From: Clostridia bacterium DTU025
GTDB lineage: Bacteria; Bacillota; DTU025
Direction of reading: 5' to 3'
DNA length: 59,888 nucleotides
Assembly (NCBI GenBank): GCA_001513145.1
Contig: LFSP01000021.1
Span: 79,934 to 139,821 of the forward strand
Below are positions 1 to 59,888 of this stretch, one piece after another. Within the stretch, counting starts at the first letter, position 1; every line of letters begins with the position of its first letter. Under the pieces are notes generated by a model. It was not told where the DNA came from, did no database searches, and saw only the letters and a program-made list of their open reading frames with translations. The position numbers and the translations under genes were made by a program.

Positions 1-204
1 CACAAGCTGCTCCTTGAAAGGCCCGTTCAGTTCGTGTCCATGTGGGCTCAGTGGGGGCTCTCGCGCGCCCGGCGCGCGGCCAGCCGGTGGACGAGAAGAA
101 CTTCTAGGCGAGTTAGGGCAAGTTTGCAGGGATTTCCGAATCTTCGGCGAACATCCCCCTCGAACCACACGCCTAACGGGGGTGGCTAGGAGGGGCGGAC
201 CAAC

Positions 205-531
205 GTGTCACAGAGGACGTTCAGGCTCATCACCATCGCCGGCGCGGCGCTCTGCATACTGAGTTTTGCAGGCGGCATCGTCCGCGTGGTGTCCATCAAC
301 CGTGAGACCGCCGGCATCGTGCAGCAGGCCGAAGAGTGGGAGCGGAAGACTGGGGGAGTCTACCAGGAGATTGAGGAAGCCGGTTCTCACCAGTACATAG
401 AGCGGGTGGCCAGGGAGGAGCTGGGCCTGGTGAAGCCTGGCGAGACTCTATACATAGTGGCCCAGCCCGATTCAAGCGGCTACCAACCGGTTGCTCCCAG
501 GCCTGGTCACACGCCTGAAATAGGCGATTAA
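205..531 (+). CDS. FtsB/DivIC-type septum formation initiator
   Basis: Small bitopic cell-division protein of 108 aa. A hydrophobic segment at residues 7-27 is followed by a short polar helical stretch (about 30-58, likely coiled coil). The family signature VAREELGLVKPGE lies at residues 68-80. Proteins of this family link FtsL and FtsQ/DivIB in the divisome at the septal membrane. The start is GTG with an AGGAGGGG ribosome binding site about 10 nt upstream (187-194). The order divIC-like, S1 protein, DUF501 is common in Bacillota, which supports the call. The exact paralogue (FtsB or DivIC) cannot be decided from sequence alone. Confidence 0.88.
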   Translation: MSQRTFRLITIAGAALCILSFAGGIVRVVSINRETAGIVQQAEEWERKTGGVYQEIEEAGSHQYIERVAREELGLVKPGETLYIVAQPDSSGYQPVAPRPGHTPEIGD

Positions 532-548
532 CTGGGCAGTGGCAATCA

Positions 549-578
549 TTGACACTCGCTTGGGACCTAGATTATAAT
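549..578 (+). promoter_or_regulatory. Consensus sigma-A promoter for the S1-domain gene
   Basis: A perfect TTGACA (549-554) and a perfect TATAAT (573-578) are separated by 18 nt. They lie 58 nt upstream of the S1-domain start codon. The S1 gene therefore probably has its own strong housekeeping promoter rather than depending on the divIC-like gene. Confidence 0.8.
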
Positions 579-636
579 GTAGCATAACATGTGTGGGCTT
601 TGCCCATATCGCTAGTACGGGAGGATCTCCGCCAGC

Positions 637-1035
637 ATGTCGTCAATCGAGGTCGGTTCCATTATTGAGGGCCGCGTCACAGGTATCACGAAGTTTGGGG
701 CGTTCGTTGATATCGGTGAAGGCAGAACAGGTCTTGTCCACATTTCCGAAATTGCCGATGCGTATGTAAACGACGTGAACGACTATCTGAAGCACAACGA
801 CATAGTCAGAGTCAAAGTTCTTGCCATCGACAATGGAAAGATCGGGCTCTCCATCAAGCAAGCTGACCCCAACTATCAACCTTCAAGGCCCAGGCGCGAT
901 CGGGCTTACCAGCAGTCCTTTGAGGAGAAGCTCAGCAAGTTCCTCAAAGACAGCGACGAGCGTCACCAGGACCTCAGGCGCAACCAAGAGGCCAAGCGCG
1001 GCGGGCGGGGCTCTCGTATGTCAAGGTTCTTCTAG
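637..1035 (+). CDS. S1 RNA-binding domain protein (YabR/GSP13-like)
   Basis: Protein of 132 aa with one S1/OB-fold RNA-binding domain at about residues 5-72, starting GSIIEGRVTGITKFGAFVDI and ending near GLSIKQ. A basic, Arg/Lys-rich tail follows, which could contact RNA or ribosomes. The single-domain S1 protein beside divIC is typical of Bacillota, where YabR/GSP13 relatives associate with ribosomes or RNA. The ATG start has GGGAGGATC upstream. A consensus promoter precedes it and a rho-independent terminator follows (1082-1110), so it is probably a single-gene transcript. Confidence 0.9.
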   Translation: MSSIEVGSIIEGRVTGITKFGAFVDIGEGRTGLVHISEIADAYVNDVNDYLKHNDIVRVKVLAIDNGKIGLSIKQADPNYQPSRPRRDRAYQQSFEEKLSKFLKDSDERHQDLRRNQEAKRGGRGSRMSRFF

Positions 1036-1081
1036 ACTAGCTGCAGCATCAATGCGGTAGGCATATTCCAACGGCGGTTGG

Positions 1082-1110
1082 GCACTCCTCGCTGGGAGTG
1101 CTTTTCTTTT
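1082..1110 (+). terminator. Rho-independent terminator after the S1 gene
   Basis: A perfect 7-bp stem GCACTCC (1082-1088) / GGAGTGC (1095-1101) with a 6-nt loop is followed directly by TTTTCTTTT. It separates the S1 transcript from DUF501 and argues against the upstream in-frame start of the DUF501 reading frame at 1078. Confidence 0.85.
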
Positions 1111-1137
1111 CCACCTTTCTTATTAGGAGTGGAGACT

Positions 1138-1770
1138 GTGCAACGCGAATGGCCTTGGATGCAGCAATGGTCAGAACCCACCGCCGCAGATCTGTGCGTG
1201 GCTTCGGCCCAACTCGGGCGGGATCTGGCCGGGAGAGTGCTGGCCATCGGACGGCGCTGCCGCTTCGACCAGCCGCAGGTGCTGGTGACGTGTCCGCTGA
1301 TTGAGGCGGAGCAAGAGGATGGTCAGGCTGTCTTGCTGATGCCGTTCCCGACGCTGTTTTGGCTCACGTGCCCGCACATTCGAGAGGCAGTGGGTGCCCT
1401 AGAGAATGCCGGCATGATCGCTGCGATGAGGGACAGAGTCCACGAGGATCCAGAGCTTCGCCAGGAGTACACGGCGGCCAACCGTGACTACGCGAGGCGT
1501 CGAGAGGCCATTCTGGACCAAGCCATGCCCGGGTGGCGGGAGCGGGTCAGCCCTGATATGGTCAGGGTTATCACCTCCAGCGGAATAGGTGGAATGGTCG
1601 ATCCGCTGGGAGTGAAGTGCGTCCACATGCACGTGGGGCATTGGCTGGCAACTGGCGACAACCCCGTGGGACGTGAGGCGGTCGAGCGGATGTGCGCGCC
1701 TGGCGGCCGCGGGCTAGAGTGTGAAGACGGCAGGTGCTTGCCTGCACGGGAGAAGTGCAGCTTGCGTTAG
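1138..1770 (+). CDS. DUF501 family protein
   Basis: Protein of 210 aa with the hallmarks of DUF501: PTLFWLTCP in the first half, and GIGGM plus VKCVHMHVGHWLATG and NPVG in the second half. The conserved Cys/His residues suggest metal or cofactor binding, but no function is established for the family. The reading frame opens earlier, inside the upstream terminator. The GTG at 1138 with AGGAGTGGAG just upstream is therefore the better start. The gene lies between the S1 protein and tRNA-Leu. Confidence 0.85.
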   Translation: MQREWPWMQQWSEPTAADLCVASAQLGRDLAGRVLAIGRRCRFDQPQVLVTCPLIEAEQEDGQAVLLMPFPTLFWLTCPHIREAVGALENAGMIAAMRDRVHEDPELRQEYTAANRDYARRREAILDQAMPGWRERVSPDMVRVITSSGIGGMVDPLGVKCVHMHVGHWLATGDNPVGREAVERMCAPGGRGLECEDGRCLPAREKCSLR

Positions 1771-1862
1771 TCGTGCCGGCGATCGCTGACGTCCATCCAG
1801 TGTCAGCGCCCTAGTCGAGCGGGTCCGGCGATGCTATACTAACGTTGACGGTTACCTCCGCG

Positions 1863-1948
1863 GCCGGAGTGGCGGAATGGCAGACGCAGGGGACTTAAAA
1901 TCCTCTGCCCGCGAGGGCGTGCGGGTTCGAGTCCCGCCTCCGGCACCA
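1863..1948 (+). tRNA. tRNA-Leu (anticodon UAA), CCA encoded
   Basis: The acceptor arms GCCGGAG (1863-1869) and CTCCGGC (1938-1944) pair perfectly and are followed by discriminator A and encoded CCA. The anticodon loop CTTAAAA carries TAA at 1896-1898. A long variable arm (GCCCGCGAGGGC) identifies a class II tRNA, consistent with leucine. The T arm GCGGGTTCGAGTCCCGC is canonical. A candidate -10 box TATACT lies at 1835-1840. The size of 86 nt fits tRNA-Leu. Confidence 0.97.
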
Positions 1949-1964
1949 GCTAAATGTATCCGTG

Positions 1965-1981
1965 GGGGGCCGTTGGCCCTC
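1965..1981 (+). terminator. Weak hairpin after tRNA-Leu
   Basis: GGGGGCC (1965-1971), loop GTT, GGCCCTC (1975-1981) forms a 7-bp stem with one G-U pair shortly after the tRNA 3' end. No clear T tract follows, so termination here is only possible. Confidence 0.35.
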
Positions 1982-2216
1982 ATACTCTCTTGTCCTTGCT
2001 ACACAAGTGCTGCACGTTCGACAAAACCTCAGCTACCTGCCTTAGACCTACGTCGAGTCTTCGCTTTCCATCTTCCTCGCTTCTGCATGCTGGGCTGCGG
2101 GCACACGTCGACGGAGTCTGCCGATGGTCTTCGCGCGCGAATCAGGCAGCTTCTCGCACAACACGTGGCTACGACTTATCGGTGCCTGGCAGTCGCGAAT
2201 GGGGCTGACGTGAACC

Positions 2217-2483
2217 ATGAGAGTGTACTCACTCCGATTGACACGAGGCTCCCACAGTCAGGCCGAATGTGGTGGCATAGGATACCAGTGCCGCCGTATC
2301 GCCGATGGACGCGAATCACCGCTACCTGACGACCAAGGTTCAGGCGACGTTTGGGAGTTCATCAAAGACGTCGGCGGCATTTCGCCATATATCAAGCTGA
2401 AGCTGGATCCGCGTCGAGGTTGCGTGTGTTTGTCCTTCCATGAATCCACTGGTCCGGTGACGTTGCCATGCAGAAATACTTAG
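2217..2483 (+). pseudogene. MqsR-like toxin remnant
   Basis: An 88-aa reading frame directly upstream of an MqsA-type antitoxin. Its C-terminal half, with PLPDDQGSGDVWEF, then YIKLKL and LSFHES, follows the pattern of the RelE-fold MqsR family toxins (DVW, YIKL, ISFH motifs). The N-terminal part does not look like the family, no ribosome binding site precedes the ATG, and an in-frame stop lies 4 nt upstream. I therefore infer an N-terminally degraded or frameshifted toxin. The pairing with the neighbour is the strongest support. A genuine short toxin remains possible. Confidence 0.45.
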
Positions 2484-2507
2484 AGACGGGTAAGGGGGGA
2501 TTGAGCT

Positions 2508-3035
2508 GTGCGCGCCTACTGTGACACGTGTGGTACGGAACGAGATTGCCACATCGTGCTGCGGGATGAAACGTATCCCGTGAGAGGCGAACGAGTCACG
2601 GTAAGGGCTAAGGTCTTGATCTGCAACGTATGCGGGACCGACTTGTTCGATGTTGCCCTCGACGAGCGCAACGTGGAGCTCGCCTTCAGAGAATACAGAC
2701 GCCGAAGGGGCTTGGTGAGCAAAGACGATATCATCCGTACCAGAGCCATGCATAATCTGTCTCAAGAAGGTTTGGCCACATTGCTCGGCTGGAGTTCTGA
2801 TACGGTTGAACGCTATGAGCTGGGTGCACTTCCATCGGCTCCTCATAGTGAACAGCTTCGACGGTTCAGAGATGATCTGAACTATGCCAAGGAGTTGTTT
2901 GACGCCAGGAACGCTCAACTCGGCACCCTGGAGCGATTGAGGGTGGGGAAACAGCTCGAGAGGCTTTCGGTAACCAGCAAGCACCAGGATCAAGATTTCG
3001 ATCCTGGTTGGCTCTTGGTGACATACTCCACGTAA
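2508..3035 (+). CDS. MqsA/YgiT-type antitoxin: zinc finger plus Xre HTH
   Basis: Protein of 175 aa. An N-terminal zinc finger uses CDTC (C5, C8) and CNVC (C39, C42). A helix-turn-helix of Xre type follows at about residues 76-110 (NLSQEGLATLLGWSSDTVERY). This is the MqsA-type two-domain architecture: the N-terminal zinc domain normally binds the toxin and the HTH represses the operon. The GTG start has a GGGGGG-containing site upstream. The C-terminal 60 residues are variable. The partner upstream appears broken, so the protein may persist as an orphan regulator. Confidence 0.75.
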   Translation: MRAYCDTCGTERDCHIVLRDETYPVRGERVTVRAKVLICNVCGTDLFDVALDERNVELAFREYRRRRGLVSKDDIIRTRAMHNLSQEGLATLLGWSSDTVERYELGALPSAPHSEQLRRFRDDLNYAKELFDARNAQLGTLERLRVGKQLERLSVTSKHQDQDFDPGWLLVTYST

Positions 3036-3206
3036 GCCTGTTCACCGCATGAGTGCGTGATGTGCCTGAAGGCTATCTGATACGGACTTAGGCCACTATC
3101 GGGAATAGCCAGGCAAGGCAACAAGACCGACAGTTCTCTGGACAATATCTGAAAGCTGTCGGCTTTTCACTTGAGGTAAGCTGACGATGAGGTGAGCATT
3201 CTACCA

Positions 3207-4274
3207 TCACGGTTCGCATGTCGTGCACGGGCGGTAACCTGCGGCAATCGCATCTTCCCGAGTGCTGAACGCACGCCGATTGGCAGGCTTGATGCTCTCC
3301 ACATGCTTGCACCAAGTGTAGTGGAATACGTCCGAGTTCTTGCTTCCGCAGTACACGCCTTCCATCTCCGGACGTGTGTCTGGATCGGAACTGTGCTCTG
3401 GTTCAGGTAGTACCCTTGGATGCTCAGTATCCACGCGCCAGGTTCGCCCGTCAGTCTCCAGTGTAACAGAGCCGTCGAAGTCAGTTCGGTAAGTCTCCGC
3501 TCCGAAACTCGAAAGCCTCGACAGAACTTCGTCGGATGGGTGCCCATACCTGTTACCCTCTCCGACTGAGATGATGGCAATCGCCGGCCTCACAACATCC
3601 AGAAAGGCCGCAGTTGTTGCGGTGGAGCTGCCGTGGTGGGCAACCTTGAGGGCATCGACTTGGGATAGCAGCCCGAGCTGAACCATCGTGCCTTCTGACT
3701 CAGCTTCGACGTCGCCTGTAAGGAGGGCAGAGAACTCCCCATAGACCAGTTCGACCACGATCGAAGACTCGTTGCGCCTTTTCGGCAAGTCCCCGCCCGG
3801 CCACAGTACCCTTACGGTTGCGGGGCCAAGAGCGAACGATGATCCAGTTCTGTCATGGCTCACTGGGATGCTGAATGTGCTGATCATCGAGAAGTATCTA
3901 TCGTATATCTGCGACTCTGCTGAGAGACCGGTATCTACGATTCGGAGGACGGGGATCTCCTGCAAGACTTCCGGCAACCCGCCAATGTGGTCCGCGTCAG
4001 GGTGCGTGACTATGAGGACGTCTATCATGCTGATGTTGTTATCTCGGAGGACCCGCAGGATCACGTCAGAGGCTCCCCTGGGGCCGCCGTCGACGAGCAT
4101 GGTGTAATCGTCTGAAGTGGTGATGAGGATCGCGTCGCCCTGGCCTACGTCCAACACGGTAAGGCTGAGGAGTATTGGCGATTCGTCCTCAGGGGGACAG
4201 GCGGCTATCGGGACGATCGATAGGAGAAGGACCACGAGCACGCAACACAGTACACGGCGCCTATACGCGGACAT
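3207..4274 (-). CDS. ComEC-type metallo-beta-lactamase lipoprotein with Ada-like zinc tail
   Basis: Protein of 355 aa resembling the hydrolase domain of ComEC/Rec2. It begins with basic residues and a hydrophobic signal ending in the lipobox-like IAAC at Cys26, so it is probably an exported lipoprotein. The metal-binding motif THPDADH is at about residues 90-96, with LTGDVE and AHHGSS further on. The last 50 residues (YCGSKNSDVFHYTWC ... PCTTC) resemble the Ada zinc-binding fold often appended to secreted nucleases. Extracellular DNA or phosphodiester hydrolysis is an inference. The ATG at 4274 was chosen because GGAGGG lies 7 nt upstream. Confidence 0.8.
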   Translation of the reverse strand: MSAYRRRVLCCVLVVLLLSIVPIAACPPEDESPILLSLTVLDVGQGDAILITTSDDYTMLVDGGPRGASDVILRVLRDNNISMIDVLIVTHPDADHIGGLPEVLQEIPVLRIVDTGLSAESQIYDRYFSMISTFSIPVSHDRTGSSFALGPATVRVLWPGGDLPKRRNESSIVVELVYGEFSALLTGDVEAESEGTMVQLGLLSQVDALKVAHHGSSTATTAAFLDVVRPAIAIISVGEGNRYGHPSDEVLSRLSSFGAETYRTDFDGSVTLETDGRTWRVDTEHPRVLPEPEHSSDPDTRPEMEGVYCGSKNSDVFHYTWCKHVESIKPANRRAFSTREDAIAAGYRPCTTCEP

Positions 4275-4563
4275 TTCACGGCCCTCCATGGGGGATGGTT
4301 GGGTGGGGAGCGAGAGGCTCCGTCGCCACTTGCTGCTCGCGGCAAACATATGCGCGCGGAAGTGATGTAAGTAGTCAGAATTGAGCAGAAAGAAGCAGAA
4401 GCTCTCTGACGATTGCTATTACGATTACGTTCTAGGCGGCGGCATTCGTTCCTTCAAGACGGTGTCGATTGGATGTGGGAGGGCAACCGGGGTATCGACT
4501 GCGCATGTTGGCTCGATGGGCTCCGGTGGGTGCTCTCGGTTAAGATGGAGTCTCGTAGTGTGG

Positions 4564-4801
4564 CTAGAGGCTTGCTGACGACGGCATCCCACCAGCAAAG
4601 CCCCAGGGCTTGCCCTGTTTGACGGCCTCTACAGCATCTTTCAGTCTCATCAATATGTCTATGTAGCCCCGGTTCTCCCAGCTGGTCTCTTGCGCGGTCT
4701 CGGACGAATTGCGTCTTGATGGACGTGTAGTCCCTCAGCGGCGTGGATAGCTCGGCGAGAATTTCATCGACATCCACCGGCTTCTTCGGTTCTCTCGCCA
4801 T
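4564..4801 (-). pseudogene. Frameshifted small gene of unknown function
   Basis: A very strong ribosome binding site (AAAGGAGGTG, 6 nt upstream) precedes ATG at 4801 and a plausible charged N-terminus beginning MAREPKKPVDVDEILAEL. After about 40 codons the original frame becomes protein-unlike. The +1 frame then gives a convincing continuation (NRGYIDILMRLKDAVEAVKQ, then GKPWGFAGG) that ends at 4564. I infer one indel around 4669-4690, either a real mutation or a sequencing error. Corrected, the protein would be about 80 aa. I do not recognise the family. Confidence 0.5.
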
Positions 4802-5057
4802 GCGGCACACCTCCTTTCTGAGCAGATCGGGTTTACAGGTGGAACAGTACGCGACTTGTCGAGTTTCACCTTCTCGACTCGGCTAGAATCTGACTCATGC
4901 TCGGGGGAACGCTGGATCGAGCGTCGGCCACAGCCGGTTGCACGTTGCCAGAGAGCGCGATCCGGCAAAGGCAAAGGTTTTCAGATCGCGCAAAGGGTGG
5001 CGAGAAGGCTCAGGACGGTCACGTGCGGGGATGGCATCTTGGTGGCGTTGACGCTGC

Positions 5058-5786
5058 TCACGCCCATAAGCCCTCGAGATCGCCTGACATGACGAAGCGC
5101 AGCATGTCGTCGAAGGAGCCGCGGAAGTCTGGCTCGCGGTGGGGCGTTCCATGGTCCACCAGGTAGTCGTCTACGAGGTATGTGCGCATTCCGAGCTTGC
5201 CAGCGACGACGTCTTCCTGGAGGTCGTTGCCGATCATGATGCAGTCTTCAGGTTTGATATTGATAGTGGAGAGGATTTCTCTGTAGTAAGCCAAGTTAGG
5301 CTTGCACGAGTGCCACGTTTCGTACGTTGTGACCAGAGTGTACGGAAGGCCGTGGACGTTGCCCCACCTCATCCTCTCCTCGGTCGCGATTCGCGGAAAC
5401 ACGGCGTTGGTGGCGATGACCACTGTGTAGCCTTCCCGTATGAGATGCTCCAGCATGGGGCGGGCGTCCGGGTGCGGGACGACGCGGAGCCTGTCGCGGA
5501 GGCGCGGGAAGTCGGTCCTGTAGAAGTGGTCGACTGCGTCGAGCAGGTGCTTAGTGTCGCAATCGATGCTTCGCAGCATTTCATCCCAGAATACCTGCTT
5601 GTTTGTGCGGGGGCCTTCGTTGGCAAGCATCACGTTGGTGCAGCGCAGGAGCTCGCGGGCGAAGGTTCGCGGGTTCAGCACGTGGGCCACGGCGGCTGAC
5701 ACGGCCTGTATGTACGCCTGGAGGAACTCATCGTAGTCGAAATGCACTAGAGTGCCGTCGAGATCGAACAGAACAGCACGTACCAC
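5058..5786 (-). CDS. HAD-superfamily hydrolase
   Basis: Protein of 242 aa with HAD motif I FDLDGTL at residues 7-13, motif II VIATNA, a Lys in SCKPN (motif III) and motif IV MIGNDLQEDV. The cap between motifs I and II is helical (C1 type). Such enzymes are phosphatases or phosphoglycolate/beta-phosphoglucomutase-like, and the substrate is unknown. GTG at 5786 was chosen over the upstream in-frame ATG because the catalytic beta strand begins immediately afterwards and GGGGTGATC lies just upstream. Confidence 0.85.
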   Translation of the reverse strand: MVRAVLFDLDGTLVHFDYDEFLQAYIQAVSAAVAHVLNPRTFARELLRCTNVMLANEGPRTNKQVFWDEMLRSIDCDTKHLLDAVDHFYRTDFPRLRDRLRVVPHPDARPMLEHLIREGYTVVIATNAVFPRIATEERMRWGNVHGLPYTLVTTYETWHSCKPNLAYYREILSTINIKPEDCIMIGNDLQEDVVAGKLGMRTYLVDDYLVDHGTPHREPDFRGSFDDMLRFVMSGDLEGLWA

Positions 5787-6863
5787 CTGATCACCCCATT
5801 GAAACAGCACACGTATTGCGCCGGCGGCAATGCTGCTTGCCGGCCGACGGGGTTGCACTTCGCCACTGTCGGGCCGGGGACCTTCCGGCTACGACGGCAC
5901 GACGGTTGTGGCGTTTGGCGAAAGAAGTGCGGCGGAGCGTTCGGGCGAAGGGCAGGCCGGATGAGGGGGCCGGATATGCCGGACGAGCCGAATGGGCAGG
6001 ATGGGCCGCGAGCGCGAATCTCATTCTTGATGGTGAAAAATCGTCAGAGACGACTCGGGTGAGAAGCATTGGCTTTCCGCCCCATCAAGAATGGGGATCT
6101 TGGCGCGATTCGCTCCGCCCGCACCGATCGTACCGCTTGCCGAGAGGTATCATGGCGCATCGGCGGATGAGGCCGTCGCGGCGCCAGAATCATTACAGCA
6201 GCTAGAAGCAGTGCAAGTCGGAAGCCTAGAGTCGACGCGACAGAACTCCGTGGAGGTCGCTCATCCCGCTGCAGTTGATCCTCATCTGTGTAGGACCAAA
6301 CTGCGACATGTCTGCGCCAATGGGGAGAGCAGCAAAATGGATCCTCACAAATGGGGCTGCTTGGCGCTTCCCCGGTTCCTCGACGACGCGGCATCGCGCG
6401 GCATCGCGCGGCGCCTCGCGGCGCCTCACGGCTGACACCATTATAGCAGCTACGGGCGCTCAACGTCGGCCACGCCCGAATGCCACGGGGAAGCGCCGCC
6501 ATGGTCGGCGCTTCCAGCGATCACACAACCCTCGCGATCAGGCACTAAATCTCATCCGTGATGGCCGAAACTCCGGGACCTCCCCACCGATGTTGGAACT
6601 GGCTTCGGCGCCCCTCATCAACGAGGATCCGCCCCGCGTCGCGCGTCCGTGCCCCCTCCATCCCTCTATCCCCGCATCGCCCCCATCCATCGCCCCATCC
6701 ATCCGTCCGTCGCTTCTTTCCGCCATCCATCCGCCGATCCGTCCGCCGAGATGCGGAGGGCGATCACGCCCCTGCGCGAGCGGCGCCCGCCCTCCCCCTC
6801 GCCTTTCCTTATCTATCGTGCCCTTCGGCGGACCCGCCAAACAGGGCCCTCATCACGCTCCCA
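5787..6863. other. 1.1 kb non-coding region with three hairpin repeat units
   Basis: No reading frame here looks like protein on either strand. The region holds three imperfect units about 265 bp apart (near 6015, 6275 and 6548), each opening with an inverted pair of arms. It also holds a doubled AT-containing motif (CATTACAGCAGCTA near 6192, CATTATAGCAGCTA near 6438), GCGCGGCATC microrepeats near 6390-6420, and a C-rich CATCCATCCGTCCG stretch near 6680-6740. Confidence 0.6.
6015..6640. repeat. Three tandem imperfect hairpin units, period about 265 bp
   Basis: Unit 1 has arms ATTCTTGATGG (6023-6033) and CCATCAAGAAT (6082-6092), a perfect 11-bp inverted match. Unit 2 has GATCCTCATCTGTG (about 6277-6290) opposite CCTCACAAATGGGG (about 6343-6356). 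Unit 3 has CTCATCCGTGATGG (about 6551-6564) opposite CTCATCAACGAGGAT (about 6614-6628). The arms are degenerate copies of one another and keep orientation and spacing, which is what a diverged tandem duplication of a structured element would leave. Confidence 0.5.
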
Positions 6864-7220
6864 TCAAGTCTTCGGCGCCCACTCCGACACAGGGTTCGGG
6901 GCCCCGCTCGCCCTGGGCTGCACCGTCAAGGCAGGCACCGCCGGGTTCATGCCGACCTGCGGGACTGCCGCCCCCGGAGGCGCGGCCTGCATGCCGTCGT
7001 CCATCATGAACGGCCCTGGGCCCCAGCCCCAGCCCCAGCCCCACCACGGGCGCCGCCAGCCCCACCAAGGGAACCACGGGCGCCAGAACGGGCGCCTGAA
7101 CCTGCCCCACCAGCCCCAGCCCGGCCACCAGAAACCGAACTGTGCGGGATCGACGTCGGAGGCATATGGATCAGCCGCCATGGCTGGATCATCGTATTGA
7201 TAAGGATAGTATGCTGACAT
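6864..7220 (-). CDS. Tryptophan/glycine/proline-rich small protein
   Basis: Protein of 118 aa with extreme composition: residues 31-66 contain 15 tryptophans in WGW, RPW and PWWGW patterns, flanked by Tyr/Asp-rich N-terminal and Met/Pro/Ala-rich C-terminal tails. There is no signal peptide. The ATG at 7220 has GGAGG 6 nt upstream, which fixes a start well inside the longer open frame. Similar low-complexity aromatic proteins occur among spore-surface proteins of Bacillota, and a spore protein gene lies 170 bp away in divergent orientation. A spore or envelope structural role is inference only. Confidence 0.65.
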   Translation of the reverse strand: MSAYYPYQYDDPAMAADPYASDVDPAQFGFWWPGWGWWGRFRRPFWRPWFPWWGWRRPWWGWGWGWGPGPFMMDDGMQAAPPGAAVPQVGMNPAVPALTVQPRASGAPNPVSEWAPKT

Positions 7221-7389
7221 TGGAATCCTCCACCTCGAGATCGTTCTTAGTTGAGGACATGCGCGATACAGTGTATTCGACTGATGTTGTGAAGGCTTTT
7301 GTGACGATTGCCCGGTTTTGTACGATGCGTCAGCAACCTCCGGGGTTACGCTCCGATCGCAGGGAAAGCTAATGACCGGAGGTGGTCCA

Positions 7390-7596
7390 ATGCCGAGACG
7401 ACGGTCGTTGGTGTCGGACGAGGTCAAGTACGAGATCGCCAGGGAGCTCGGGTTCGCCAACAAGATCAGGCGAAGCGGCGATAGCTACGACTACGGCGAC
7501 ATCACGTCTCGTGAGGCGGGCCTCATCGTGAGGGGTCTCATCGAGAAGGCCGAGAGGGCTATGGCAGACCAGCTCAAGAGGGAGAAGGGGCGCTAG
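7390..7596 (+). CDS. Alpha/beta-type small acid-soluble spore protein (SASP)
   Basis: Protein of 68 aa matching the SASP alpha/beta pattern: VKYEIARELGF in the first half, where the germination protease site normally lies, then DITSREAGLIVRGLIEKAER in the second. These proteins coat and protect DNA in the dormant spore core and are degraded at germination. The ATG at 7390 is preceded by GGAGGTGG. Expression is expected to be forespore-specific (sigma-G), but I could not identify a convincing promoter. This gene is the best evidence that the organism forms endospores. Confidence 0.88.
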   Translation: MPRRRSLVSDEVKYEIARELGFANKIRRSGDSYDYGDITSREAGLIVRGLIEKAERAMADQLKREKGR

Positions 7597-7623
7597 CCCC
7601 TTCCCCAGATTCTTATCATTTTT
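7584..7623 (+). terminator. Hairpin at the end of the SASP gene
   Basis: A perfect 8-bp stem GAAGGGGC (7584-7591) / GCCCCTTC (7596-7603) with loop GCTA spans the stop codon. A T-rich stretch begins 8 nt later, so this is a plausible but imperfect intrinsic terminator. Confidence 0.55.
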
Positions 7624-7674
7624 CCACCCGCGCGCCACACTTGCGTTCCACTTGCGCCCACTTGCGCGCTAAAG

Positions 7675-7696
7675 GGTATTGTGGTACTATAATACC
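7675..7696 (+). promoter_or_regulatory. Rrf2 operator dyad covering the -10 box
   Basis: A 22-bp dyad has outer arms GGTATT (7675-7680) and AATACC (7691-7696) and central GTAC (7684-7687), exactly symmetric about 7685/7686. A consensus -10 box TATAAT (7688-7693) lies within it. The symmetry and position suggest the autoregulatory operator of the Rrf2 regulator encoded just downstream, which would block RNA polymerase at this promoter. Confidence 0.65.
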
Positions 7697-7739
7697 GCAT
7701 TCCTTCGGCGAGGTGATTGGTACGATTTCAGCAATTCAG

Positions 7740-8162
7740 ATGTCAGATGCTACATCGCTGGCGCTCCACAGCATGGTCTACATGGTCCAGGCTGGGGGCG
7801 AACTCGTCACAGTCAAAGAGATGGCGGATGCGATGGGGTTCTCGCACGCGCACCTGTCCAAGGTGCTCCAGCGCCTGGTGAAGGCGGGTCTGCTGGAGTC
7901 AGTGCGGGGGCCGAGCGGCGGTTTCCGCCTGGCGAGGCCTGCGGACCAAGTCTCCATGCTGGAGGTGTATGAGGCCATCGAAGGGCCGCTTAACGCCTGC
8001 ACATGCTTTGTCGGGCGCGATCTGGCCCAGTGCCCATTCGCCCAGTGCATCCTTGGAGACCTGCCGCGTAAGCTCACTGAAGATTTCAGGAGCTTCCTCG
8101 AGTCGCGCCGCCTTTCGCACTTCGTTGATGCACACCAGGATTCACAGGAGGTATCGCAATAA
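7740..8162 (+). CDS. Rrf2-family regulator, NsrR/IscR-like
   Basis: Protein of 140 aa with the Rrf2 winged helix at residues 4-66 (HLSKVLQRLVKAGLL, SVRGPSGGF wing) and a cysteine group C87, C89, C98, C103 expected to hold an iron-sulfur cluster. It directly precedes a ferredoxin and hcp, so it probably senses NO or redox state and controls them. The ATG at 7740 fits family N-termini but has no close ribosome binding site. A GAGGTG site at 7710-7715 would suit an ATT start at 7725 instead, so the start is uncertain by 5 codons. Confidence 0.85.
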   Translation: MSDATSLALHSMVYMVQAGGELVTVKEMADAMGFSHAHLSKVLQRLVKAGLLESVRGPSGGFRLARPADQVSMLEVYEAIEGPLNACTCFVGRDLAQCPFAQCILGDLPRKLTEDFRSFLESRRLSHFVDAHQDSQEVSQ

Positions 8163-8164
8163 CA

Positions 8165-8827
8165 ATGGAGCGCCAGACCATCAAGATCGATGAATCAAAG
8201 TGCACCGGATGCGGCACCTGTGCCAGCGCCTGCGCCGAAGGAGTGATCGCAGTCATCGACGGCGTGGCCCGGGTGGTGAACCAAGACCACTGCGACGGGC
8301 TTGGGGTCTGCGTGGGCCAGTGCCCGAACGGGGCAATATCCCTGGTAACCGTTGAGGCCCCTGCACGCGGCTGCGCCCTGTGGAGTCTTACACTGGAGAC
8401 TGCACCTGCCGGGGATGCTGGAGCCGCCGATGCCCTCGCCCCTCAGCGGCAGACCGCCACCCGCAACTGGCCCATCAAGCTGAGACTGGTGCCTGTCGGC
8501 GCCTGGCTGCGGGGTGCCGATGTGGCGATATGGGCAGACTGTACCGGCTTCGCGCTGATGGCCGGGGCATCGGACCGGACGAAAGACAGGGCCATGCTGG
8601 TGGGCTGCCCCAAGTTCGACGACAGAAAGCTCTACGTGGAGAAGCTGGTCGAAATCTTCAGAACAGCCGACCTCAGGTCGGTGCATGTGTACCACATGTC
8701 TATGTCCTGCTGCAGCGGGCTGGTGGGCCTCGTGAAGCAGGCTCAAGATATCGCTGGCACCAACGTGCCGGTGACGGCGTTCGAAGTACAACTGAATGGA
8801 ACCATAGCTGACGGGAGGCAAGTGTGA
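8165..8827 (+). CDS. 4Fe-4S ferredoxin-type protein of the hcp operon
   Basis: Protein of 220 aa. The N-terminal 60 residues contain two cluster motifs (CTGCGTCASAC and CDGLGVCVGQCP), as in 2[4Fe-4S] ferredoxins. The C-terminal domain has further cysteines (MLVGCPKFDD, MSMSCCSG) typical of proteins encoded beside hcp in anaerobes. It is likely the electron donor to the hybrid-cluster protein. AGGAGG lies inside the end of the Rrf2 gene, and the stop overlaps the hcp start, showing an operon with translational coupling. Confidence 0.85.
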   Translation: MERQTIKIDESKCTGCGTCASACAEGVIAVIDGVARVVNQDHCDGLGVCVGQCPNGAISLVTVEAPARGCALWSLTLETAPAGDAGAADALAPQRQTATRNWPIKLRLVPVGAWLRGADVAIWADCTGFALMAGASDRTKDRAMLVGCPKFDDRKLYVEKLVEIFRTADLRSVHVYHMSMSCCSGLVGLVKQAQDIAGTNVPVTAFEVQLNGTIADGRQV

Positions 8828-10506
8828 TGTTCTGTTACCAGTGCGAGCAGAGATCGGGCCCGGGCGCCAGCGGGTGCGACCGGGTGGGAGTGTGCGGAAA
8901 GGACCCGGCCACGGCGGCCCTTCAGGACCTGCTGGTGTGGGTGGCCCAGGGAGTATCGGTGTACGCCCATGAGGCGAGGCAGCGCAGGCAGGGCGACAGC
9001 GCGGTCAGCGACGATCTGCTTCACGAGGCCGACATCTATGTGGTGGAGGCGCTGTTCACCACCGTCACCAACGTCAACTTTGACCCGGAGCGCATCGAGA
9101 CGATCCTCCGTCGCGGCTACGACATCATGAGCCGGTTCAAGCGGGAGCTTGGAGAGCCCGAGGGCGCGTGCCCGGGAGCAGCCGGGATCTCAGCGGGCCC
9201 CACACGCTGGGAGCCTGCTGACGACCTTGGGGGCCTGGTGGCCCAGGGCGAGCAGGTCACGGAGGAGCTTTTGGGAAGGTCCGCTGTGATGGGTCCGGAT
9301 GTCGCTGGCACTATGGATCTGGTCCTGTTCGGGCTGAAGGGCATGGCCGCCTATGTCGACCATGCGATGATACTGGGAGTCGAGGACGAGCACGTGTACG
9401 CCTTCATTCATGAAGCCATGTCGTTCCTCACCCGCCGCGATCTCAACCTCGACGACGTTCTCACCATGGCGCTGCGGGTCGGCGAGGTCAACATCAGGGC
9501 CATGCAGCTCCTGGATCAGGCGAACACCGGCGCCTACGGACATCCCGTTCCCACGCGGGTGCGGGTGACTCCCGTTAAGGGCAAGGCTATACTGGTGTCA
9601 GGGCACGACCTTCGTGACCTTGAGGCCATCCTCAAGCAAACAGAGGGCAAGGGCATCAACGTGTACACCCACGGCGAGATGCTCCCGGCCCATGGCTATC
9701 CGGAGCTGAAGAAATACCCCCACCTGGTGGGCAACTACGGCGGCGCGTGGCAAGACCAGCGCGACGAGTTCGAGAAGTTCCCCGGAGCCATAGTGATGAC
9801 CACCAACTGCCTGCAGCGGCCTAAGAAGTCGTACCAGGACCGCATCTTCACCTCGGGACTAGTGGCCTGGCCAGGCGTGAGGCACATCGCTGACCGCGAC
9901 TTCACTCCAGCCATCGAGGCTGCCCTCGAGGCGCCGGGCTTCGACAGCGACGAGCCCGAGCACTGGACAACCGTGGGCTTCGGCCACAATGCCATCTTGA
10001 GCGTGGCCGACAGGATAGTCGACGCGGTCAAGCAGGGCAAGATCCGCAGGTTCTTCCTGATAGGCGGCTGCGACGGCGCCAAGAGCGGGCGCAACTACTA
10101 CACCGACTTCGCTCAGTCGCTGCCGGAGGACTGCGTGATTCTGACCCTCGCCTGCGGCAAGTACCGCTTCAACAAGCTGGACTTCGGCTCAATCGACGGG
10201 ATCCCGCGCCTGTTGGACGTCGGTCAGTGCAACGACGCCTATTCTGCCGTGGTGGTCGCCCAGGAGCTGGCGAAGGCTTTCGGCACCGACCTGAACGGCC
10301 TACCCCTCTCGCTGGTGCTGTCGTGGTACGAGCAGAAAGCCGTGGGCATACTGCTGTCACTGCTCTACCTTGGCATCAGAAACATAAGGCTGGGGCCGTC
10401 GTTGCCAGCGTTCATCACCCCCTCGGTGCTGGACGTGCTCCATGACAAGTTCAACATCATGCCCATCACCACGGTCCATCAGGACCTCGAGGCAATATTG
10501 GGCTGA
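8827..10506 (+). CDS. hcp: Hybrid-cluster protein (hydroxylamine reductase)
   Basis: Protein of 559 aa beginning MFCYQCEQ, with the N-terminal cluster cysteines at C3, C6, C17 and C23. The hybrid-cluster region carries the expected motifs FTSGLVAWPG, FFLIGGCDG, VILTLACGKYRFN and DVGQCNDAYSA. It reduces hydroxylamine and/or NO in the cytoplasm and is a standard nitrosative-stress enzyme in anaerobes. The ATG at 8827 overlaps the ferredoxin stop (TGATG) with GGGAGGC upstream. Position behind an Rrf2 regulator and ferredoxin supports NO-responsive control. Confidence 0.96.
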   Translation: MFCYQCEQRSGPGASGCDRVGVCGKDPATAALQDLLVWVAQGVSVYAHEARQRRQGDSAVSDDLLHEADIYVVEALFTTVTNVNFDPERIETILRRGYDIMSRFKRELGEPEGACPGAAGISAGPTRWEPADDLGGLVAQGEQVTEELLGRSAVMGPDVAGTMDLVLFGLKGMAAYVDHAMILGVEDEHVYAFIHEAMSFLTRRDLNLDDVLTMALRVGEVNIRAMQLLDQANTGAYGHPVPTRVRVTPVKGKAILVSGHDLRDLEAILKQTEGKGINVYTHGEMLPAHGYPELKKYPHLVGNYGGAWQDQRDEFEKFPGAIVMTTNCLQRPKKSYQDRIFTSGLVAWPGVRHIADRDFTPAIEAALEAPGFDSDEPEHWTTVGFGHNAILSVADRIVDAVKQGKIRRFFLIGGCDGAKSGRNYYTDFAQSLPEDCVILTLACGKYRFNKLDFGSIDGIPRLLDVGQCNDAYSAVVVAQELAKAFGTDLNGLPLSLVLSWYEQKAVGILLSLLYLGIRNIRLGPSLPAFITPSVLDVLHDKFNIMPITTVHQDLEAILG

Positions 10507-10583
10507 TGCCCCGACTGGCGTTTGGACCGGCGTCTGGGCTGATACTCAGCTGATGCTCGGCTGAGCAATCGACTGATACATCC

Positions 10584-10625
10584 CCTGATACTTGTACTTG
10601 GGCTGCCGCGCAGCCCCGTATCAGG
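10584..10625 (+). terminator. Two-step hairpin after hcp
   Basis: The outer stem CCTGATAC (10584-10591) / GTATCAGG (10618-10625) encloses the inner stem GGGCTGC (10600-10606) / GCAGCCC (10610-10616). Both stems are perfect. There is no U tract, so it may act as an mRNA 3' stabiliser or pause rather than a classical terminator. Confidence 0.45.
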
Positions 10626-10664
10626 CTCAACCGCGATGACTGGTTAACGCTTAGAGGTGATGAC

Positions 10665-11981
10665 GTGGGCGCCCACAAAGCCCTCAAGGCCAGGCAGCAG
10701 CGAAGGGTGTTCCGCCGGAACTATGCTGCGTTCTTCATCGATTCAGTTGGATATGCCCTGGGCTTCTCCCTGATATCCACCGGCACCATAATGCCGCTGC
10801 TCTTGACCAGGTTGGGCGCGTCCAACCTCGTGGTTGGGCTCGCCCCTGCCCTGGGCAACCTCGGCATCTTCGTCCCGGCTGCCTTCGCGGCGCCGTGGAT
10901 CGAGAGGCTGCCGTTGAAGAAGTGGGCCGCCGTGGGCGTCGCCCTGGTGGAGCGGTTGTTCATCCTGTCCATAGCCGGCATCGTGCTGCTGTGGGGCGCT
11001 ACCCGTCCCGCCTGGGCGATAGCGGGGTTCCTCACAGCCTGGACCCTCTCCGCCGTTGCCGGCGGGATCAGCCTCACGGCGTACCACGGCATGCTGGCCA
11101 AGTGCATTCCTCCGGAATCCAGGGGAGGGCTGTTCGGCTGGGGCGGCGCCATATCCGGCCTCCTGGGGATAGGCGCAGCTGAGCTTGCCGGAGTGATCCT
11201 GACCGAGGCGGGTTTCCCCGACGGTTTCGCATGGGTGTTCGCCGCAGGCGCGCTGGTGCTTGCCCTGACCGCGCTGCCGCTGCTATTGGTGGCGGAGCCG
11301 ACGGAAACGGTCCGCCAGGGCACAGAGCCGGTGTCGGTCAGGAGCTACCTGAGCCGCGCCTCCGCCCTAGGGCGCAGCAACCATTCGTACGCCTGGGCCA
11401 TAGTGGCCGTCGGGCTGCTCTCCGTCGCCATGGCCGCCACGAGCTTCTACACGGCCTACGCAGTGAGGATGCTCGGCGCCGGCTCCCGAGCCGTGGGCAG
11501 GTTCACCGCCGCGTCTGTGGGCGCAACCGCTGTTGGAATGCCCCTTTTGGGCCGGATCGGGGACAAACGCGGGCACAGGTCCAGTCTCGCGGTGGCCGCC
11601 GGCTGCTTCGCCGCATCTGCGCTGGTGGCCACGGCGGTATCGGCCTTCGCGGCCTCCAGCGCGCTCGACGCGATGTACCTGGTGATATTCCTGGCGAACC
11701 TCGGGGTGAGCGGACTTAACGTCAGCCAGAACCTGTTGCTTTCGGAGTTCGCTCCCACGCCCAGGGAGGTGCCAATGTACCTCACCTTCTCGTGGCTGGT
11801 GCTCTCGCCCTTCAGGGCTGGCTCCCCCGTGGCTGCGGGGCTCGTGTCGGACGCCTTCGGCTTCACGGCCACATTCGTCATCACTCTGGTGGTGTCGCTG
11901 GCTGCCCTGGTCACCCTCATCGGCGCTGTGAAGGAGCCAAGGCGCGCCAACGCTGCCGGCGAGGAGGCTGATGCCAAGTGA
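10665..11981 (+). CDS. MFS transporter
   Basis: Protein of 438 aa with about 12 hydrophobic segments in two halves separated by a polar loop near residues 210-240. An MFS-like loop between helices (GRIGDKRGHRSS) is present in the second half. The GTG start follows AGAGGTGATGAC. The end overlaps the downstream acetyltransferase by 4 nt (GTGA), so the two are co-expressed. The substrate is unknown. An efflux or metabolite export role with the acetyltransferase partner is an inference. Confidence 0.85.
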   Translation: MGAHKALKARQQRRVFRRNYAAFFIDSVGYALGFSLISTGTIMPLLLTRLGASNLVVGLAPALGNLGIFVPAAFAAPWIERLPLKKWAAVGVALVERLFILSIAGIVLLWGATRPAWAIAGFLTAWTLSAVAGGISLTAYHGMLAKCIPPESRGGLFGWGGAISGLLGIGAAELAGVILTEAGFPDGFAWVFAAGALVLALTALPLLLVAEPTETVRQGTEPVSVRSYLSRASALGRSNHSYAWAIVAVGLLSVAMAATSFYTAYAVRMLGAGSRAVGRFTAASVGATAVGMPLLGRIGDKRGHRSSLAVAAGCFAASALVATAVSAFAASSALDAMYLVIFLANLGVSGLNVSQNLLLSEFAPTPREVPMYLTFSWLVLSPFRAGSPVAAGLVSDAFGFTATFVITLVVSLAALVTLIGAVKEPRRANAAGEEADAK

Positions 11982-12829
11982 CCTACGCATGGGCCACGGA
12001 CGTCCGCAGGATACTGGCTTTGGAGGACTGGTTCGCCTCCCTCGCCTGCCAGGTGCGGCGCGAGCTCGAATGCACCGTCGTGACCAGCTCCACGTGTCCG
12101 GGCAGGTTTGACGCCAACCACGTACGGTGCATCGATGCCGCCGGCGACCCGCGCGGTTTCGTCCAGAGGTTCGAACGCTTCTTCCTGGAGACGGGCAGGC
12201 GGCACTGCTCCTTCGCCACCGACGTGCGCACCGTGCCGGCCGGGTTCACGCTGGCGCTCCGAGAGGCAGACTACGCCCCCGAGCCCGGCGTAGTGCAGGT
12301 GTTGGAGCGTGACGCCGGGCGTCGCTTCCGTCGGCGGGCCGGGGTTAGAGTGGTCAAGGCCGCGCCTGGCGCCGAGGCAGGTTCCCTGGATTTCACTGGA
12401 GACTGGTCTGCCTTGGCGAAAGACAGGTACGCCGGTTGGGGCGGCGGCGACGACATGGCCCAGCGTGCCGCGGAGCTGGACCGCCTCCGTCTTCAACAAG
12501 CAAGAGATTCAGGCGGCGACGCCTGGGCCTACGTGGCATACGCGCTGTTACGCGACGGTTCTGCCGCGGCAGCCGGCTGCATAGAGGTGTTCTTGCGCCA
12601 CGGCGTCGCCAAACTTGACAGGCTTTTCGTGCCGCGCCGCTTCCGCGGGCGCGGGATCGGGGGCACGCTGATGGCAGCCGCGGTTGCGGACGCGAGCCAA
12701 GCCGCGGACTGCGTCTACCTCGTGGCCGCCTCATACGACTGGCCGAGGTACTATTACCTTCGCAACGGCTTCGTCGACCTGACGGAGACGGTGCTGTGGA
12801 CGAAGCGCCTTGCCGGCCAGGAGGGCTAG
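11978..12829 (+). CDS. GNAT-family N-acetyltransferase
   Basis: Protein of 283 aa. The C-terminal 150 residues carry the GNAT acetyl-CoA loop RRFRGRGIGGTLM followed by a helix and the YYYLRNGF motif. The N-terminal 120 residues are divergent and may be a second, degenerate GNAT fold. It starts with GTG overlapping the stop of the MFS gene. The acceptor substrate is unknown. Confidence 0.8.
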   Translation: MTYAWATDVRRILALEDWFASLACQVRRELECTVVTSSTCPGRFDANHVRCIDAAGDPRGFVQRFERFFLETGRRHCSFATDVRTVPAGFTLALREADYAPEPGVVQVLERDAGRRFRRRAGVRVVKAAPGAEAGSLDFTGDWSALAKDRYAGWGGGDDMAQRAAELDRLRLQQARDSGGDAWAYVAYALLRDGSAAAAGCIEVFLRHGVAKLDRLFVPRRFRGRGIGGTLMAAAVADASQAADCVYLVAASYDWPRYYYLRNGFVDLTETVLWTKRLAGQEG

Positions 12830-12834
12830 GCGCG

Positions 12835-12863
12835 TTGACCGGGTATCCTGGGAATGCTAGTAT
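12835..12863 (+). promoter_or_regulatory. Sigma-A-type promoter for the NifU-like gene
   Basis: TTGACC (12835-12840) and TAGTAT (12858-12863) are separated by 17 nt and lie 40 nt upstream of the NifU-like start codon. Confidence 0.6.
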
Positions 12864-12902
12864 TGCAGTGTCTACGGACACGGATGAAAGGGGCTGACCC
12901 AA

Positions 12903-13124
12903 ATGCGCGAGAAGGTTGAGAGCGTTCTGGGTAGGATCAGGCCTGCGTTGCAGAACGACGGTGGCGATGTCGAGCTGGTGGACGTGACCGAGGACGGCAT
13001 CGTCAAGGTGCGTCTGAAGGGGGCGTGCGCTGGCTGCCCGATGAGCATGATGACTCTGAGGAACGGCATAGAGCGCATACTCAAGCAGGAGATCCCTGAG
13101 GTCAAGTCGGTACAGCAGGCGTAG
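12903..13124 (+). CDS. NifU-like C-terminal domain protein (Fe-S scaffold)
   Basis: Protein of 73 aa consisting of the NifU C-terminal (Nfu) domain alone, with the cluster-binding CAGCPMS motif (CxxC) near residues 42-45 and the family start VLGRIRPALQNDGGDVELV. It carries and transfers Fe-S clusters. The single-domain form is common in Bacillota. GAAAGGGGCTGACCC precedes the ATG. It has its own promoter upstream and a GC-rich hairpin downstream. Confidence 0.92.
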   Translation: MREKVESVLGRIRPALQNDGGDVELVDVTEDGIVKVRLKGACAGCPMSMMTLRNGIERILKQEIPEVKSVQQA

Positions 13125-13175
13125 TTGACGTCGATACGTCACAGCACAGCGGTATAGTGTGAACGGGAAAGGTGT

Positions 13176-13198
13176 GCGCCCCCGCATCGCGGGGGCGC
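13176..13198 (+). terminator. GC-rich hairpin after the NifU-like gene
   Basis: A perfect 9-bp stem GCGCCCCCG (13176-13184) / CGGGGGCGC (13190-13198) with loop CATCG and only TT following. The stem is strong but the U tract is poor. A short CCGCCCACA repeat follows at about 13261-13290. Confidence 0.5.
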
Positions 13199-13376
13199 TT
13201 CCTGTGGATTCCCCCCGACCACCCCGAAGCTGGGAAGGTATGTCCTCGAGGCGTGTCGACACCGCCCACACCGCCCACACCGTCCACACTGTCCACGTCG
13301 CCGGCGGTGTCTCGGCGACGTCTGGGATGCAGGTTGATTGCAGGGACAGGAAGGGCCGCTACGTGGGCCGTCCGCG

Positions 13377-14564
13377 CTAGTCTATGACATCCAGCCCCAG
13401 GAGCCTGTATGTGGCCATGTCAACCTTGCCTGTGGCCGGCAGGCCGTTATCCTTCTGGAGCTTGATGATGGCCCGCTCGGTGTTGGGGCCGTACGCTCCG
13501 TCAGGGTTCCCTTCGAGATACCCCATGCGGATGAGCCTCCGCTGGATCTCCGCCACCATGCTTCCCTTCCATCCCGGGCTGATCAGGGGCCTGTCGGTGC
13601 CGTAGATGCCGATGTGCCCTGCGGTGATCACCACCGGTGTGCCCACGGACACCATTGAATAGAGCTTCTCGACGTCCCTGTTGAGCATGCGCACGCAGCC
13701 ACTGGACTTCCGCTGGCCGACCGTCCACGGCTTGTTGGTGCCGTGTATGCCGTACCGGCCCCACGGCACGTTCAAACCCATCCAGCGCGTGCCGAACCCT
13801 CCAGCCCAGGCCGCTTTGTCGGTGATCCTGAAGTGCCCCACCGGCGTGGGGGTCTTGGGCTCGCCGATGCCAACCCTGAACCTGGCGATGGGAAGGCCGT
13901 TCTCAAGCACCGTGAGCGTTAGGTCGGACGTGTCTATCAGGATCACTCGTGAGCTGGCAGCGTCCGCCTGCGCGGAAACGATCTGCGTCTGTGCCTCGGG
14001 ATCCGGGTTCTTGATGGACTTCTCCACGATGGGCTCGCACACGCGCCCCAGGGCCATCCAGGTGGACATGTCCGCTACGCCTGTGGGCTCCAACCCCACG
14101 GACGACTGGAACCCCATCAGCGCCTCTCGCGTCGCCGGGCCGAACACGCCGTCCACCGCGCCCCTGTAGAAGCCCGCCACGGCCAGGCCCTGCTGGAGCT
14201 CGGCGACCTGGTCCCCGACCATATGTACGTCTTCATACCAGAGCTTGTGCACGTCTCCGCAGGAGCAGGAAGCTCCTGACGCTTCAGGGTCGGACGCGGA
14301 GCCACCAGAGCCGCCAGAGCTATCGTAGCCGGCGGATCCGCCTGGCCCGCCCGCCGGTTTCGGGTCGGCGGACGTGTCTGCGGCCACTGCGGGCACGTCG
14401 GCCGGCACAGCGAAGCCTGGCCCGAACGTAGCGAACGTACTCTCGTTATCCGCGTAGGACGGGGTGGGCGACGGAACGTTGCGCACGATGTCGCCATAGG
14501 CGAGCAGGCCGACCAGCGCCAGTCCGACAACGACGGTGGCGATGGCCTGGGTTCTTGCTTTCAT
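13377..14564 (-). CDS. L,D-transpeptidase (YkuD) with two peptidoglycan-binding domains
   Basis: Protein of 395 aa. An N-terminal membrane anchor is followed by a Gly/Ser/Pro-rich linker and a CSCG motif, a peptidoglycan-binding domain at about 110-165, the YkuD catalytic domain at about 205-320, and a second peptidoglycan-binding domain at the C-terminus. The active-site segment has the HGT and SSGCVRM motifs with the catalytic Cys. It would form 3-3 cross-links or attach proteins in the wall or spore cortex. ATG at 14564 was chosen because AGGTGA lies just upstream. Confidence 0.92.
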   Translation of the reverse strand: MKARTQAIATVVVGLALVGLLAYGDIVRNVPSPTPSYADNESTFATFGPGFAVPADVPAVAADTSADPKPAGGPGGSAGYDSSGGSGGSASDPEASGASCSCGDVHKLWYEDVHMVGDQVAELQQGLAVAGFYRGAVDGVFGPATREALMGFQSSVGLEPTGVADMSTWMALGRVCEPIVEKSIKNPDPEAQTQIVSAQADAASSRVILIDTSDLTLTVLENGLPIARFRVGIGEPKTPTPVGHFRITDKAAWAGGFGTRWMGLNVPWGRYGIHGTNKPWTVGQRKSSGCVRMLNRDVEKLYSMVSVGTPVVITAGHIGIYGTDRPLISPGWKGSMVAEIQRRLIRMGYLEGNPDGAYGPNTERAIIKLQKDNGLPATGKVDMATYRLLGLDVID

Positions 14565-14698
14565 CCACATCACCTGACACATCAAGGGCTCTCAGTAGTC
14601 TATCCAGCTTATGCCCCCGGCATTAGAAGGGAAGAGGCCCTGCGATCGAGAACATACAACTGCACATGACCGCACAGCGGTGATGGAGGGGGGACTTT

Positions 14699-15742
14699 GT
14701 GATGGAGGGAACTATGCGGGCGATGGCAAAGACGTCGCCATCGCCCGGAGCCGAACTGATCGAAGTGCCGATTCCTGCGCCAGGTGATGGCGAGGTGTTG
14801 ATCCGCGTGAGGGCCACGGCCATCTGCGGCACCGACGTCCACATCTATGAATGGGACAGGTGGGCGCAGGAGCGCGTGCGCACCCCGCGGATCTTCGGCC
14901 ACGAGTTCTGCGGAGACGTAGTGGAGGTTGGGCCTGGGGTGAAGAAGCTCAAGCCCGGCCAGTTCGTATCTGTCGAGACCCATACTGCCTGCGGACACTG
15001 CTTCTTCTGCAAGACTGGCGAGGCACACATTTGCGCCGAGGCGAAGATCGTCGGCGTGGACATAGACGGCTGCTTCGCAGAATACGTGGTTGTGCCCGAG
15101 TTCAACTGCTGGATTTGGGATATCGATATACCCGACGAGGTGGCAGCGATCCAGGACCCGTTCGGCAACGCCGTCCATACCGCCTTCGCAACTTGCCTAT
15201 CGGCCCGCACAGTCATGATAACAGGCATGGGCCCGATAGGCTTGTGTGCCATAAGGATCGCGAAGGCCGCCGGGGCTACGGCGGTTTTCGTTACTGACGT
15301 GTCGGAATACCGTCTTGAGCTGGCGCGAAAGCTCGGCGCGAACCTCGCCATCAACCCTAGCGAGGAGGACCCCGTCGCCGCCGTTCGCGCCGCCACCGAC
15401 GGCCTCGGCGCCGACGTGCTTCTGGAGATGGCGGGCCATCCGTCAGCCATCAGGCAGGGCCTGAAGTCGCTGCGCAAGGCAGGGTTCGCGGCGCTGCTTG
15501 GCATCCCGTCGGGGCCGGTGGAGCTGGAGCTTGCGGAGGACGTGATATTCCGCAGCCTGACGCTGGTGGGCATAAACGGCCGGCGGATGTTCGACACGTG
15601 GTACAAGGCCAGGACGCTCTTGAAGTCGGGCCTTGACATCACCCCCGTGATCACCCACAGGTTGTCGCTGTGGGAGCAGTTCGACGAGGGCATGGAGCTG
15701 ATGAAGGCCGGAAAGTGCGGCAAGGTCATACTGCTGCCGTAA
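14699..15742 (+). CDS. tdh: L-threonine 3-dehydrogenase
   Basis: Zinc-dependent medium-chain dehydrogenase of 347 aa. CGTDVHIYEW and GHEFCGDVVEVG carry the catalytic zinc ligands. A structural zinc site is formed by CGHCFFCKTGEAHIC. The Rossmann motif is GMGPIGLCAIRIAKAAGA. It oxidises L-threonine to 2-amino-3-ketobutyrate, the substrate of the next gene. Several in-frame starts exist (GTG 14699, ATG 14702, ATG 14714), all near GGAGG-like sequence, so the N-terminus is uncertain by 5 residues. Confidence 0.93.
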   Translation: MMEGTMRAMAKTSPSPGAELIEVPIPAPGDGEVLIRVRATAICGTDVHIYEWDRWAQERVRTPRIFGHEFCGDVVEVGPGVKKLKPGQFVSVETHTACGHCFFCKTGEAHICAEAKIVGVDIDGCFAEYVVVPEFNCWIWDIDIPDEVAAIQDPFGNAVHTAFATCLSARTVMITGMGPIGLCAIRIAKAAGATAVFVTDVSEYRLELARKLGANLAINPSEEDPVAAVRAATDGLGADVLLEMAGHPSAIRQGLKSLRKAGFAALLGIPSGPVELELAEDVIFRSLTLVGINGRRMFDTWYKARTLLKSGLDITPVITHRLSLWEQFDEGMELMKAGKCGKVILLP

Positions 15743-15785
15743 AGCTTCCGGCAGGTCGGCACAGATATATCGGGAGGGATTAGCG

Positions 15786-16976
15786 TTGGCTGACGCTTTA
15801 GCATACCTCAACAGAGAGCTGGATTCACTGCGGGAGCAGAAGCTGTTCAAGTACCCCAGGGTGCTTTCGGGGATGAACGGTCCCCGCGCGGTGTACGACG
15901 GGCGCGAGGTGATCAACCTCTCGTCCAACAACTACCTGGGCTTGAACCAGCATCCCAGGATGATCGAGGCCGCGCTGCGCGGAGTGCGCCAGTTCGGCGC
16001 AGGGTCGGGCGCGGTGCGCACCATAGCTGGAACCATGGAAGACCACGTGAAGCTGGAGAGGAAGATCGCCGAGTTCAAGCACACCGAGGCGGCGCTGGTC
16101 TTCCAGTCGGGCTTCACTGCTAATGCAGGCACGGTCTCGGCGATACTCACCAAGGACGACATGATCGTCAGCGATGAGCTGAACCATGCCAGCATCATAG
16201 ACGGTTGCCGTCTATCGAGGGCACAGATAAAGGTATATCCCCACTCCGACATGGACGGATTGGGGAAGGCGCTCGAGGAAGCCCAGCCTGTGCGAGATGC
16301 GGGCCACAACGTGCTGGTGGTGACCGACGGCGTGTTCAGCATGGACGGCGACATCGCGCGCCTGCCGGACATCGTGAAGATAGCCAAGGAATTCGGTGCC
16401 ATTGTCATGGTAGACGATGCCCACGCCAGCGGCGTGCTCGGGCGCAACGGCCGGGGCACTGTAGACCACTTCGACCTCCATGGCCAGGTGGACATCCAGG
16501 TGGGCACGCTGTCGAAGGCCATTGGCGTGGTGGGCGGCTACGTGGCGGGGTCACAGACGCTCATCGACTACCTGGTCCACAGGGGCAGGCCGATACTGTT
16601 CAGCACGTCCCACCCGCCGGCGGTGACGGAGGCGTGCATCGAGGCGTTCGACATACTGCTGGAGGAGCCGGAGATCATCGACAGGCTGTGGAGCAACGCC
16701 CGTATGTTCAAGGAGGGCTTGAGGAGGATCGGCTTCGACACCGGCGCCAGCGAGACGCCGATCACGCCCATCATGGTTGGCGACGGCGCGATGGCCATGG
16801 AGTTCTCCGACAAGCTCTTCGAGCGCGGCGTGTTCGTGGTGGCGGTGGCTTACCCGACGGTGCCGAAGGGGAAGGCGCGCCTTAGGACCATCGTTACGGC
16901 TGCCCACACCGAGGACGACCTCAGCCAGGCGCTGGAGATCATCGAAAAGAGCGGCCGGGAGCTCGGGCTGGTCTAG
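15786..16976 (+). CDS. kbl: Glycine C-acetyltransferase (2-amino-3-ketobutyrate CoA ligase)
   Basis: PLP enzyme of 396 aa of the alpha-oxoamine synthase family. It shows NLSSNNYLGL, GAGSGAVRTIAGT, VDDAHASGVLG and the PLP lysine in QVGTLSKAIGVVGGY. With tdh immediately upstream it converts threonine plus CoA to glycine plus acetyl-CoA. The TTG start follows GGGAGGG at a good distance. The gap to tdh is 43 nt, consistent with one operon. Confidence 0.94.
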   Translation: MADALAYLNRELDSLREQKLFKYPRVLSGMNGPRAVYDGREVINLSSNNYLGLNQHPRMIEAALRGVRQFGAGSGAVRTIAGTMEDHVKLERKIAEFKHTEAALVFQSGFTANAGTVSAILTKDDMIVSDELNHASIIDGCRLSRAQIKVYPHSDMDGLGKALEEAQPVRDAGHNVLVVTDGVFSMDGDIARLPDIVKIAKEFGAIVMVDDAHASGVLGRNGRGTVDHFDLHGQVDIQVGTLSKAIGVVGGYVAGSQTLIDYLVHRGRPILFSTSHPPAVTEACIEAFDILLEEPEIIDRLWSNARMFKEGLRRIGFDTGASETPITPIMVGDGAMAMEFSDKLFERGVFVVAVAYPTVPKGKARLRTIVTAAHTEDDLSQALEIIEKSGRELGLV

Positions 16977-16987
16977 CGGGCAGCGGG

Positions 16988-17833
16988 GTGAGGCGCATGC
17001 GGGCGGAGGAGATGGTAAGGGCCGCCGACGGCATCGACCTCTTCATGCGGGTGTGGCTGCCCACGTGCGTGCCGCGGTCGATGGTGGTGATATGCCATGG
17101 GCTGGGGGACCATTCGGGCAGGTACGACCATGTAGGATGCTTCCTTGCCGGGCGCGGTCACATGACCTTTGCCTACGACCACCGGGGCCAGGGGAAGTCT
17201 GGCGGCGTGCGGGGGCACATCGAGAGGTTCTCCGATTACTACAGGGACCTCAACACCGTGCTGGCCGCGATAAAGTGGCGGCAGCCGCAGGCGCCGGTCT
17301 TCGTCGTCGGGCACTCCATGGGCGGGCTGATAGCGTTGGGCTTCGCCCAGAGGCACCCGGAGGCGCTGACAGGCCTGGTGGCATCGTCGCCTTGCCTTGC
17401 CCTGCGGATGCAGGTGCCGCCGGCGAAACGGATTCTGGGCCGGGTGGCGGCGCGTGTTTCGCCGCGCCTGGCCCTGGACGCCGGCATTGCCGCGGAACAC
17501 CTCTCGCACGATCCCGTTGTGGTGGCGACGTACAAAGCGGATCCGGTGCGGGAGCCGAAGGTAACGGCGGGGTTCTTCGTGGAGTTCAGCCAGGCCATGG
17601 AGGACGTGACGGGCGGCGCGGGGGTGCTGACGGTGCCGGTGTTGATAATGGCTGCTGGAGACGATCGGCTGTGCGATACGTCGACGACAGTGCGCTTCCA
17701 CCAGCAGGTGGCGTCGGCCGACAAGACGCTGATGGTGTGGGACGGGATGTACCACGAGATCTTCAACGAGCCGGACAAGGGCAAGGTGCTCGAGGTGATG
17801 GAGCAGTGGATGTCGGAGCGAATCAGCGGCTGA
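16988..17833 (+). CDS. Alpha/beta hydrolase, monoacylglycerol lipase-like
   Basis: Protein of 281 aa of the serine aminopeptidase S33/Hydrolase_4 type. CHGLGDHSGRY forms the oxyanion region and GHSMGG carries the nucleophile Ser. A late Asp (AAGDDRLCD) and the His in GMYHEIFNEP complete the triad. The likely activity is on a lipid ester or lysophospholipid. It follows kbl by 11 nt and overlaps the next gene, so it belongs to the same transcript, although the metabolic link is unclear. Confidence 0.88.
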   Translation: MRRMRAEEMVRAADGIDLFMRVWLPTCVPRSMVVICHGLGDHSGRYDHVGCFLAGRGHMTFAYDHRGQGKSGGVRGHIERFSDYYRDLNTVLAAIKWRQPQAPVFVVGHSMGGLIALGFAQRHPEALTGLVASSPCLALRMQVPPAKRILGRVAARVSPRLALDAGIAAEHLSHDPVVVATYKADPVREPKVTAGFFVEFSQAMEDVTGGAGVLTVPVLIMAAGDDRLCDTSTTVRFHQQVASADKTLMVWDGMYHEIFNEPDKGKVLEVMEQWMSERISG

Positions 17834-18585
17834 GCAGGTACGCGCGGCATCTCGTGTTGGCCAGGGTCGGCGAGGCAGGGCAGAGGAAGCTCGCGAAGGC
17901 GAACGTGCTTGTGGTGGGCGCTGGCGGGCTGGGCTCGGCGGTGCTGTTGTACCTGGCCGCGGCTGGCGTCGGAACCGAGGGCGAGCTAGGGATAGCCGAC
18001 AGCGACGTGCTGGAGGAGTCGAACCTGCAGCGGCAGGTGGCCCACCGGCAGTCTGATATTGGAAGACCGAAAGTTGAGTCAGCGGCGGACACGGTGAAGG
18101 CCATCAACCCGGCGCTGAAGGTGCGCACCTGGCCTGTGAGGGTTGATCCGCAGACTGCGCCGAAGCTGGTGGAAGGCTACGACGTGGTGGTTGACGCCAT
18201 GGACAACATCGCCGGGCGGCTGGCGCTGAACGATGCGTGCGTGGCGGCCGGGGTGCCCATGGTGCATGGGGCGGCCACGGCGTGGTCGGGGCAGGCCATG
18301 ACGGTGGTGCCTGGATCGGGCGGCCCGTGCTACAGGTGTCTGTTCGGTGGCATGTCAGATGACGGGCTGGGGCCGTTCGCGCCCAGGCAGGCCGGGGTGC
18401 TGTCGACTGTGCCTGGAGCGGTGGGGTGCATAGAGGCCACCGAGGCGCTCAAGCTGATACTTGGCGCCAGCCACGAGGAGCTGCTTGTAGGCAGGCTGCT
18501 GGTGTGGGACGCCTGGAGGATGAAGTTCTGTGAGGTGGCGGTGGAGGCGGACTCACAGTGCCTGTGCCGCAGGGGACGGCAGTAG
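17806..18585 (+). CDS. ThiF/MoeB/HesA-family adenylyltransferase
   Basis: Protein of 259 aa with the E1-like fold: LSRYARHLVL, the ATP loop VVGAGGLGSAVLLYLAAAGVG, LEESNLQRQV and DIGRPKVESA. A zinc pair appears as CYRC and a later CLC. Such enzymes adenylate the C-terminal glycine of a ThiS/MoaD-like sulfur carrier, but no carrier gene is nearby. GTG at 17806 lies inside the end of the hydrolase gene (28-nt overlap) with GAGGTGATGGAG upstream. A much longer open frame extends upstream but is only the shadow of kbl and the hydrolase. Confidence 0.88.
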   Translation: MDVGANQRLSRYARHLVLARVGEAGQRKLAKANVLVVGAGGLGSAVLLYLAAAGVGTEGELGIADSDVLEESNLQRQVAHRQSDIGRPKVESAADTVKAINPALKVRTWPVRVDPQTAPKLVEGYDVVVDAMDNIAGRLALNDACVAAGVPMVHGAATAWSGQAMTVVPGSGGPCYRCLFGGMSDDGLGPFAPRQAGVLSTVPGAVGCIEATEALKLILGASHEELLVGRLLVWDAWRMKFCEVAVEADSQCLCRRGRQ

Positions 18586-18700
18586 GGCGCCGGTGGGATA
18601 GCGGCGGGGGCCGTAGCTGCGCGGCAGGCTGAGGCAGAGCGACGCGTATCCGGGCGGATCAAGATAGGGTGGAACTGATGGAGCAGGAGATGATCTTGGA

Positions 18701-19726
18701 ATGGCTGAAGGTGAGCTCGCGTCGGCTGTCAAGGTGAGGCCGGCCACGGCAGCCGATGTTCAGAGGATAGTTGACATCAGCCTGCGGATGTGGGACGGCG
18801 AGGACTACATACCCAACGTGGTGGACGAGTGGATGAACTCAGAAGAGGGAGCTTTCGTGGTCGCCGAGGTGGGGGGCGTGGTGGCCGGTTTCGCGAGGCT
18901 GGCCTTCCATGGCCGGGATCACGGGTGGCTCGAGGGCCTGCGGGTGGATCCGGACTACCGGCGCCGCGGCATCGGGCGGGCCATCGGCAGGCACCTGATA
19001 AATCTGGCCGTGGACGCGGGCGTAAGTACGCTGCGATTCTCCACTGCCGTCGACAACCGCGAGAGCATCGCCATGAACGAGGCGATGGGTTTCGTGCGCA
19101 TCGGCGGAGGGCGGTGGATGGAGTGCGAGGATCCGCCCTGGAGCGAGCTGGCGGCGAAGGCGGAGGCCGCGGCGGAGACCGGGACTGGGACTGGGGCTGT
19201 GGTTGAGGCTGGCGGGGAGGCTGCCCCTGTGGGCGGAATTGCCGCGGTGCGACTGAGCGGCAGCGACGTGGCGGAGGACTCCGGGTTCGTCAGGGATGTG
19301 CTGGCATCGAACGTCGTGGCTGCGGTCGGAGGGATGCTCCCGGCAGGGTTCGTGTTCTACCCGGCGGAGCCTGCCTTCGTAACGAAGCTGGCGCGGGACG
19401 GTTACGCGTACACCGCGGGCACGGGGCAGAGCAGGGCGGTGTTGCTGGCCAGCATCTGGAGCGAGTCGTCGTCGGAGAAGCCGGGTGTGGTCATCAGCGC
19501 GCTGGAGGGAGAGAGGGGATCGTGCCTGGCCATACTGTCCGCCGCGTTCCGGGATTTCGCGAAGGACGGCATCGGCGCGGGCGTCGCCACCGTGCCGTGC
19601 GAGAGCATCGCATACCACCTGCTGCGCGAGATGGGTTTCAGCAGCTGGATGGAAGAGGAGGTTCCTGCGCACCTGCCCACAGTGCTGCTGTACGACTATC
19701 CCGTGGAGGCGGGGCTCAGGCGCTGA
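18701..19726 (+). CDS. Two-domain GNAT acetyltransferase
   Basis: Protein of 341 aa. The first domain (residues 10-145) is a clear GNAT with VDPDYRRRGIGRAIGRHLI binding acetyl-CoA and NEAMGF near its end. An Ala/Gly/Thr-rich linker (about 150-175) connects to a second GNAT-like domain that lacks a clear acetyl-CoA loop. The substrate is unknown. Its 3' end overlaps the convergent diguanylate cyclase gene by 11 bp. Confidence 0.78.
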   Translation: MAEGELASAVKVRPATAADVQRIVDISLRMWDGEDYIPNVVDEWMNSEEGAFVVAEVGGVVAGFARLAFHGRDHGWLEGLRVDPDYRRRGIGRAIGRHLINLAVDAGVSTLRFSTAVDNRESIAMNEAMGFVRIGGGRWMECEDPPWSELAAKAEAAAETGTGTGAVVEAGGEAAPVGGIAAVRLSGSDVAEDSGFVRDVLASNVVAAVGGMLPAGFVFYPAEPAFVTKLARDGYAYTAGTGQSRAVLLASIWSESSSEKPGVVISALEGERGSCLAILSAAFRDFAKDGIGAGVATVPCESIAYHLLREMGFSSWMEEEVPAHLPTVLLYDYPVEAGLRR

Positions 19727-21272
19727 CGTTGCTGACCACGACTTGGTCTCTGCCTGCGACCTTGGCTCCGTACAGCGCCCCGTCGGCCTGGGAGATCAGA
19801 GTCTCCACATCGAATCCGGGGCCGACCGAACCTGCGGCGACACCGAAACTGGCGGTGACCTGGATGGACCGCCCATCATGCATGACTCTCATGTCACGGA
19901 TCCTTTCGCGTAGCCTTTCCGCCAGCGCGACAGCTTCCTCTAGGCCGGCGCCTGGCACCGCGATCACGAATTCCTCTCCGCCGAACCGCGCGAGAAGGTC
20001 TTGGGCGCGCACGCTGCGCGCGAGCAGGGACGCGACGCTCCGGAGCACCTCGTCACCTGCCTTGTGCCCGTAATGGTCGTTCGTCTCCTTGAAACGGTCG
20101 ACATCGGCCATGATCACAGCCATCTGGCTGCCGGTGCGGGCCGCTGCTACTAGCCTTTCTACCTGGGAGTAGAACCATCTGCGGTTGGGGATTCCGGTGA
20201 GGGGGTCCTGGTCGGCAAGGTCCTTCATGGCCTGGACCATCCTCACCTCGTTCGTTATGTTGGTCATCACGAAGTACTTGCCCAGGAGCACCCTGTGCCG
20301 ACTCAAGCCAATGCCTCTTATGGTGCCAACGCGCACTCTGAACACGCGGCTGAACTCGTCGTCCAGGGCGATGTCGGCCGCGGAATCGTTGTTGTAAAGC
20401 ACGAACTCCACGACCTGCGGGTACTCATCGAACACCTCTGCTACGTGCTTTCCGATGCAGTCGGCCGCGCGGTTTCCCAGGATCTTGCTGGCTGACTTGT
20501 TGGCCTCTATGACCTCGTGCTCCCTGTTGAGGATGAACACGATGTCGTCCATGTTGTCGAAGACCCTGTTCTTTGCGGCTGACAGCAGCTCGAACAGGCG
20601 GTTGGGAGACAGCCCCAACAGGAGCAGCACGTTCATTCCCAGCAGGCTGTATGGTGCCAAGTCTATTCCGTAAGGACTGTGCCCCATGGAGTATATGATG
20701 TGGGCCGCAATCGGCATCAACAAGCTGGTGAGGAACAGCAAGTACTCCGACTTTTTCCCGGCTGGCGCCTTGAGCGCCTCTGCAGAAATCAGTGCCGCGC
20801 CAACCACGAAGGACACGTTCACGTACAGGTGCCAAACCGCATGCCAGGGACCCGGCGTGATCTGTGTGATCGTCAGAACACCTGTCTTGGTCAAGGATAG
20901 GCTGCCGTAGTACAGCCCGTGTAGGTTGGTTGAGTGCATGATTCCCACCGCTATAGTGGAGAAGACGATCAACGCCGCGGCCACGTTTCTGACGACACGC
21001 GGACGCTTGCCGGTGAACTCCAGCACGGTGAGGATCCCGAACGTAGGCAGGAACGCCATGCCCAGACACTTGAGGGTCACGCATGCGAACGCCGCCGTGG
21101 CCGAATCGGCCGTTAGCTCGAGCGCGTAACTGAACGAATAGAGGGCGGCGGAAAACGCTAGCCCAGCAAACCAGTAGTTCTTGCCCTTCCTCCCCTGAAC
21201 CATCACGTATATGCCGATGACCAACTGGATGATGCCAGACATCAGCAGGGCAACGATCATTGTATGTTCCAT
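19716..21272 (-). CDS. Membrane diguanylate cyclase (7TM sensor, PAS, GGDEF)
   Basis: Protein of 518 aa. Residues 1-225 form about seven membrane helices of the histidine-kinase 7TM sensor type. A PAS domain follows at about 240-345 (NRVFDNMDDIVFILNREHEV). The GGDEF domain fills the C-terminus, with DPLTGIPNRRWF, DVDRFKETND and an intact active site GGEEF. It should make c-di-GMP in response to a membrane or extracellular signal. No partner effector is adjacent. Confidence 0.93.
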   Translation of the reverse strand: MEHTMIVALLMSGIIQLVIGIYVMVQGRKGKNYWFAGLAFSAALYSFSYALELTADSATAAFACVTLKCLGMAFLPTFGILTVLEFTGKRPRVVRNVAAALIVFSTIAVGIMHSTNLHGLYYGSLSLTKTGVLTITQITPGPWHAVWHLYVNVSFVVGAALISAEALKAPAGKKSEYLLFLTSLLMPIAAHIIYSMGHSPYGIDLAPYSLLGMNVLLLLGLSPNRLFELLSAAKNRVFDNMDDIVFILNREHEVIEANKSASKILGNRAADCIGKHVAEVFDEYPQVVEFVLYNNDSAADIALDDEFSRVFRVRVGTIRGIGLSRHRVLLGKYFVMTNITNEVRMVQAMKDLADQDPLTGIPNRRWFYSQVERLVAAARTGSQMAVIMADVDRFKETNDHYGHKAGDEVLRSVASLLARSVRAQDLLARFGGEEFVIAVPGAGLEEAVALAERLRERIRDMRVMHDGRSIQVTASFGVAAGSVGPGFDVETLISQADGALYGAKVAGRDQVVVSNVSA

Positions 21273-21386
21273 ATCGGCACCTGTCCTAATTCATCACTGG
21301 AAGCCATAGTAACCCGTACTATTGTGAACTTCTCGAACTATACACAAATCCCTCCAAGACCGCAAGACGGGAACGCGGCGACCCGG

Positions 21387-21436
21387 CGACCCACCGGCGG
21401 GTCGAAGCCCTGCGGAGGCGACACACCCATGGGTCG
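21387..21436. repeat. Paired-palindrome element, copy A
   Basis: Two 18-bp near-palindromes, CGACCCACCGGCGGGTCG (21387-21404) and CGACACACCCATGGGTCG (21419-21436), start 32 bp apart with a 14-bp spacer. The same layout recurs at 27690 and 27911. It lies in the gap between the diguanylate cyclase and the truncated sigma-54 activator. Confidence 0.75.
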
Positions 21437-21441
21437 GCTTG

Positions 21442-21470
21442 GGCAGCCAGGGCGTGGGGTTCTGGCTGCC
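21442..21470 (-). terminator. Hairpin after the truncated activator
   Basis: A perfect 9-bp stem GGCAGCCAG (21442-21450) / CTGGCTGCC (21462-21470) lies 15 bp beyond the stop of the minus-strand activator. There is no clear U tract. Confidence 0.4.
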
Positions 21471-21484
21471 GAAATCAGCGATCA

Positions 21485-22280
21485 TCAGCGAAGGGCTCTC
21501 AGCTTCCTCCACAGAGTCGTGCGACTGATCCCCAGCATTTTCGCTGCGAGGGTACGGTTTCCGCCGGCAGCCTTCAGCGCCCTGTCGATGGCCCGAAGCT
21601 CTATGTCGGACAGGGGCTCCGGTTCGCCCACGGCGCCCGCGCCGGCCCCGGTGTTCACTCCCGCCTCCGTCCCTGCCTTCCCCTCCGTCCCAGCCTGCCG
21701 CGCCTGCCGGTCCTGCCCCGCCTGCCTCGCGCGGCCCTCGTCGCCGGAGCCATGATACAGCAGTGCCGACACGTCGCGGGCGTCCACCACCTGAGAGTCA
21801 ACGCTGATGACGATCCGCTCCATGACGTTCTTCAGTTCCCGCACGTTCCCCGGCCACGGGTAGGCCTGTAGAGCCTGTACTGCCTCTTCGGTGAGCCGCT
21901 TTGGCGGGGCTCCAAGCTTCCTACAGTAATGCTGTATGAACTCCTCTGCCAGAGCCGCGATGTCGTCGGTTCTTGAGCGCAGGGGAGGTATGTGAATTAT
22001 CAGAGTGTTGAGACGGTAGTAAAGGTCCTCCCTGAAGGCGCCGCGGGCTATGGCGGCTTCCAGGTTGGTGTTGGTCGCCGAGATCACGCGCACGTCAACA
22101 GGGATCACGCCGTCGCTGCCCACGCGCATGACCTCGCGCTCCTCCAGAACCCGAAGCAGCCTCGCCTGGAGCTGGACCGGCATCTCGCCTATCTCGTCCA
22201 GGAAGATGGTGCCTTTATGGGCCTGCTCTATGAGGCCCTTCTTTCCGCCCTTCCGCGCGCCGGTGAAGGCGCCGGGGCTT
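21485..22280 (-). pseudogene. Sigma-54 activator, 5'-truncated
   Basis: The remaining 265 codons begin in the AAA+ domain at the GAFTGA loop (PGAFTGARKGG) and continue through GTIFLDEIGEMP (Walker B), REDLYYRLN, the PWPGNVRELKN sensor region and a C-terminal Fis-type HTH (NRTLAAKMLGISRTTLWRK). The Walker A motif and the whole sensory N-terminus are absent. Upstream of about 22280 the frame is merely antisense to an alcohol dehydrogenase. A linker rich in Arg, Gln, Ala and Gly precedes the HTH. Without Walker A it cannot act as an ATPase, so it is a pseudogene unless the junction is an assembly error. Confidence 0.82.
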
Positions 22281-23039
22281 CCCATGGTGCTGGTTCCTAC
22301 GACGTCGGGCACCGGGTCGGAGTGCACGCCCAATGCCCTTTTCATTGTAGACGGCGAGAAGCAGGCGGTGCTGAGCCGGTACATCCTGCCTCAGGCCGCT
22401 GTCGTAGACCCAGACCTCACATTGAGCATGCCGCCGAAGGTTACCGCCGCCTCGGGCCTGGACGCGTTGATCCACGCCTGCGAGAGCTACACGTCGCTGG
22501 GGGCGACGCCGCTGACTGAGGTTTTCTCGCTTAGGGCGGTTGAGCTCATTGCAGGCGCCATCAGGGCGGCGGTGTGGCGCGGAAGCGACAGGAAGGCCCG
22601 GGCCGATATTTCGTTGGGAAGCTACCTTGCGGGCGTGGCCATAGCCAATGCCGGCACCACCGCGGTGCACGCGCTGGCCTACCCCTTGGGCGGCAAGTAC
22701 CGCATCCCGCACGGGGTGTCGAACGCTTTGATGTTCCCGTACGTGATGGAGTGGAACATCCCGGCGGATATGGAGAAGTTCGCGCGGCTGGCGCAGGCTG
22801 TGCGCGAGGACGTGGACGGGCTGCCGCTTCGGGAGGCGGCGCGAAGGTTCCTGCGCGGGATAGAGTCCATCATCGAGGACGTGGGCGTGCCGCGCACCCT
22901 GGATGAGGTGGGCATCGACAGGGGCGAGCTTCCGGCGCTGGTGGAGGGCGCAGCCAGGCAGCAGCGCCTGCTCCGGAACAACCCGCGCAGCCTGTCGAAG
23001 GAAGACATGGCTGCGATATACGCTAAGGCCTGGAGGTGA
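22272..23039 (+). pseudogene. Iron-containing alcohol dehydrogenase, 5'-truncated
   Basis: Sequence homologous to group III iron alcohol dehydrogenases starts abruptly at LPMVLVPTTSGTGSE and runs to a normal C-terminus with the metal ligands (ALIHACESY, VAIANAGTTAVHALAYPLGG, IPHGVSNAL). About 130 residues, including the NAD-binding GGGS region, are missing. The open frame continues upstream but is antisense to the sigma-54 activator. It was originally the first gene of the transketolase operon, whose start it overlaps. Confidence 0.82.
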
Positions 23040-23896
23040 CGACGACATTGGTCTTTCAGAAGATAGAATGCACGAACAAGCTGGCAGAGCTGGCGCAGAA
23101 GGTCCGCATAGACGTACTGGAGATGGTTTACGGCGCGCAGAGCGGCCACCTGGGCGGCTCGTTCTCCGCGGCGGAGATACTGGTGACCCTCTATTACAAC
23201 CGGCTCAACGTAGATCCTGAGAACCCCTCCTGGCCCGACAGGGACAGGTTCGTCCTGGCGAAGGGGCACGCCGCGCCTGCGCTCTACGTAGTGCTGGCCG
23301 GTTTGGGGTTCTTCCCCCGCGAGGAGCTGGCCTCCCTCAGGCAGACCGGGTGCATCCTGCAGGGACACCCCGACATGAGGAAGACCCCTGGAGTGGAGAT
23401 GAGCACCGGGTCGTTGGGGCAGGGGCTGTCGACGGCTGTGGGCATGGCCCTGGCGGCGCAGCTTGACGGCAAGGACTACCGGGTGTGGGTGCTGCTGGGC
23501 GACGGCGAGCTCAACGAGGGCCAGGTGTGGGAGGCGGCGGCGTTCGCCGCAGGCAGGGGCCTCTCGAACCTGACGGCCATCGTCGACTACAACAAGGTGC
23601 AGCTGGACGGGCCCACGGTGGAGGTTCTGCCCATGGAGCCCGTGGCCGACAAGTGGCGCGCCTTCGGCTGGCACGTGGTGGAGGCAGACGGCCACTGCGT
23701 CAAGGACCTGCTCAGGGCGTATGACGAGGCTGTGGCGTACAACGGCGGACCGACGGTGATCCTGGCGCACACCGTGAAGGGCAAGGGCGTGTCGTTCATG
23801 GAGGGGCAAGCTGCCTGGCACGGCGCCGCACCCAACGCCCAGCAGTACGAGCAGGCCATGAAAGAGCTGAGGAGGGATCTGGAGTGCAGTCGCTGA
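23036..23896 (+). CDS. Transketolase, N-terminal (TPP-binding) subunit
   Basis: Protein of 286 aa corresponding to the first half of transketolase: SGHLGGSFSAAEI, KGHAAPALY, MSTGSLGQGLS and the TPP motif GDGELNEGQ with VDYNKVQLDG. It pairs with the next gene to make the split transketolase used by many Bacillota and archaea for pentose-phosphate interconversion. GTG at 23036 overlaps the dehydrogenase stop. A TTG at 23048 with GGAGGTGACG upstream is an equally good start. The end overlaps the next gene by 13 nt. Confidence 0.93.
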   Translation: MTTTLVFQKIECTNKLAELAQKVRIDVLEMVYGAQSGHLGGSFSAAEILVTLYYNRLNVDPENPSWPDRDRFVLAKGHAAPALYVVLAGLGFFPREELASLRQTGCILQGHPDMRKTPGVEMSTGSLGQGLSTAVGMALAAQLDGKDYRVWVLLGDGELNEGQVWEAAAFAAGRGLSNLTAIVDYNKVQLDGPTVEVLPMEPVADKWRAFGWHVVEADGHCVKDLLRAYDEAVAYNGGPTVILAHTVKGKGVSFMEGQAAWHGAAPNAQQYEQAMKELRRDLECSR

Positions 23897-24819
23897 CGAT
23901 GCGCGAAGCTTACGCGCAGGCCCTGGTGGCCCTTGGCGAGCGCAACCCCAACGTGGTGGTGCTTGACGCGGACGTGTCAAAGTCCACCCGTTCCACGCTG
24001 TTCGCGGAGAGGTTTCCGGAGCGGTTCTTCAACGTGGGGATAGCCGAGGGCAACATGATGAACATCGCCGGCGGGCTTGCGGCGTCGGGCAAGATCCCCT
24101 TTGTGAACACCTTCAGCTTCCTCCTGACGCTCCGCGCCGGCGAGCAGCTGAGGACGGGCGTGGCCTATCCGCGTCTCAACGTTAAAGTGGCCGGCGCCTA
24201 CTGCGGCCTTTCGGACTCCTTCGACGGCCCGACGCACCAGGACCCCATGGACATCGCGGTGACCAGGGCGATGCCGAACATGGTTGTGATCTCGGTGTGC
24301 GATGCCGTACAGGCCAAGAAAGTGGTGCTTGCGGCCGCGAAGTATGACGGGCCGGTGTACTTCAGGCTGAACCGCAACGCTGTGCCTGTACTGTGGCGGG
24401 AGGAGGACCCCTTCGAGATAGGCAAGGCAGTGTGGCACGCGCGTGGCCGCGACGTGACCATCGTGGCCACCGGAATCATGGTGGCCAGGGCGCTTCAGGC
24501 CCGCGAGATGCTGGCGGCGGAGGGTATATCAGCTGGCGTGCTCGAGGTGCACACCATCAAGCCCATCGACGTGGATGCGCTGGTGGAGGCGGCCAAGGAG
24601 TGCGGCGCCATCGTCACCGCGGAGGAGCACAACATCATAGGCGGCCTCGGCGGCGCTGTAGCGGAAGTGCTGGGCGAGCATGTGCCCGTGCCCATGGAGC
24701 GCGTGGGCATCCGTGACGTGTTCGCAGAATCCGGCAACTACGACGAGCTCTTGGTGAAGTACGGCATGTGCCCGTCGGCAGTGGCCGAGGCGGCAAGGAA
24801 GGTACTGAGGCGGAAGTGA
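23884..24819 (+). CDS. Transketolase, C-terminal (pyrimidine-binding) subunit
   Basis: Protein of 311 aa, the second half of transketolase: VVVLDADVSKST, FFNVGIAEGNMMNIAGGLA (cofactor-activating Glu), FDGPTHQDPMDIA, YFRLNRNAVP and the C-terminal domain HTIKPIDVD. The GTG start lies inside the upstream subunit, implying translational coupling and equimolar synthesis. Dedicated copies like this often serve a catabolic pathway rather than housekeeping metabolism. Confidence 0.94.
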   Translation: MQSLTMREAYAQALVALGERNPNVVVLDADVSKSTRSTLFAERFPERFFNVGIAEGNMMNIAGGLAASGKIPFVNTFSFLLTLRAGEQLRTGVAYPRLNVKVAGAYCGLSDSFDGPTHQDPMDIAVTRAMPNMVVISVCDAVQAKKVVLAAAKYDGPVYFRLNRNAVPVLWREEDPFEIGKAVWHARGRDVTIVATGIMVARALQAREMLAAEGISAGVLEVHTIKPIDVDALVEAAKECGAIVTAEEHNIIGGLGGAVAEVLGEHVPVPMERVGIRDVFAESGNYDELLVKYGMCPSAVAEAARKVLRRK

Positions 24820-26288
24820 AGGACGTCATCCAAGTCTGGGAGGAGACATACTCCGCCACCTACCGCAGGATGATGGAGCGCTACCCCGATGCCGCCAGCA
24901 TGCCCAGGCCCATCCTGGGGTTTCACACCACCATTGATGGCCTTAAGCGGATCGTGCCGGAGCAGGTGGAGGCCGTGCTCGATGCCGACCCTGAGCTGGC
25001 CCGCGAAGTAAAGGCGCGGGTGGAGGCGGGGGACGTTCCGGACGAGATCCTGTCGGTGGCCGACCTGTTGGTGGGCATGCTGGTGTCGGTGTCGAAGGGC
25101 AAGGCGCTACAGCGGATGATCAGAAACAGCGCGGTGCACGAGTGGTGCCTCGCGGCCCTGGGCTACGACAGGCTCCGGGCCGGCGGCACCTGCGGGAACA
25201 TGGTGAGCATGCTGGCGCCGCTGGGTTTCGAGCAGATCCTGCTGTACGTGAACCCCCTCACGCGCGAGCAGGCGGAGCTGCTTCCGCCGCACGAGAACGT
25301 GAAGGTGATCGTGGCGGAGGAGGGAGCTGACGGCGCTGCCAGCTACCGTCTGACCACCCCGGCAAAGGCGTGGCGGGAGGAAGGCGTCAAGGCGGTCCAC
25401 TGGATCTTCGAGTACCCGGAGGGCATGAGGATATGCGCGGGCGGCATCGATGTCAGGGCGCCCCGGGCTAACCGCTATATCGCCGCGTACAACCCGGTAA
25501 ACAACCAGCTGGTCATAAACCGGCACTTCAAGGCAGGGCTGCTCGAGCTGATAGAAAGCGGCGAACGGTTCACGCACTTCATAATCGCTGGATTTCACAT
25601 ACTGTCTGAGAGGTATCCGGATGGCTCCTGCTGCCGCGACTGCCTAAGGCCGCTTGCGGAATTCGTCTCCAAGGTGAAGGAGAAGGCTCCGGGGCTGAAG
25701 CTCCACTGCGAGCTTGCGTCCATCGGCGGAAAGGCCGTGAGGTGCGGTGTGATGGAGCTGGCGCTTCCGATCTCGCACTCGCTGGGCTTGAACGAGGTGG
25801 AGCTGGCGACGCTGCTGGGCGACTTGGAGGAGCATGAGCTCCGCGCCGAGCTGGAGCGCACTGAGGCGCCGCCGGCGGTGTTCGAAGGGGTGGCTGCGGC
25901 CGGCGAGAGGCTGGGGCTTGCCAGGATACACCTGCATAATCTCGGCTACTACCTGTGCCTGACGCGGTCGGAGTTCGTGGACGCCCAGACCACCCGCGAT
26001 GGCCTGGTGTTCGCGGCCTGCGCCGCGGCAGCCCGCACGGTGTCGGGGTCGTTGGTCTCGCTGGAGGATGTGGAGCGGGGGCTCGACGTTCCCGTATCGG
26101 AGAGGGGCCTTAAGGCCTGCCGCGAGCTGGCGGATTACCTGGGCTACGCGGAGTTGGTGGAGACCGGCATGGCGCAGGCGCGGGGTTGGAACGTGACGTT
26201 CGTGCCCACGAAAGTGGTGGAGAAGCCCGTGCTCACCGTCGGACTGGGCGATCTGATATCGTCGTCGTCTTTCCTGCTCGGAACATGA
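24816..26288 (+). CDS. ADP-dependent phosphofructokinase/glucokinase family sugar kinase
   Basis: Protein of 490 aa of the ADP-dependent sugar kinase family (ribokinase fold). Supporting motifs are GGTCGNMVSMLAPLGFEQIL, the sugar-site region FEYPEGM, NRYIAAYNPVNNQLVI, the Cys-rich CCRDC, and near the C-terminus VGLGDLISSSSFL, where Asp of G-x-G-D is the catalytic base. The family phosphorylates glucose or fructose 6-phosphate with ADP. Bacterial members are less common than archaeal ones. GTG at 24816 overlaps the transketolase stop (GTGA), so it is in the same operon. Confidence 0.83.
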   Translation: MKDVIQVWEETYSATYRRMMERYPDAASMPRPILGFHTTIDGLKRIVPEQVEAVLDADPELAREVKARVEAGDVPDEILSVADLLVGMLVSVSKGKALQRMIRNSAVHEWCLAALGYDRLRAGGTCGNMVSMLAPLGFEQILLYVNPLTREQAELLPPHENVKVIVAEEGADGAASYRLTTPAKAWREEGVKAVHWIFEYPEGMRICAGGIDVRAPRANRYIAAYNPVNNQLVINRHFKAGLLELIESGERFTHFIIAGFHILSERYPDGSCCRDCLRPLAEFVSKVKEKAPGLKLHCELASIGGKAVRCGVMELALPISHSLGLNEVELATLLGDLEEHELRAELERTEAPPAVFEGVAAAGERLGLARIHLHNLGYYLCLTRSEFVDAQTTRDGLVFAACAAAARTVSGSLVSLEDVERGLDVPVSERGLKACRELADYLGYAELVETGMAQARGWNVTFVPTKVVEKPVLTVGLGDLISSSSFLLGT

Positions 26289-26313
26289 TTTGAACAAGTC
26301 TGGAGGGATCGCA

Positions 26314-27624
26314 ATGTCATGTTGCTGCCGCAAGGCGCAGAGCGCCCTAAAGGAGCGGGCGAGGAAGCTCCTTCACGGTTTCAAGGGAGACAGCTACGCG
26401 TACGGCCTGGGCGTAATGGATAAGGTGGGTGAGTTCGCAAAGGGCTTCGGCCACCGGGCCCTGGTTGTGGCGAGCCACGCAGACTGGTTCCGTCCCACGC
26501 TGGACAAGGTGCTGGCCTCGCTGGACAAGTGGGGGGTTGAGCTTGCAGGCCCCAGGGTGGTGCCTGACGTGGCGCCGAACGCGCCCCGTGAGGACGTCTA
26601 CAGGATAACCACGTACATCCTGCAGTCAAAGCCGGACTGCCTGATTGCCGTTGGCGGCGGGAGCACCATAGACGCGGTGAAGGCTGCCAACGTGCTGGCT
26701 TCGCTGGGCAAGTGGGAGCCTGAGATCGAGCCGTACTTCGGCACCGGCCTGGTGACGAAGGCGCTCGAGGAGCACGGCGCTAGCCTGATACCTATGATAG
26801 CTGTGGAGACGGCAGCTAGCTCAGGGGCGCACCTGACGAAGTACTCCAACATCACGGATCCCGTGGCCGGTCAGAAGAAGCTCATTGTGGACGACGCCAT
26901 CGTGCCGCCGCGGGCGGTGTTTGACTACGAAGTGACGAAGACCATGCCCAGGGGCATGACGATTGATGGCGCCTTCGACGGCATCGGCCACTGCCTCGAG
27001 GTGTTCTACGGTATACCGGCGGACAAGTACGAGCTCTGCAAGGAGATCGCCGAGGTCGGCATCGAGCTCGCAGTATCGAACGTGGAATGCGCCCTGGCGG
27101 ATCCCGAGGATGGGGAGGCCAGGGAGGCGCTGGGGCTGGCGACGGACATAGGCGGCTATGCCATCATGGTGGGGGGAACGAACGGAGCGCACCTTACCAG
27201 CTTCTCGCTGGTGGACGTGGCGAGCCACGGCAGGGCCGTTGCGATAATGAACCCGTACTACACGGTGTTCTTCGCGCCTGCGGTGGAGCCGCAGCTCCGC
27301 GTGGTGGGTGAGATCTACCGCCGCCACGGCTTCATCGACAAGGACCTGGATGCCCTGCGCGGGCGCGAGCTGGGCATCGCGGTGGCGGAAGGCATGATCG
27401 CCCAGGCCAAGAAGATCGGGTTCCCAACCACGCTGAGGGAGCTTCCGGGCTTCAGCGACGAGCATATCGAGCGGGCGCTGACGGCTGCGAAGAACCCGCA
27501 GCTTGAGATGAAGCTCAAGAACATGCCCGTGCCGCTCACGGCGGCGCAGGTGGACCGCTACATGAAGCCCATCCTTGAGGCGGGGGCCAGCGGCGACCTG
27601 AACCTCATCATAAACATGGAGTAG
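26314..27624 (+). CDS. Iron-containing alcohol dehydrogenase
   Basis: Protein of 436 aa, full length, beginning MSCCCRK. The NAD site is AVGGGSTIDAVKAANVL. The ETAASSGAHLTKYSNIT segment replaces the usual TTAGTGSE. The metal ligands are in FDGIGHCLEVF and the ASHGRA region. The divergence from standard alcohol dehydrogenases suggests a sugar- or polyol-type substrate. ATG at 26314 has GGAGGGATCGCA upstream. It closes the transketolase/kinase operon and is followed by a hairpin at 27797-27818. Confidence 0.88.
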   Translation: MSCCCRKAQSALKERARKLLHGFKGDSYAYGLGVMDKVGEFAKGFGHRALVVASHADWFRPTLDKVLASLDKWGVELAGPRVVPDVAPNAPREDVYRITTYILQSKPDCLIAVGGGSTIDAVKAANVLASLGKWEPEIEPYFGTGLVTKALEEHGASLIPMIAVETAASSGAHLTKYSNITDPVAGQKKLIVDDAIVPPRAVFDYEVTKTMPRGMTIDGAFDGIGHCLEVFYGIPADKYELCKEIAEVGIELAVSNVECALADPEDGEAREALGLATDIGGYAIMVGGTNGAHLTSFSLVDVASHGRAVAIMNPYYTVFFAPAVEPQLRVVGEIYRRHGFIDKDLDALRGRELGIAVAEGMIAQAKKIGFPTTLRELPGFSDEHIERALTAAKNPQLEMKLKNMPVPLTAAQVDRYMKPILEAGASGDLNLIINME

Positions 27625-27689
27625 GCCGCAGGGGGCAGGGGGCTGGGAGCTGGGAGCGGTCGGGCACAGGCAGGAGGAGAGCGGGACCC

Positions 27690-27739
27690 CGACCCACCGG
27701 TAGGTCGGTTCTCGGCCCCAACGACCCGCCCATAGGTCG
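27690..27739. repeat. Paired-palindrome element, copy B
   Basis: CGACCCACCGGTAGGTCG (27690-27707) and CGACCCGCCCATAGGTCG (27722-27739) are again exactly 32 bp apart start to start. Confidence 0.75.
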
Positions 27740-27796
27740 TTTACACAGGAAGCAGGGGGCCCCGGCGTCGGTCCGGGCGCGCGAGTTGAAGGCGGT

Positions 27797-27825
27797 AGCC
27801 GGCGCTTCAGCGCCGGCTTTCCCTT
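27797..27825 (+). terminator. Terminator of the transketolase/dehydrogenase operon
   Basis: A perfect 9-bp stem AGCCGGCGC (27797-27805) / GCGCCGGCT (27810-27818) with tetraloop TTCA is followed by TTCCCTTT. It lies 172 bp after the dehydrogenase stop. Confidence 0.65.
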
Positions 27826-27910
27826 TGCCTAGCTACACGCGTTGTGCCATCGAGGGGGGTTGCGACGCGCCACGAAGTATTCGGCGTTTCGAACGGCGTT
27901 GGTGTGGAAA

Positions 27911-27960
27911 CGACCCACCGGCTGGTCGAAGCCCCGCGAAACCGACTTACCCATGGGTCG
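27911..27960. repeat. Paired-palindrome element, copy C
   Basis: CGACCCACCGGCTGGTCG (27911-27928) and CGACTTACCCATGGGTCG (27943-27960), 32 bp apart start to start. The spacer begins AAGCCC as in copy A, so A and C are closest relatives. Confidence 0.75.
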
Positions 27961-28044
27961 GCGGGGGCGGCCATGGCCGGCGGGGGCGGGTTTGGCGCTG
28001 ACGGATGGTGGAAGAGTGGCGAGAGGTTGGGGGTGGCTGGCGGG

Positions 28045-29079
28045 CTAGGAATGCAGTAGGCCAGAGAGCCAGCGGCTGATGTCGTCGAGAACCGCGGATT
28101 CGGCGGTGTCAAGGTCGGTTGATGCGCGAGCGAGGGCGGTGGAAACGTCGGGCTGTCTCATTGGGAGAGCCGTGAGGGCGGCTGAGAGGCGCGCGGCGAG
28201 GTGGGGGTGCAGGGCTGACGCGGTGAGGCTGGCCCGTTCGATGGTGCCCTTGTGTACGGTGAGGTGCAGCTGGGCGTCTCCCCAGGAAAATGTATTCTTG
28301 AAGCTGGCGTCGAAGTGTGGGCACTCGCCGACCTGCCACTGCCACGAGGCGTGTTTGGAAAGGAGCGCGTCCAGCTCGGGCATGGAGTCGGGGTCGAGTT
28401 TGTGGGCGCAGGGCTCGGTGCCGCAAGAGTCGGCGAAGGCGTGGATCAGGGCCTGTGAGGCGGTTTCGACGTCGAGACCGGGCCGGACGTGGGAGAGGTT
28501 GGTGACCGGGGAGCGAACGGACTGTATGCTCCTGGTGGCGACTTGGGCCGCGGGGTGGAGGTAGCGGTGGAGGCGGTCTAGGTCGGAGTTGATGAGGAGG
28601 GTGCCGTGGTGGCAGGCGAAGCCGGCGCGGAGCCAGATGGCGCTGCCAGAGATCTTGTAGGGGCCGACCAGGAGGTCTTTGCGCTGGGAAAGCTGGGCGG
28701 GAACGCCGAGGGAGTGGAGAGCGGCGAGGACCAGGGCGAGCTGGCGGTCGAGGTCGTAGAGCTCGCGGCTGACTATGAAGGTGAAGTTGAGGTTTCCCAG
28801 GTCGTGGTAGACGGCGCCGCCGCCGGAGGGTCTGCGGGCGAGGAGGGCGCCGTCGCGTGCCAAGAGGTCGAGACGGCACTCCTGCCAGGGGTTCTGGTTG
28901 CGTCCGATGACGACGGAGGGGCGGTTTCGCCAGAGGTATAGGATGGCCTGGCCTGGGCGGATGCGGAGGGCCAGGTGCTCCTCTAGGGCCAGGTTGCGCC
29001 AGGGATGGGTGCTGGCGGAGCGGATTATGGCGGCGCCGGAGGGGCGTGCTGCGAGGCGGGCTGAGGAGCAGCCGTTCAT
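28045..29079 (-). CDS. Lipoate-protein ligase A family protein
   Basis: Protein of 344 aa. It has the LplA catalytic signature: RRPSGGGAVYHDLGNLNFT, then the lysine in PYKISGSA and HHGTLL, with SPVTNL further on. A C-terminal accessory domain of about 90 residues is present, as in true LplA enzymes. It attaches free lipoate to lipoyl domains by an ATP-dependent reaction. GGAGG precedes the ATG. It lies 16 nt after the PdxA-type gene on the same strand. Confidence 0.9.
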   Translation of the reverse strand: MNGCSSARLAARPSGAAIIRSASTHPWRNLALEEHLALRIRPGQAILYLWRNRPSVVIGRNQNPWQECRLDLLARDGALLARRPSGGGAVYHDLGNLNFTFIVSRELYDLDRQLALVLAALHSLGVPAQLSQRKDLLVGPYKISGSAIWLRAGFACHHGTLLINSDLDRLHRYLHPAAQVATRSIQSVRSPVTNLSHVRPGLDVETASQALIHAFADSCGTEPCAHKLDPDSMPELDALLSKHASWQWQVGECPHFDASFKNTFSWGDAQLHLTVHKGTIERASLTASALHPHLAARLSAALTALPMRQPDVSTALARASTDLDTAESAVLDDISRWLSGLLHS

Positions 29080-29095
29080 CGCGTGTTGGCCTCCG

Positions 29096-30124
29096 CTACG
29101 CCCCGCGGGCGAGGACCGCGGCTAGTCTGATGGCCTGGACCATGCTTTCCGGGTTGGCGCGTCCGAAGCCGGCGATCTCGAAGGCCGTGCCGTGGTCGAC
29201 GGACGTGCGGATGATGGGCAGGCCCAGGGTTACGTTGACGCCGCTCATGGCGGTGAACTGCCCGGTGGTCGGGTCGAGCTTGAAGCCGGCGGTCTTCATG
29301 GGGATGTGGCCCTGGTCGTGGTACATGGCTACGACGGCGTCATACTGGCCGGAGCGCGCCTTGGCGAATATGGAGTCGGGCGGGAAGGGTCCCTCGACGT
29401 TGAGGCCCGCGGCTTGGGCGTCGCGGACGGCGGGGGCTATCTCGTCGATCTCCTCGGTCCCGAACAGGCCACCTTCTCCGGCGTGGGGATTGAGGCCGGC
29501 CACTGCTATGCGAGGACTCGGTATGGCCATGCGCAGCAGGGCGTCGTGGGTGAGCTGGATGACGGTGCGGATCCGGTCGCGCTTGACCAGGTCGCAGGCC
29601 TTTCGGAGGGACACGTGGGTGGTCACGTGGGAGACGCGGAAGTCGCCGTCGGCCAGCATCATGCAGTAGTCGCGGACGCCGGTGAGGGTGGCGAAGATCT
29701 CGGTGTGGCCGGAGTAGCGGTAGCCCGCGAGGTTCAGCGCCTCCTTGTTGATGGGGCCGGTAACCACGGCGTCCACTTCGCCGGCCAGTGCCAGCTTTAT
29801 GCTATGTTCGATGTATTCGTAGGCTGCCGCGCCGGCTTTGCGGGACACCCGTCCGTAGGTGATATCTTCAGGTTCGATGTTGTTCATGTCGATCAGGTTG
29901 ATGGTGCCGGTGCGGTACAGTCCTTTGCACGGGCGGTCGATGACGTTTACGGCGACATCCGAGCGGGTGAAGGATATGGCGTCGGCGATGCAGTGGACGT
30001 CGCCGACCACGAGGGGTTTGGCGACGGAGTACAGGTCCGCCTCGAGCAGGGCTTTCACTGCGATCTCAGCACCTATGCCTGCTGGGTCGCCCATGCTGAT
30101 TGCCAGGATCGGCCGCCTGTCCAT
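29096..30124 (-). CDS. PdxA-family 4-phospho-threonate/erythronate dehydrogenase
   Basis: Protein of 342 aa of the PdxA family. Conserved pieces are ISMGDPAGIGAEI, VTGPINKEAL, GHTEIFA, GLNPHAGEGG, AMYHDQGHIPMK with the metal-binding His/Asp, and TSVDHGTAFEIAG. Family members oxidise 4-phosphohydroxy-threonine (vitamin B6) or, for the PdxA2 group, 4-phospho-D-erythronate or -threonate. With no other B6 genes near, the second role is at least as likely. CGAGGAGGT lies 9 nt upstream of the ATG. Confidence 0.9.
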   Translation of the reverse strand: MDRRPILAISMGDPAGIGAEIAVKALLEADLYSVAKPLVVGDVHCIADAISFTRSDVAVNVIDRPCKGLYRTGTINLIDMNNIEPEDITYGRVSRKAGAAAYEYIEHSIKLALAGEVDAVVTGPINKEALNLAGYRYSGHTEIFATLTGVRDYCMMLADGDFRVSHVTTHVSLRKACDLVKRDRIRTVIQLTHDALLRMAIPSPRIAVAGLNPHAGEGGLFGTEEIDEIAPAVRDAQAAGLNVEGPFPPDSIFAKARSGQYDAVVAMYHDQGHIPMKTAGFKLDPTTGQFTAMSGVNVTLGLPIIRTSVDHGTAFEIAGFGRANPESMVQAIRLAAVLARGA

Positions 30125-30466
30125 TCGGTAATACCTCCTCGCGACGGAGAGTGCGTGTTGCTGTGTTCCGCTGGAGGGTGTGTTGCAATTAGCGTGCCAT
30201 GCGGCGAGGAGGGTGCCGAAGCAGGGCGCACCGCAGGCAGGGCAGGCAGGACAGGCAGGGCCGGCCGCAAACCCATTGCAGCTGTGTCAGCTAACGGTTG
30301 GTGTGAAACACCGGTGATTCAATGTGGTTCATTCTGTTACGCAACGGATGCGAACAGGGGAGTGGGGCCCGGCGAGGGCGGATCTTGGTGGCTCGGGGGG
30401 CGGCCGGCCCTGAGGAGTGCCTGGGGTGGGACCTTGGGGATGCCTGTGGGAGGATCTGAGGGAAGG
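30125..30466. other. Intergenic region without recognisable genes
   Basis: About 340 bp upstream of the PdxA-type gene. It holds a CAGG/CAGGCAG microrepeat (about 30234-30260) and a small GGTGT-GAA-ACACC hairpin near 30299-30311. No convincing reading frame or promoter is seen. Confidence 0.5.
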
Positions 30467-32293
30467 TTAAGGTCCGGCCTCGTGTTTTTCGGATTCCCGT
30501 TCCAGGGCCCTTCGGACTATGTCGAGCGCATTGATGTTATCGGGCGTGGGGGCGAGCTCTGTCAAGCGTTCGAGCAGGGACAGGCTGCGAGCGAGATTGC
30601 GGTGGGCCATGTCCTCACTGAGCGGATCGGGGTCGCAGTCGTAGGTGCCCATGAAGTAGACTCGGGCGAGGATTTCCAGAGTGCGCAGGTCGTCGGGGCT
30701 CTGGGCTAGGCGGTCTTCGAGAGCGGCGACCGCTTCGTCGTACTTGCGCTCTGCCAGGAGACTTTCGGCTTCCGCGGGCTCGACGCGATCGGGCCTGATG
30801 AGGCTGGAAAGGTCGATGCCCGGCTCGAAACGAAGGCCTGGGCTGGAGGATATTGTTTTCCCTTGGGCGTCGATGGCCTGCACCCTTATGAGATACGCGT
30901 CAGGCATGCCTGTGAGATGGGATGGGAGCACGCCGTGCTGGTCCATGGCGATGACTCCGAACGGGATGACCGGGGCCTCGTCGAACTCCAGGCTATGGCC
31001 GTCGGTACGCAGCATCACCGCGCCGATGGTGCTATATCCGCTCTCCTCCGTGGATACACAGTCGATCTGAACTTCGTAAGCGCTGGCGCCGTGGTAGGGC
31101 TCCCACGCAACGAAACCCGGTCTCAGCTCGGTTACTTTTACGGGTTCCACGAAGCGTAGCTCAACACGGGCAGTCTCCCCGGGGTTCAGGACAAGGTTAG
31201 CGCCGATCATCTGTAAGTGGAGCCCTTCAACAGAGGGGGCGAGCTTTGCGCTGAGGCCGATGCCCACCTGGTAGCGGCCGCCGGCTGGCAGCTCGAAACG
31301 GAAGCTGCCGTCGGCGCCGGTGGTCACGCGCGACGCGTCGGAGTGGTCGACGGAGAACCGCGCGGGATCCGTGACTCTTTCGGCAATGATCTGGGCTCCT
31401 GCCAGGGGCTGTCCTTTCAGCAGCACGACCCCCTCGATGGTGCCGGTGCCCAGAGCGTGGCCGGGGGCGGTGCCGTGGTCGGCCTGTGCTGCGATCTGCG
31501 CGTCGAGGGCGGCGATTCTCTCGGCCACCTGCTCATGGTAGTGGGCGCGGGTGGGCTCGAGGGCGGCAGAGTCAGGTCTGTGAGGGAGGCTGGGGAGGGT
31601 GCTCACGCGTCTTTCGAACACCTCCATTACCTCCTGATAGGTCGCCCGAGCGGCGGTCAGGTCTCCCATGGAAGCTAGGATATCGCCTTTCTTGAGCCTC
31701 TGCTCTTCAGGGAGGAAGCTGGGCATCTCCGCCTCGCAGTACTCCATCAGCTCGAGGGCGTCGACGGCGCGGCCCTGGGCCAGGTAGAGGTCTGCCAAGG
31801 CGAAGGCAGTGCGTATGCGGTCAGAGATGCGGTGGTCGTGCACGGCGCGGAGCAGGTACTCTTCGGCCTCGGGGTGGCCGGTGGCACAGAGCTCCATGGC
31901 GTACCTGTTCAGGGCGTGGGGGGCTGCCCAGTGGTCAGGGTAGTCGGTAAACACGCGGCGTAGCCTCTCTTCTTTGGTGCGGCCCATGTCGGCGGAAACG
32001 TCGTCTACGACCGTGGGTCTGTGGGTGATGGACATCAGTCCGGGGAAGATCACGGCCTTCAATGATCCGCGGCTGGGAAGCATGAGGGCCGACCAGTACA
32101 GGGCTTCGGGAACCCGCTCGTCGCCTGGGTACTCCTGGAGGAAGCGGTTGTAGTACGCCAGGGCCTTGGCCAGGTCGTTGTTGCGGCGGGCCGCCTCGGC
32201 GGCGTTGAAGAGGTAGGTGTCGCCGGCAGCCCTGACCAGCCCCACGGCGGCAAGGACCGCCACCGCGGCGATGACCAGGTGCTTGTTCTTCAC
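30467..32293 (-). CDS. Membrane-anchored TPR protein with carboxypeptidase-regulatory-like domain
   Basis: Protein of 608 aa. An N-terminal transmembrane anchor (HLVIAAVAVLAAVGLVRAAG) is followed by tetratricopeptide-like helices at about 20-280, a carboxypeptidase-regulatory-like beta domain at about 290-380 (GTIEGVVLLKGQPLAGAQII ... GSFRFELPAGGRY), a fibronectin-like segment, and C-terminal TPR helices. GTG at 32293 starts 2 nt after the anti-sigma stop. It is the third gene of a sigma/anti-sigma operon and is probably an envelope output or scaffolding protein of that system. Confidence 0.7.
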   Translation of the reverse strand: MKNKHLVIAAVAVLAAVGLVRAAGDTYLFNAAEAARRNNDLAKALAYYNRFLQEYPGDERVPEALYWSALMLPSRGSLKAVIFPGLMSITHRPTVVDDVSADMGRTKEERLRRVFTDYPDHWAAPHALNRYAMELCATGHPEAEEYLLRAVHDHRISDRIRTAFALADLYLAQGRAVDALELMEYCEAEMPSFLPEEQRLKKGDILASMGDLTAARATYQEVMEVFERRVSTLPSLPHRPDSAALEPTRAHYHEQVAERIAALDAQIAAQADHGTAPGHALGTGTIEGVVLLKGQPLAGAQIIAERVTDPARFSVDHSDASRVTTGADGSFRFELPAGGRYQVGIGLSAKLAPSVEGLHLQMIGANLVLNPGETARVELRFVEPVKVTELRPGFVAWEPYHGASAYEVQIDCVSTEESGYSTIGAVMLRTDGHSLEFDEAPVIPFGVIAMDQHGVLPSHLTGMPDAYLIRVQAIDAQGKTISSSPGLRFEPGIDLSSLIRPDRVEPAEAESLLAERKYDEAVAALEDRLAQSPDDLRTLEILARVYFMGTYDCDPDPLSEDMAHRNLARSLSLLERLTELAPTPDNINALDIVRRALERESEKHEAGP

Positions 32294-32295
32294 CC

Positions 32296-32649
32296 TTATC
32301 CTGTAGGCGTACAGGTTCGTATGACGCTCACTCCCTGGGTGACGGCGCTGGTTTCCTCCGTGGCCGTCTGCAGCAGCAGGGACGCGGCGTTCACGTCGAT
32401 CACGAGGAGGGGGCTCATGGAGTTCCACAGCCCCAGGCCCACCAGGAGCATCGCTGCGACGGCCGTGGGCAGGCGCACCTCGGTGGTCCCGTTCCAGAAG
32501 TCGCGCAGCCGAGAGGCGAAGCGGTGGGCGACGGTGCGCCGGCGCATGGCCTTCTTGAGTTCGGCGACGAGGAGCTGCTTACGGCCCTCGGGGAAGCCTA
32601 TGTGTTTGACCTCGTCGCGAAGGGCGGCGGTTAGCCGATCTTCTGTCAT
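32296..32649 (-). CDS. Putative membrane anti-sigma factor
   Basis: Protein of 117 aa. A basic, helical cytoplasmic part (TEDRLTAALRDEVKHIGF to about residue 55) is followed by one membrane segment (VAAMLLVGLGLWNSM) and a short outer tail. No zinc-binding HxxxCxxC motif is present. Position and a 4-nt overlap with the ECF sigma gene argue for an anti-sigma role, but this is inferred from context. Confidence 0.6.
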   Translation of the reverse strand: MTEDRLTAALRDEVKHIGFPEGRKQLLVAELKKAMRRRTVAHRFASRLRDFWNGTTEVRLPTAVAAMLLVGLGLWNSMSPLLVIDVNAASLLLQTATEETSAVTQGVSVIRTCTPTG

Positions 32650-33284
32650 GTTCGATCCTCCTCCAGGATGAGGGCGAGTCTCTGTCTGGCTCGGTGCAGC
32701 AGGCTCTTCACGGTGCCGGAGGCCTTGCCGAGCAGGCGGGATATCTCGTCTACAGAGAAATCCTCGTAATAGAACAGCACGATGACCTCGCTGTAAGCGT
32801 CGGGCAGGTCGAGCACGGCTTGGGTTATCCGTTGGCGCTGATACGCCTGCTCGAACGCGGCTTCGATGGGGGCGGGGTCGTCGGCTCCGGCCAAGGTTCC
32901 GGCTGCCGGGTCGGCGTCGGGGTCGGTGAACAAGAGGCCTTGTCGCTGGCTGCGCCGGCGGTGGCGCCGGCACCATCGCAGGAGTATTGTGTATGGCCAC
33001 GAATAAAGCGACGAGTCGCCACGGAACTGATGGATGTGGGTGACGGCGGCCAGCAACGTTTCCTGAACGGCGTCCTCGGCAAAGCTCATGTCGCCGCCGA
33101 GCAGGAGGACTGCCGCTCGAAGCAGACGGTCGGCGTACCGAGCCACGAGTTCGTCGGCGGCCTCTTCGCTCTTGGCCCGAAGGCGGTCGGGCAACGTATC
33201 CTGTTCGGGGGCACTGCGGGACTCGGCTGTGCCTTGAGGCATGGCGACGCGAAGCTCCTCGGCTGTTGTTGGCACCGTCGGCAC
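32646..33284 (-). CDS. ECF-type RNA polymerase sigma factor
   Basis: Protein of 212 aa. Region 2 lies at about 45-110 (SFAEDAVQETLLAAVTHIHQF, SWPYTILLRWCRRHRRR). Region 4 lies at about 150-205 (LPDAYSEVIVLFYYEDFSVD, EISRLLGKASGTVKSLLHRA). An acidic linker separates them. The ECF group without region 3 suggests envelope or stress control. GTG at 33284 with GGGGGAGGG upstream was preferred to the earlier ATG. It overlaps the anti-sigma gene by 4 nt, forming a sigma/anti-sigma/TPR operon. Confidence 0.88.
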   Translation of the reverse strand: MPTVPTTAEELRVAMPQGTAESRSAPEQDTLPDRLRAKSEEAADELVARYADRLLRAAVLLLGGDMSFAEDAVQETLLAAVTHIHQFRGDSSLYSWPYTILLRWCRRHRRRSQRQGLLFTDPDADPAAGTLAGADDPAPIEAAFEQAYQRQRITQAVLDLPDAYSEVIVLFYYEDFSVDEISRLLGKASGTVKSLLHRARQRLALILEEDRT

Positions 33285-33393
33285 CTGCCCTCCCCCTTTC
33301 AACTTGTTAGAGGCGGCAAGCGGCGGAAAGGTTGCACCTTCCACTTCATCTTGTAAACAGGATTTCCTGTCGCCGCCGGGGGCAGGTCGGCTC

Positions 33394-33421
33394 TTGCGGG
33401 TCGCAGCTGTGGTGTTACACT
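33394..33421 (+). promoter_or_regulatory. Possible promoter for the CPBP-type gene
   Basis: TTGCGG (33394-33399), 16 nt, TACACT (33416-33421), located 40 nt upstream of the start codon. The match to sigma-A boxes is moderate. Confidence 0.4.
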
Positions 33422-33460
33422 GGAATCGCTTTCAAAACGATCCTCAGAGGGGAGATCCGG

Positions 33461-34342
33461 ATGCTGTTACTCCTAGCCGTGCTATTCGTAGCCGCTAGAA
33501 CTTGGAGCAGCGTTTCGCTTGGAGGCAGTATTGCGGCAGGGCTACGCTCGGGAATCATCGGAGTGCTGCTGTGTGGCTTGGTGCTTCTCATCATGAAGGC
33601 GCTGTCCAAGAGACCCCTGGCGGACAGGTTCGGCGCTTTAAGCCTGCCTCCGGCGAAGGCTTGGGCCGGCCTCGTGGGGGTGGTGCTGCTCTACCTGTTC
33701 GAGCTGGGGGCGATAATGGATCAGCTGCAGCGAGCAGGGTACGTAGCCGGCCCGCCCATATACGACGCCATACCCGGATGGGGCGGGATGGTCGCTGCGC
33801 TGGAGCGGGTGGGGGCCGCGGTGACGCGTTGGGTGCCCGGCGTGGAAAGCTACATGTTCGTAAGCATGATCCGGGGCGGGATCGTGTTCGTGCTGTTGCC
33901 CATGCTGCTTCTCGTGTTGTTGGGCTTGAGACGGGGCGACTTCGCCGCGGGTGGCGGGGACATCAAGCCGGCGCTTCCCCTCGCGGCGGTTTGTGTGGCG
34001 GCTTTCGTTGCAGACGGCGTGACAGTGGAGAAAGTGCTGCTTTTCCTATACTTCTTGCTGCACGTTGGCATTCAGCAGGAGTTCTTCTTCAGAGGGGCAA
34101 TGCAGCCGCTGCTTTCCGGGGCACTGCAGAGCCCGGTGTTGGGCATCGGGTTCTCCGTGATGCTGTTCGCGCTGCTTCACGCTCCCGACTTCGTGCTTAG
34201 GGTATACTCGGCGCCGGGGCCGGCCGTGGGCAGTGTGGCCACCGTGGCCATGTTCGGACTGTTGATGTCGTACGGGGCATACCGATCGGGCATGTTGTGG
34301 CCATGGATGCTGATCCACGCCCTCAGCAGGGTGCTGGGCTGA
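33461..34342 (+). CDS. CPBP-family intramembrane protease-like protein, atypical motif
   Basis: Integral membrane protein of 293 aa with about seven hydrophobic segments. The CPBP (Abi/Rce1) motif 1 appears as QQEFFFRGAM, motif 2 as FALLHAPDF and motif 3 as the final MLIHAL. Motif 1 normally has two consecutive glutamates; here the first is Gln, so catalysis may be altered. ATG at 33461 with GGGGAGATCC upstream is preferred over the much earlier in-frame ATG. It is divergent from the ECF operon. Confidence 0.75.
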   Translation: MLLLLAVLFVAARTWSSVSLGGSIAAGLRSGIIGVLLCGLVLLIMKALSKRPLADRFGALSLPPAKAWAGLVGVVLLYLFELGAIMDQLQRAGYVAGPPIYDAIPGWGGMVAALERVGAAVTRWVPGVESYMFVSMIRGGIVFVLLPMLLLVLLGLRRGDFAAGGGDIKPALPLAAVCVAAFVADGVTVEKVLLFLYFLLHVGIQQEFFFRGAMQPLLSGALQSPVLGIGFSVMLFALLHAPDFVLRVYSAPGPAVGSVATVAMFGLLMSYGAYRSGMLWPWMLIHALSRVLG

Positions 34343-34400
34343 TGGTAACGGGCCTGCCTGCGATGCTGTGGTCTTGGCCCTTCTGCCAAGCTGTGCCGGA

Positions 34401-35270
34401 CTACGTTGCACTGAGCGATGTGAGGCGCTTTTCCCTCCGTGCTGCCCTTACGCAGCTACTCTGATACTCTCTGCACATGCGTGTGAGTTGCCTCACAACC
34501 TCTCCTGAGGTGTCGATCTGCCTCACGCGAAGGTGCGGCTGAATCTTAGCCAGTATACCCTCATATGATAGGTCGTTTGGCGTCAGGACGATCAACTTGA
34601 TTCCCTGGTCTGCGCACAAGGATCTCTTGACATGATCACGGGTTTGCTGCTGTAGGTAGTCACCGCTCTCGTTGGAAAAGGCGGTGTCCTCGTAGTGTTG
34701 CCTTCCGTTGAATTCCACGCCTACTCCCTCATCGACGAACAGGCGGTCAACCTCCATCGGTTGGCCAGTGAGAGGATTGGCGAGGAACTTGGGTCTAGCG
34801 CAGTCCTGATACCGCACCGAGACCGCAAGCAGCGTCAGCCAAGTGAGAGCCAGAAACTCGCCGGCGCGAGGTGCCCTCCAACGGTAGTCCTCGATGAGCT
34901 GGGCTATGGCTTTCTGCGTCGGCCTGGGAGCGCCCACGATGAAGATGGTTCTTGCTGTGCGGTTGTAAGGAGTCACGGGCCTTGTGGCTAGCCATCCCTC
35001 GCGCTTCAGACGGTCTACAGAGTCAGCAACTGTGGTCCGGTGAAGCCTTGCCAGTTGCGCGATCTCTGAATAGGAGCAAGGCGCGTATCTTGCGATGATG
35101 GAATACACCTTCTGATCATACAGACTGAGGTTTTCGGTTGCCTGGAGATCATGTCTCAGTATTGCCTCGATCGCCCGAGCAGCGTCCACGCTTCCGTCAC
35201 CACCATTCAGGGCCACACGAAGCTTGGCCGGGATGTGGGTTATGGTGCTTGCAGAAATGGTAACATACAT
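34401..35270 (-). CDS. Winged-helix protein with Vsr/DUF559-like nuclease domain
   Basis: About 290 aa from the ATG at 35270. A winged-helix DNA-binding region lies at about residues 55-105 (YDQKVYSIIARYAPCSYSEI, HRTTVADSVDRLKREGWL). The C-terminal part has a PD-(D/E)XK-like pattern: EVDRLFVDEGVGVEFNGRQH, then QQTRDHVKRSLCADQGIKLI. The combination suggests a DNA-associated nuclease or recombination factor, but I do not recognise a named family. A good promoter sits at 35257-35285, so the true start may instead be the GTG at 35216. No clear ribosome binding site is seen at either. Confidence 0.55.
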   Translation of the reverse strand: MYVTISASTITHIPAKLRVALNGGDGSVDAARAIEAILRHDLQATENLSLYDQKVYSIIARYAPCSYSEIAQLARLHRTTVADSVDRLKREGWLATRPVTPYNRTARTIFIVGAPRPTQKAIAQLIEDYRWRAPRAGEFLALTWLTLLAVSVRYQDCARPKFLANPLTGQPMEVDRLFVDEGVGVEFNGRQHYEDTAFSNESGDYLQQQTRDHVKRSLCADQGIKLIVLTPNDLSYEGILAKIQPHLRVRQIDTSGEVVRQLTRMCREYQSSCVRAARREKRLTSLSAT

Positions 35271-35285
35271 GAAGCATAATGTCAA
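35257..35285 (-). promoter_or_regulatory. Minus-strand sigma-A promoter
   Basis: Read on the minus strand: perfect TTGACA (35285-35280), 17 nt, TACCAT (35262-35257). It would start transcription near 35250, toward the winged-helix gene. Confidence 0.6.
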
Positions 35286-35361
35286 GTTGTGGGAGACATG
35301 GGCGCAGGCCCCACTAGTGGAAGGCACCCGCAGGGCGCAGGAGCGGATAGTGGAGGGGCCG

Positions 35362-35649
35362 CGTCGGCGAAACCGGAAGAGCGGTGACCAACGTGTCCGT
35401 GCAACCGACACGACCGTCGCGAATGCGTCGATCCGAGCGACGCTATCGTACCAAGTGCGTTGGTCGCGCCGACATGGTGACACGGACTATGTCGGCGCCA
35501 CCGACACAATCTCCCGGGAGGTGTCGGTGCCAGCGACACGTTCCTACCGAATACGTCGGTCTTAACGACACGGTTAGATAGGACGTGTCGGTTTCAGTGA
35601 CATGGTTACACGGAATCTGTCGGTCTGAACGGCATGTACGGATTGCGGT
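35362..35649. repeat. Dyad repeat array 1: nine 32-bp units
   Basis: Nine consecutive units of exactly 32 bp start at 35362, 35394, 35426, 35458, 35490, 35522, 35554, 35586 and 35618. Each opens with an imperfect palindrome of consensus TGTCGGTNNNANCGACA followed by about 15 bp with a looser pattern (GGTNNNACNGAA). Units share the dyad but differ elsewhere. No reading frame is maintained because 32 is not a multiple of 3. Confidence 0.82.
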
Positions 35650-35774
35650 CTTGCCTAAGAGCAAACCGCACTTCCAACGCTCCGGCAAACACCCTGCTAG
35701 ACGCGATGAGGCTTTCTGCCATGTCGCAAGGACAACCACTGATCGGGCGGCAGGAAGATGGCCCGCTGTGAATG

Positions 35775-35902
35775 TGTCCGTCCGGCGCACGTGATCCCAG
35801 CGACCGTGTCGTTCTCACCCACATGGTCAGACGGGACGTGTGGGTGCCACCGACATGGTTGAGCTGAACGTATCGGTCTGACTGACATGGTGGGGTAGGG
35901 TT
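35775..35902. repeat. Dyad repeat array 2: four 32-bp units
   Basis: Four units of exactly 32 bp start at 35775, 35807, 35839 and 35871, related to array 1 (for example TGTGGGTGCCACCGACA at 35839 and TATCGGTCTGACTGACA at 35871). They are separated from array 1 by 125 bp of unrelated sequence and end 30 bp before the pgi stop. Confidence 0.78.
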
Positions 35903-35932
35903 CCATCGCACAAGAAGCGATAGGCCAAGATG

Positions 35933-37582
35933 TTATGAATCTCTCCAAGCCCTGTACTGCTGGATCAGCCCGCAGGTGCTGCTGTCGTGCGTTGCCTCCC
36001 TATCCGTCGTCGTGCCGCTGAGCTCCGGCAGTATCGCTTTGGCCAGCCTCTTGCCGAGCTCGACGCCCATCTGATCGAAGCTGTTGACGCCCCATATCGC
36101 TCCCTGCACGAACACTTTGTGCTCATACAGCGCGATGAGCATGCCGAGGGTGAAGGGTGTGAGTTTCTTGTACAGCAAAGAGTTCGTTGGCTTGTTGCCC
36201 TCGAAGGTCTGTGCCGCGGTGAGAAGCTCCAGGCTCCCGCCGGAGTAGCCTTGGGCCTCAAGCTCCGCACGGGTCTCTTCGGCGGTGCGGCCACGCATCA
36301 GGGCTTCAGTCTGGGCTAGGAAGTTGGCCACCAGCACGTCATGCTGGTTCCCGATAGGGTTGTGGTTTTGCGCGGCCACCAGGAAGTCGCACGGCACTAG
36401 CCTGGTGCCCTGGTGGAGCAGCTGGTAGAATGCGTGCTGGCCGTTGGTGCCCACCTGGCCCCACACGATGGGCCCGGTGGCGTAATTGACGGGCTTGCCG
36501 TCCTTTGTCACGCTCTTGCCGTTGCTCTCCATGTCGGCCTGCTGCAGATAGGCAGGGAAAAGCGCCAGGTGCTGGTCGTAGGGGAGGATGGCGTGAGTCT
36601 GGGCGCCCCAGAAGTTTATGTACCAGACGCCCAGCAGTCCCATGATGGCGGGGATGTTCCGTTTCAGCGGCGCCGTGCGGAAGTGCTCGTCGACTAGATG
36701 CGCTCCTGAAAGCAGTTCCTCGAAGTTATCCATGCCAAGGTAGAGGGCTATTGGCAGACCTATGGCCGACCACAGCGAGTAGCGCCCGCCGACCCAGTCC
36801 CAGAACACGAACATGTTGTCGCTGTCGATACCGAAGGCTTCAACGGCCTGCCGGTTCGTGGAGATGGCCGCGAAGTGCTTGGAGATGGCGGCTTCGTCGC
36901 CGACTCTGCTCAGGAACCAGCGCCGCGCGGTGTTCGCGTTGAGCATGGTCTCCTGCGTGGTGAAGGTCTTGGAGGCCACGAGGAACAGCGTCGAGGCCGG
37001 GGCGAGATGCCGCAGGATAGTCGCGATGTCGGACGGATCGACGTTGGAGACGAAATGCACCCGGATGCGCCCGTCGGCGTATGGGGCCAGGGCGGTGGCC
37101 ACCATGCGGGGGCCCAGGTCGGACCCGCCGATGCCGATGTTCACCACGTCGGTTATGGGTTTGCCGGAGTACCCTCGCCACTCGCCGTTTCGGACGGCCT
37201 GCGTGAAGCGGCGCATCTTGTCCAGCACGGCGTTGACCGAGGGCATCACGTCGGCCCCGTCTACGACGATGGGACGATTCGACCGGTTCCGGAGGGCCAC
37301 GTGCAGCGCGGGCCTGTCTTCGGTGGTGTTGATGCGCTGGCCGCTGAACATGGCCTGGATGGCGTCGGGTAGGCCGGCTTGCACTGCAAGCTCGAAAAGC
37401 AGGCGCATGGTCTCTTGCGTGATGCGGTTCTTGGAGTAGTCGAAGAGCAGATCGCCCAGGGCCAAGGAGAAGCAGTCGAAACGCTGGGCGTCTTCAGAGA
37501 AAAGCTGACGCATGTGCACGCTGCGCATATCACGCTGGTGTGCGACCAGTGCCTGCCACGCGGGAAGCTGAGTTATGGACAT
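35933..37582 (-). CDS. pgi: Glucose-6-phosphate isomerase
   Basis: Protein of 549 aa, the usual length for the bacterial/eukaryotic-type enzyme. Signatures include [45 protein letters not shown] (PGI signature 1) and [17 protein letters not shown] (signature 2). It interconverts glucose 6-phosphate and fructose 6-phosphate. ATG at 37582 was chosen over the longer frame because TAGGAGG lies upstream. Its 3' end borders the dyad repeat array. Confidence 0.97.
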
Positions 37583-37662
37583 CGGAGTCGTCCTCCTATC
37601 GACCGGCGATTGTGGGGCTCTCCTCGACGGAATCATCGGCTATCGGCGTCGAAAGCGAGGCG

Positions 37663-38505
37663 TTACTGGCCGGCTCCGGTGATGCGAGCTACCAGCGCAG
37701 GCAGCTCGCTGAGGTGCCATATCACCGCATGCGGCATGCACTCGCTGACCGGCACTGGGTACGCCTCGACGGCAAAGGTCCGCTGGTACGCGGCGTCGCG
37801 TGCTTCTGCGAATCCCTCCAGGAAGGGGCGCTCCTCAGGGGAGGCGCCGCGCATGTGCTCGGGCAGGGCAGCGTGCAGCCACACGGAATACCCTCCGGCG
37901 GCGCGGGCGCCCCAGGCGTCGTGGATGAGGTCGTCTCCCACGTGTATTGGTGTGCCTGCGGCGAGCCGGCTGCGCCAGGCGTCGCGGAATATGCCCGGCG
38001 CAGGTTTGGCGGTGCCCGCCTGTTCGGGGGTGACGATGTCGTGGAAGAAGCCGTCTATCGCAAGGGCCTTCAGCACCGGCAGCTGGTACTTATGGTATCC
38101 ATTCGATATGACGATCAAAGGGTGCCCTTGCTCCTTCAGGGCGCAGAGCGCCTCGCAGGCCCCGGGCAGGCGGCGTATCATGCCAGGAACCTCGCAGTAG
38201 TGGCGCACCAGCGCCGCGATGTCGAGGTTGGCCGGGTCGGGGGCGCCGGCGCCGCGGGCGCCGAGGGCGTTGGCGACGCTGGCTACGATGTCGTCCCAGT
38301 CGTAGGCTTCCACGTGCCGCCCGTCGAGCAGACGGCGCTTGGCTTCTCCCAGGATGAGCCTGCGCACGGCCGTTTCGGGCTCGGGTTCCTCCGCGCCGAT
38401 GAACGGGGCTAGGGCTCGGCACACATGTGGGAAGACTCCCAGGCGGAAGGGGTTTTGCTGCAGCACGCCGTCTAGATCGAAAGAAATCTGTGTTTTCAGC
38501 GCCAT
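37663..38505 (-). CDS. HAD-superfamily hydrolase
   Basis: Protein of 280 aa. Motif I is SFDLDGVLQ at residues 8-16, motif II VISNGY, motif III in GTAKPAPGIF and motif IV HVGDDLIHDAWGA. A C1-type helical cap lies between I and II. It is a likely small-molecule phosphatase of unknown substrate. The reading frame is open far upstream, but the HAD strand starts just after ATG 38505, which has CGGGGTG upstream. It lies 80 bp upstream of pgi on the same strand. Confidence 0.83.
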   Translation of the reverse strand: MALKTQISFDLDGVLQQNPFRLGVFPHVCRALAPFIGAEEPEPETAVRRLILGEAKRRLLDGRHVEAYDWDDIVASVANALGARGAGAPDPANLDIAALVRHYCEVPGMIRRLPGACEALCALKEQGHPLIVISNGYHKYQLPVLKALAIDGFFHDIVTPEQAGTAKPAPGIFRDAWRSRLAAGTPIHVGDDLIHDAWGARAAGGYSVWLHAALPEHMRGASPEERPFLEGFAEARDAAYQRTFAVEAYPVPVSECMPHAVIWHLSELPALVARITGAGQ

Positions 38506-38632
38506 CACCCCGGACGGGAGGAATTGGGTGCGCATCGCAGAAATAGGCTTGATATGTGATTCGCTTTCCATCTGACCAGTCCTGCCCTGGCCTGGCAAGG
38601 TGGACAAGACGCTTTGAGAGGAGGGCCAAGCA

Positions 38633-40003
38633 ATGTCAAGACGCGCGCTGTTGGTAGTGGTCATGGGCATGGTTCTCGCGTTCGTTCTAGGCATCGGTTC
38701 GACTGGTATCGCGCTAGCTCAGGCCCCTAGTAAGCCCATCACGATAACGTGGTGGATCAACCCGTGGAGGATCGCGCCGCCTGGCTTCCCGCCTGACAAG
38801 GCGCCCGGCTCCGAGGACTTCCCCCAGTGGGCAAGCGAAGAGTTTATGAGGCTTCACCCTGGCGTTACAGTGAAGTACGAAGTGGTAACCAACCAGGGGT
38901 TCGACCAGAAGATCGCCGCGGCCATCCTGGCGGGCAATCCCCCTGACCTGCTGCGCCCCATCGGTTTCCAGCGCGAGTGGGTGAAGCAGGGCTTGCTTGA
39001 GCCCGTCGACGACTACCTCACGCCTGAGGATTTCGAAGATTTCTACGACTATGCGCTGGCGGAAGGCTACGTCGACGGCCATTACTACCTCTTCCCCTGG
39101 AACAACAGTAACAACGGAATGGGCTCCACCTTGCTGCTGAATCCGGCGGTATTCGCTGAGCGAGGCGTGAAGATCCCGGACCTGCCTGACCGCAGCTGGA
39201 CGTTGGACGAGTTCATGGAGGCCGCGCATCAGCTCACGTTCGATCGGGACGGCGACGGCAAGACTGACGTGTACGCCCTGAGCTTCCCGGCCAAGGACCT
39301 CCAGGTGATGATGGGCTGGATGCATCTGTTCGGCGCCCGCATGTTCAATGAAGACGAGACCGAAGTGGTGCTGAACAGCCCCGAGGGTGTGCGCGCCTTG
39401 CAGTGGATCGTAGACGCCATCTACGAGCACAAGATCGCGCCGGAAGGCGCCGCCGGAATGGGCATCTACGACTCCATCAACATGTTCCATCAGGGCAGGA
39501 CCGCGATGGGTTACGGCGGGCCGTACGAGATCGGCCGGATCGACCGCTACGCCAAGGAAGGCCAGATCGCGGAGGCGTTCCCTGTCCATATCGCGCAGTA
39601 CCCGCATGTGCCTGAAGTGGGCCCGTTCGCCTATCATACGTGCGGCGGCTTCGTGGTGTTCAATCAGCGCGACCCCGAGAAGAAGGCGATGGTGATGGAG
39701 TTCGCCCGCTTCCTCACCAATCAGGAGAACATGGCGCTCCTGAAGTCGCTGCTTTACGTCACCACGCGTAAGTCGGTGAACGAGGACCTCTACAAGGGCT
39801 CCACGTGGGAGGCTGAGGTGGACGTGTACACCAGGGCGCTGGAGTACGGCATCCCGTATTTTGGCTCTGCCAACATCGATACGGACCCCGTGGACCAGTA
39901 CCTGCAGGCCATGTTCGAGGCGGCGCTGTCGCGCACCAAGACGCCTAAGCAGGCTCTGGACGAGTTCGCGGCAACGGCCAACAGGATCCTGTTCAACAAG
40001 TAA
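38633..40003 (+). CDS. ABC sugar transporter, substrate-binding protein
   Basis: Protein of 456 aa with a clear Sec signal peptide (residues 1-30, cleavage after LAQA) and a family 1 extracellular solute-binding fold (GNPPDLLRPIGFQREWVKQG, LNPAVFAERGVK). Aromatic residues in FPWNNSNN and the Trp-rich MMGWMHLF would suit a carbohydrate ligand. GAGAGGAGGG precedes the ATG. It heads an operon of two permeases, a serine hydrolase and mtnA. The ATPase is not encoded here and is probably shared. Confidence 0.92.
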   Translation: MSRRALLVVVMGMVLAFVLGIGSTGIALAQAPSKPITITWWINPWRIAPPGFPPDKAPGSEDFPQWASEEFMRLHPGVTVKYEVVTNQGFDQKIAAAILAGNPPDLLRPIGFQREWVKQGLLEPVDDYLTPEDFEDFYDYALAEGYVDGHYYLFPWNNSNNGMGSTLLLNPAVFAERGVKIPDLPDRSWTLDEFMEAAHQLTFDRDGDGKTDVYALSFPAKDLQVMMGWMHLFGARMFNEDETEVVLNSPEGVRALQWIVDAIYEHKIAPEGAAGMGIYDSINMFHQGRTAMGYGGPYEIGRIDRYAKEGQIAEAFPVHIAQYPHVPEVGPFAYHTCGGFVVFNQRDPEKKAMVMEFARFLTNQENMALLKSLLYVTTRKSVNEDLYKGSTWEAEVDVYTRALEYGIPYFGSANIDTDPVDQYLQAMFEAALSRTKTPKQALDEFAATANRILFNK

Positions 40004-40111
40004 AGCCAACCGATAGCTGAGACGAAACCGAGGCGGGGCGGGGCGGCGTGCCGTCCTGCCCCGTGGATTATCCCCGGGTCATGCTTGCATGCAGGGAAGT
40101 GAGGGGTAAGC

Positions 40112-40993
40112 ATGCAGACAGCACTGCGCACGCTCTACAAGGGCCGGTGGGGTTACGCTTTCATCGCGCCAAGTTTCGCACTATTCGCGCTGTTCTTCCT
40201 CGTGCCAGTGGTTTGGGGGGCGTACCTGAGCCTCCTCGACTACCAGGTGTTCCGCCAGACCTTCGTGGGCCTGCGGAACTACCGCGAGATCTTCCAAAAC
40301 CGCGTGTTCTGGTTGGCGTTGAGGAACACGGCGCTCTATACGCTGGGGATTGTTCCGCTGTGGCTGGGCAAGGCCCTCATCATATCCGCCCTCATATTCC
40401 CCCTGGCCAAGCCCATCCAGACCTTCTTCAAGGGCGCTTTCTACCTGCCGCACGTGACGTCGTCGGTGATCACGTCCATGGTGTGGCTGTGGATATTCAA
40501 CCCGCCGTTCGGGCTCTTGAACTACTTCATGGACCTTCTCGGTCTGCCGCCCCACGCCTGGCTGGGTGACGTGCGCACGGCGCTGCCGGCCATCATCTTC
40601 ATGCAGGTGGTGATGGGCGGGGGCTCGTCTATCGTGATGATCACCGCCGCCATGGGAAGCATACCTTATCACCTGTATGAGGCGGCCTACCTTGACGGGG
40701 CCACCAGGACCCAGGCGTTCTTTCGGGTCACCATCCCGCTGCTCCGCCCGACGCTGCTGTACCTCCTGGTGACCGGCACAATCTCCAGCTTCCAGGTGTT
40801 TACGAACGTGTACATGATGACGCAGGGCGGGCCGCAGTTCTCCACGGTGACGCTGGTGTATCTCATCTACGACACCGCGTTCAAACAGTTCAAGTTCGGA
40901 CTGGCGTCGGCGCAGGCGGTGGTGCTGTTCGCGATAGTGTTCACGCTGGCCATCGTCCAGTTCAAGCTGCTGGGCCAGGAGGTGGAGTACTGA
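40112..40993 (+). CDS. ABC sugar transporter, permease 1 (MalF/UgpA-like)
   Basis: Inner-membrane permease of 293 aa with six transmembrane segments. The ATPase-contacting EAA loop is EAAYLDGATRTQAFFRVTIP. The stop overlaps the start of the second permease (TGATG), indicating coupled translation. It forms the translocation channel together with the next gene. Confidence 0.93.
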   Translation: MQTALRTLYKGRWGYAFIAPSFALFALFFLVPVVWGAYLSLLDYQVFRQTFVGLRNYREIFQNRVFWLALRNTALYTLGIVPLWLGKALIISALIFPLAKPIQTFFKGAFYLPHVTSSVITSMVWLWIFNPPFGLLNYFMDLLGLPPHAWLGDVRTALPAIIFMQVVMGGGSSIVMITAAMGSIPYHLYEAAYLDGATRTQAFFRVTIPLLRPTLLYLLVTGTISSFQVFTNVYMMTQGGPQFSTVTLVYLIYDTAFKQFKFGLASAQAVVLFAIVFTLAIVQFKLLGQEVEY

Positions 40994-41826
40994 TGCCGTG
41001 GCTACGCAGGGGGAAGGCATGGGACGTTGCGGCGATACTGATCGTGACGGCGCTGGCGATCATGTCGTTGATGCCGCTGTACTGGATGGTGAGCACGGCG
41101 TTCACCCAGCCCACGCTGGTGGTGAAGATGCCGCCTGACCTGATCCCTTCCAGGCCGACGCTGCACAACTTCAGGGACCTCTTCACCCGCCGCCTGTTGG
41201 GGCGTTGGACGCTGAACAGCGCCATAGTGGCGGTGTCGGTCACGGTGGCGCAGCTGTTTGTGGCGTCGTTGGCGGGGTACGCCTTCGCGAAGAAGGAGTT
41301 CATCGGCAGGAACTTGTTGTTCTGGCTGTACATCGGGTCTATGATGGTGCCGGGTCAGGTGACGCTGATACCCCGCTACATCCTGATGGCGAGGATGCAT
41401 CTGACGAACACATATGCTGGGCTGATCCTGCCCTCCGTGGCGGCTCCGCTGGGCGTCTTCCTGATGAAACAGTTCATGCAGACGATACCTGGGGAGATCA
41501 TCGACGCCGGCAGGATTGACGGCGCTTCGGAGTTCGGGGTGTTCACCAGGCTGATCGTGCCGCTGTCGAAGCCGGCCATGGCGGTGCTGGGCATATTCAC
41601 GTTTGTAGGCGAGTGGAACGACTTTCTGTGGCCGCTGGTGATAACGAACTCGTCGGAGATGCGTACGCTGCAGGTGGGGCTGGCCATGCTTCAGGAGGAG
41701 GTGCCGATGGCCTTTGGGACGCTGATGGCGGGGGCGACGTATGCCGCGATTCCCATCACGCTGGTGTTCCTGCTGTTCCAGAGGTACTTCCTTAAGGGCC
41801 TGACCGTGGGGGCGTTGAAGGGATGA
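40993..41826 (+). CDS. ABC sugar transporter, permease 2 (MalG/UgpE-like)
   Basis: Permease of 277 aa with six transmembrane segments and the EAA loop IIDAGRIDGASEFGVFTRLI. EWNDFLWPLV near the C-terminus is characteristic of carbohydrate permeases of this type. It overlaps the downstream serine hydrolase by 4 nt (ATGA). Confidence 0.93.
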   Translation: MPWLRRGKAWDVAAILIVTALAIMSLMPLYWMVSTAFTQPTLVVKMPPDLIPSRPTLHNFRDLFTRRLLGRWTLNSAIVAVSVTVAQLFVASLAGYAFAKKEFIGRNLLFWLYIGSMMVPGQVTLIPRYILMARMHLTNTYAGLILPSVAAPLGVFLMKQFMQTIPGEIIDAGRIDGASEFGVFTRLIVPLSKPAMAVLGIFTFVGEWNDFLWPLVITNSSEMRTLQVGLAMLQEEVPMAFGTLMAGATYAAIPITLVFLLFQRYFLKGLTVGALKG

Positions 41827-43031
41827 TCGACGAGGCCAGGGAGAGAGCCCGGGCGGCAGGGTTCGATCCGGAAAGGCTTGAGCATGCGCTTGGTCTCCTG
41901 AGGCGGGCGTGCGCCAGCGGGGCATTCCCAGGTGGCGTGGTGCTGGTGGAGCGTCGCGGGATGCGGGTTGTGCATGAGGCCATGGGTTTCACGTCGTATG
42001 GGAACGCGGCCAGGCCGGTGACGGTTGAGACGGTGTATGATGTGGCGTCGCTGACGAAGCCCATGGCGACGGTTACGTCTGTGCTGAGACTGATGGAGCT
42101 GGGCGAGGTGAACCTGGACGACGGCGTGGCGCGGTACTTGCCAGGCGTGGCGGATGGGATAACCCTCGTGCACCTACTGACGCACACCGGCGGGCTTGTG
42201 GCCGACGCGCCGCTGTGGGAGATGGGTGGGGCGGGTGGCCGGGAGGCTTGCGTGCGCGCGGCGATGGCGCTGGCGAAGGCGGAGGCACTGGAGGCGCGGC
42301 CAGGCGCCCAAGTGCGCTACAGCTGCATCGGGTTCATCCTACTGGGCCTGGTGGTGGAGAAGGTTGCCGGGGAGGGGCTCGAGGCTTTCGCGCGCAGGGA
42401 GGTCTTTGAGAAGCTCGGGATGGGACGAACCGGGTTCTACACGGTGGAGAGGTTTGTGGAGCGTGAGGCCGTCGCCCCGACGGAGCGGCGGAGTTCGTGC
42501 CAGTTGGGGCAGAGGTTCTGGGAGCGGCTGAGGCAGTGTGGGATGTATCTGGATCTGCATACTGCTGACTCGGTGGCGTGGGGCGCAGTGCACGACGAGA
42601 ACGCCTTGGCCATGGGGGGCGTCAGCGGGAACGCGGGGCTGTTTTCGACGGCGGACGATGTGGCCAAGCTTGCGAGGATGTATCTCGCTGGCGAGCGGGC
42701 TGTCCGCACTGAAGGCGATGAGGACGGCGCGGTGCAGGTGCTGTCGCCCGCCACGGTGGAGCTGGCGACGCGCAACTACACAGCGGGTATGGGCGAGAAC
42801 CGTGGGCTGGGGTGGCAGCTGGCTACGCCGGGTTCATCGTTCGGGAACCTGATGTCGCCTAGGGCGTTCGGTCATACTGGCTTCACCGGGACGGCGGTGT
42901 GGGCGGACCCTGTGAGGGACCTGGTCATAGTGCTCCTGACGAACAGGGTGCACCCGACGCGGGAGAACCTTGCCCTGGTGAATCTGAGGCCGAAGTTCGT
43001 GAACACGGTGGTTGCGGCGATCACGCGGTGA
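41823..43031 (+). CDS. Serine hydrolase of the beta-lactamase/AmiE (YbbE) type
   Basis: Protein of 402 aa. The active-site SxxK is in VASLTKPMA, a Tyr-containing RYSCIGFILLG motif follows, and GHTGFTGT near the end is the KTG-like box (HTG). No signal peptide is visible, so it seems cytoplasmic. This family includes esterases, D-aminopeptidases and the YbbE/AmiE muramyl-peptide amidases. The transporter context and the NamZ gene 2 kb away favour cell-wall fragment processing, but this is an inference. Confidence 0.85.
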   Translation: MIDEARERARAAGFDPERLEHALGLLRRACASGAFPGGVVLVERRGMRVVHEAMGFTSYGNAARPVTVETVYDVASLTKPMATVTSVLRLMELGEVNLDDGVARYLPGVADGITLVHLLTHTGGLVADAPLWEMGGAGGREACVRAAMALAKAEALEARPGAQVRYSCIGFILLGLVVEKVAGEGLEAFARREVFEKLGMGRTGFYTVERFVEREAVAPTERRSSCQLGQRFWERLRQCGMYLDLHTADSVAWGAVHDENALAMGGVSGNAGLFSTADDVAKLARMYLAGERAVRTEGDEDGAVQVLSPATVELATRNYTAGMGENRGLGWQLATPGSSFGNLMSPRAFGHTGFTGTAVWADPVRDLVIVLLTNRVHPTRENLALVNLRPKFVNTVVAAITR

Positions 43032-43101
43032 TGGTGCGGGCGCGCCCGGGGTATGGGGTCACGGGGCGCCGGGGCTGCGGCTGGAAGTATATGGCGTTTG
43101 G

Positions 43102-44229
43102 GTGGTGGACGTGGACAGGAACGTGAACCGGGGCGGCAGGCCCCGTGTGCTGGTGCCGATCGAGTGGAGGGATGACGTCGAAGCCGTGCGCATCATCGAT
43201 CAGACGCTGCTGCCGGAGGAGCTACGATACGTCGATGTCGTCACGGTGGATCAGATGTGCGAGGCCATCTCCAAGCTACGGGTCAGGGGAGCGCCGGCCA
43301 TCGGCGTGGCCGGGGCTTTAGGAGTGTACCTGGGCATGAGGGGGCACGAGGGCGACTCGGCTGAGGCTTTCGCGCGGGCGTTGGAGGACGTGTGCCAGCG
43401 GGTGAGCTCGGTGCGGCCGACCGCCGTGAACCTGTCGTGGGCGGTGGGGCGGGTGCAGGCCGCAGCCAAGAGGGAGATGGCGAGCGGCGACGCCTATGCG
43501 AAGGCCGGGGCGCGTGCGGCCATCCTGGATGAAGCCTTGGCCATCATGGATGAAGACAGGCGCTGCTGCGAGCTGATCGGTTTGCACGGGGCGGAACTGA
43601 TACCGGACGGCGCACGAGTATTGACGCACTGCAATGCCGGCGCGCTGGCAACGGCGGGTATTGGCACTGCTCTGGCTCCGATCTACGTGCGCCACAGTCA
43701 GGGCGCCAGGCTCAAGGTTTGGGCTGACGAGACCCGGCCGCTCCTACAGGGAGCAAGGCTCACCGCATACGAGTTGAGCCAGGCTGGGATAGACGTGACT
43801 GTGATCTGCGACAACATGGCGGCGTCGCTCATGGCCGCAGGGAAGGTTGATCTTGTGATCGTTGGGGCTGACAGGGTGGCGGCCAATGGAGATGTGTGCA
43901 ACAAGATAGGCACGTACGGCCTGGCGTGCGCTGCGTGGGTGCATCAGATTCCCTTCTATGTGGCTTGTCCCACGTCCACGCTGGACCTTTCGATACGTCG
44001 CGGGGAGGACATACCCATCGAGGAGCGTGGGCAGGAGGAGGTGGCCTGCGGTCTTGGACGGCGCACCGTGCCGGAGGGAGTAGCTATCTACAACCCGGCG
44101 TTCGACGTGACTCCTGCGCGCATGGTGACGGCCATAATAACGGAGCGCGGCATAGCGCGACCTCCCTATGGGCGGGGCCTGGCGCGACTGATGCAGAGCG
44201 AGGACGGTAGTGCAGGCAAGACGCATTGA
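43102..44229 (+). CDS. mtnA: S-methyl-5-thioribose-1-phosphate isomerase family (MtnA)
   Basis: About 375 aa. Family motifs are IIDQTLLPEELRY, KLRVRGAPAIGVAGALG, LTHCNAGALATAGIGTAL, WADETRPLLQGARLTAYEL, CDNMAASLM, IVGADRVAANGDVCNKIGTY and NPAFDVTPA. The catalytic Cys (THCNAG) and Asp (GADR) are present. The enzyme isomerises a 1-phosphorylated pentose aldose to the ketose in methionine salvage; related enzymes act on ribose 1,5-bisphosphate. The start is uncertain: the frame opens inside the hydrolase gene and no strong ribosome binding site marks the GTG at 43102. Confidence 0.88.
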   Translation: MVDVDRNVNRGGRPRVLVPIEWRDDVEAVRIIDQTLLPEELRYVDVVTVDQMCEAISKLRVRGAPAIGVAGALGVYLGMRGHEGDSAEAFARALEDVCQRVSSVRPTAVNLSWAVGRVQAAAKREMASGDAYAKAGARAAILDEALAIMDEDRRCCELIGLHGAELIPDGARVLTHCNAGALATAGIGTALAPIYVRHSQGARLKVWADETRPLLQGARLTAYELSQAGIDVTVICDNMAASLMAAGKVDLVIVGADRVAANGDVCNKIGTYGLACAAWVHQIPFYVACPTSTLDLSIRRGEDIPIEERGQEEVACGLGRRTVPEGVAIYNPAFDVTPARMVTAIITERGIARPPYGRGLARLMQSEDGSAGKTH

Positions 44230-44292
44230 CCCTCATGGTGCGTGAGATCGTCGGAACGATGTACGGCGAGAGAGTCCCCTCTGCCCTGAGCC

Positions 44293-44491
44293 GAGGGGAT
44301 TTACCTCTATTCGGAGGAGCACGTTGGGGTGTGCTCCTCCGAATAGAGGAGAGGGACCGCATCTGCTCCTCGAAGGGGCGGAAAACCGCCGGGAAGGGCG
44401 ATGTGGGGATCGGTCGGCACGCGAGTTGCGAGTTGTGGGGCGTGGGCAGCCTGAAAGATCCGTTGGAAAGGCCCAGCTACGCGAATTATGC
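44293..44491 (+). ncRNA. Candidate structured RNA, copy 1
   Basis: About 199 nt. It opens with GAGGGGATTTACCT and a perfect 19-bp hairpin (arms at about 44304-44322 and 44331-44349, core TTCGGAGGAGCAC opposite GTGCTCCTCCGAA). It then has CTGCTCCTCGAA, a GGCGG-AAAA-CCGCC stem-loop, variable sequence, and ends GCGAATTATGC. The conserved blocks are single-stranded or stem positions also found in copy 2. I cannot name an RNA family. A DNA element (miniature transposon) is an alternative, and strand is assumed from the upstream operon. Confidence 0.45.
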
Positions 44492-44533
44492 AGGTATGAT
44501 GTGTTGAGCGGATAAGAGTGCCGCACGATTCAA

Positions 44534-44731
44534 GAGGGGGTATTCCTCTCTTTGGAGGAGCACATGGGGGTGTGCTCCTCCGAATGGAGGCACGGGACGG
44601 CACCTGCTCCTCGAAACGGAGGAAAACCGCCGGGGTGCGTGGCCGGATGGTCGCCCAGTGGGTGAGTCGTGGCTTGCGGCATGCGGGCGACCCAAAGAGA
44701 CTATCGAAAGCTCAAGCTAAGCAAATTATGC
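44534..44731 (+). ncRNA. Candidate structured RNA, copy 2
   Basis: Second copy, offset by 241 nt at the start and 240 nt at the end. GAGGGGGTATTCCT opens it, a long hairpin follows (GGAGGAGCAC ... GTGCTCCTCC with some wobble or mismatch in the lower stem), then CTGCTCCTCGAAACGG, GGAAAACCGCCGGGG, a variable part and GCAAATTATGC. Sequence differs between copies in the middle, while the hairpin core, the AAAACCGCC block and the AATTATGC end are kept. Confidence 0.45.
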
Positions 44732-44845
44732 GGTTGCCGGGCGTCGCAGGAATCGGGCAGAAAGAACAGGCGGCGCTGAGCGCCGCCTTCATCATCAAGA
44801 GGTTGGAGAGTTCGGGGACGCGACATTGCCGGCCATGGAGCCCTA

Positions 44846-45070
44846 TTAGCGGATTAGACGGATCAATGCGCTGAACACCCACGAAAGGGCCGACAGCCCT
44901 GCGCTGATCACCAGCATGGAGGTGAATGGCGCGATCACATGTTCAGTCATGATGTCGCCAGGCAGCTTTCCGAACCAGGAGAACGCGCCTGGCCATCGCA
45001 TCAGGATGAATCCTATGGTTGCTGCCATTCCGCCCAACTGGAACAGCGTCGCTCCGATTCTGCTTGCCAT
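44846..45070 (-). CDS. DUF2905 family small membrane protein
   Basis: Protein of 74 aa with two membrane segments separated by the family motif WFGKLPGDI. DUF2905 proteins are small inner-membrane proteins of unknown function. GGGGGGTGATC lies just upstream of ATG 45070, which rules out the earlier start in the same frame. Confidence 0.83.
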   Translation of the reverse strand: MASRIGATLFQLGGMAATIGFILMRWPGAFSWFGKLPGDIMTEHVIAPFTSMLVISAGLSALSWVFSALIRLIR

Positions 45071-45147
45071 TGAGATCACCCCCCGACGAGCCCAGTCCAC
45101 CGATTCACCACAGTACAAACATGATAGCACACGTTTCAGCATGAGGC

Positions 45148-46323
45148 TTAGTCGTAGAGCAGATAGCCTTTGCGTGCCGACAGGAACTCGTCGAGTTGCG
45201 GTGCCCAGCTTCGGAGTATTTCCTCTGCCGTGCGGCCGCGATCGATGGCTTCCCTCAGGTCGGGACCGCCGGCCAGGCGATCGATGAATGGGGCGTTCCA
45301 GCTGAACCGGTCGGGGTTCTGCTTATGCACGGCGCTGAGAATCTCCAGGCCCACCCGCAACGGTTGAATCCTGCGCGGGTCGGTGATGTATAACTCGACG
45401 CCGGCGCACTCAGCGCCGCTGTGCTTGGAGAAGGTGGGACGGAAGTGCGCAGGTCTGAAGCGGACGCCTTCGAGACCGACGCTGTTGAGGAAGTCTGCGA
45501 GGCTCAGCGCGTCAAGCCACGGCGCGCCGATGAGCTTGAAGGGCTTGGTGGTGCCCCGCCCCTCCGAGCAGTTGGTGCCCTCGAAGAGGCAGGTGCCTGG
45601 GTAGAGCAGGGCCGTCTCGAAGTCGGGCATGTTGGGGGTGGCCGTCCAGAAGAGGCCGGTTTCAGGGAAGAGCATGCGGCGATGCCAGCCGTCCACGGGC
45701 ACGACCGTCAGGTAGGACTTGGCCGCGACGCTTGACGCGTGCATCTTTGCCAGCTCGCCTGGGGTCATGCCGTGGCGGATGGGTATGGGCAGGAACCCCA
45801 CGAAGGACCTGTACCTGAGGTCCAAGACGTTTCCCTCGACGGCTGCGCCGCCCAGGGGGTTGGGCCTATCGGTCACGATGATGGGCTTGCCGGCCTCAGC
45901 CGCCGCTTCGATGCACAGGGCCATGGTCGATAGGTAAGTCCAGTACCGGGAGCCCACGTCGTTGCCATCGAAAAGAAGCAAGTCCACGTCTTCAAGCATT
46001 TCCGGAGTGGGCCTGTTGACGTCGCCGTACAGGCTGAATACCCGGGCGCCTGTGTGCGGGTCCACGGAACCCGCGAGCTTCACGCCAGCCTGCTCGCATC
46101 CCCAGAGGCCGTGTTCAGCCGAGTATATCGCCGCTAGGTGTAGGCACGGATGCGCGGCGATGGCGCGGATGATGGGGACGGCGTGCTCGTCTATGGCGTT
46201 GTAGTTGGCAACCACGCCAACGCGGAGCTTTCCCGGTCCCGCCGGGCGGCCTCGCTGTGGCGCTCCGGCGGCGTATGCCTGGGGGTCTTCAAGGAACTTG
46301 GTGATGCCCAGCTTAACGCTCAT
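45148..46323 (-). CDS. namZ: DUF1343 / NamZ-type exo-beta-N-acetylmuramidase
   Basis: Protein of 391 aa covering the whole DUF1343 domain: IYSAEHGLWG, LYGDVNRPTPEML, DLLLFDGNDVGSRYWTY, VTDRPNPLGG, PIRHGMTPGELAK, NMPDFETALLYPGTCLFEGTN and SEGRGTTKPF. The Bacillus subtilis relative NamZ (YbbC) releases terminal MurNAc from peptidoglycan fragments and is encoded beside AmiE (YbbE). No signal peptide is obvious, suggesting intracellular action on imported fragments. GGAAGGAGGT precedes ATG 46323. It is divergent from the peptide ABC operon. Confidence 0.85.
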   Translation of the reverse strand: MSVKLGITKFLEDPQAYAAGAPQRGRPAGPGKLRVGVVANYNAIDEHAVPIIRAIAAHPCLHLAAIYSAEHGLWGCEQAGVKLAGSVDPHTGARVFSLYGDVNRPTPEMLEDVDLLLFDGNDVGSRYWTYLSTMALCIEAAAEAGKPIIVTDRPNPLGGAAVEGNVLDLRYRSFVGFLPIPIRHGMTPGELAKMHASSVAAKSYLTVVPVDGWHRRMLFPETGLFWTATPNMPDFETALLYPGTCLFEGTNCSEGRGTTKPFKLIGAPWLDALSLADFLNSVGLEGVRFRPAHFRPTFSKHSGAECAGVELYITDPRRIQPLRVGLEILSAVHKQNPDRFSWNAPFIDRLAGGPDLREAIDRGRTAEEILRSWAPQLDEFLSARKGYLLYD

Positions 46324-46560
46324 CTGCGCACCTCCTTCCGGCTGCAGGAAGAGTTCGCCGTGAGCGGTGGGAACCCTGCGGGGTGGGAGAGGTCGTTCCA
46401 CGGGTGTGCGGGCACAGTAGGAAATATTTCTGACAAGTTCGTGACCGCAAGGGAAAGAAACATTCTGAAACCTGAAGGAGTTCGCCGCGGAGAGGGCGAA
46501 TTGACATTCAAGGATTTCCCATTGTCGTGGGGAACAAACCTACAACGGGGAGGGTTCTTG

Positions 46561-48327
46561 ATGAGACGCTTGTGTTTGGCACTGCTGGTGTGCCTGGTGG
46601 TCAGCGCCTCGGCGGCTGCCGCGCCCTTCGTTGAGAGTGAGGATCTGACTCCGTCGACGATGCCGGTCCGCGGGGGAACGCTGTACATGGTGCTGTCAGG
46701 CTCTCCGCAATCGTTCCTGTTCTACGGTTCTCTGGACAACAACGCGTACACGGTGATCGGGCAGACCATGACCGGCCTGGTGGAGCTGCACCCGGTCACA
46801 AACGAGATCCGTCCGGGTCTGGCGGAGCGCTGGGAGACTTCTCCCGATGGGAAAGAGGTTACGTTCTACCTGAGGGATGTGAAGTGGTCTGACGGGGTGC
46901 CCTTTACGGCAGATGACGTGATCTTCACGTTCGAGAACTTCATCATGAACAAAGTGGCCAGGGGCAACTCCGTGGACAGGTTCACCATCGTTGACGTCAC
47001 TGACGGCCAGAAGAAAGAGGTCAAGTGGGTGAAGGTCGACGACAAGACGATCAAGGCGGTGCTGCCGTCGCCGTTTGGTCCGTTCTTCATGAACCTGAGC
47101 CATGCGTACATCTATCCCAAGCACAAGCTGGAGGACAAGATCGACAAGTCGCGGCCTGACTCCGTGAACGAGCTGTGGCTCACGAACACGCCGCCCAGCG
47201 AGATCGTGGCCAACGGTCCGTACAGGATCGCCCAGTACATCATGGACCAGAAGGTCGTGCTGGAGAGGAACCCGAACTACTGGAAGGTCGACAGGTTCGG
47301 CAACCAGCTTCCGTACTTCGACAGGCTCGAGTACCTGATCGTGCCTGACGAGGAGGTGAGGCTGGCGAAGTTTATGGCTGGCGAGATCGACTACATGGCG
47401 GTTTCTGCCGCTGACTTCCCCACGTTGAAACAGCGCGAGCTGGCCGGCGGGCCGTTCACCGTGTTCATGGCACAGCCCACTCAGCCGACGCCCAGCCCTG
47501 TGCATATTTCCTTCAACTTCGACGCGGCCAACCCGCAGCTTAAGGAGCTCTTCCGCAATACGGAGTTCCGCCGGGCCATGGAGTTCCTGCTCGACAGGGA
47601 TCGCATCATCGACGAGATTTACAATGGCCTGGCGATCCCCGGCGCCGGCCTGGTTCTGCCGTCTAACAAGGGCTTCTACAACCCGAAGATAGAGGAGATC
47701 ATGAGGCCTTACGATCCCGCGAAGGCCAAGGCCATCCTCGACAGCCTGGGTCTTGCCGACCGCAACGGCGATGGCATCCGTGAGTTCCCTGACGGAAAGA
47801 GTGTGGAGTTCACGCTGACGGTGCAGAGCTCGCCTCAGGACTACCAGGACGTTGCCCTGGTGTTCAAGGAGGAGGTCGAGAAGGCCGGGATCAAGGTCAA
47901 CCTACAGATCCTCGATGCCACCCTGGTTGGCGAGATGTTCGGCGCCGGCAACTTCGAGGCGGGAATCAGGGCATTCGGCAACCAGCCCGACCTTGAGCTG
48001 AGGAAGGCCATATGGCAACCGGGTACCCAGCTGTACTACTGGCACTACTCGGCGCTGGACAAGGAGAACCTCGCCGCCATCCCCGAGGAGATGCTGGACT
48101 GGGAGACGAGGGTGTATGAGCTGTTCGACCTCGGCTCGATCACCACGGATCCAGTGAAGAGGAAGGCCATCTACGACGAAGTGCAGGAGATCTACCACGA
48201 CGTGCTGCCTGTGATCTTCGTCTGCAAGGGGATGAACCTGTTCGGCGCTGCCAAGACCCTGGGCAACGCGTACCAGGACGATGAAGGGGTAGTCTACTTC
48301 GCGACGTGGACCGCGTACCGTAAGTAG
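46561..48327 (+). CDS. Peptide ABC transporter, substrate-binding protein
   Basis: Protein of 588 aa of solute-binding family 5 (Dpp/Opp). Signal peptide at residues 1-20 (RRLCLALLVCLVVSASAAAA). Typical segments are GLAERWETSPDGKEVTFYL, DVKWSDGVPFTADDV, GPYRIAQY, ERNPNYW and FRRAMEFLLDRDRI. ATG 46561 with GGGGAGGG upstream is the start; the longer frame upstream covers the divergent promoter region. It is followed by two permeases and two ATPases, making a complete importer. Confidence 0.94.
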   Translation: MRRLCLALLVCLVVSASAAAAPFVESEDLTPSTMPVRGGTLYMVLSGSPQSFLFYGSLDNNAYTVIGQTMTGLVELHPVTNEIRPGLAERWETSPDGKEVTFYLRDVKWSDGVPFTADDVIFTFENFIMNKVARGNSVDRFTIVDVTDGQKKEVKWVKVDDKTIKAVLPSPFGPFFMNLSHAYIYPKHKLEDKIDKSRPDSVNELWLTNTPPSEIVANGPYRIAQYIMDQKVVLERNPNYWKVDRFGNQLPYFDRLEYLIVPDEEVRLAKFMAGEIDYMAVSAADFPTLKQRELAGGPFTVFMAQPTQPTPSPVHISFNFDAANPQLKELFRNTEFRRAMEFLLDRDRIIDEIYNGLAIPGAGLVLPSNKGFYNPKIEEIMRPYDPAKAKAILDSLGLADRNGDGIREFPDGKSVEFTLTVQSSPQDYQDVALVFKEEVEKAGIKVNLQILDATLVGEMFGAGNFEAGIRAFGNQPDLELRKAIWQPGTQLYYWHYSALDKENLAAIPEEMLDWETRVYELFDLGSITTDPVKRKAIYDEVQEIYHDVLPVIFVCKGMNLFGAAKTLGNAYQDDEGVVYFATWTAYRK

Positions 48328-48634
48328 CGCAAGTCGATCAGGCGGCGCAAGTAGAGCAAGCTGTGCGAGCAGCGTAAGCAGCGTAGCAGCGTAAGTGGCG
48401 CACGCAGGCAATAGAGTCGGTAAGGGCATCACGTGATCGAAGGAGGGCGGGGCCCTGGCTGGTTCGGGGCTCGCAATCCAGCCGAGTCGAGCTAGGCTGG
48501 GCCGGGCGTGCCCGGGCCTACCGAGGTCTGCCTGGGCAGGACTGGGCCGGGCTAGGCCGGGCTGGGGCGAGCCGCAGCGGCCTCCCCTCCATTCCCACGA
48601 CTACAACTCTCAGTGGCGCAGGGGTGACGGCACG
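48328..48634. other. Low-complexity spacer in the peptide ABC operon
   Basis: No gene. It contains GCGTAAGCAGCGTAGCAGCG-type microrepeats (about 48330-48410) and a G-rich GGGCCGGGC/GGCCGGGCT stretch (about 48495-48565) with potential for several hairpins. It could lower expression of the permeases relative to the binding protein. Confidence 0.5.
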
Positions 48635-49603
48635 GTGTGGGCATTCATCGCGAGAAGGGTCCTGATAATGATCCCCATGATGCTCATGGTGTCGGTGATC
48701 TGCTTCACCATCACGGAACTGCAGCCAGGCGACTTCGTGAGCCAGTACCTTGACAATCCCAGGATCTCGCCGGAGCAGATAAGGCTGCTTCGTGAGAGGC
48801 TGGGCCTCGACAAGCCCGCATACGTCAGGTATTGGATGTGGATGAAGGGGATAGTGACCAAGTGGGATTTCGGTTACTCTTTCGCCTATACGCGCCCCGT
48901 GGGCGAGCTCATCTGGGAGCGTATGGGCTGGACCGTGTTGATCGCCCTGGCCACCATCGTTTTTCAGTGGGCGTTGGCGGTGCCCATGGGGATCTACTCG
49001 GCGCTGCACCCGTACTCCCCTGCCGACTACTGCATGACCTTCGTAGGCTTTCTAGGCGTGTCGATACCTGACTTCTTCCTCGCACTCATCCTCATGTACT
49101 TAATGCTCCAGGCAGGCTCCGCATCTATCGGAGGGCTGTTCTCCACGCAGTTCATTGGAGCGCCCTGGAGCTGGGCCAAGTTCTTGGACCTTCTGAAGCA
49201 CATCTGGATGCCGCTAGTGGTTGTGGGCGTGAGCGGCCTGGCCGGCCTGATGCGGGTGATGAGGGGCAACATGCTTGACGTGGTGGGCTCGCCGTTTATC
49301 ACGTCCCTCAGGGCGCACGGCCTTGACGAGAGGACGGTGCGCAGGCACGCGATAAAGAACGCCCTCAACCCGATGGTGAGCATCGCCGGATCGGAGCTGC
49401 CCAACGTGTTCAGCGGCACGATAATCGCCGCCATCGTTCTGAACCTTCCGACGATGGGGCCGTTCTTCTACAACGCCCTCCTCAACCACGACCAGTACCT
49501 AGTGATGGCCTTCTTGATGTTCATTGCCCTCATCACGCAAGTGGGGAACCTGTTGGCCGACATCGCTTTGGCCTTCCTGGATCCCAGGATCCGAATGAGC
49601 TAG
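48635..49603 (+). CDS. Peptide ABC transporter, permease 1 (DppB/OppB-like)
   Basis: Protein of 322 aa with six membrane segments. The start FIARRVLIMIPMMLMVSVI and the order LGLDKP, IPDFFLALIL, VMRGNMLDV, then the loop SLRAHGLDERTVRRHAIKNA are diagnostic of DppB-type permeases. The GTG start has GGGGTGACGG upstream. Confidence 0.93.
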   Translation: MWAFIARRVLIMIPMMLMVSVICFTITELQPGDFVSQYLDNPRISPEQIRLLRERLGLDKPAYVRYWMWMKGIVTKWDFGYSFAYTRPVGELIWERMGWTVLIALATIVFQWALAVPMGIYSALHPYSPADYCMTFVGFLGVSIPDFFLALILMYLMLQAGSASIGGLFSTQFIGAPWSWAKFLDLLKHIWMPLVVVGVSGLAGLMRVMRGNMLDVVGSPFITSLRAHGLDERTVRRHAIKNALNPMVSIAGSELPNVFSGTIIAAIVLNLPTMGPFFYNALLNHDQYLVMAFLMFIALITQVGNLLADIALAFLDPRIRMS

Positions 49604-49621
49604 GGGACAGGGGGGTCTGCA

Positions 49622-50713
49622 GTGGAAGGAACCAGGGCAAGGATCATAAGGAGCTTCCGTAGGCACCGCCTGGGCATGGCGGGGCTCGCCGTGCTGACGG
49701 TGCTGTATCTCGTGATGATACTCGCGGACTTCATCGCTCCATACAACTTCACCGCCACCCACAGGAACTTCATCTACGCGCCTCCGACGAAGATCCGCTT
49801 CTTCGACGAAGACGGCAGGTGGAGAGGGCCATTCGTGTACCCCCTGACCAGGAGCAGGGATCCAGTCACGTTTCAGCTGGTTTTCACTGAAGACAGGAGC
49901 CGCATCGTGCCGGTGAAGCTTTTCGTGCCGGGCGAGGAATACAAGCTCATGGGCCTATTCAAGACCAACCTCCACCTGTTCGGGGTGGAGGAGTCTCCTG
50001 ACACCGCCATGGTTCTGCCCTTCGGGGCCGACAGGTTTGGCCGGTGCGTTTTCTCTCGCGTGCTGGTGGGAAGCCAGGTGTCGCTGACGGTGGGGCTTCT
50101 AGGCACGTTTCTGAGCGTGTTCATAGGGGCCATAGTGGGGGCGCTGTCGGGGTACTACGGCGGATGGGTCGACATAGGCATCCAGCGCTTCACGGAGCTT
50201 CTGAGGTCGTTCCCAAGGATCCCGCTGTGGCTGGCGCTGGCTGTCATCGTCCCGCCGAGTTGGCCAAGCACCTGGGTGTATTTCGGGATAGTCACGGTGT
50301 TGTCGCTCATCGGTTGGATGGGCGTGGCTAGGGTGGTGCGTGGCATGGTGCTGAGCCTGAGGGAGAAGGAGTTCGTGCTGGCGGCGCAGGTCATGGGCGT
50401 GCCCAGCATGAAGATCATCACGAAGCACCTGATCCCGAACACCTTGAGCTATCTTATCGTCGTGTCGACCCTGTCGATACCAGGAATGATCCTTGGCGAG
50501 AGCACCATCAGCTTCCTGGGCCTCGGCATCAAGGAGCCCATGACCAGCTGGGGGCTGCTTCTGAAGCAAGCCCAGTCTCTGAGCGAGCTGCAGTCGCATC
50601 CGTGGCTGATGGTGCCCGGGCTCTTCATCATCGTCGCAGTGCTCTCGTTCAACTTTGTCGGCGACGCGCTGAGGGATGCGGTCGACCCGTATAGGACGGT
50701 TGAGAAGGTATGA
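49622..50713 (+). CDS. Peptide ABC transporter, permease 2 (DppC/OppC-like)
   Basis: Protein of 363 aa, longer than typical DppC because of an inserted extracytoplasmic stretch of about 80 residues (about 40-125, FDEDGRWRGPFVYPLTRSRD ...) after the first membrane helix, as in some oligopeptide systems. The core has LVGSQVSLTVGLLGTF, GVARVVRGMVLSLREKEFVL (EAA loop) and FLGLGIKEPMTSWG. It overlaps the first ATPase by 4 nt. Confidence 0.92.
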   Translation: MEGTRARIIRSFRRHRLGMAGLAVLTVLYLVMILADFIAPYNFTATHRNFIYAPPTKIRFFDEDGRWRGPFVYPLTRSRDPVTFQLVFTEDRSRIVPVKLFVPGEEYKLMGLFKTNLHLFGVEESPDTAMVLPFGADRFGRCVFSRVLVGSQVSLTVGLLGTFLSVFIGAIVGALSGYYGGWVDIGIQRFTELLRSFPRIPLWLALAVIVPPSWPSTWVYFGIVTVLSLIGWMGVARVVRGMVLSLREKEFVLAAQVMGVPSMKIITKHLIPNTLSYLIVVSTLSIPGMILGESTISFLGLGIKEPMTSWGLLLKQAQSLSELQSHPWLMVPGLFIIVAVLSFNFVGDALRDAVDPYRTVEKV

Positions 50714-51735
50714 GCGCAAGCAGCAAACTTATCGAACGCGGCGAACGTAGCGAACGTGTCGAACGGATCCTCACTGTTGAGAATCTGAAGACCTACTTCC
50801 GCACCCCCGAAGGCCTGGTGAAGGCAGTTGACGAAGTCAGCTTCCACCTCGACAGAGGCGAGGTGCTGGCGCTGGTGGGGGAGTCGGGCTGTGGCAAGAG
50901 CGTGACAGCTTTGTCAATACTGGGGCTTGTGAAGAGTCCTCCGGCGTTGGTGGAGGGGAGCATCGAGTTCAGGGGCACGCAGCTGATAGGCCTGGGCCCG
51001 AAGGAGTACCGCGAGATCCGGGGCCGGCAGATCAGCATGATCTTCCAGGAGCCGATGTCAGCCTTCGATCCTCTGTACACCGTCGGCTACCAGCTAATGG
51101 AAGTGGCCAGGGCTCACATGCCGTGGGACGATGCCGAGGCTAAGGCCAGGATCATCGATACACTGCGGGCGATACACATCCCTGACCCTGAGAAGCGTTA
51201 CAGCGAGTACCCCCACGAGATGAGCGGGGGCATGCTCCAACGCATAATGATCGCCATGGCGCTCATCACCAGCCCTGAGATAATCATTGCAGACGAGCCC
51301 ACCACGGCCCTGGACGTCACCATCCAGGCGCAGGTGCTCAACCTCATGCAGGAGCTGCAGCGCGACTACCACGGCTCCATGATCTTCATCACCCACGACC
51401 TGGGCACCGTCGCGGAGGTGGCAGACCGGGTGCACGTGATGTACGCCGGCAAGATAGTAGAGAAGGCGCCGGTGGTGGAGCTTTTCGAGGATCCGCTTCA
51501 CCCGTACACGCTCGGGCTTCTGACGTCGCGGGTCAAACGGGAGTACAAAGGGGAAAGCCTTCCGTTCATCGAGGGCAACGTGCCTAGGGCAGACGAGCTC
51601 CCAGAGGGCTGCAGGTTCCATCCGCGGTGCCCTCGCGCTATGGACAAGTGCCGTACCCTGGAGCCGCCGGAGTTCAGCCCGCGGCCGAACCGCGGCGTCG
51701 CCTGCTGGCTGTGGGAGGAGGGTGATGGCCGGTGA
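50710..51735 (+). CDS. Peptide ABC transporter, ATPase 1 (DppD/OppD-like)
   Basis: Protein of 341 aa. Walker [11 protein letters not shown]-loop [10 protein letters not shown], signature [14 protein letters not shown], Walker [12 protein letters not shown] and H-loop ITHDLGTV are intact, with a C-terminal Cys-rich oligopeptide domain ([15 protein letters not shown]). The first 18 residues carry a short [11 protein letters not shown] repeat not usual in the family. It overlaps the second ATPase by 4 nt. Confidence 0.95.
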
Positions 51736-52745
51736 AGATCCTTGCCGTCAGGAACCTCAAGAAGTACTTCCCCATCCGAAGCGGCGTGTTCCTGCAGGTC
51801 ACAGGCTGGGTGCGGGCGCTGCAGGCGGTAGACCTCGACATCGAGCAGGGCGTGACGGTGGGCATCGTCGGTGAGTCGGGATGTGGAAAGAGCACCCTCG
51901 GGCGCACCATTGTGAAGATATACGAGCCCACGGCGGGCAGCATCACGTACCACGACCCTGACGGGCATGTCCACGACATCACCCGGGGCCTCCCGCGCAA
52001 GGTGAGAGCCACCTTCCGCAGGGACGTGCAGATGGTCTTCCAGAACCCGTACGACTCCCTTGATCCCAGGATGACCATCCGCGACATCATACGAGAGCCC
52101 ATCGACACCCACCGGCTGTTTGCCGACTCCAAGGTGGCCGACGAGTACGTCGGCGGGCTTCTCACAAAGGTGGGCTTGTACCCTGAGTACGCCAGGAGGT
52201 ACCCGCACGAGTTCTCAGGCGGGCAACGACAGAGGATAGCCATCGCCAGGGCGATCTCGGTCAAGCCCAGGCTACTGATATGCGACGAGCCCACGTCGGC
52301 GCTGGACGTATCGGTTCAGAGCCAGATAATAAACCTGCTCAAGGACCTCCAGCGCGAGACCAACATGTCGCTCATCTTCATCTCGCACAACCTGGACGTC
52401 GTGTACCACATGAGCGACCGAATCATCGTGATGTATCTGGGGCACGTGTTGGAATCGGCGCCTTCACACGCGCTGTTCGATAGGCCAGCCCATCCCTACA
52501 CCCAGGCGCTGATGGCGGCGGTGCCCAGCTGGAACCCGCGTTACCGTAAGCTCGGCGAGGTGAAGCTGGAGGGCGAGCCTCCGAGCCCGATCAACCCGCC
52601 GCCCGGTTGTCCGTTCCACCCCAGGTGCCCGCACCGGCTTGACGTGTGCGACAGGGTGATGCCCGAGGCGGTGGAGGTCGCGCCAGCACACCTCTGTGCG
52701 TGCCACCTTGTTGCCGACGACACCGCCAGGAAAGCGAAGGCCTGA
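51732..52745 (+). CDS. Peptide ABC transporter, ATPase 2 (DppF/OppF-like)
   Basis: Protein of 337 aa. Walker [13 protein letters not shown]-loop FQNPYDSLDP, signature SGGQRQRIAIARA, Walker B LLICDEPTSALD and ISHNLDVV are intact. The C-terminal oligopeptide domain (GCPFHPRCPHRLDVC) is present. It closes the operon; 165 bp of C/A-rich microrepeat separate it from the convergent permease remnant. Confidence 0.95.
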   Translation: MKILAVRNLKKYFPIRSGVFLQVTGWVRALQAVDLDIEQGVTVGIVGESGCGKSTLGRTIVKIYEPTAGSITYHDPDGHVHDITRGLPRKVRATFRRDVQMVFQNPYDSLDPRMTIRDIIREPIDTHRLFADSKVADEYVGGLLTKVGLYPEYARRYPHEFSGGQRQRIAIARAISVKPRLLICDEPTSALDVSVQSQIINLLKDLQRETNMSLIFISHNLDVVYHMSDRIIVMYLGHVLESAPSHALFDRPAHPYTQALMAAVPSWNPRYRKLGEVKLEGEPPSPINPPPGCPFHPRCPHRLDVCDRVMPEAVEVAPAHLCACHLVADDTARKAKA

Positions 52746-52910
52746 GCCAGCAGAGGCCGGCTCAGGCCATGACGACAGCCATGCGGACTCCAAGCTCCAC
52801 ACTCTCCACACACTCCACGGACTACACAGACGCCACGAACGCCACAGACTCTGCGTTCAGATCGGTGGCCGCGGGCTGGTCACCGACGAGCTTTCCGCTG
52901 CTTACACTTC

Positions 52911-53435
52911 CTATGCTTTCCCAACATCGTCCGGCGTCAGGGTGATCCGGGAGTACTCCTCGGGCCGTTGTTTGTGGAGCCGCTCCATGCCCCAGTAGAT
53001 GGCGAGGCCTATCAGGATGTAGATGCCGAACGAGATGTATCCCCCGATAGGCATCTCCAGGAGCGAACCTACGACGATCCACACAGACGACACGATCCCG
53101 AGCCCGAACACCGCGTTGCCGACTGGCGCCACGTAAGGACGCATCCACTCCGGGTGCTTCTTGCGCAGCACGATGGCGTCAATGCACGCGATCCCATACA
53201 CGAGGCCTGCAGCTACGCATGACACCGCGCAAATGTACTGCACCCAGCTGTCGCCGGTGAACAGGCAGAAGAAGATGGAGAACTCATGTTCGTTTGACGC
53301 TTGCGCTGAAAACCGACCCGCCGGCGGGTCACTGCGACCGCCTCTCGCCACCGTCCCTTCCACTGCGCCCGTCCCTGTCATTTTGCCCGTCGATGTGTTG
53401 CCGTGCTTGATATAGTACTTTACAATAACTAACAT
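52911..53435 (-). pseudogene. APC-family amino-acid permease remnant
   Basis: The C-terminal about 130 codons encode the last membrane segments of an APC-type permease, including AIVLRKKHPEWMRPYVAPVG, two to three hydrophobic segments and a hydrophilic tail. The first 45 residues of the frame are unrelated and low-complexity. Most of the protein (about 300 residues, including the substrate site) is missing. A perfect GACCCGCCGGCGGGTC palindrome lies at the point where homology stops. It is best read as a deletion remnant. Confidence 0.65.
53315..53330. repeat. Single palindrome related to the paired elements
   Basis: GACCCGCCGGCGGGTC is a perfect 16-bp palindrome matching the core of the first palindrome in the paired elements at 21387, 27690 and 27911. 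No second palindrome is found 32 bp away. Confidence 0.6.
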
Positions 53436-53539
53436 ATTCTGCTGTCAGCCGGGCACTCGACTGCCCTTGCCGTCGTCTTTAGGCCAGTAGGGCACACGAA
53501 GCGGCACAAACGGCTTTACACCTGAGATGTTGATGGGGG

Positions 53540-54991
53540 ATGCACGTGGCACAGAACCTGGTCACTGACACGCTGAACGTTCAGGGCATGACCTGCGCAA
53601 GCTGTGAGCGCAGGCTGGAGGAGGCACTTTCACGCGTATCCGGCGTGGTGAAAGCGAAAGCCAGCTACTCGAGGAGTACGGTGCAAGTTCGATATGACTC
53701 GGATCGCACAACCCTCGACCAACTGACGGACGCCATCGAAGCCGCGGGTTACCAGGTGGCGGTACCGGCCGCGCCGGGCCAGCGAAAAGGCCAAGGCCAA
53801 GGCCAGGCCGGCTCACACCGGACGTTGTCCGACGCCCTCGGCATCGAACGGGTGCTTGGGGTCCTCAGTATTCTGGTGGCCCTGTATATCGCTTTCACGC
53901 ACCTCGGGCTTCCGGGCCTTGCCAACGTGTTCCCCGAGGCGGAAGCGGGAATGAGCTACGGGATGCTGTTCGTGATCGGCCTTCTCACGTCGGTCCACTG
54001 CATCGCTATGTGCGGGGGCATAAACCTGTCGCAGTGCGTGCCGCTGCACACCGAAGCAGGCGCCGGCGCCCGCGGGGCCGTGCTCAGACGCAGCCTTCTC
54101 TACAATCTCGGAAGGGTGATATCGTACACCGTCGTTGGGGCAGTGGTGGGGGCGCTCGGTTCCGTCGTGAGCTTCTCGGGGGCGGCGCGGGGCATCGTCC
54201 AGATCGTGGCCGGCATCTTCATGGTGATCATGGGCCTGAACATGCTGAACCTGTTCCCGTGGCTTCGCAGGCTCGCCCCGAGGATGCCGAGAGCCGTCGC
54301 CACGCGTGCCGCGGCCACCGCGGCCGCCGCCCGCGCCGCCACCGGCAAGCCAGCAGTCAGCAACGCTCCGCTGTACGTGGGGCTCCTCAACGGGCTGATG
54401 CCGTGCGGGCCGCTCCAGGCGATGCAGCTCTACGCGCTCTCCACTGGCGACCCGATGAAGGGCGCGTTCGCGATGTTCGTGTTCAGCCTGGGCACCGTGC
54501 CGCTGATGTTCTCCTTAGGCGTCCTGACCTCTGTCCTCAACAAGAAGTTCGCAGGGAAGATGATGGCCGCCAGCGCCGCGCTGGTGGTCGTGCTGGGCGT
54601 GTTCATGTTCTCGAGCGGGATGAGCCTGTCAGGCATAGCTGTGGCCCTCCCCGGCCGGATGACGCCTGGGGCGGGGCCCCGCGGAGCCGCCGTAGCCCAG
54701 GTGGTCAACGGAGTCCAGGTGGTCTCGACGCCTCTTGCGCCCGGAAGCTACCAGCCCATACGAGTGCAGGCCGGCATCCCCGTCCGGTGGACCATCGTCG
54801 CTCAGCCCGGCACCCTGAACGGGTGCAACAACAGGATCATCATACCTGAATACGGAATCGAACGCCGGCTGGAACTGGGAGAGAACGTCATCGAGTTCGT
54901 GCCGACGCAGGCGGGCACCGTGCCTTTCGCCTGCTGGATGGGCATGATACGGAGCAGCATCACCGTGATGGGTGTCGGGGCAGGGTCGTAA
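53540..54991 (+). CDS. HMA / SafE-like membrane / cupredoxin-like fusion protein
   Basis: Protein of 483 aa with three parts. Residues 10-75 form a heavy-metal-associated domain with MTCASC. Residues 100-375 form a membrane domain of the SafE/UreH-like sulfite exporter type (GLLTSVHCIAMCGGINLSQC; GLLNGLMPCGPLQAMQLYAL). Residues 385-480 form a cupredoxin-like domain with PTQAGTVPFACWMGM, containing possible copper ligands. Metal-binding residues in the membrane part (CGG, MPCGP) suggest a copper pathway. A Gly/Gln-rich linker and an Ala-rich stretch are low-complexity insertions. The next gene is a DUF2318 protein. Confidence 0.83.
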   Translation: MHVAQNLVTDTLNVQGMTCASCERRLEEALSRVSGVVKAKASYSRSTVQVRYDSDRTTLDQLTDAIEAAGYQVAVPAAPGQRKGQGQGQAGSHRTLSDALGIERVLGVLSILVALYIAFTHLGLPGLANVFPEAEAGMSYGMLFVIGLLTSVHCIAMCGGINLSQCVPLHTEAGAGARGAVLRRSLLYNLGRVISYTVVGAVVGALGSVVSFSGAARGIVQIVAGIFMVIMGLNMLNLFPWLRRLAPRMPRAVATRAAATAAAARAATGKPAVSNAPLYVGLLNGLMPCGPLQAMQLYALSTGDPMKGAFAMFVFSLGTVPLMFSLGVLTSVLNKKFAGKMMAASAALVVVLGVFMFSSGMSLSGIAVALPGRMTPGAGPRGAAVAQVVNGVQVVSTPLAPGSYQPIRVQAGIPVRWTIVAQPGTLNGCNNRIIIPEYGIERRLELGENVIEFVPTQAGTVPFACWMGMIRSSITVMGVGAGS

Positions 54992-55045
54992 CAGTGATCA
55001 CGCAGCACACGCGGCATACACAGCATAGAGAGGGGAAACGTAGCG

Positions 55046-55561
55046 ATGCGGAGCAAGAACGGTATAGTAGTGGCGATAGCGGTCGTGGCAGTGGCGGCCC
55101 TTGTGGCCGTAGGCTGGAGCCTTCAGCGCCGGGAGCAGGCGGTGGCGGTCAACGTGCCAGCCGTCGGATCCCCGGGGCACCCGGCAGAGTCGGCAAGCCC
55201 GGACCTGGTCATCCCCGTCGCCAGCGTGACGGGGCGGCCGGCATTCTACTCGACGAGAGTCGACGGCACCGAGCTTGAGGTGATCGCGGTCCGCACCTCT
55301 GACGGAGCCCTGCGCACGGCCTTCAACACGTGCCAGATATGCTACAGCTCAGGCAGGGGTTACTACAAGCAGGTCGGCGGCTATCTGGTGTGTCAGAATT
55401 GCGGCAACAGGTTCGGCATGGATCAGCTGGGGGTGGCCGCCGGCGGCTGCAATCCTGTCCCGATCTTCCCCGAAGACAGGGTGACGGACGGCACCAACAT
55501 CATCATTCCCCGGGAGTATCTGGCCCAGGCCAAGGCGCTGTTCGCGAGCTGGAAGTACTAG
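55046..55561 (+). CDS. DUF2318 family membrane-anchored metal-binding protein
   Basis: Protein of 171 aa. An N-terminal anchor (GIVVAIAVVAVAALVAVGW) is followed by the DUF2318 domain with FNTCQICYSSGRGYYKQ and LVCQNCGNRFGMDQLG, giving two CxxC pairs for a metal or cluster, then a Cys in GGCNPVPI. DUF2318 proteins commonly sit next to metal-transport genes. AGAGGGGAAACGTAGCG precedes the ATG. It is probably co-transcribed with the fusion protein 54 bp upstream. Confidence 0.85.
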   Translation: MRSKNGIVVAIAVVAVAALVAVGWSLQRREQAVAVNVPAVGSPGHPAESASPDLVIPVASVTGRPAFYSTRVDGTELEVIAVRTSDGALRTAFNTCQICYSSGRGYYKQVGGYLVCQNCGNRFGMDQLGVAAGGCNPVPIFPEDRVTDGTNIIIPREYLAQAKALFASWKY

Positions 55562-55684
55562 CGGGCGCGATCTCCGTCGCTCCCACGCGAGGCTCGGCTG
55601 GGCGTCTTCAAGGGGTTAGAAGGTGTACGGCCATCCGAATAGAAGTACGAAAAAGTGAAATCTGAGGCGTTTGGAGGCGTGGGC

Positions 55685-56830
55685 ATGAAAGTTGCGCTGT
55701 CGCGGCCTGACATCGGCCCTGCGGAGAAGCATGCTGTCATGGAAGTTCTCGACTCGGATATCCTCGCTCTCGGGCCGAAGCACATGGAGTTCGAGCGGTT
55801 GGTGGCCGAATACTGCGGCCGCAAGCACGGTGTGGCGGTGAACAGCGGCACCAGCGGGTTGCACCTTCTGATACGGGCCTACGGCATCGGCGACGGCGAC
55901 GAGGTGATCACCACGCCGTTCAGCTTCATCGCGTCAAGCAACTGCATCCTCTACGAGCGGGCCAGGCCGGTGTTCGTCGACATCGAGCCGGATACAGCCA
56001 ACATTGATGTCACCCTCATGGAGGAGGCCGTCACGCCGCGCACGAAGGCGGTCCTGGCTGTGGACGCCTTCGGCCAGCCCGCGAGGCTCGACGCCATCCG
56101 CGAGGTGGCGGAGCGCCACGGCCTGGTGTTCATCGAAGATTCGTGCGAGTCGCTGGGTTCAGAGTACAAGGGGAAGAAGGCTGGCGGGCCCGACTTCGCC
56201 CACGCCGCGGTGTTCGCCTTCTACCCCAACAAGCAGATCACCACCGGCGAAGGTGGGTTGATCGTCACCGACGACGACCGCATCGCGCAGCTGTGCGACA
56301 GCATGTGCAACCAGGGTAGGGGAGAGTCGGGTCTGTGGCTGGCCCACGAGCGCCTCGGTTACAACTACCGGATGGACGAGATGTCGGCCGCCCTCGGCGT
56401 GGTGCAGATGGGTCGCCTGGACGAGATCATCGAGAGGCGTGCCCGCGTCGCGGCGATGTACCGCGAGAGGCTGTCGCGCATAGAGGGAGTCGTCCTGCCG
56501 CACATCGCCCCCGAGGTGACCCGGATGAGCTGGTTCGTCTACGTGATCCGTGTGGGCGTCGAGGAGCCCACGCCCGAAGCGCAGCAGGCGGTGCGCGACC
56601 GCGTGATGGCCAGGTTCCAGGAGGCGGGCATCGGGTGCCGCCCCTACTTCACCCCCATCCACTTGCAGCCGTTCTACCGGTCGGAGTTCGGATACAAGGA
56701 AGGGGACTTCCCCGTCACGGAGCTGGCCGGCCGAACCAGCGTGGCGATCCCCTTCCACAACAGGATCACCGCCGACGACATCGACTACGTCGCCGACGTC
56801 TTGGAGCGCGCCCTGGCGGAGCGCCGCTGA
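55685..56830 (+). CDS. DegT/DnrJ/EryC1/StrS-family PLP aminotransferase
   Basis: Protein of 381 aa. Conserved parts are NSGTSGLHLLIRAYGI, EVITTPFSFIASSNCIL, the PLP Asp in IEDSCESLGS and the Schiff-base lysine in FYPNKQITTGEGG, then LGYNYRMDEMSAALG. The family makes amino sugars on nucleotide-linked substrates for surface glycans. ATG 55685 with TTTGGAGGCG upstream is preferred to the GTG at 55655. The following sugar kinase starts 4 nt after the stop. Confidence 0.92.
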   Translation: MKVALSRPDIGPAEKHAVMEVLDSDILALGPKHMEFERLVAEYCGRKHGVAVNSGTSGLHLLIRAYGIGDGDEVITTPFSFIASSNCILYERARPVFVDIEPDTANIDVTLMEEAVTPRTKAVLAVDAFGQPARLDAIREVAERHGLVFIEDSCESLGSEYKGKKAGGPDFAHAAVFAFYPNKQITTGEGGLIVTDDDRIAQLCDSMCNQGRGESGLWLAHERLGYNYRMDEMSAALGVVQMGRLDEIIERRARVAAMYRERLSRIEGVVLPHIAPEVTRMSWFVYVIRVGVEEPTPEAQQAVRDRVMARFQEAGIGCRPYFTPIHLQPFYRSEFGYKEGDFPVTELAGRTSVAIPFHNRITADDIDYVADVLERALAERR

Positions 56831-56834
56831 TCCG

Positions 56835-57806
56835 ATGCTGGAATCGGGAGCGTCGCGCATGGGCCCCTTACTCGGCGTCGACGTCGGGGGCACTTCCGTT
56901 AAGGCTGGCATCGTCATTGGAGACGGCAACCTGTACCGCGGCGTTCGTCGGATCGAGCTTGACGCCAGGCAGCAAGCGGAGCCGCTGCTCGAAGAGCTCT
57001 GCGCCGGACTGCGGCGCGTGCTTGACGAAGGGGCCGGCTCAGGCCCGATCACGGGAGTGGGGATCGGGATGCCCGGCCCCTTTGACTACGAGCGCGGCAT
57101 CAGCCTGATACGCGGGCAGGACAAGTTCGACTCGCTTTACGGCATGGATGTGGGCGCCCAGATCCGGCGCAGGCTGGAGCTGCCGGCGGAGGTGCCAGTG
57201 CGCTTCATAAACGACGCCGTGGCGTTTGCCCTGGGCGAGTGCCTGTACGGGGCTGGGAGGGGCTTCGACCGCGTCCTTGCCATCACGCTGGGGACCGGCT
57301 TCGGCTGCGCCCTGGTCGAGCGTAGCGGCGCCGTGGCGTGGGAGGTTGAGGCGTACGCCATGCCCTACAGGGACCGCCGCGTTGACGACTACCTTTCCAG
57401 GCGCGGCATCCTGAGCTTGTGGCGGAGCAAGTACCAGTCCCGAAGCAGCCTACACGACGCCGCGGAGCCGGCAGACGTGGAGGCCCTGGCCAAAGCGGCC
57501 TTCGCCGGCGACGAGGCCTGCCGCCAGCTTTTCCGCGAGTGGGGCGAGATGCTTGCGGAGGTTCTCGCCAGTGTCGTGACGGAGACCAGGCCGGAGTGTA
57601 TCGTAGTGGGCGGCGCCATAGCACAAAGCCTCCACCTCTTCCGCGACCCGCTTGACCGGTCATTGAGCGGCATAGGCCAACAACCGTCATCGCCACATCG
57701 GGAGCCCGGACCTGAGGTTATCCCGTGTGTAGTGGCCGCCTGCGACACCTATGCGGCCGTCAAAGGGGCGGCGGCGGCCGTGAGCCGTGGCCGGCAGTTG
57801 CCATGA
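56835..57806 (+). CDS. ROK-type sugar kinase
   Basis: Protein of 323 aa. The phosphate-binding loop GVDVGGTSVKAGIV, the motif GIGMPGPFDYERG, NDAVAFALGE with the catalytic Asp and the second phosphate loop TLGTGFGCAL place it in the ROK/actin-like kinases. The cysteine zinc motif of classical ROK proteins is absent. A near ATG at 56859 (MGPLLGVDVGG) may be the real start. Closeness to the aminotransferase suggests an amino-sugar or N-acetylhexosamine substrate, which is inference. Confidence 0.82.
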   Translation: MLESGASRMGPLLGVDVGGTSVKAGIVIGDGNLYRGVRRIELDARQQAEPLLEELCAGLRRVLDEGAGSGPITGVGIGMPGPFDYERGISLIRGQDKFDSLYGMDVGAQIRRRLELPAEVPVRFINDAVAFALGECLYGAGRGFDRVLAITLGTGFGCALVERSGAVAWEVEAYAMPYRDRRVDDYLSRRGILSLWRSKYQSRSSLHDAAEPADVEALAKAAFAGDEACRQLFREWGEMLAEVLASVVTETRPECIVVGGAIAQSLHLFRDPLDRSLSGIGQQPSSPHREPGPEVIPCVVAACDTYAAVKGAAAAVSRGRQLP

Positions 57807-57845
57807 ACAGGAACCGTCACTTACAATCACCACGTGAAATAGATT

Positions 57846-57857
57846 ACAAATATTTGT
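57846..57857. promoter_or_regulatory. AT-rich palindrome upstream of the binding protein
   Basis: ACAAATATTTGT is a perfect 12-bp palindrome in an otherwise GC-rich intergenic gap, 108 bp before the next start. It is a possible operator; the regulator is unknown. Confidence 0.4.
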
Positions 57858-57964
57858 CCAAAGCGACACCGACTGCAGGGAACTGACGGGCCGGTGTCGT
57901 ATTCTTAATTGCTGGATCACTGGAGTCGGTCAAGCGTACAAGCAGATTACAGGGAGGTAATCGG

Positions 57965-59092
57965 ATGAAGAGGCTTCTAGTCATGTGCCTGGCGCTGTTG
58001 ATGATGGGCTCTACATTGGTTTCGGCAGCGCCGCCGACCATCGAGGCGGAGCTTAGCATCATCACGCCTGTGGCCGCTTTCGTGAGCACTGCGGCTCTGG
58101 ATGCCTTCAGAGACTGGGCTAAGGCAAAGTATGGAGTGGATGTGAAGACCAACTACATGAGCAAGGGCACCCAGGTGGCAGCGGGCATGGTCCGGGAGTG
58201 GGGTGCCAACCCGCAGGCAGACATCATCTGGGGCGGCGAGACGGTGCTCTACGATGAGCTGGCTGCAGACGGCTTCCTCATCAAGCATGAGGTGCCCCAG
58301 GAGCTGATGGACAAGGTCCCTGACACCATGGGCGCACCCAGGCCGATGCCGCTGAAGGATCCCAAGGGATTCTGGACCGGCACCGCTCTGGAGCCGTACG
58401 GTCTCGTGTACAACCACGGCCTGCTTGTCAGGCGTCTGCGTGCGACCCCTCCGACCACTTGGGAGGATCTGCTGTCTGATCCCAAGTTCAAAGGGCAGGT
58501 AGCCCAGTGCGCACCTGACAACTCCAGTTCGAACCACGCCACCTACGAAGTCATCCTTCAGAAGATGGGTTGGGAGCAAGGCTGGGAGTGGATCGGTAAG
58601 CTCGCCGCCTACACCGGCCAGTTCGTGGCGAGATCCGTGGACGTTCCCGCCGTCGTTGCTAACGGCGAGTACGCTCTGGGCTTTGCGGTCCCGAGCTACA
58701 TGGCGTTTGAGAACTACCTCAACGGCGCCGACATCCGCTTCATCGCCCCTCCGGGCGCGTACGTGACTCCGGAGCCCATAGCGATCATCAAGAACTGCAA
58801 GAACCCCAACGCCGCCAAGGCGTTCATCGAGTTCTTGCTGACTGAGGAAGGGCAGAAGCTATTCATCGAGCGCGGCCTGTTCCCGATCCGGCCCGACATG
58901 AGGATGGAAGGCCCTCCGGGCTCCACTGCTGAGCTGGCAGTCGAGTTCTACGGCGGCCGCAGGAGCTACTTCGAGGGAACGGTCGAGAACACGTACGACA
59001 ACGCGTTGGCGGCCAGCAGGAACAGTGAAGTCAACGAGTACTTCAGGACCAACATCTTCGCGAAGCTCGATGAGCTGAAGGCGAAGTACTAA
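57965..59092 (+). CDS. ABC transporter substrate-binding protein, Fe(III)/phosphonate type
   Basis: Protein of 375 aa with a signal peptide (residues 1-21, cleavage near VSA-AP). It is a periplasmic-type binding protein of the AfuA/FbpA/PotD-like class (PQADIIWGGETVLYDELAADG, EPYGLVYNHGLLV, TTWEDLLSDPKFKGQVA, TPEPIAIIKNCKNPNAAKAF). Tyrosine pairs typical of ferric-binding proteins are not evident, so the ligand may instead be an organophosphonate or polyamine. GGGAGGTAATCGG precedes the ATG. The matching ATPase follows after a hairpin. Confidence 0.88.
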   Translation: MKRLLVMCLALLMMGSTLVSAAPPTIEAELSIITPVAAFVSTAALDAFRDWAKAKYGVDVKTNYMSKGTQVAAGMVREWGANPQADIIWGGETVLYDELAADGFLIKHEVPQELMDKVPDTMGAPRPMPLKDPKGFWTGTALEPYGLVYNHGLLVRRLRATPPTTWEDLLSDPKFKGQVAQCAPDNSSSNHATYEVILQKMGWEQGWEWIGKLAAYTGQFVARSVDVPAVVANGEYALGFAVPSYMAFENYLNGADIRFIAPPGAYVTPEPIAIIKNCKNPNAAKAFIEFLLTEEGQKLFIERGLFPIRPDMRMEGPPGSTAELAVEFYGGRRSYFEGTVENTYDNALAASRNSEVNEYFRTNIFAKLDELKAKY

Positions 59093-59147
59093 TCCGGTCC
59101 GCCGACAGCCAATGCACTGAGATAGCACAACGATTCCAGAGGACCTG

Positions 59148-59179
59148 CGGGCGAGCTCGTCTCGCCCGTGGGTTTGTTT
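59148..59179 (+). terminator. Attenuating hairpin between binding protein and ATPase genes
   Basis: A perfect 8-bp stem CGGGCGAG (59148-59155) / CTCGCCCG (59161-59168) with loop CTCGT is followed by TGGGTTTGTTTC. It probably reduces read-through so that the binding protein is made in excess. Confidence 0.6.
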
Positions 59180-59202
59180 CGGAATCCCCTGAGGTGAAGG
59201 GC

Positions 59203-59888
59203 ATGGATATCACTCTTATTGGAGTAACGAAACGATTCAAGAACGTTGAGGCGCTGACCCGCGTCAACCTGAACATCAAAGACGGAGAGCTGTTCACGTT
59301 GTTGGGGCCGTCCGGCTGCGGCAAGACCACCACCCTCCGGCTCATTGCAGGGTTCTACATTCCCGACGAGGGCAAGATCATGTTCGGCGACCGCGAGGTT
59401 CAGGACATCCCGCCGGCCAAGCGGAACATCGGTATGGTGTTCCAGAACTACGCGCTGTGGCCGCACATGACCGTGTACAGGAACGTCATCTACGGTCTGC
59501 AGTTCAAGAACGTACCCAAGTCAGACTGGCAGAAGATCGCCCAAGACGCCCTTGCCAAGGTTGGACTGACGGGCTACGAGACGCGCTACCCCGGGCAGCT
59601 GTCAGGCGGCCAGCAGCAGCGCGTGGCGCTGGCCAGGGCGCTGGCGCTCAACCCCGACGTCCTGTTGCTGGACGAGCCCCTGTCCAACCTTGACGCCAAG
59701 ATCCGTGCTTCCGTTCGCGCCGAGATCCGCAAGCTCCAACAGAACCTCGGCATAACCACGGTTTACGTCACCCACGACCAGGAGGAGGCGCTGACCCTGT
59801 CCGACAGGATCGGGATCATGAACGAGGGTAAGCTGGTGCAGGTGGGCACGCCTCACGACCTGTACGAGAGGCCCAATACCAGGTTCGT
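59203..59888 (+). CDS. ABC transporter ATP-binding protein (PotA/FbpC-like), cut by window end
   Basis: About 228 residues are visible and the frame is open at the window edge. Walker A GPSGCGKTTT, Q-loop VFQNYALWPHMTV, signature LSGGQQQRVALARAL, Walker B VLLLDEPLSNLD and VTHDQEEALTLSDRI are intact. This belongs to the spermidine/ferric/phosphonate importer class (CUT1/FeT type), whose C-terminal TOBE domain would lie beyond the window. GAGGTGAAGG lies just before ATG 59203. The permease is expected downstream. Confidence 0.93.
   Translation, partial: MDITLIGVTKRFKNVEALTRVNLNIKDGELFTLLGPSGCGKTTTLRLIAGFYIPDEGKIMFGDREVQDIPPAKRNIGMVFQNYALWPHMTVYRNVIYGLQFKNVPKSDWQKIAQDALAKVGLTGYETRYPGQLSGGQQQRVALARALALNPDVLLLDEPLSNLDAKIRASVRAEIRKLQQNLGITTVYVTHDQEEALTLSDRIGIMNEGKLVQVGTPHDLYERPNTRF

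Follow-up and report, generated by a model that had tools for sequence, protein, structure and literature searches.

Phased palindrome-and-box arrays between genes of a clostridial genome and its relatives: candidate docking sites for a DNA-binding complex

What are the two similar stretches that follow mtnA in the window (the whole 59,888 nucleotides of DNA analysed here): a structured RNA, a piece linked to a transposon, or a set of sites on the DNA itself? The preliminary description took them for tandem copies of a structured element of about 200 nt. Both copies are present, at 44293-44393 and 44534-44634, offset by 241 and 84% identical over 101 nt, and copy 1 has the perfect 19-bp inverted repeat ascribed to it (arms 44304-44322 and 44331-44349). 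On inspection of the sequence, CTGCTCCTCGAA, GGAAAACCGCC and AATTATGC each occur in both copies, where they had been placed, and no convincing gene overlaps them, as had been said. Copy 1 folds more strongly than its shuffles (z −6.3 and −5.5 on the two strands) and copy 2 more weakly than copy 1 (z −3.0). The structure is smaller than the size given to it: what is structured is a palindromic block of about 87 nt, here called H, and the remainder of the unit is spacer, which is unstructured, constant in length and conserved in a single box.

Anatomy of the unit and its family in this genome

Each unit runs in the order H, about 86 nt of variable sequence, box, about 66 nt, and then the next H. 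The H block is close to palindromic and carries three CCTCC-N4-GGAGG sites (P1, P2 and P3), which have half-sites of alternating direction and are separated by GGAGGAGCA...TGCTCCTCC; the box reads AAAGnCCCAGCTA, with the consensus cAAAGnccCAGcTAga.G. In unit 1 after mtnA, the H block (44299..44395, + strand; nhmmer/model match, L027:6233 onwards) holds P1 (CCTCT-ATTC-GGAGG, 44304..44317), assigned by geometry and also the 5' half of the 19-bp inverted repeat, then P2 (CCTCC-GAAT-AGAGG, 44336..44349), 32 bp past P1 and with an N4 reverse-complementary to the one in P1, and P3 (CCTCG-AAGG-GGCGG, 44368..44381), a further 32 bp on. Its box, AAAGGCCCAGCTA (44467..44479, +), lies 102 bp past P3 and is followed directly by AATTATGC (44484..44491, +), a sequence for which several arrays have a similar TTRTGC tail. 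The H block of unit 2 (44540..44636, +; L027:6474 onwards) begins with P1 (CCTCT-CTTT-GGAGG, 44545..44558) 75 bp past box 1, and geometry places P2 (CCTCC-GAAT-GGAGG) at 44577..44590 and P3 (CCTCG-AAAC-GGAGG) at 44609..44622. About 102 bp past this P3 is a degenerate box, AAAGCTCAAGCTA (44707..44719, +), again with AATTATGC behind it (44724..44731, +); no third H block follows the degenerate box in the window, and the region closes with a GC-rich, terminator-like hairpin, GGCGGCGCTGAGCGCCGCC then TTCATCATC (44769..44787, +).

In L147 and L149, hairpins nearly identical to this last one precede the box. More broadly, a terminator-like hairpin, GGCGGCGCC..GGCGCCGCC, stands just before the box in L146, L147, L148 and L149 and, in the window, behind unit 2, and the arrays of a related genome, G004, have a different hairpin just after the box.

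The pair makes up two of about 41 copies of the H block in its own genome. A blast search with one copy matched the window's own assembly 21 times, and an iterated profile search together with a model of H (97 nt) built from sequence alone gave 75 two-strand matches, which amount to those 41 or so distinct blocks at 14 places on 14 contigs (C6, C9, C13, C24, C32, C33, C35, C36, C40, C44, C46 and C51, and, near the contig starts, C5 and C21). Contig C33 probably has one additional, degenerate array (L277), and placement is otherwise at most one array per contig, each with one to five H blocks. Nine of the 11 exact matches to AAAGNYCCAGSTA in the genome fall inside arrays. All of the genomes compared are draft assemblies with gaps inside arrays, and several contigs end inside arrays.

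Sequence and length behave very differently in the spacers. Compared between arrays, the columns of the spacers carry little more information than random ones (on average 0.41 and 0.35 bits vs 0.28) except at the box and the spacer edges; spacers of separate arrays cannot be aligned, and identity is high within arrays and low between them. Measured centre to centre, the geometry is P-32-P-32-P-101/102-box-75/76-P in every measurable unit but two, and those two deviate at a single distance each: P3-to-box is 91 instead of 101 in unit 2 of L025, and box-to-P1 is 85 instead of 75 in unit 3 of L024. Correspondingly, of the 27 units measured, 25 are 239-242 bp long, one is 230 and one 250. We rejected a coding function, having seen no conserved frame; with lengths that differ by single bases (239-242), successive units fall out of frame with one another.

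Helical phasing in three genera and the ymxH locus

Counts of the P-31/32-P pattern are 42 in this genome, 23 in G004 and at most one in each of 198 other genomes, as in the control (0-1); we consider the single matches in other members of the phylum to be chance, along with weak R1 matches in G010 and G028. Searching 60 relatives by blastn with one copy returned nothing outside this genome, and the arrays of G004 were detected only with the sequence model of H. A search across the relatives for pairs of boxes added only G001, the UBA5389 genome that had also been reached through locus L029 and whose type of repeat is confined to it, not being seen even in G005 of the same genus.

These two genomes keep the architecture with other sequences and other lengths. 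In G004, of the same family and a different genus, the triple palindrome has a spacing of 31 and a P3-to-box distance of 91, box-to-P1 is mostly 96, 97 or 107, and the periods are 249 and 260; one unit of 193 bp, at the end of a contig, departs from the phasing. G001 has the same box and a different, single long palindrome. There the arm from box to H is always 132-133 bp, the arm from H to box takes values of 107/108 (107.5), 97, 86 and, in a 208-bp unit, 75.5, and units measure 208, 219, 229-230 or 239-241. The box is thus common to all three genera and the palindromes are lineage-specific. When distances that span N gaps were excluded, the variable arm took seven distinct values, from 75.5 to 138 bp, and these followed a period of 10.4 bp (R 0.98, reached in 0 of 20,000 simulations), with 2 of 20,000 for the arms of G001 alone and 13 of 20,000 for the six classes of unit length; these are tests on few length classes, noticed before testing and pooled over three genomes. 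The value of 97 bp was entered for this genome too, where the deviating distance belongs to the other arm (P3-to-box 91); G001 has 97 as well, and the pooled set stays as it is. Near its variable arm G001 has sub-repeats of 10-11 nt (CATGCGGTCGG), which are a slippage route to length steps of about 10 bp.

Some further features of these sequences deserve mention. One G001 array (L161:4691-4740) has the box itself three times at a 20-nt period (CCAGCTACGAGACGCGAGCC). The H block of G001 starts with TTATGT(T/A/C)AACC (L158:195-210, L029:6424-6497 and other arrays), which we take to be close to the XerD half-site of dif; a matching XerC arm is not evident in it, and the H blocks of G004 and this genome lack such a start. 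The stretches GGAGGAGCAC/TAGCTGGGG presumably resemble part of 23S rRNA by chance.

In this genome, arrays occupy the gap from a gene's end to its neighbour's promoter or 3' end. The sites include those between a wecB-type epimerase and murA, ftsY and ylxM-ffh, efp and spoIIIAA, ymxH and the next gene, mtnA and its convergent neighbour, and a convergent pair of polysaccharide deacetylase and GH18 genes, among others; the L026 array probably lies between divergent genes. In all seven box-bearing arrays between co-directional genes of this genome, the box is on the gene strand. At L024, a frame of MATE or polysaccharide-exporter type (L024:6344-7888, − strand) runs about 180 nt into the array, so that this array starts inside the gene or right at its end.

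The locus after ymxH is a place shared by all three genera: there is an array in this genome (L143), in G004 (L152) and in G001, where contig C55 starts 18 nt past the ymxH stop, inside H-like sequence, and contig C121 starts in the array and continues into the next orthologous genes (L159). The region after ymxH has no array in G002, G003, G005, G006 and G008. The simplest reading is a shared ancestral array with losses, to which repeated targeting of the site is an alternative. In G004 and G001 the box at this locus is opposite in strand to the genes. The box is built around AGCT and is nearly palindromic; read in the direction of the genes, G001 and this genome then have matching long and short arms (about 133 and 107). 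A conserved protein of about 175 aa is encoded after ymxH (L143:4305-4985, −; L152:5874-6404, +; L224-L228); it has a C-terminal motif like VYQLETAEGTLVANDHLVH and the look of a stand-alone domain of intein or Hint type, with no match in Pfam. At ftsY, only this genome has an array, and G004 carries another gene there; in G005 the ftsY-ylxM intergenic stretch is unusually long (about 900 nt, L232:2425-3340), and no tandem repeat was found in it.

RNA, mobile DNA, satellite or docking array

The preliminary description leaned towards an RNA, and part of that case holds: the element is real, repeated and conserved, its hairpin block covaries, and it lies outside the known RNA families, since a search of Rfam 15 gave no match at gathering score over the copies. 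Sub-threshold matches there were chance or generic hairpins, and elsewhere in the window the search found only a tRNA. What does not hold is a folded RNA of about 200 nt. The H block folds strongly (mean z −5.2), but the spacers of about 150 nt fold as shuffled sequence does (mean z −0.31 on the box strand and 0.03 on the other), and we therefore rejected a folded RNA of about 240 nt as the main reading. Within H, P1:P2 and P2:P3 are mutually exclusive long pairings. Compensatory changes, which had been proposed as a check, were sought across the copies and are present in both pairings: 0 of 500 shuffles reach the covariation score, and slid controls are exceeded as well. The short hairpins within single P sites show no covariation across the copies because their half-sites are nearly invariant, as is expected of recognition sites. 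In 10 of 23 H blocks, neighbouring P sites have fully complementary N4 loops, vs 3.1% across arrays, and together with the long-pairing covariation this is the signature of a true hairpin. Among imperfect pairs on the box strand, G-U outnumbers A-C by 61 to 36, a weak hint of RNA. The covariation is to be read with the caveat that copies within one array are not independent. Template-switch correction of quasi-palindromes is an established mechanism, and it can create the same covariation at the level of DNA.

If the arrays act as RNA, they would be 3' UTRs in which H folds into the P1:P2 or the P2:P3 19-bp hairpin and terminates, stabilises or processes transcripts, with the box as a protein- or RNA-binding motif. 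The covariation and the G-U excess speak for this, as do the position of arrays downstream of co-directional genes with the box on the gene strand and the terminator-like hairpins ahead of some boxes. We nonetheless hold it to be unlikely: the spacer is unstructured and unconserved, yet fixed in length, steps of whole helical turns are meaningless for a single-stranded RNA, both strands fold strongly, the box strand at ymxH is opposite to the genes in G004 and G001, Rfam has no match, and the covariation could also arise at the level of DNA. Since the spacer is most of the unit, is unfolded, and keeps its length to ±1 bp or whole helical turns, DNA geometry fits better than RNA; the hairpins may matter, as RNA or as cruciforms, and the spacer points to DNA.

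The suggested link to a transposon fared worse. Non-autonomous, MITE-like elements would have H as palindromic ends and the box as a cleavage or joining site, with tandems arising when a copy inserts into an H block or when H blocks recombine. Copies are indeed dispersed, most of them have H at either end and boxes inside, location and H sequence turn over fast between genera, and the MATE-type frame continues into one array. Against this, the plasmid, phage and viral-contig collections held no match to the arrays, on which ground we rejected a known mobile element, and the REP-type Y1 transposase (PF01797), present in G001 and some relatives, was not found in this genome or G004. An array in the same gene neighbourhood in three genera makes a recent insertion element unlikely at ymxH, all the more with H sequences that differ, and the saturation of spacers between arrays indicates that the copies are old; an origin as MITEs is accordingly improbable. 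Still less credible to us is a neutral, satellite-like DNA, in which quasi-palindromes seed tandem duplication, ectopic conversion spreads the units and template-switch correction keeps the hairpin arms matched. Such a process would suit the high identity within and low identity between arrays, the perfect pairing by either P1:P2 or P2:P3 within one H, and the contigs that end in arrays, as repeats often cause. Near-random spacers should then show many small indels, however, and what is seen is 25 of 27 units at 239-242 bp with the other two off by 10, and a box kept in three genera within an otherwise free spacer.

Drift of sequence under a length held to helical phase is to be expected of a protein-DNA complex with several sites, and this favours a docking array. 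Judging from sequence and spacing, we lean somewhat towards the mtnA pair being one of about 14 extragenic arrays that serve as docking arrays for a putative DNA-binding complex. Each unit has three palindromic sites, set three helical turns apart, and a box in constant helical phase with the sites to either side. A putative protein or complex would bind palindromes and box along one face of the helix, and the bound complex would wrap, loop or bridge the unit. If the complex spans the unit in this way, then only the phase between sites would be under selection. Less certainly, its job might be architectural or topological, for example as a strong site for a DNA-wrapping or DNA-bridging factor at the 3' ends of genes. 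The loop complementarity and the covariation of the long pairings go beyond what site recognition alone predicts and count against the docking array, as do the box strand at ymxH in G004 and G001, the 193-bp unit of G004 and the non-significant GC periodicity around the box.

Tentatively, and with less than even confidence, we would go further and propose an undescribed class of chromosomal site, in which dispersed, phased palindrome-plus-box arrays might serve a single bacterial family as genome-organising or insulator-like stations for a dedicated, fast-evolving complex, the site sequence turning over across the genome while the geometry and at least one location are conserved. In the openly accessible literature, which our search covered, we found no description of such arrays. 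Helical phasing is rarely read from sequence evolution, as it is here from free sequence and length steps of about 10.5 bp, and it allows the structure of a nucleoprotein in an uncultured lineage to be predicted strongly and testably. Should a dedicated protein come to light, the few chromosome-scale sites known in bacteria would gain a new kind, and the differences of H between genera under a constant architecture would be explained; if the arrays prove to be RNA or mobile DNA, their strict geometry will still need explaining.

Comparison with known systems

Like CRISPR arrays, these have partly palindromic repeats at regular spacing, but their unit is about 240 bp, the repeat block about 87 nt, the spacers are alike within an array and the loci number 14, so direct repeats of 24-48 nt with unique spacers are not what was found. 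A closer formal likeness is to res sites and to attP arms with their core, which combine several palindromic binding sites at helical spacing with a short core, much as the palindromic sites here stand at helical spacing around a short box. Unlike these, the arrays are tandem at many loci, and no linked recombinase gene was seen.

Gyrase prefers BIME-2 and a phased motif of 130 bp, a degenerate pattern with a GC periodicity of 10.75 bp (PMC6379681). The arrays share with strong gyrase sites (the Mu SGS, BIME-2) that they are long, helically phased and often extragenic (PMC6379681), and they differ in conserving specific palindromes and a box. A first signal of gyrase-type GC periodicity was driven by conserved columns at the edges of the box and H and went when these were left out; around the box, the periodicity is not significant, being matched in 132 of 2000 shuffles. 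Gyrase is one candidate partner.

BIMEs and the REP sequences that compose them are extragenic, lie in gaps between co-directional or convergent genes, have alternating inverted half-sites capable of forming hairpins, and are lineage-specific (PMC2817692, PMC3733652). The arrays are likewise intergenic, with alternating CCTCC/GGAGG half-sites. They differ in that a REP-associated tyrosine transposase (RAYT) is missing here and in G004, for which reason we rejected a REP/RAYT system, in that the aligned H blocks are without a conserved tag of GTAG/CGTC type, such as marks one end of a REP palindrome of 20-40 nt, in having about 41 H blocks here rather than hundreds, and in the extra conserved box. 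Segments between REPs vary substantially in length in BIMEs (PMC2817692), whereas the distances between palindromes here are fixed to ±1 bp or change by whole helical turns. The missing Y1 transposase and these fixed lengths together set the arrays apart from the BIME family; the job that the arrays do may nevertheless, with less certainty, be comparable in place and general form to that of the BIMEs of E. coli.
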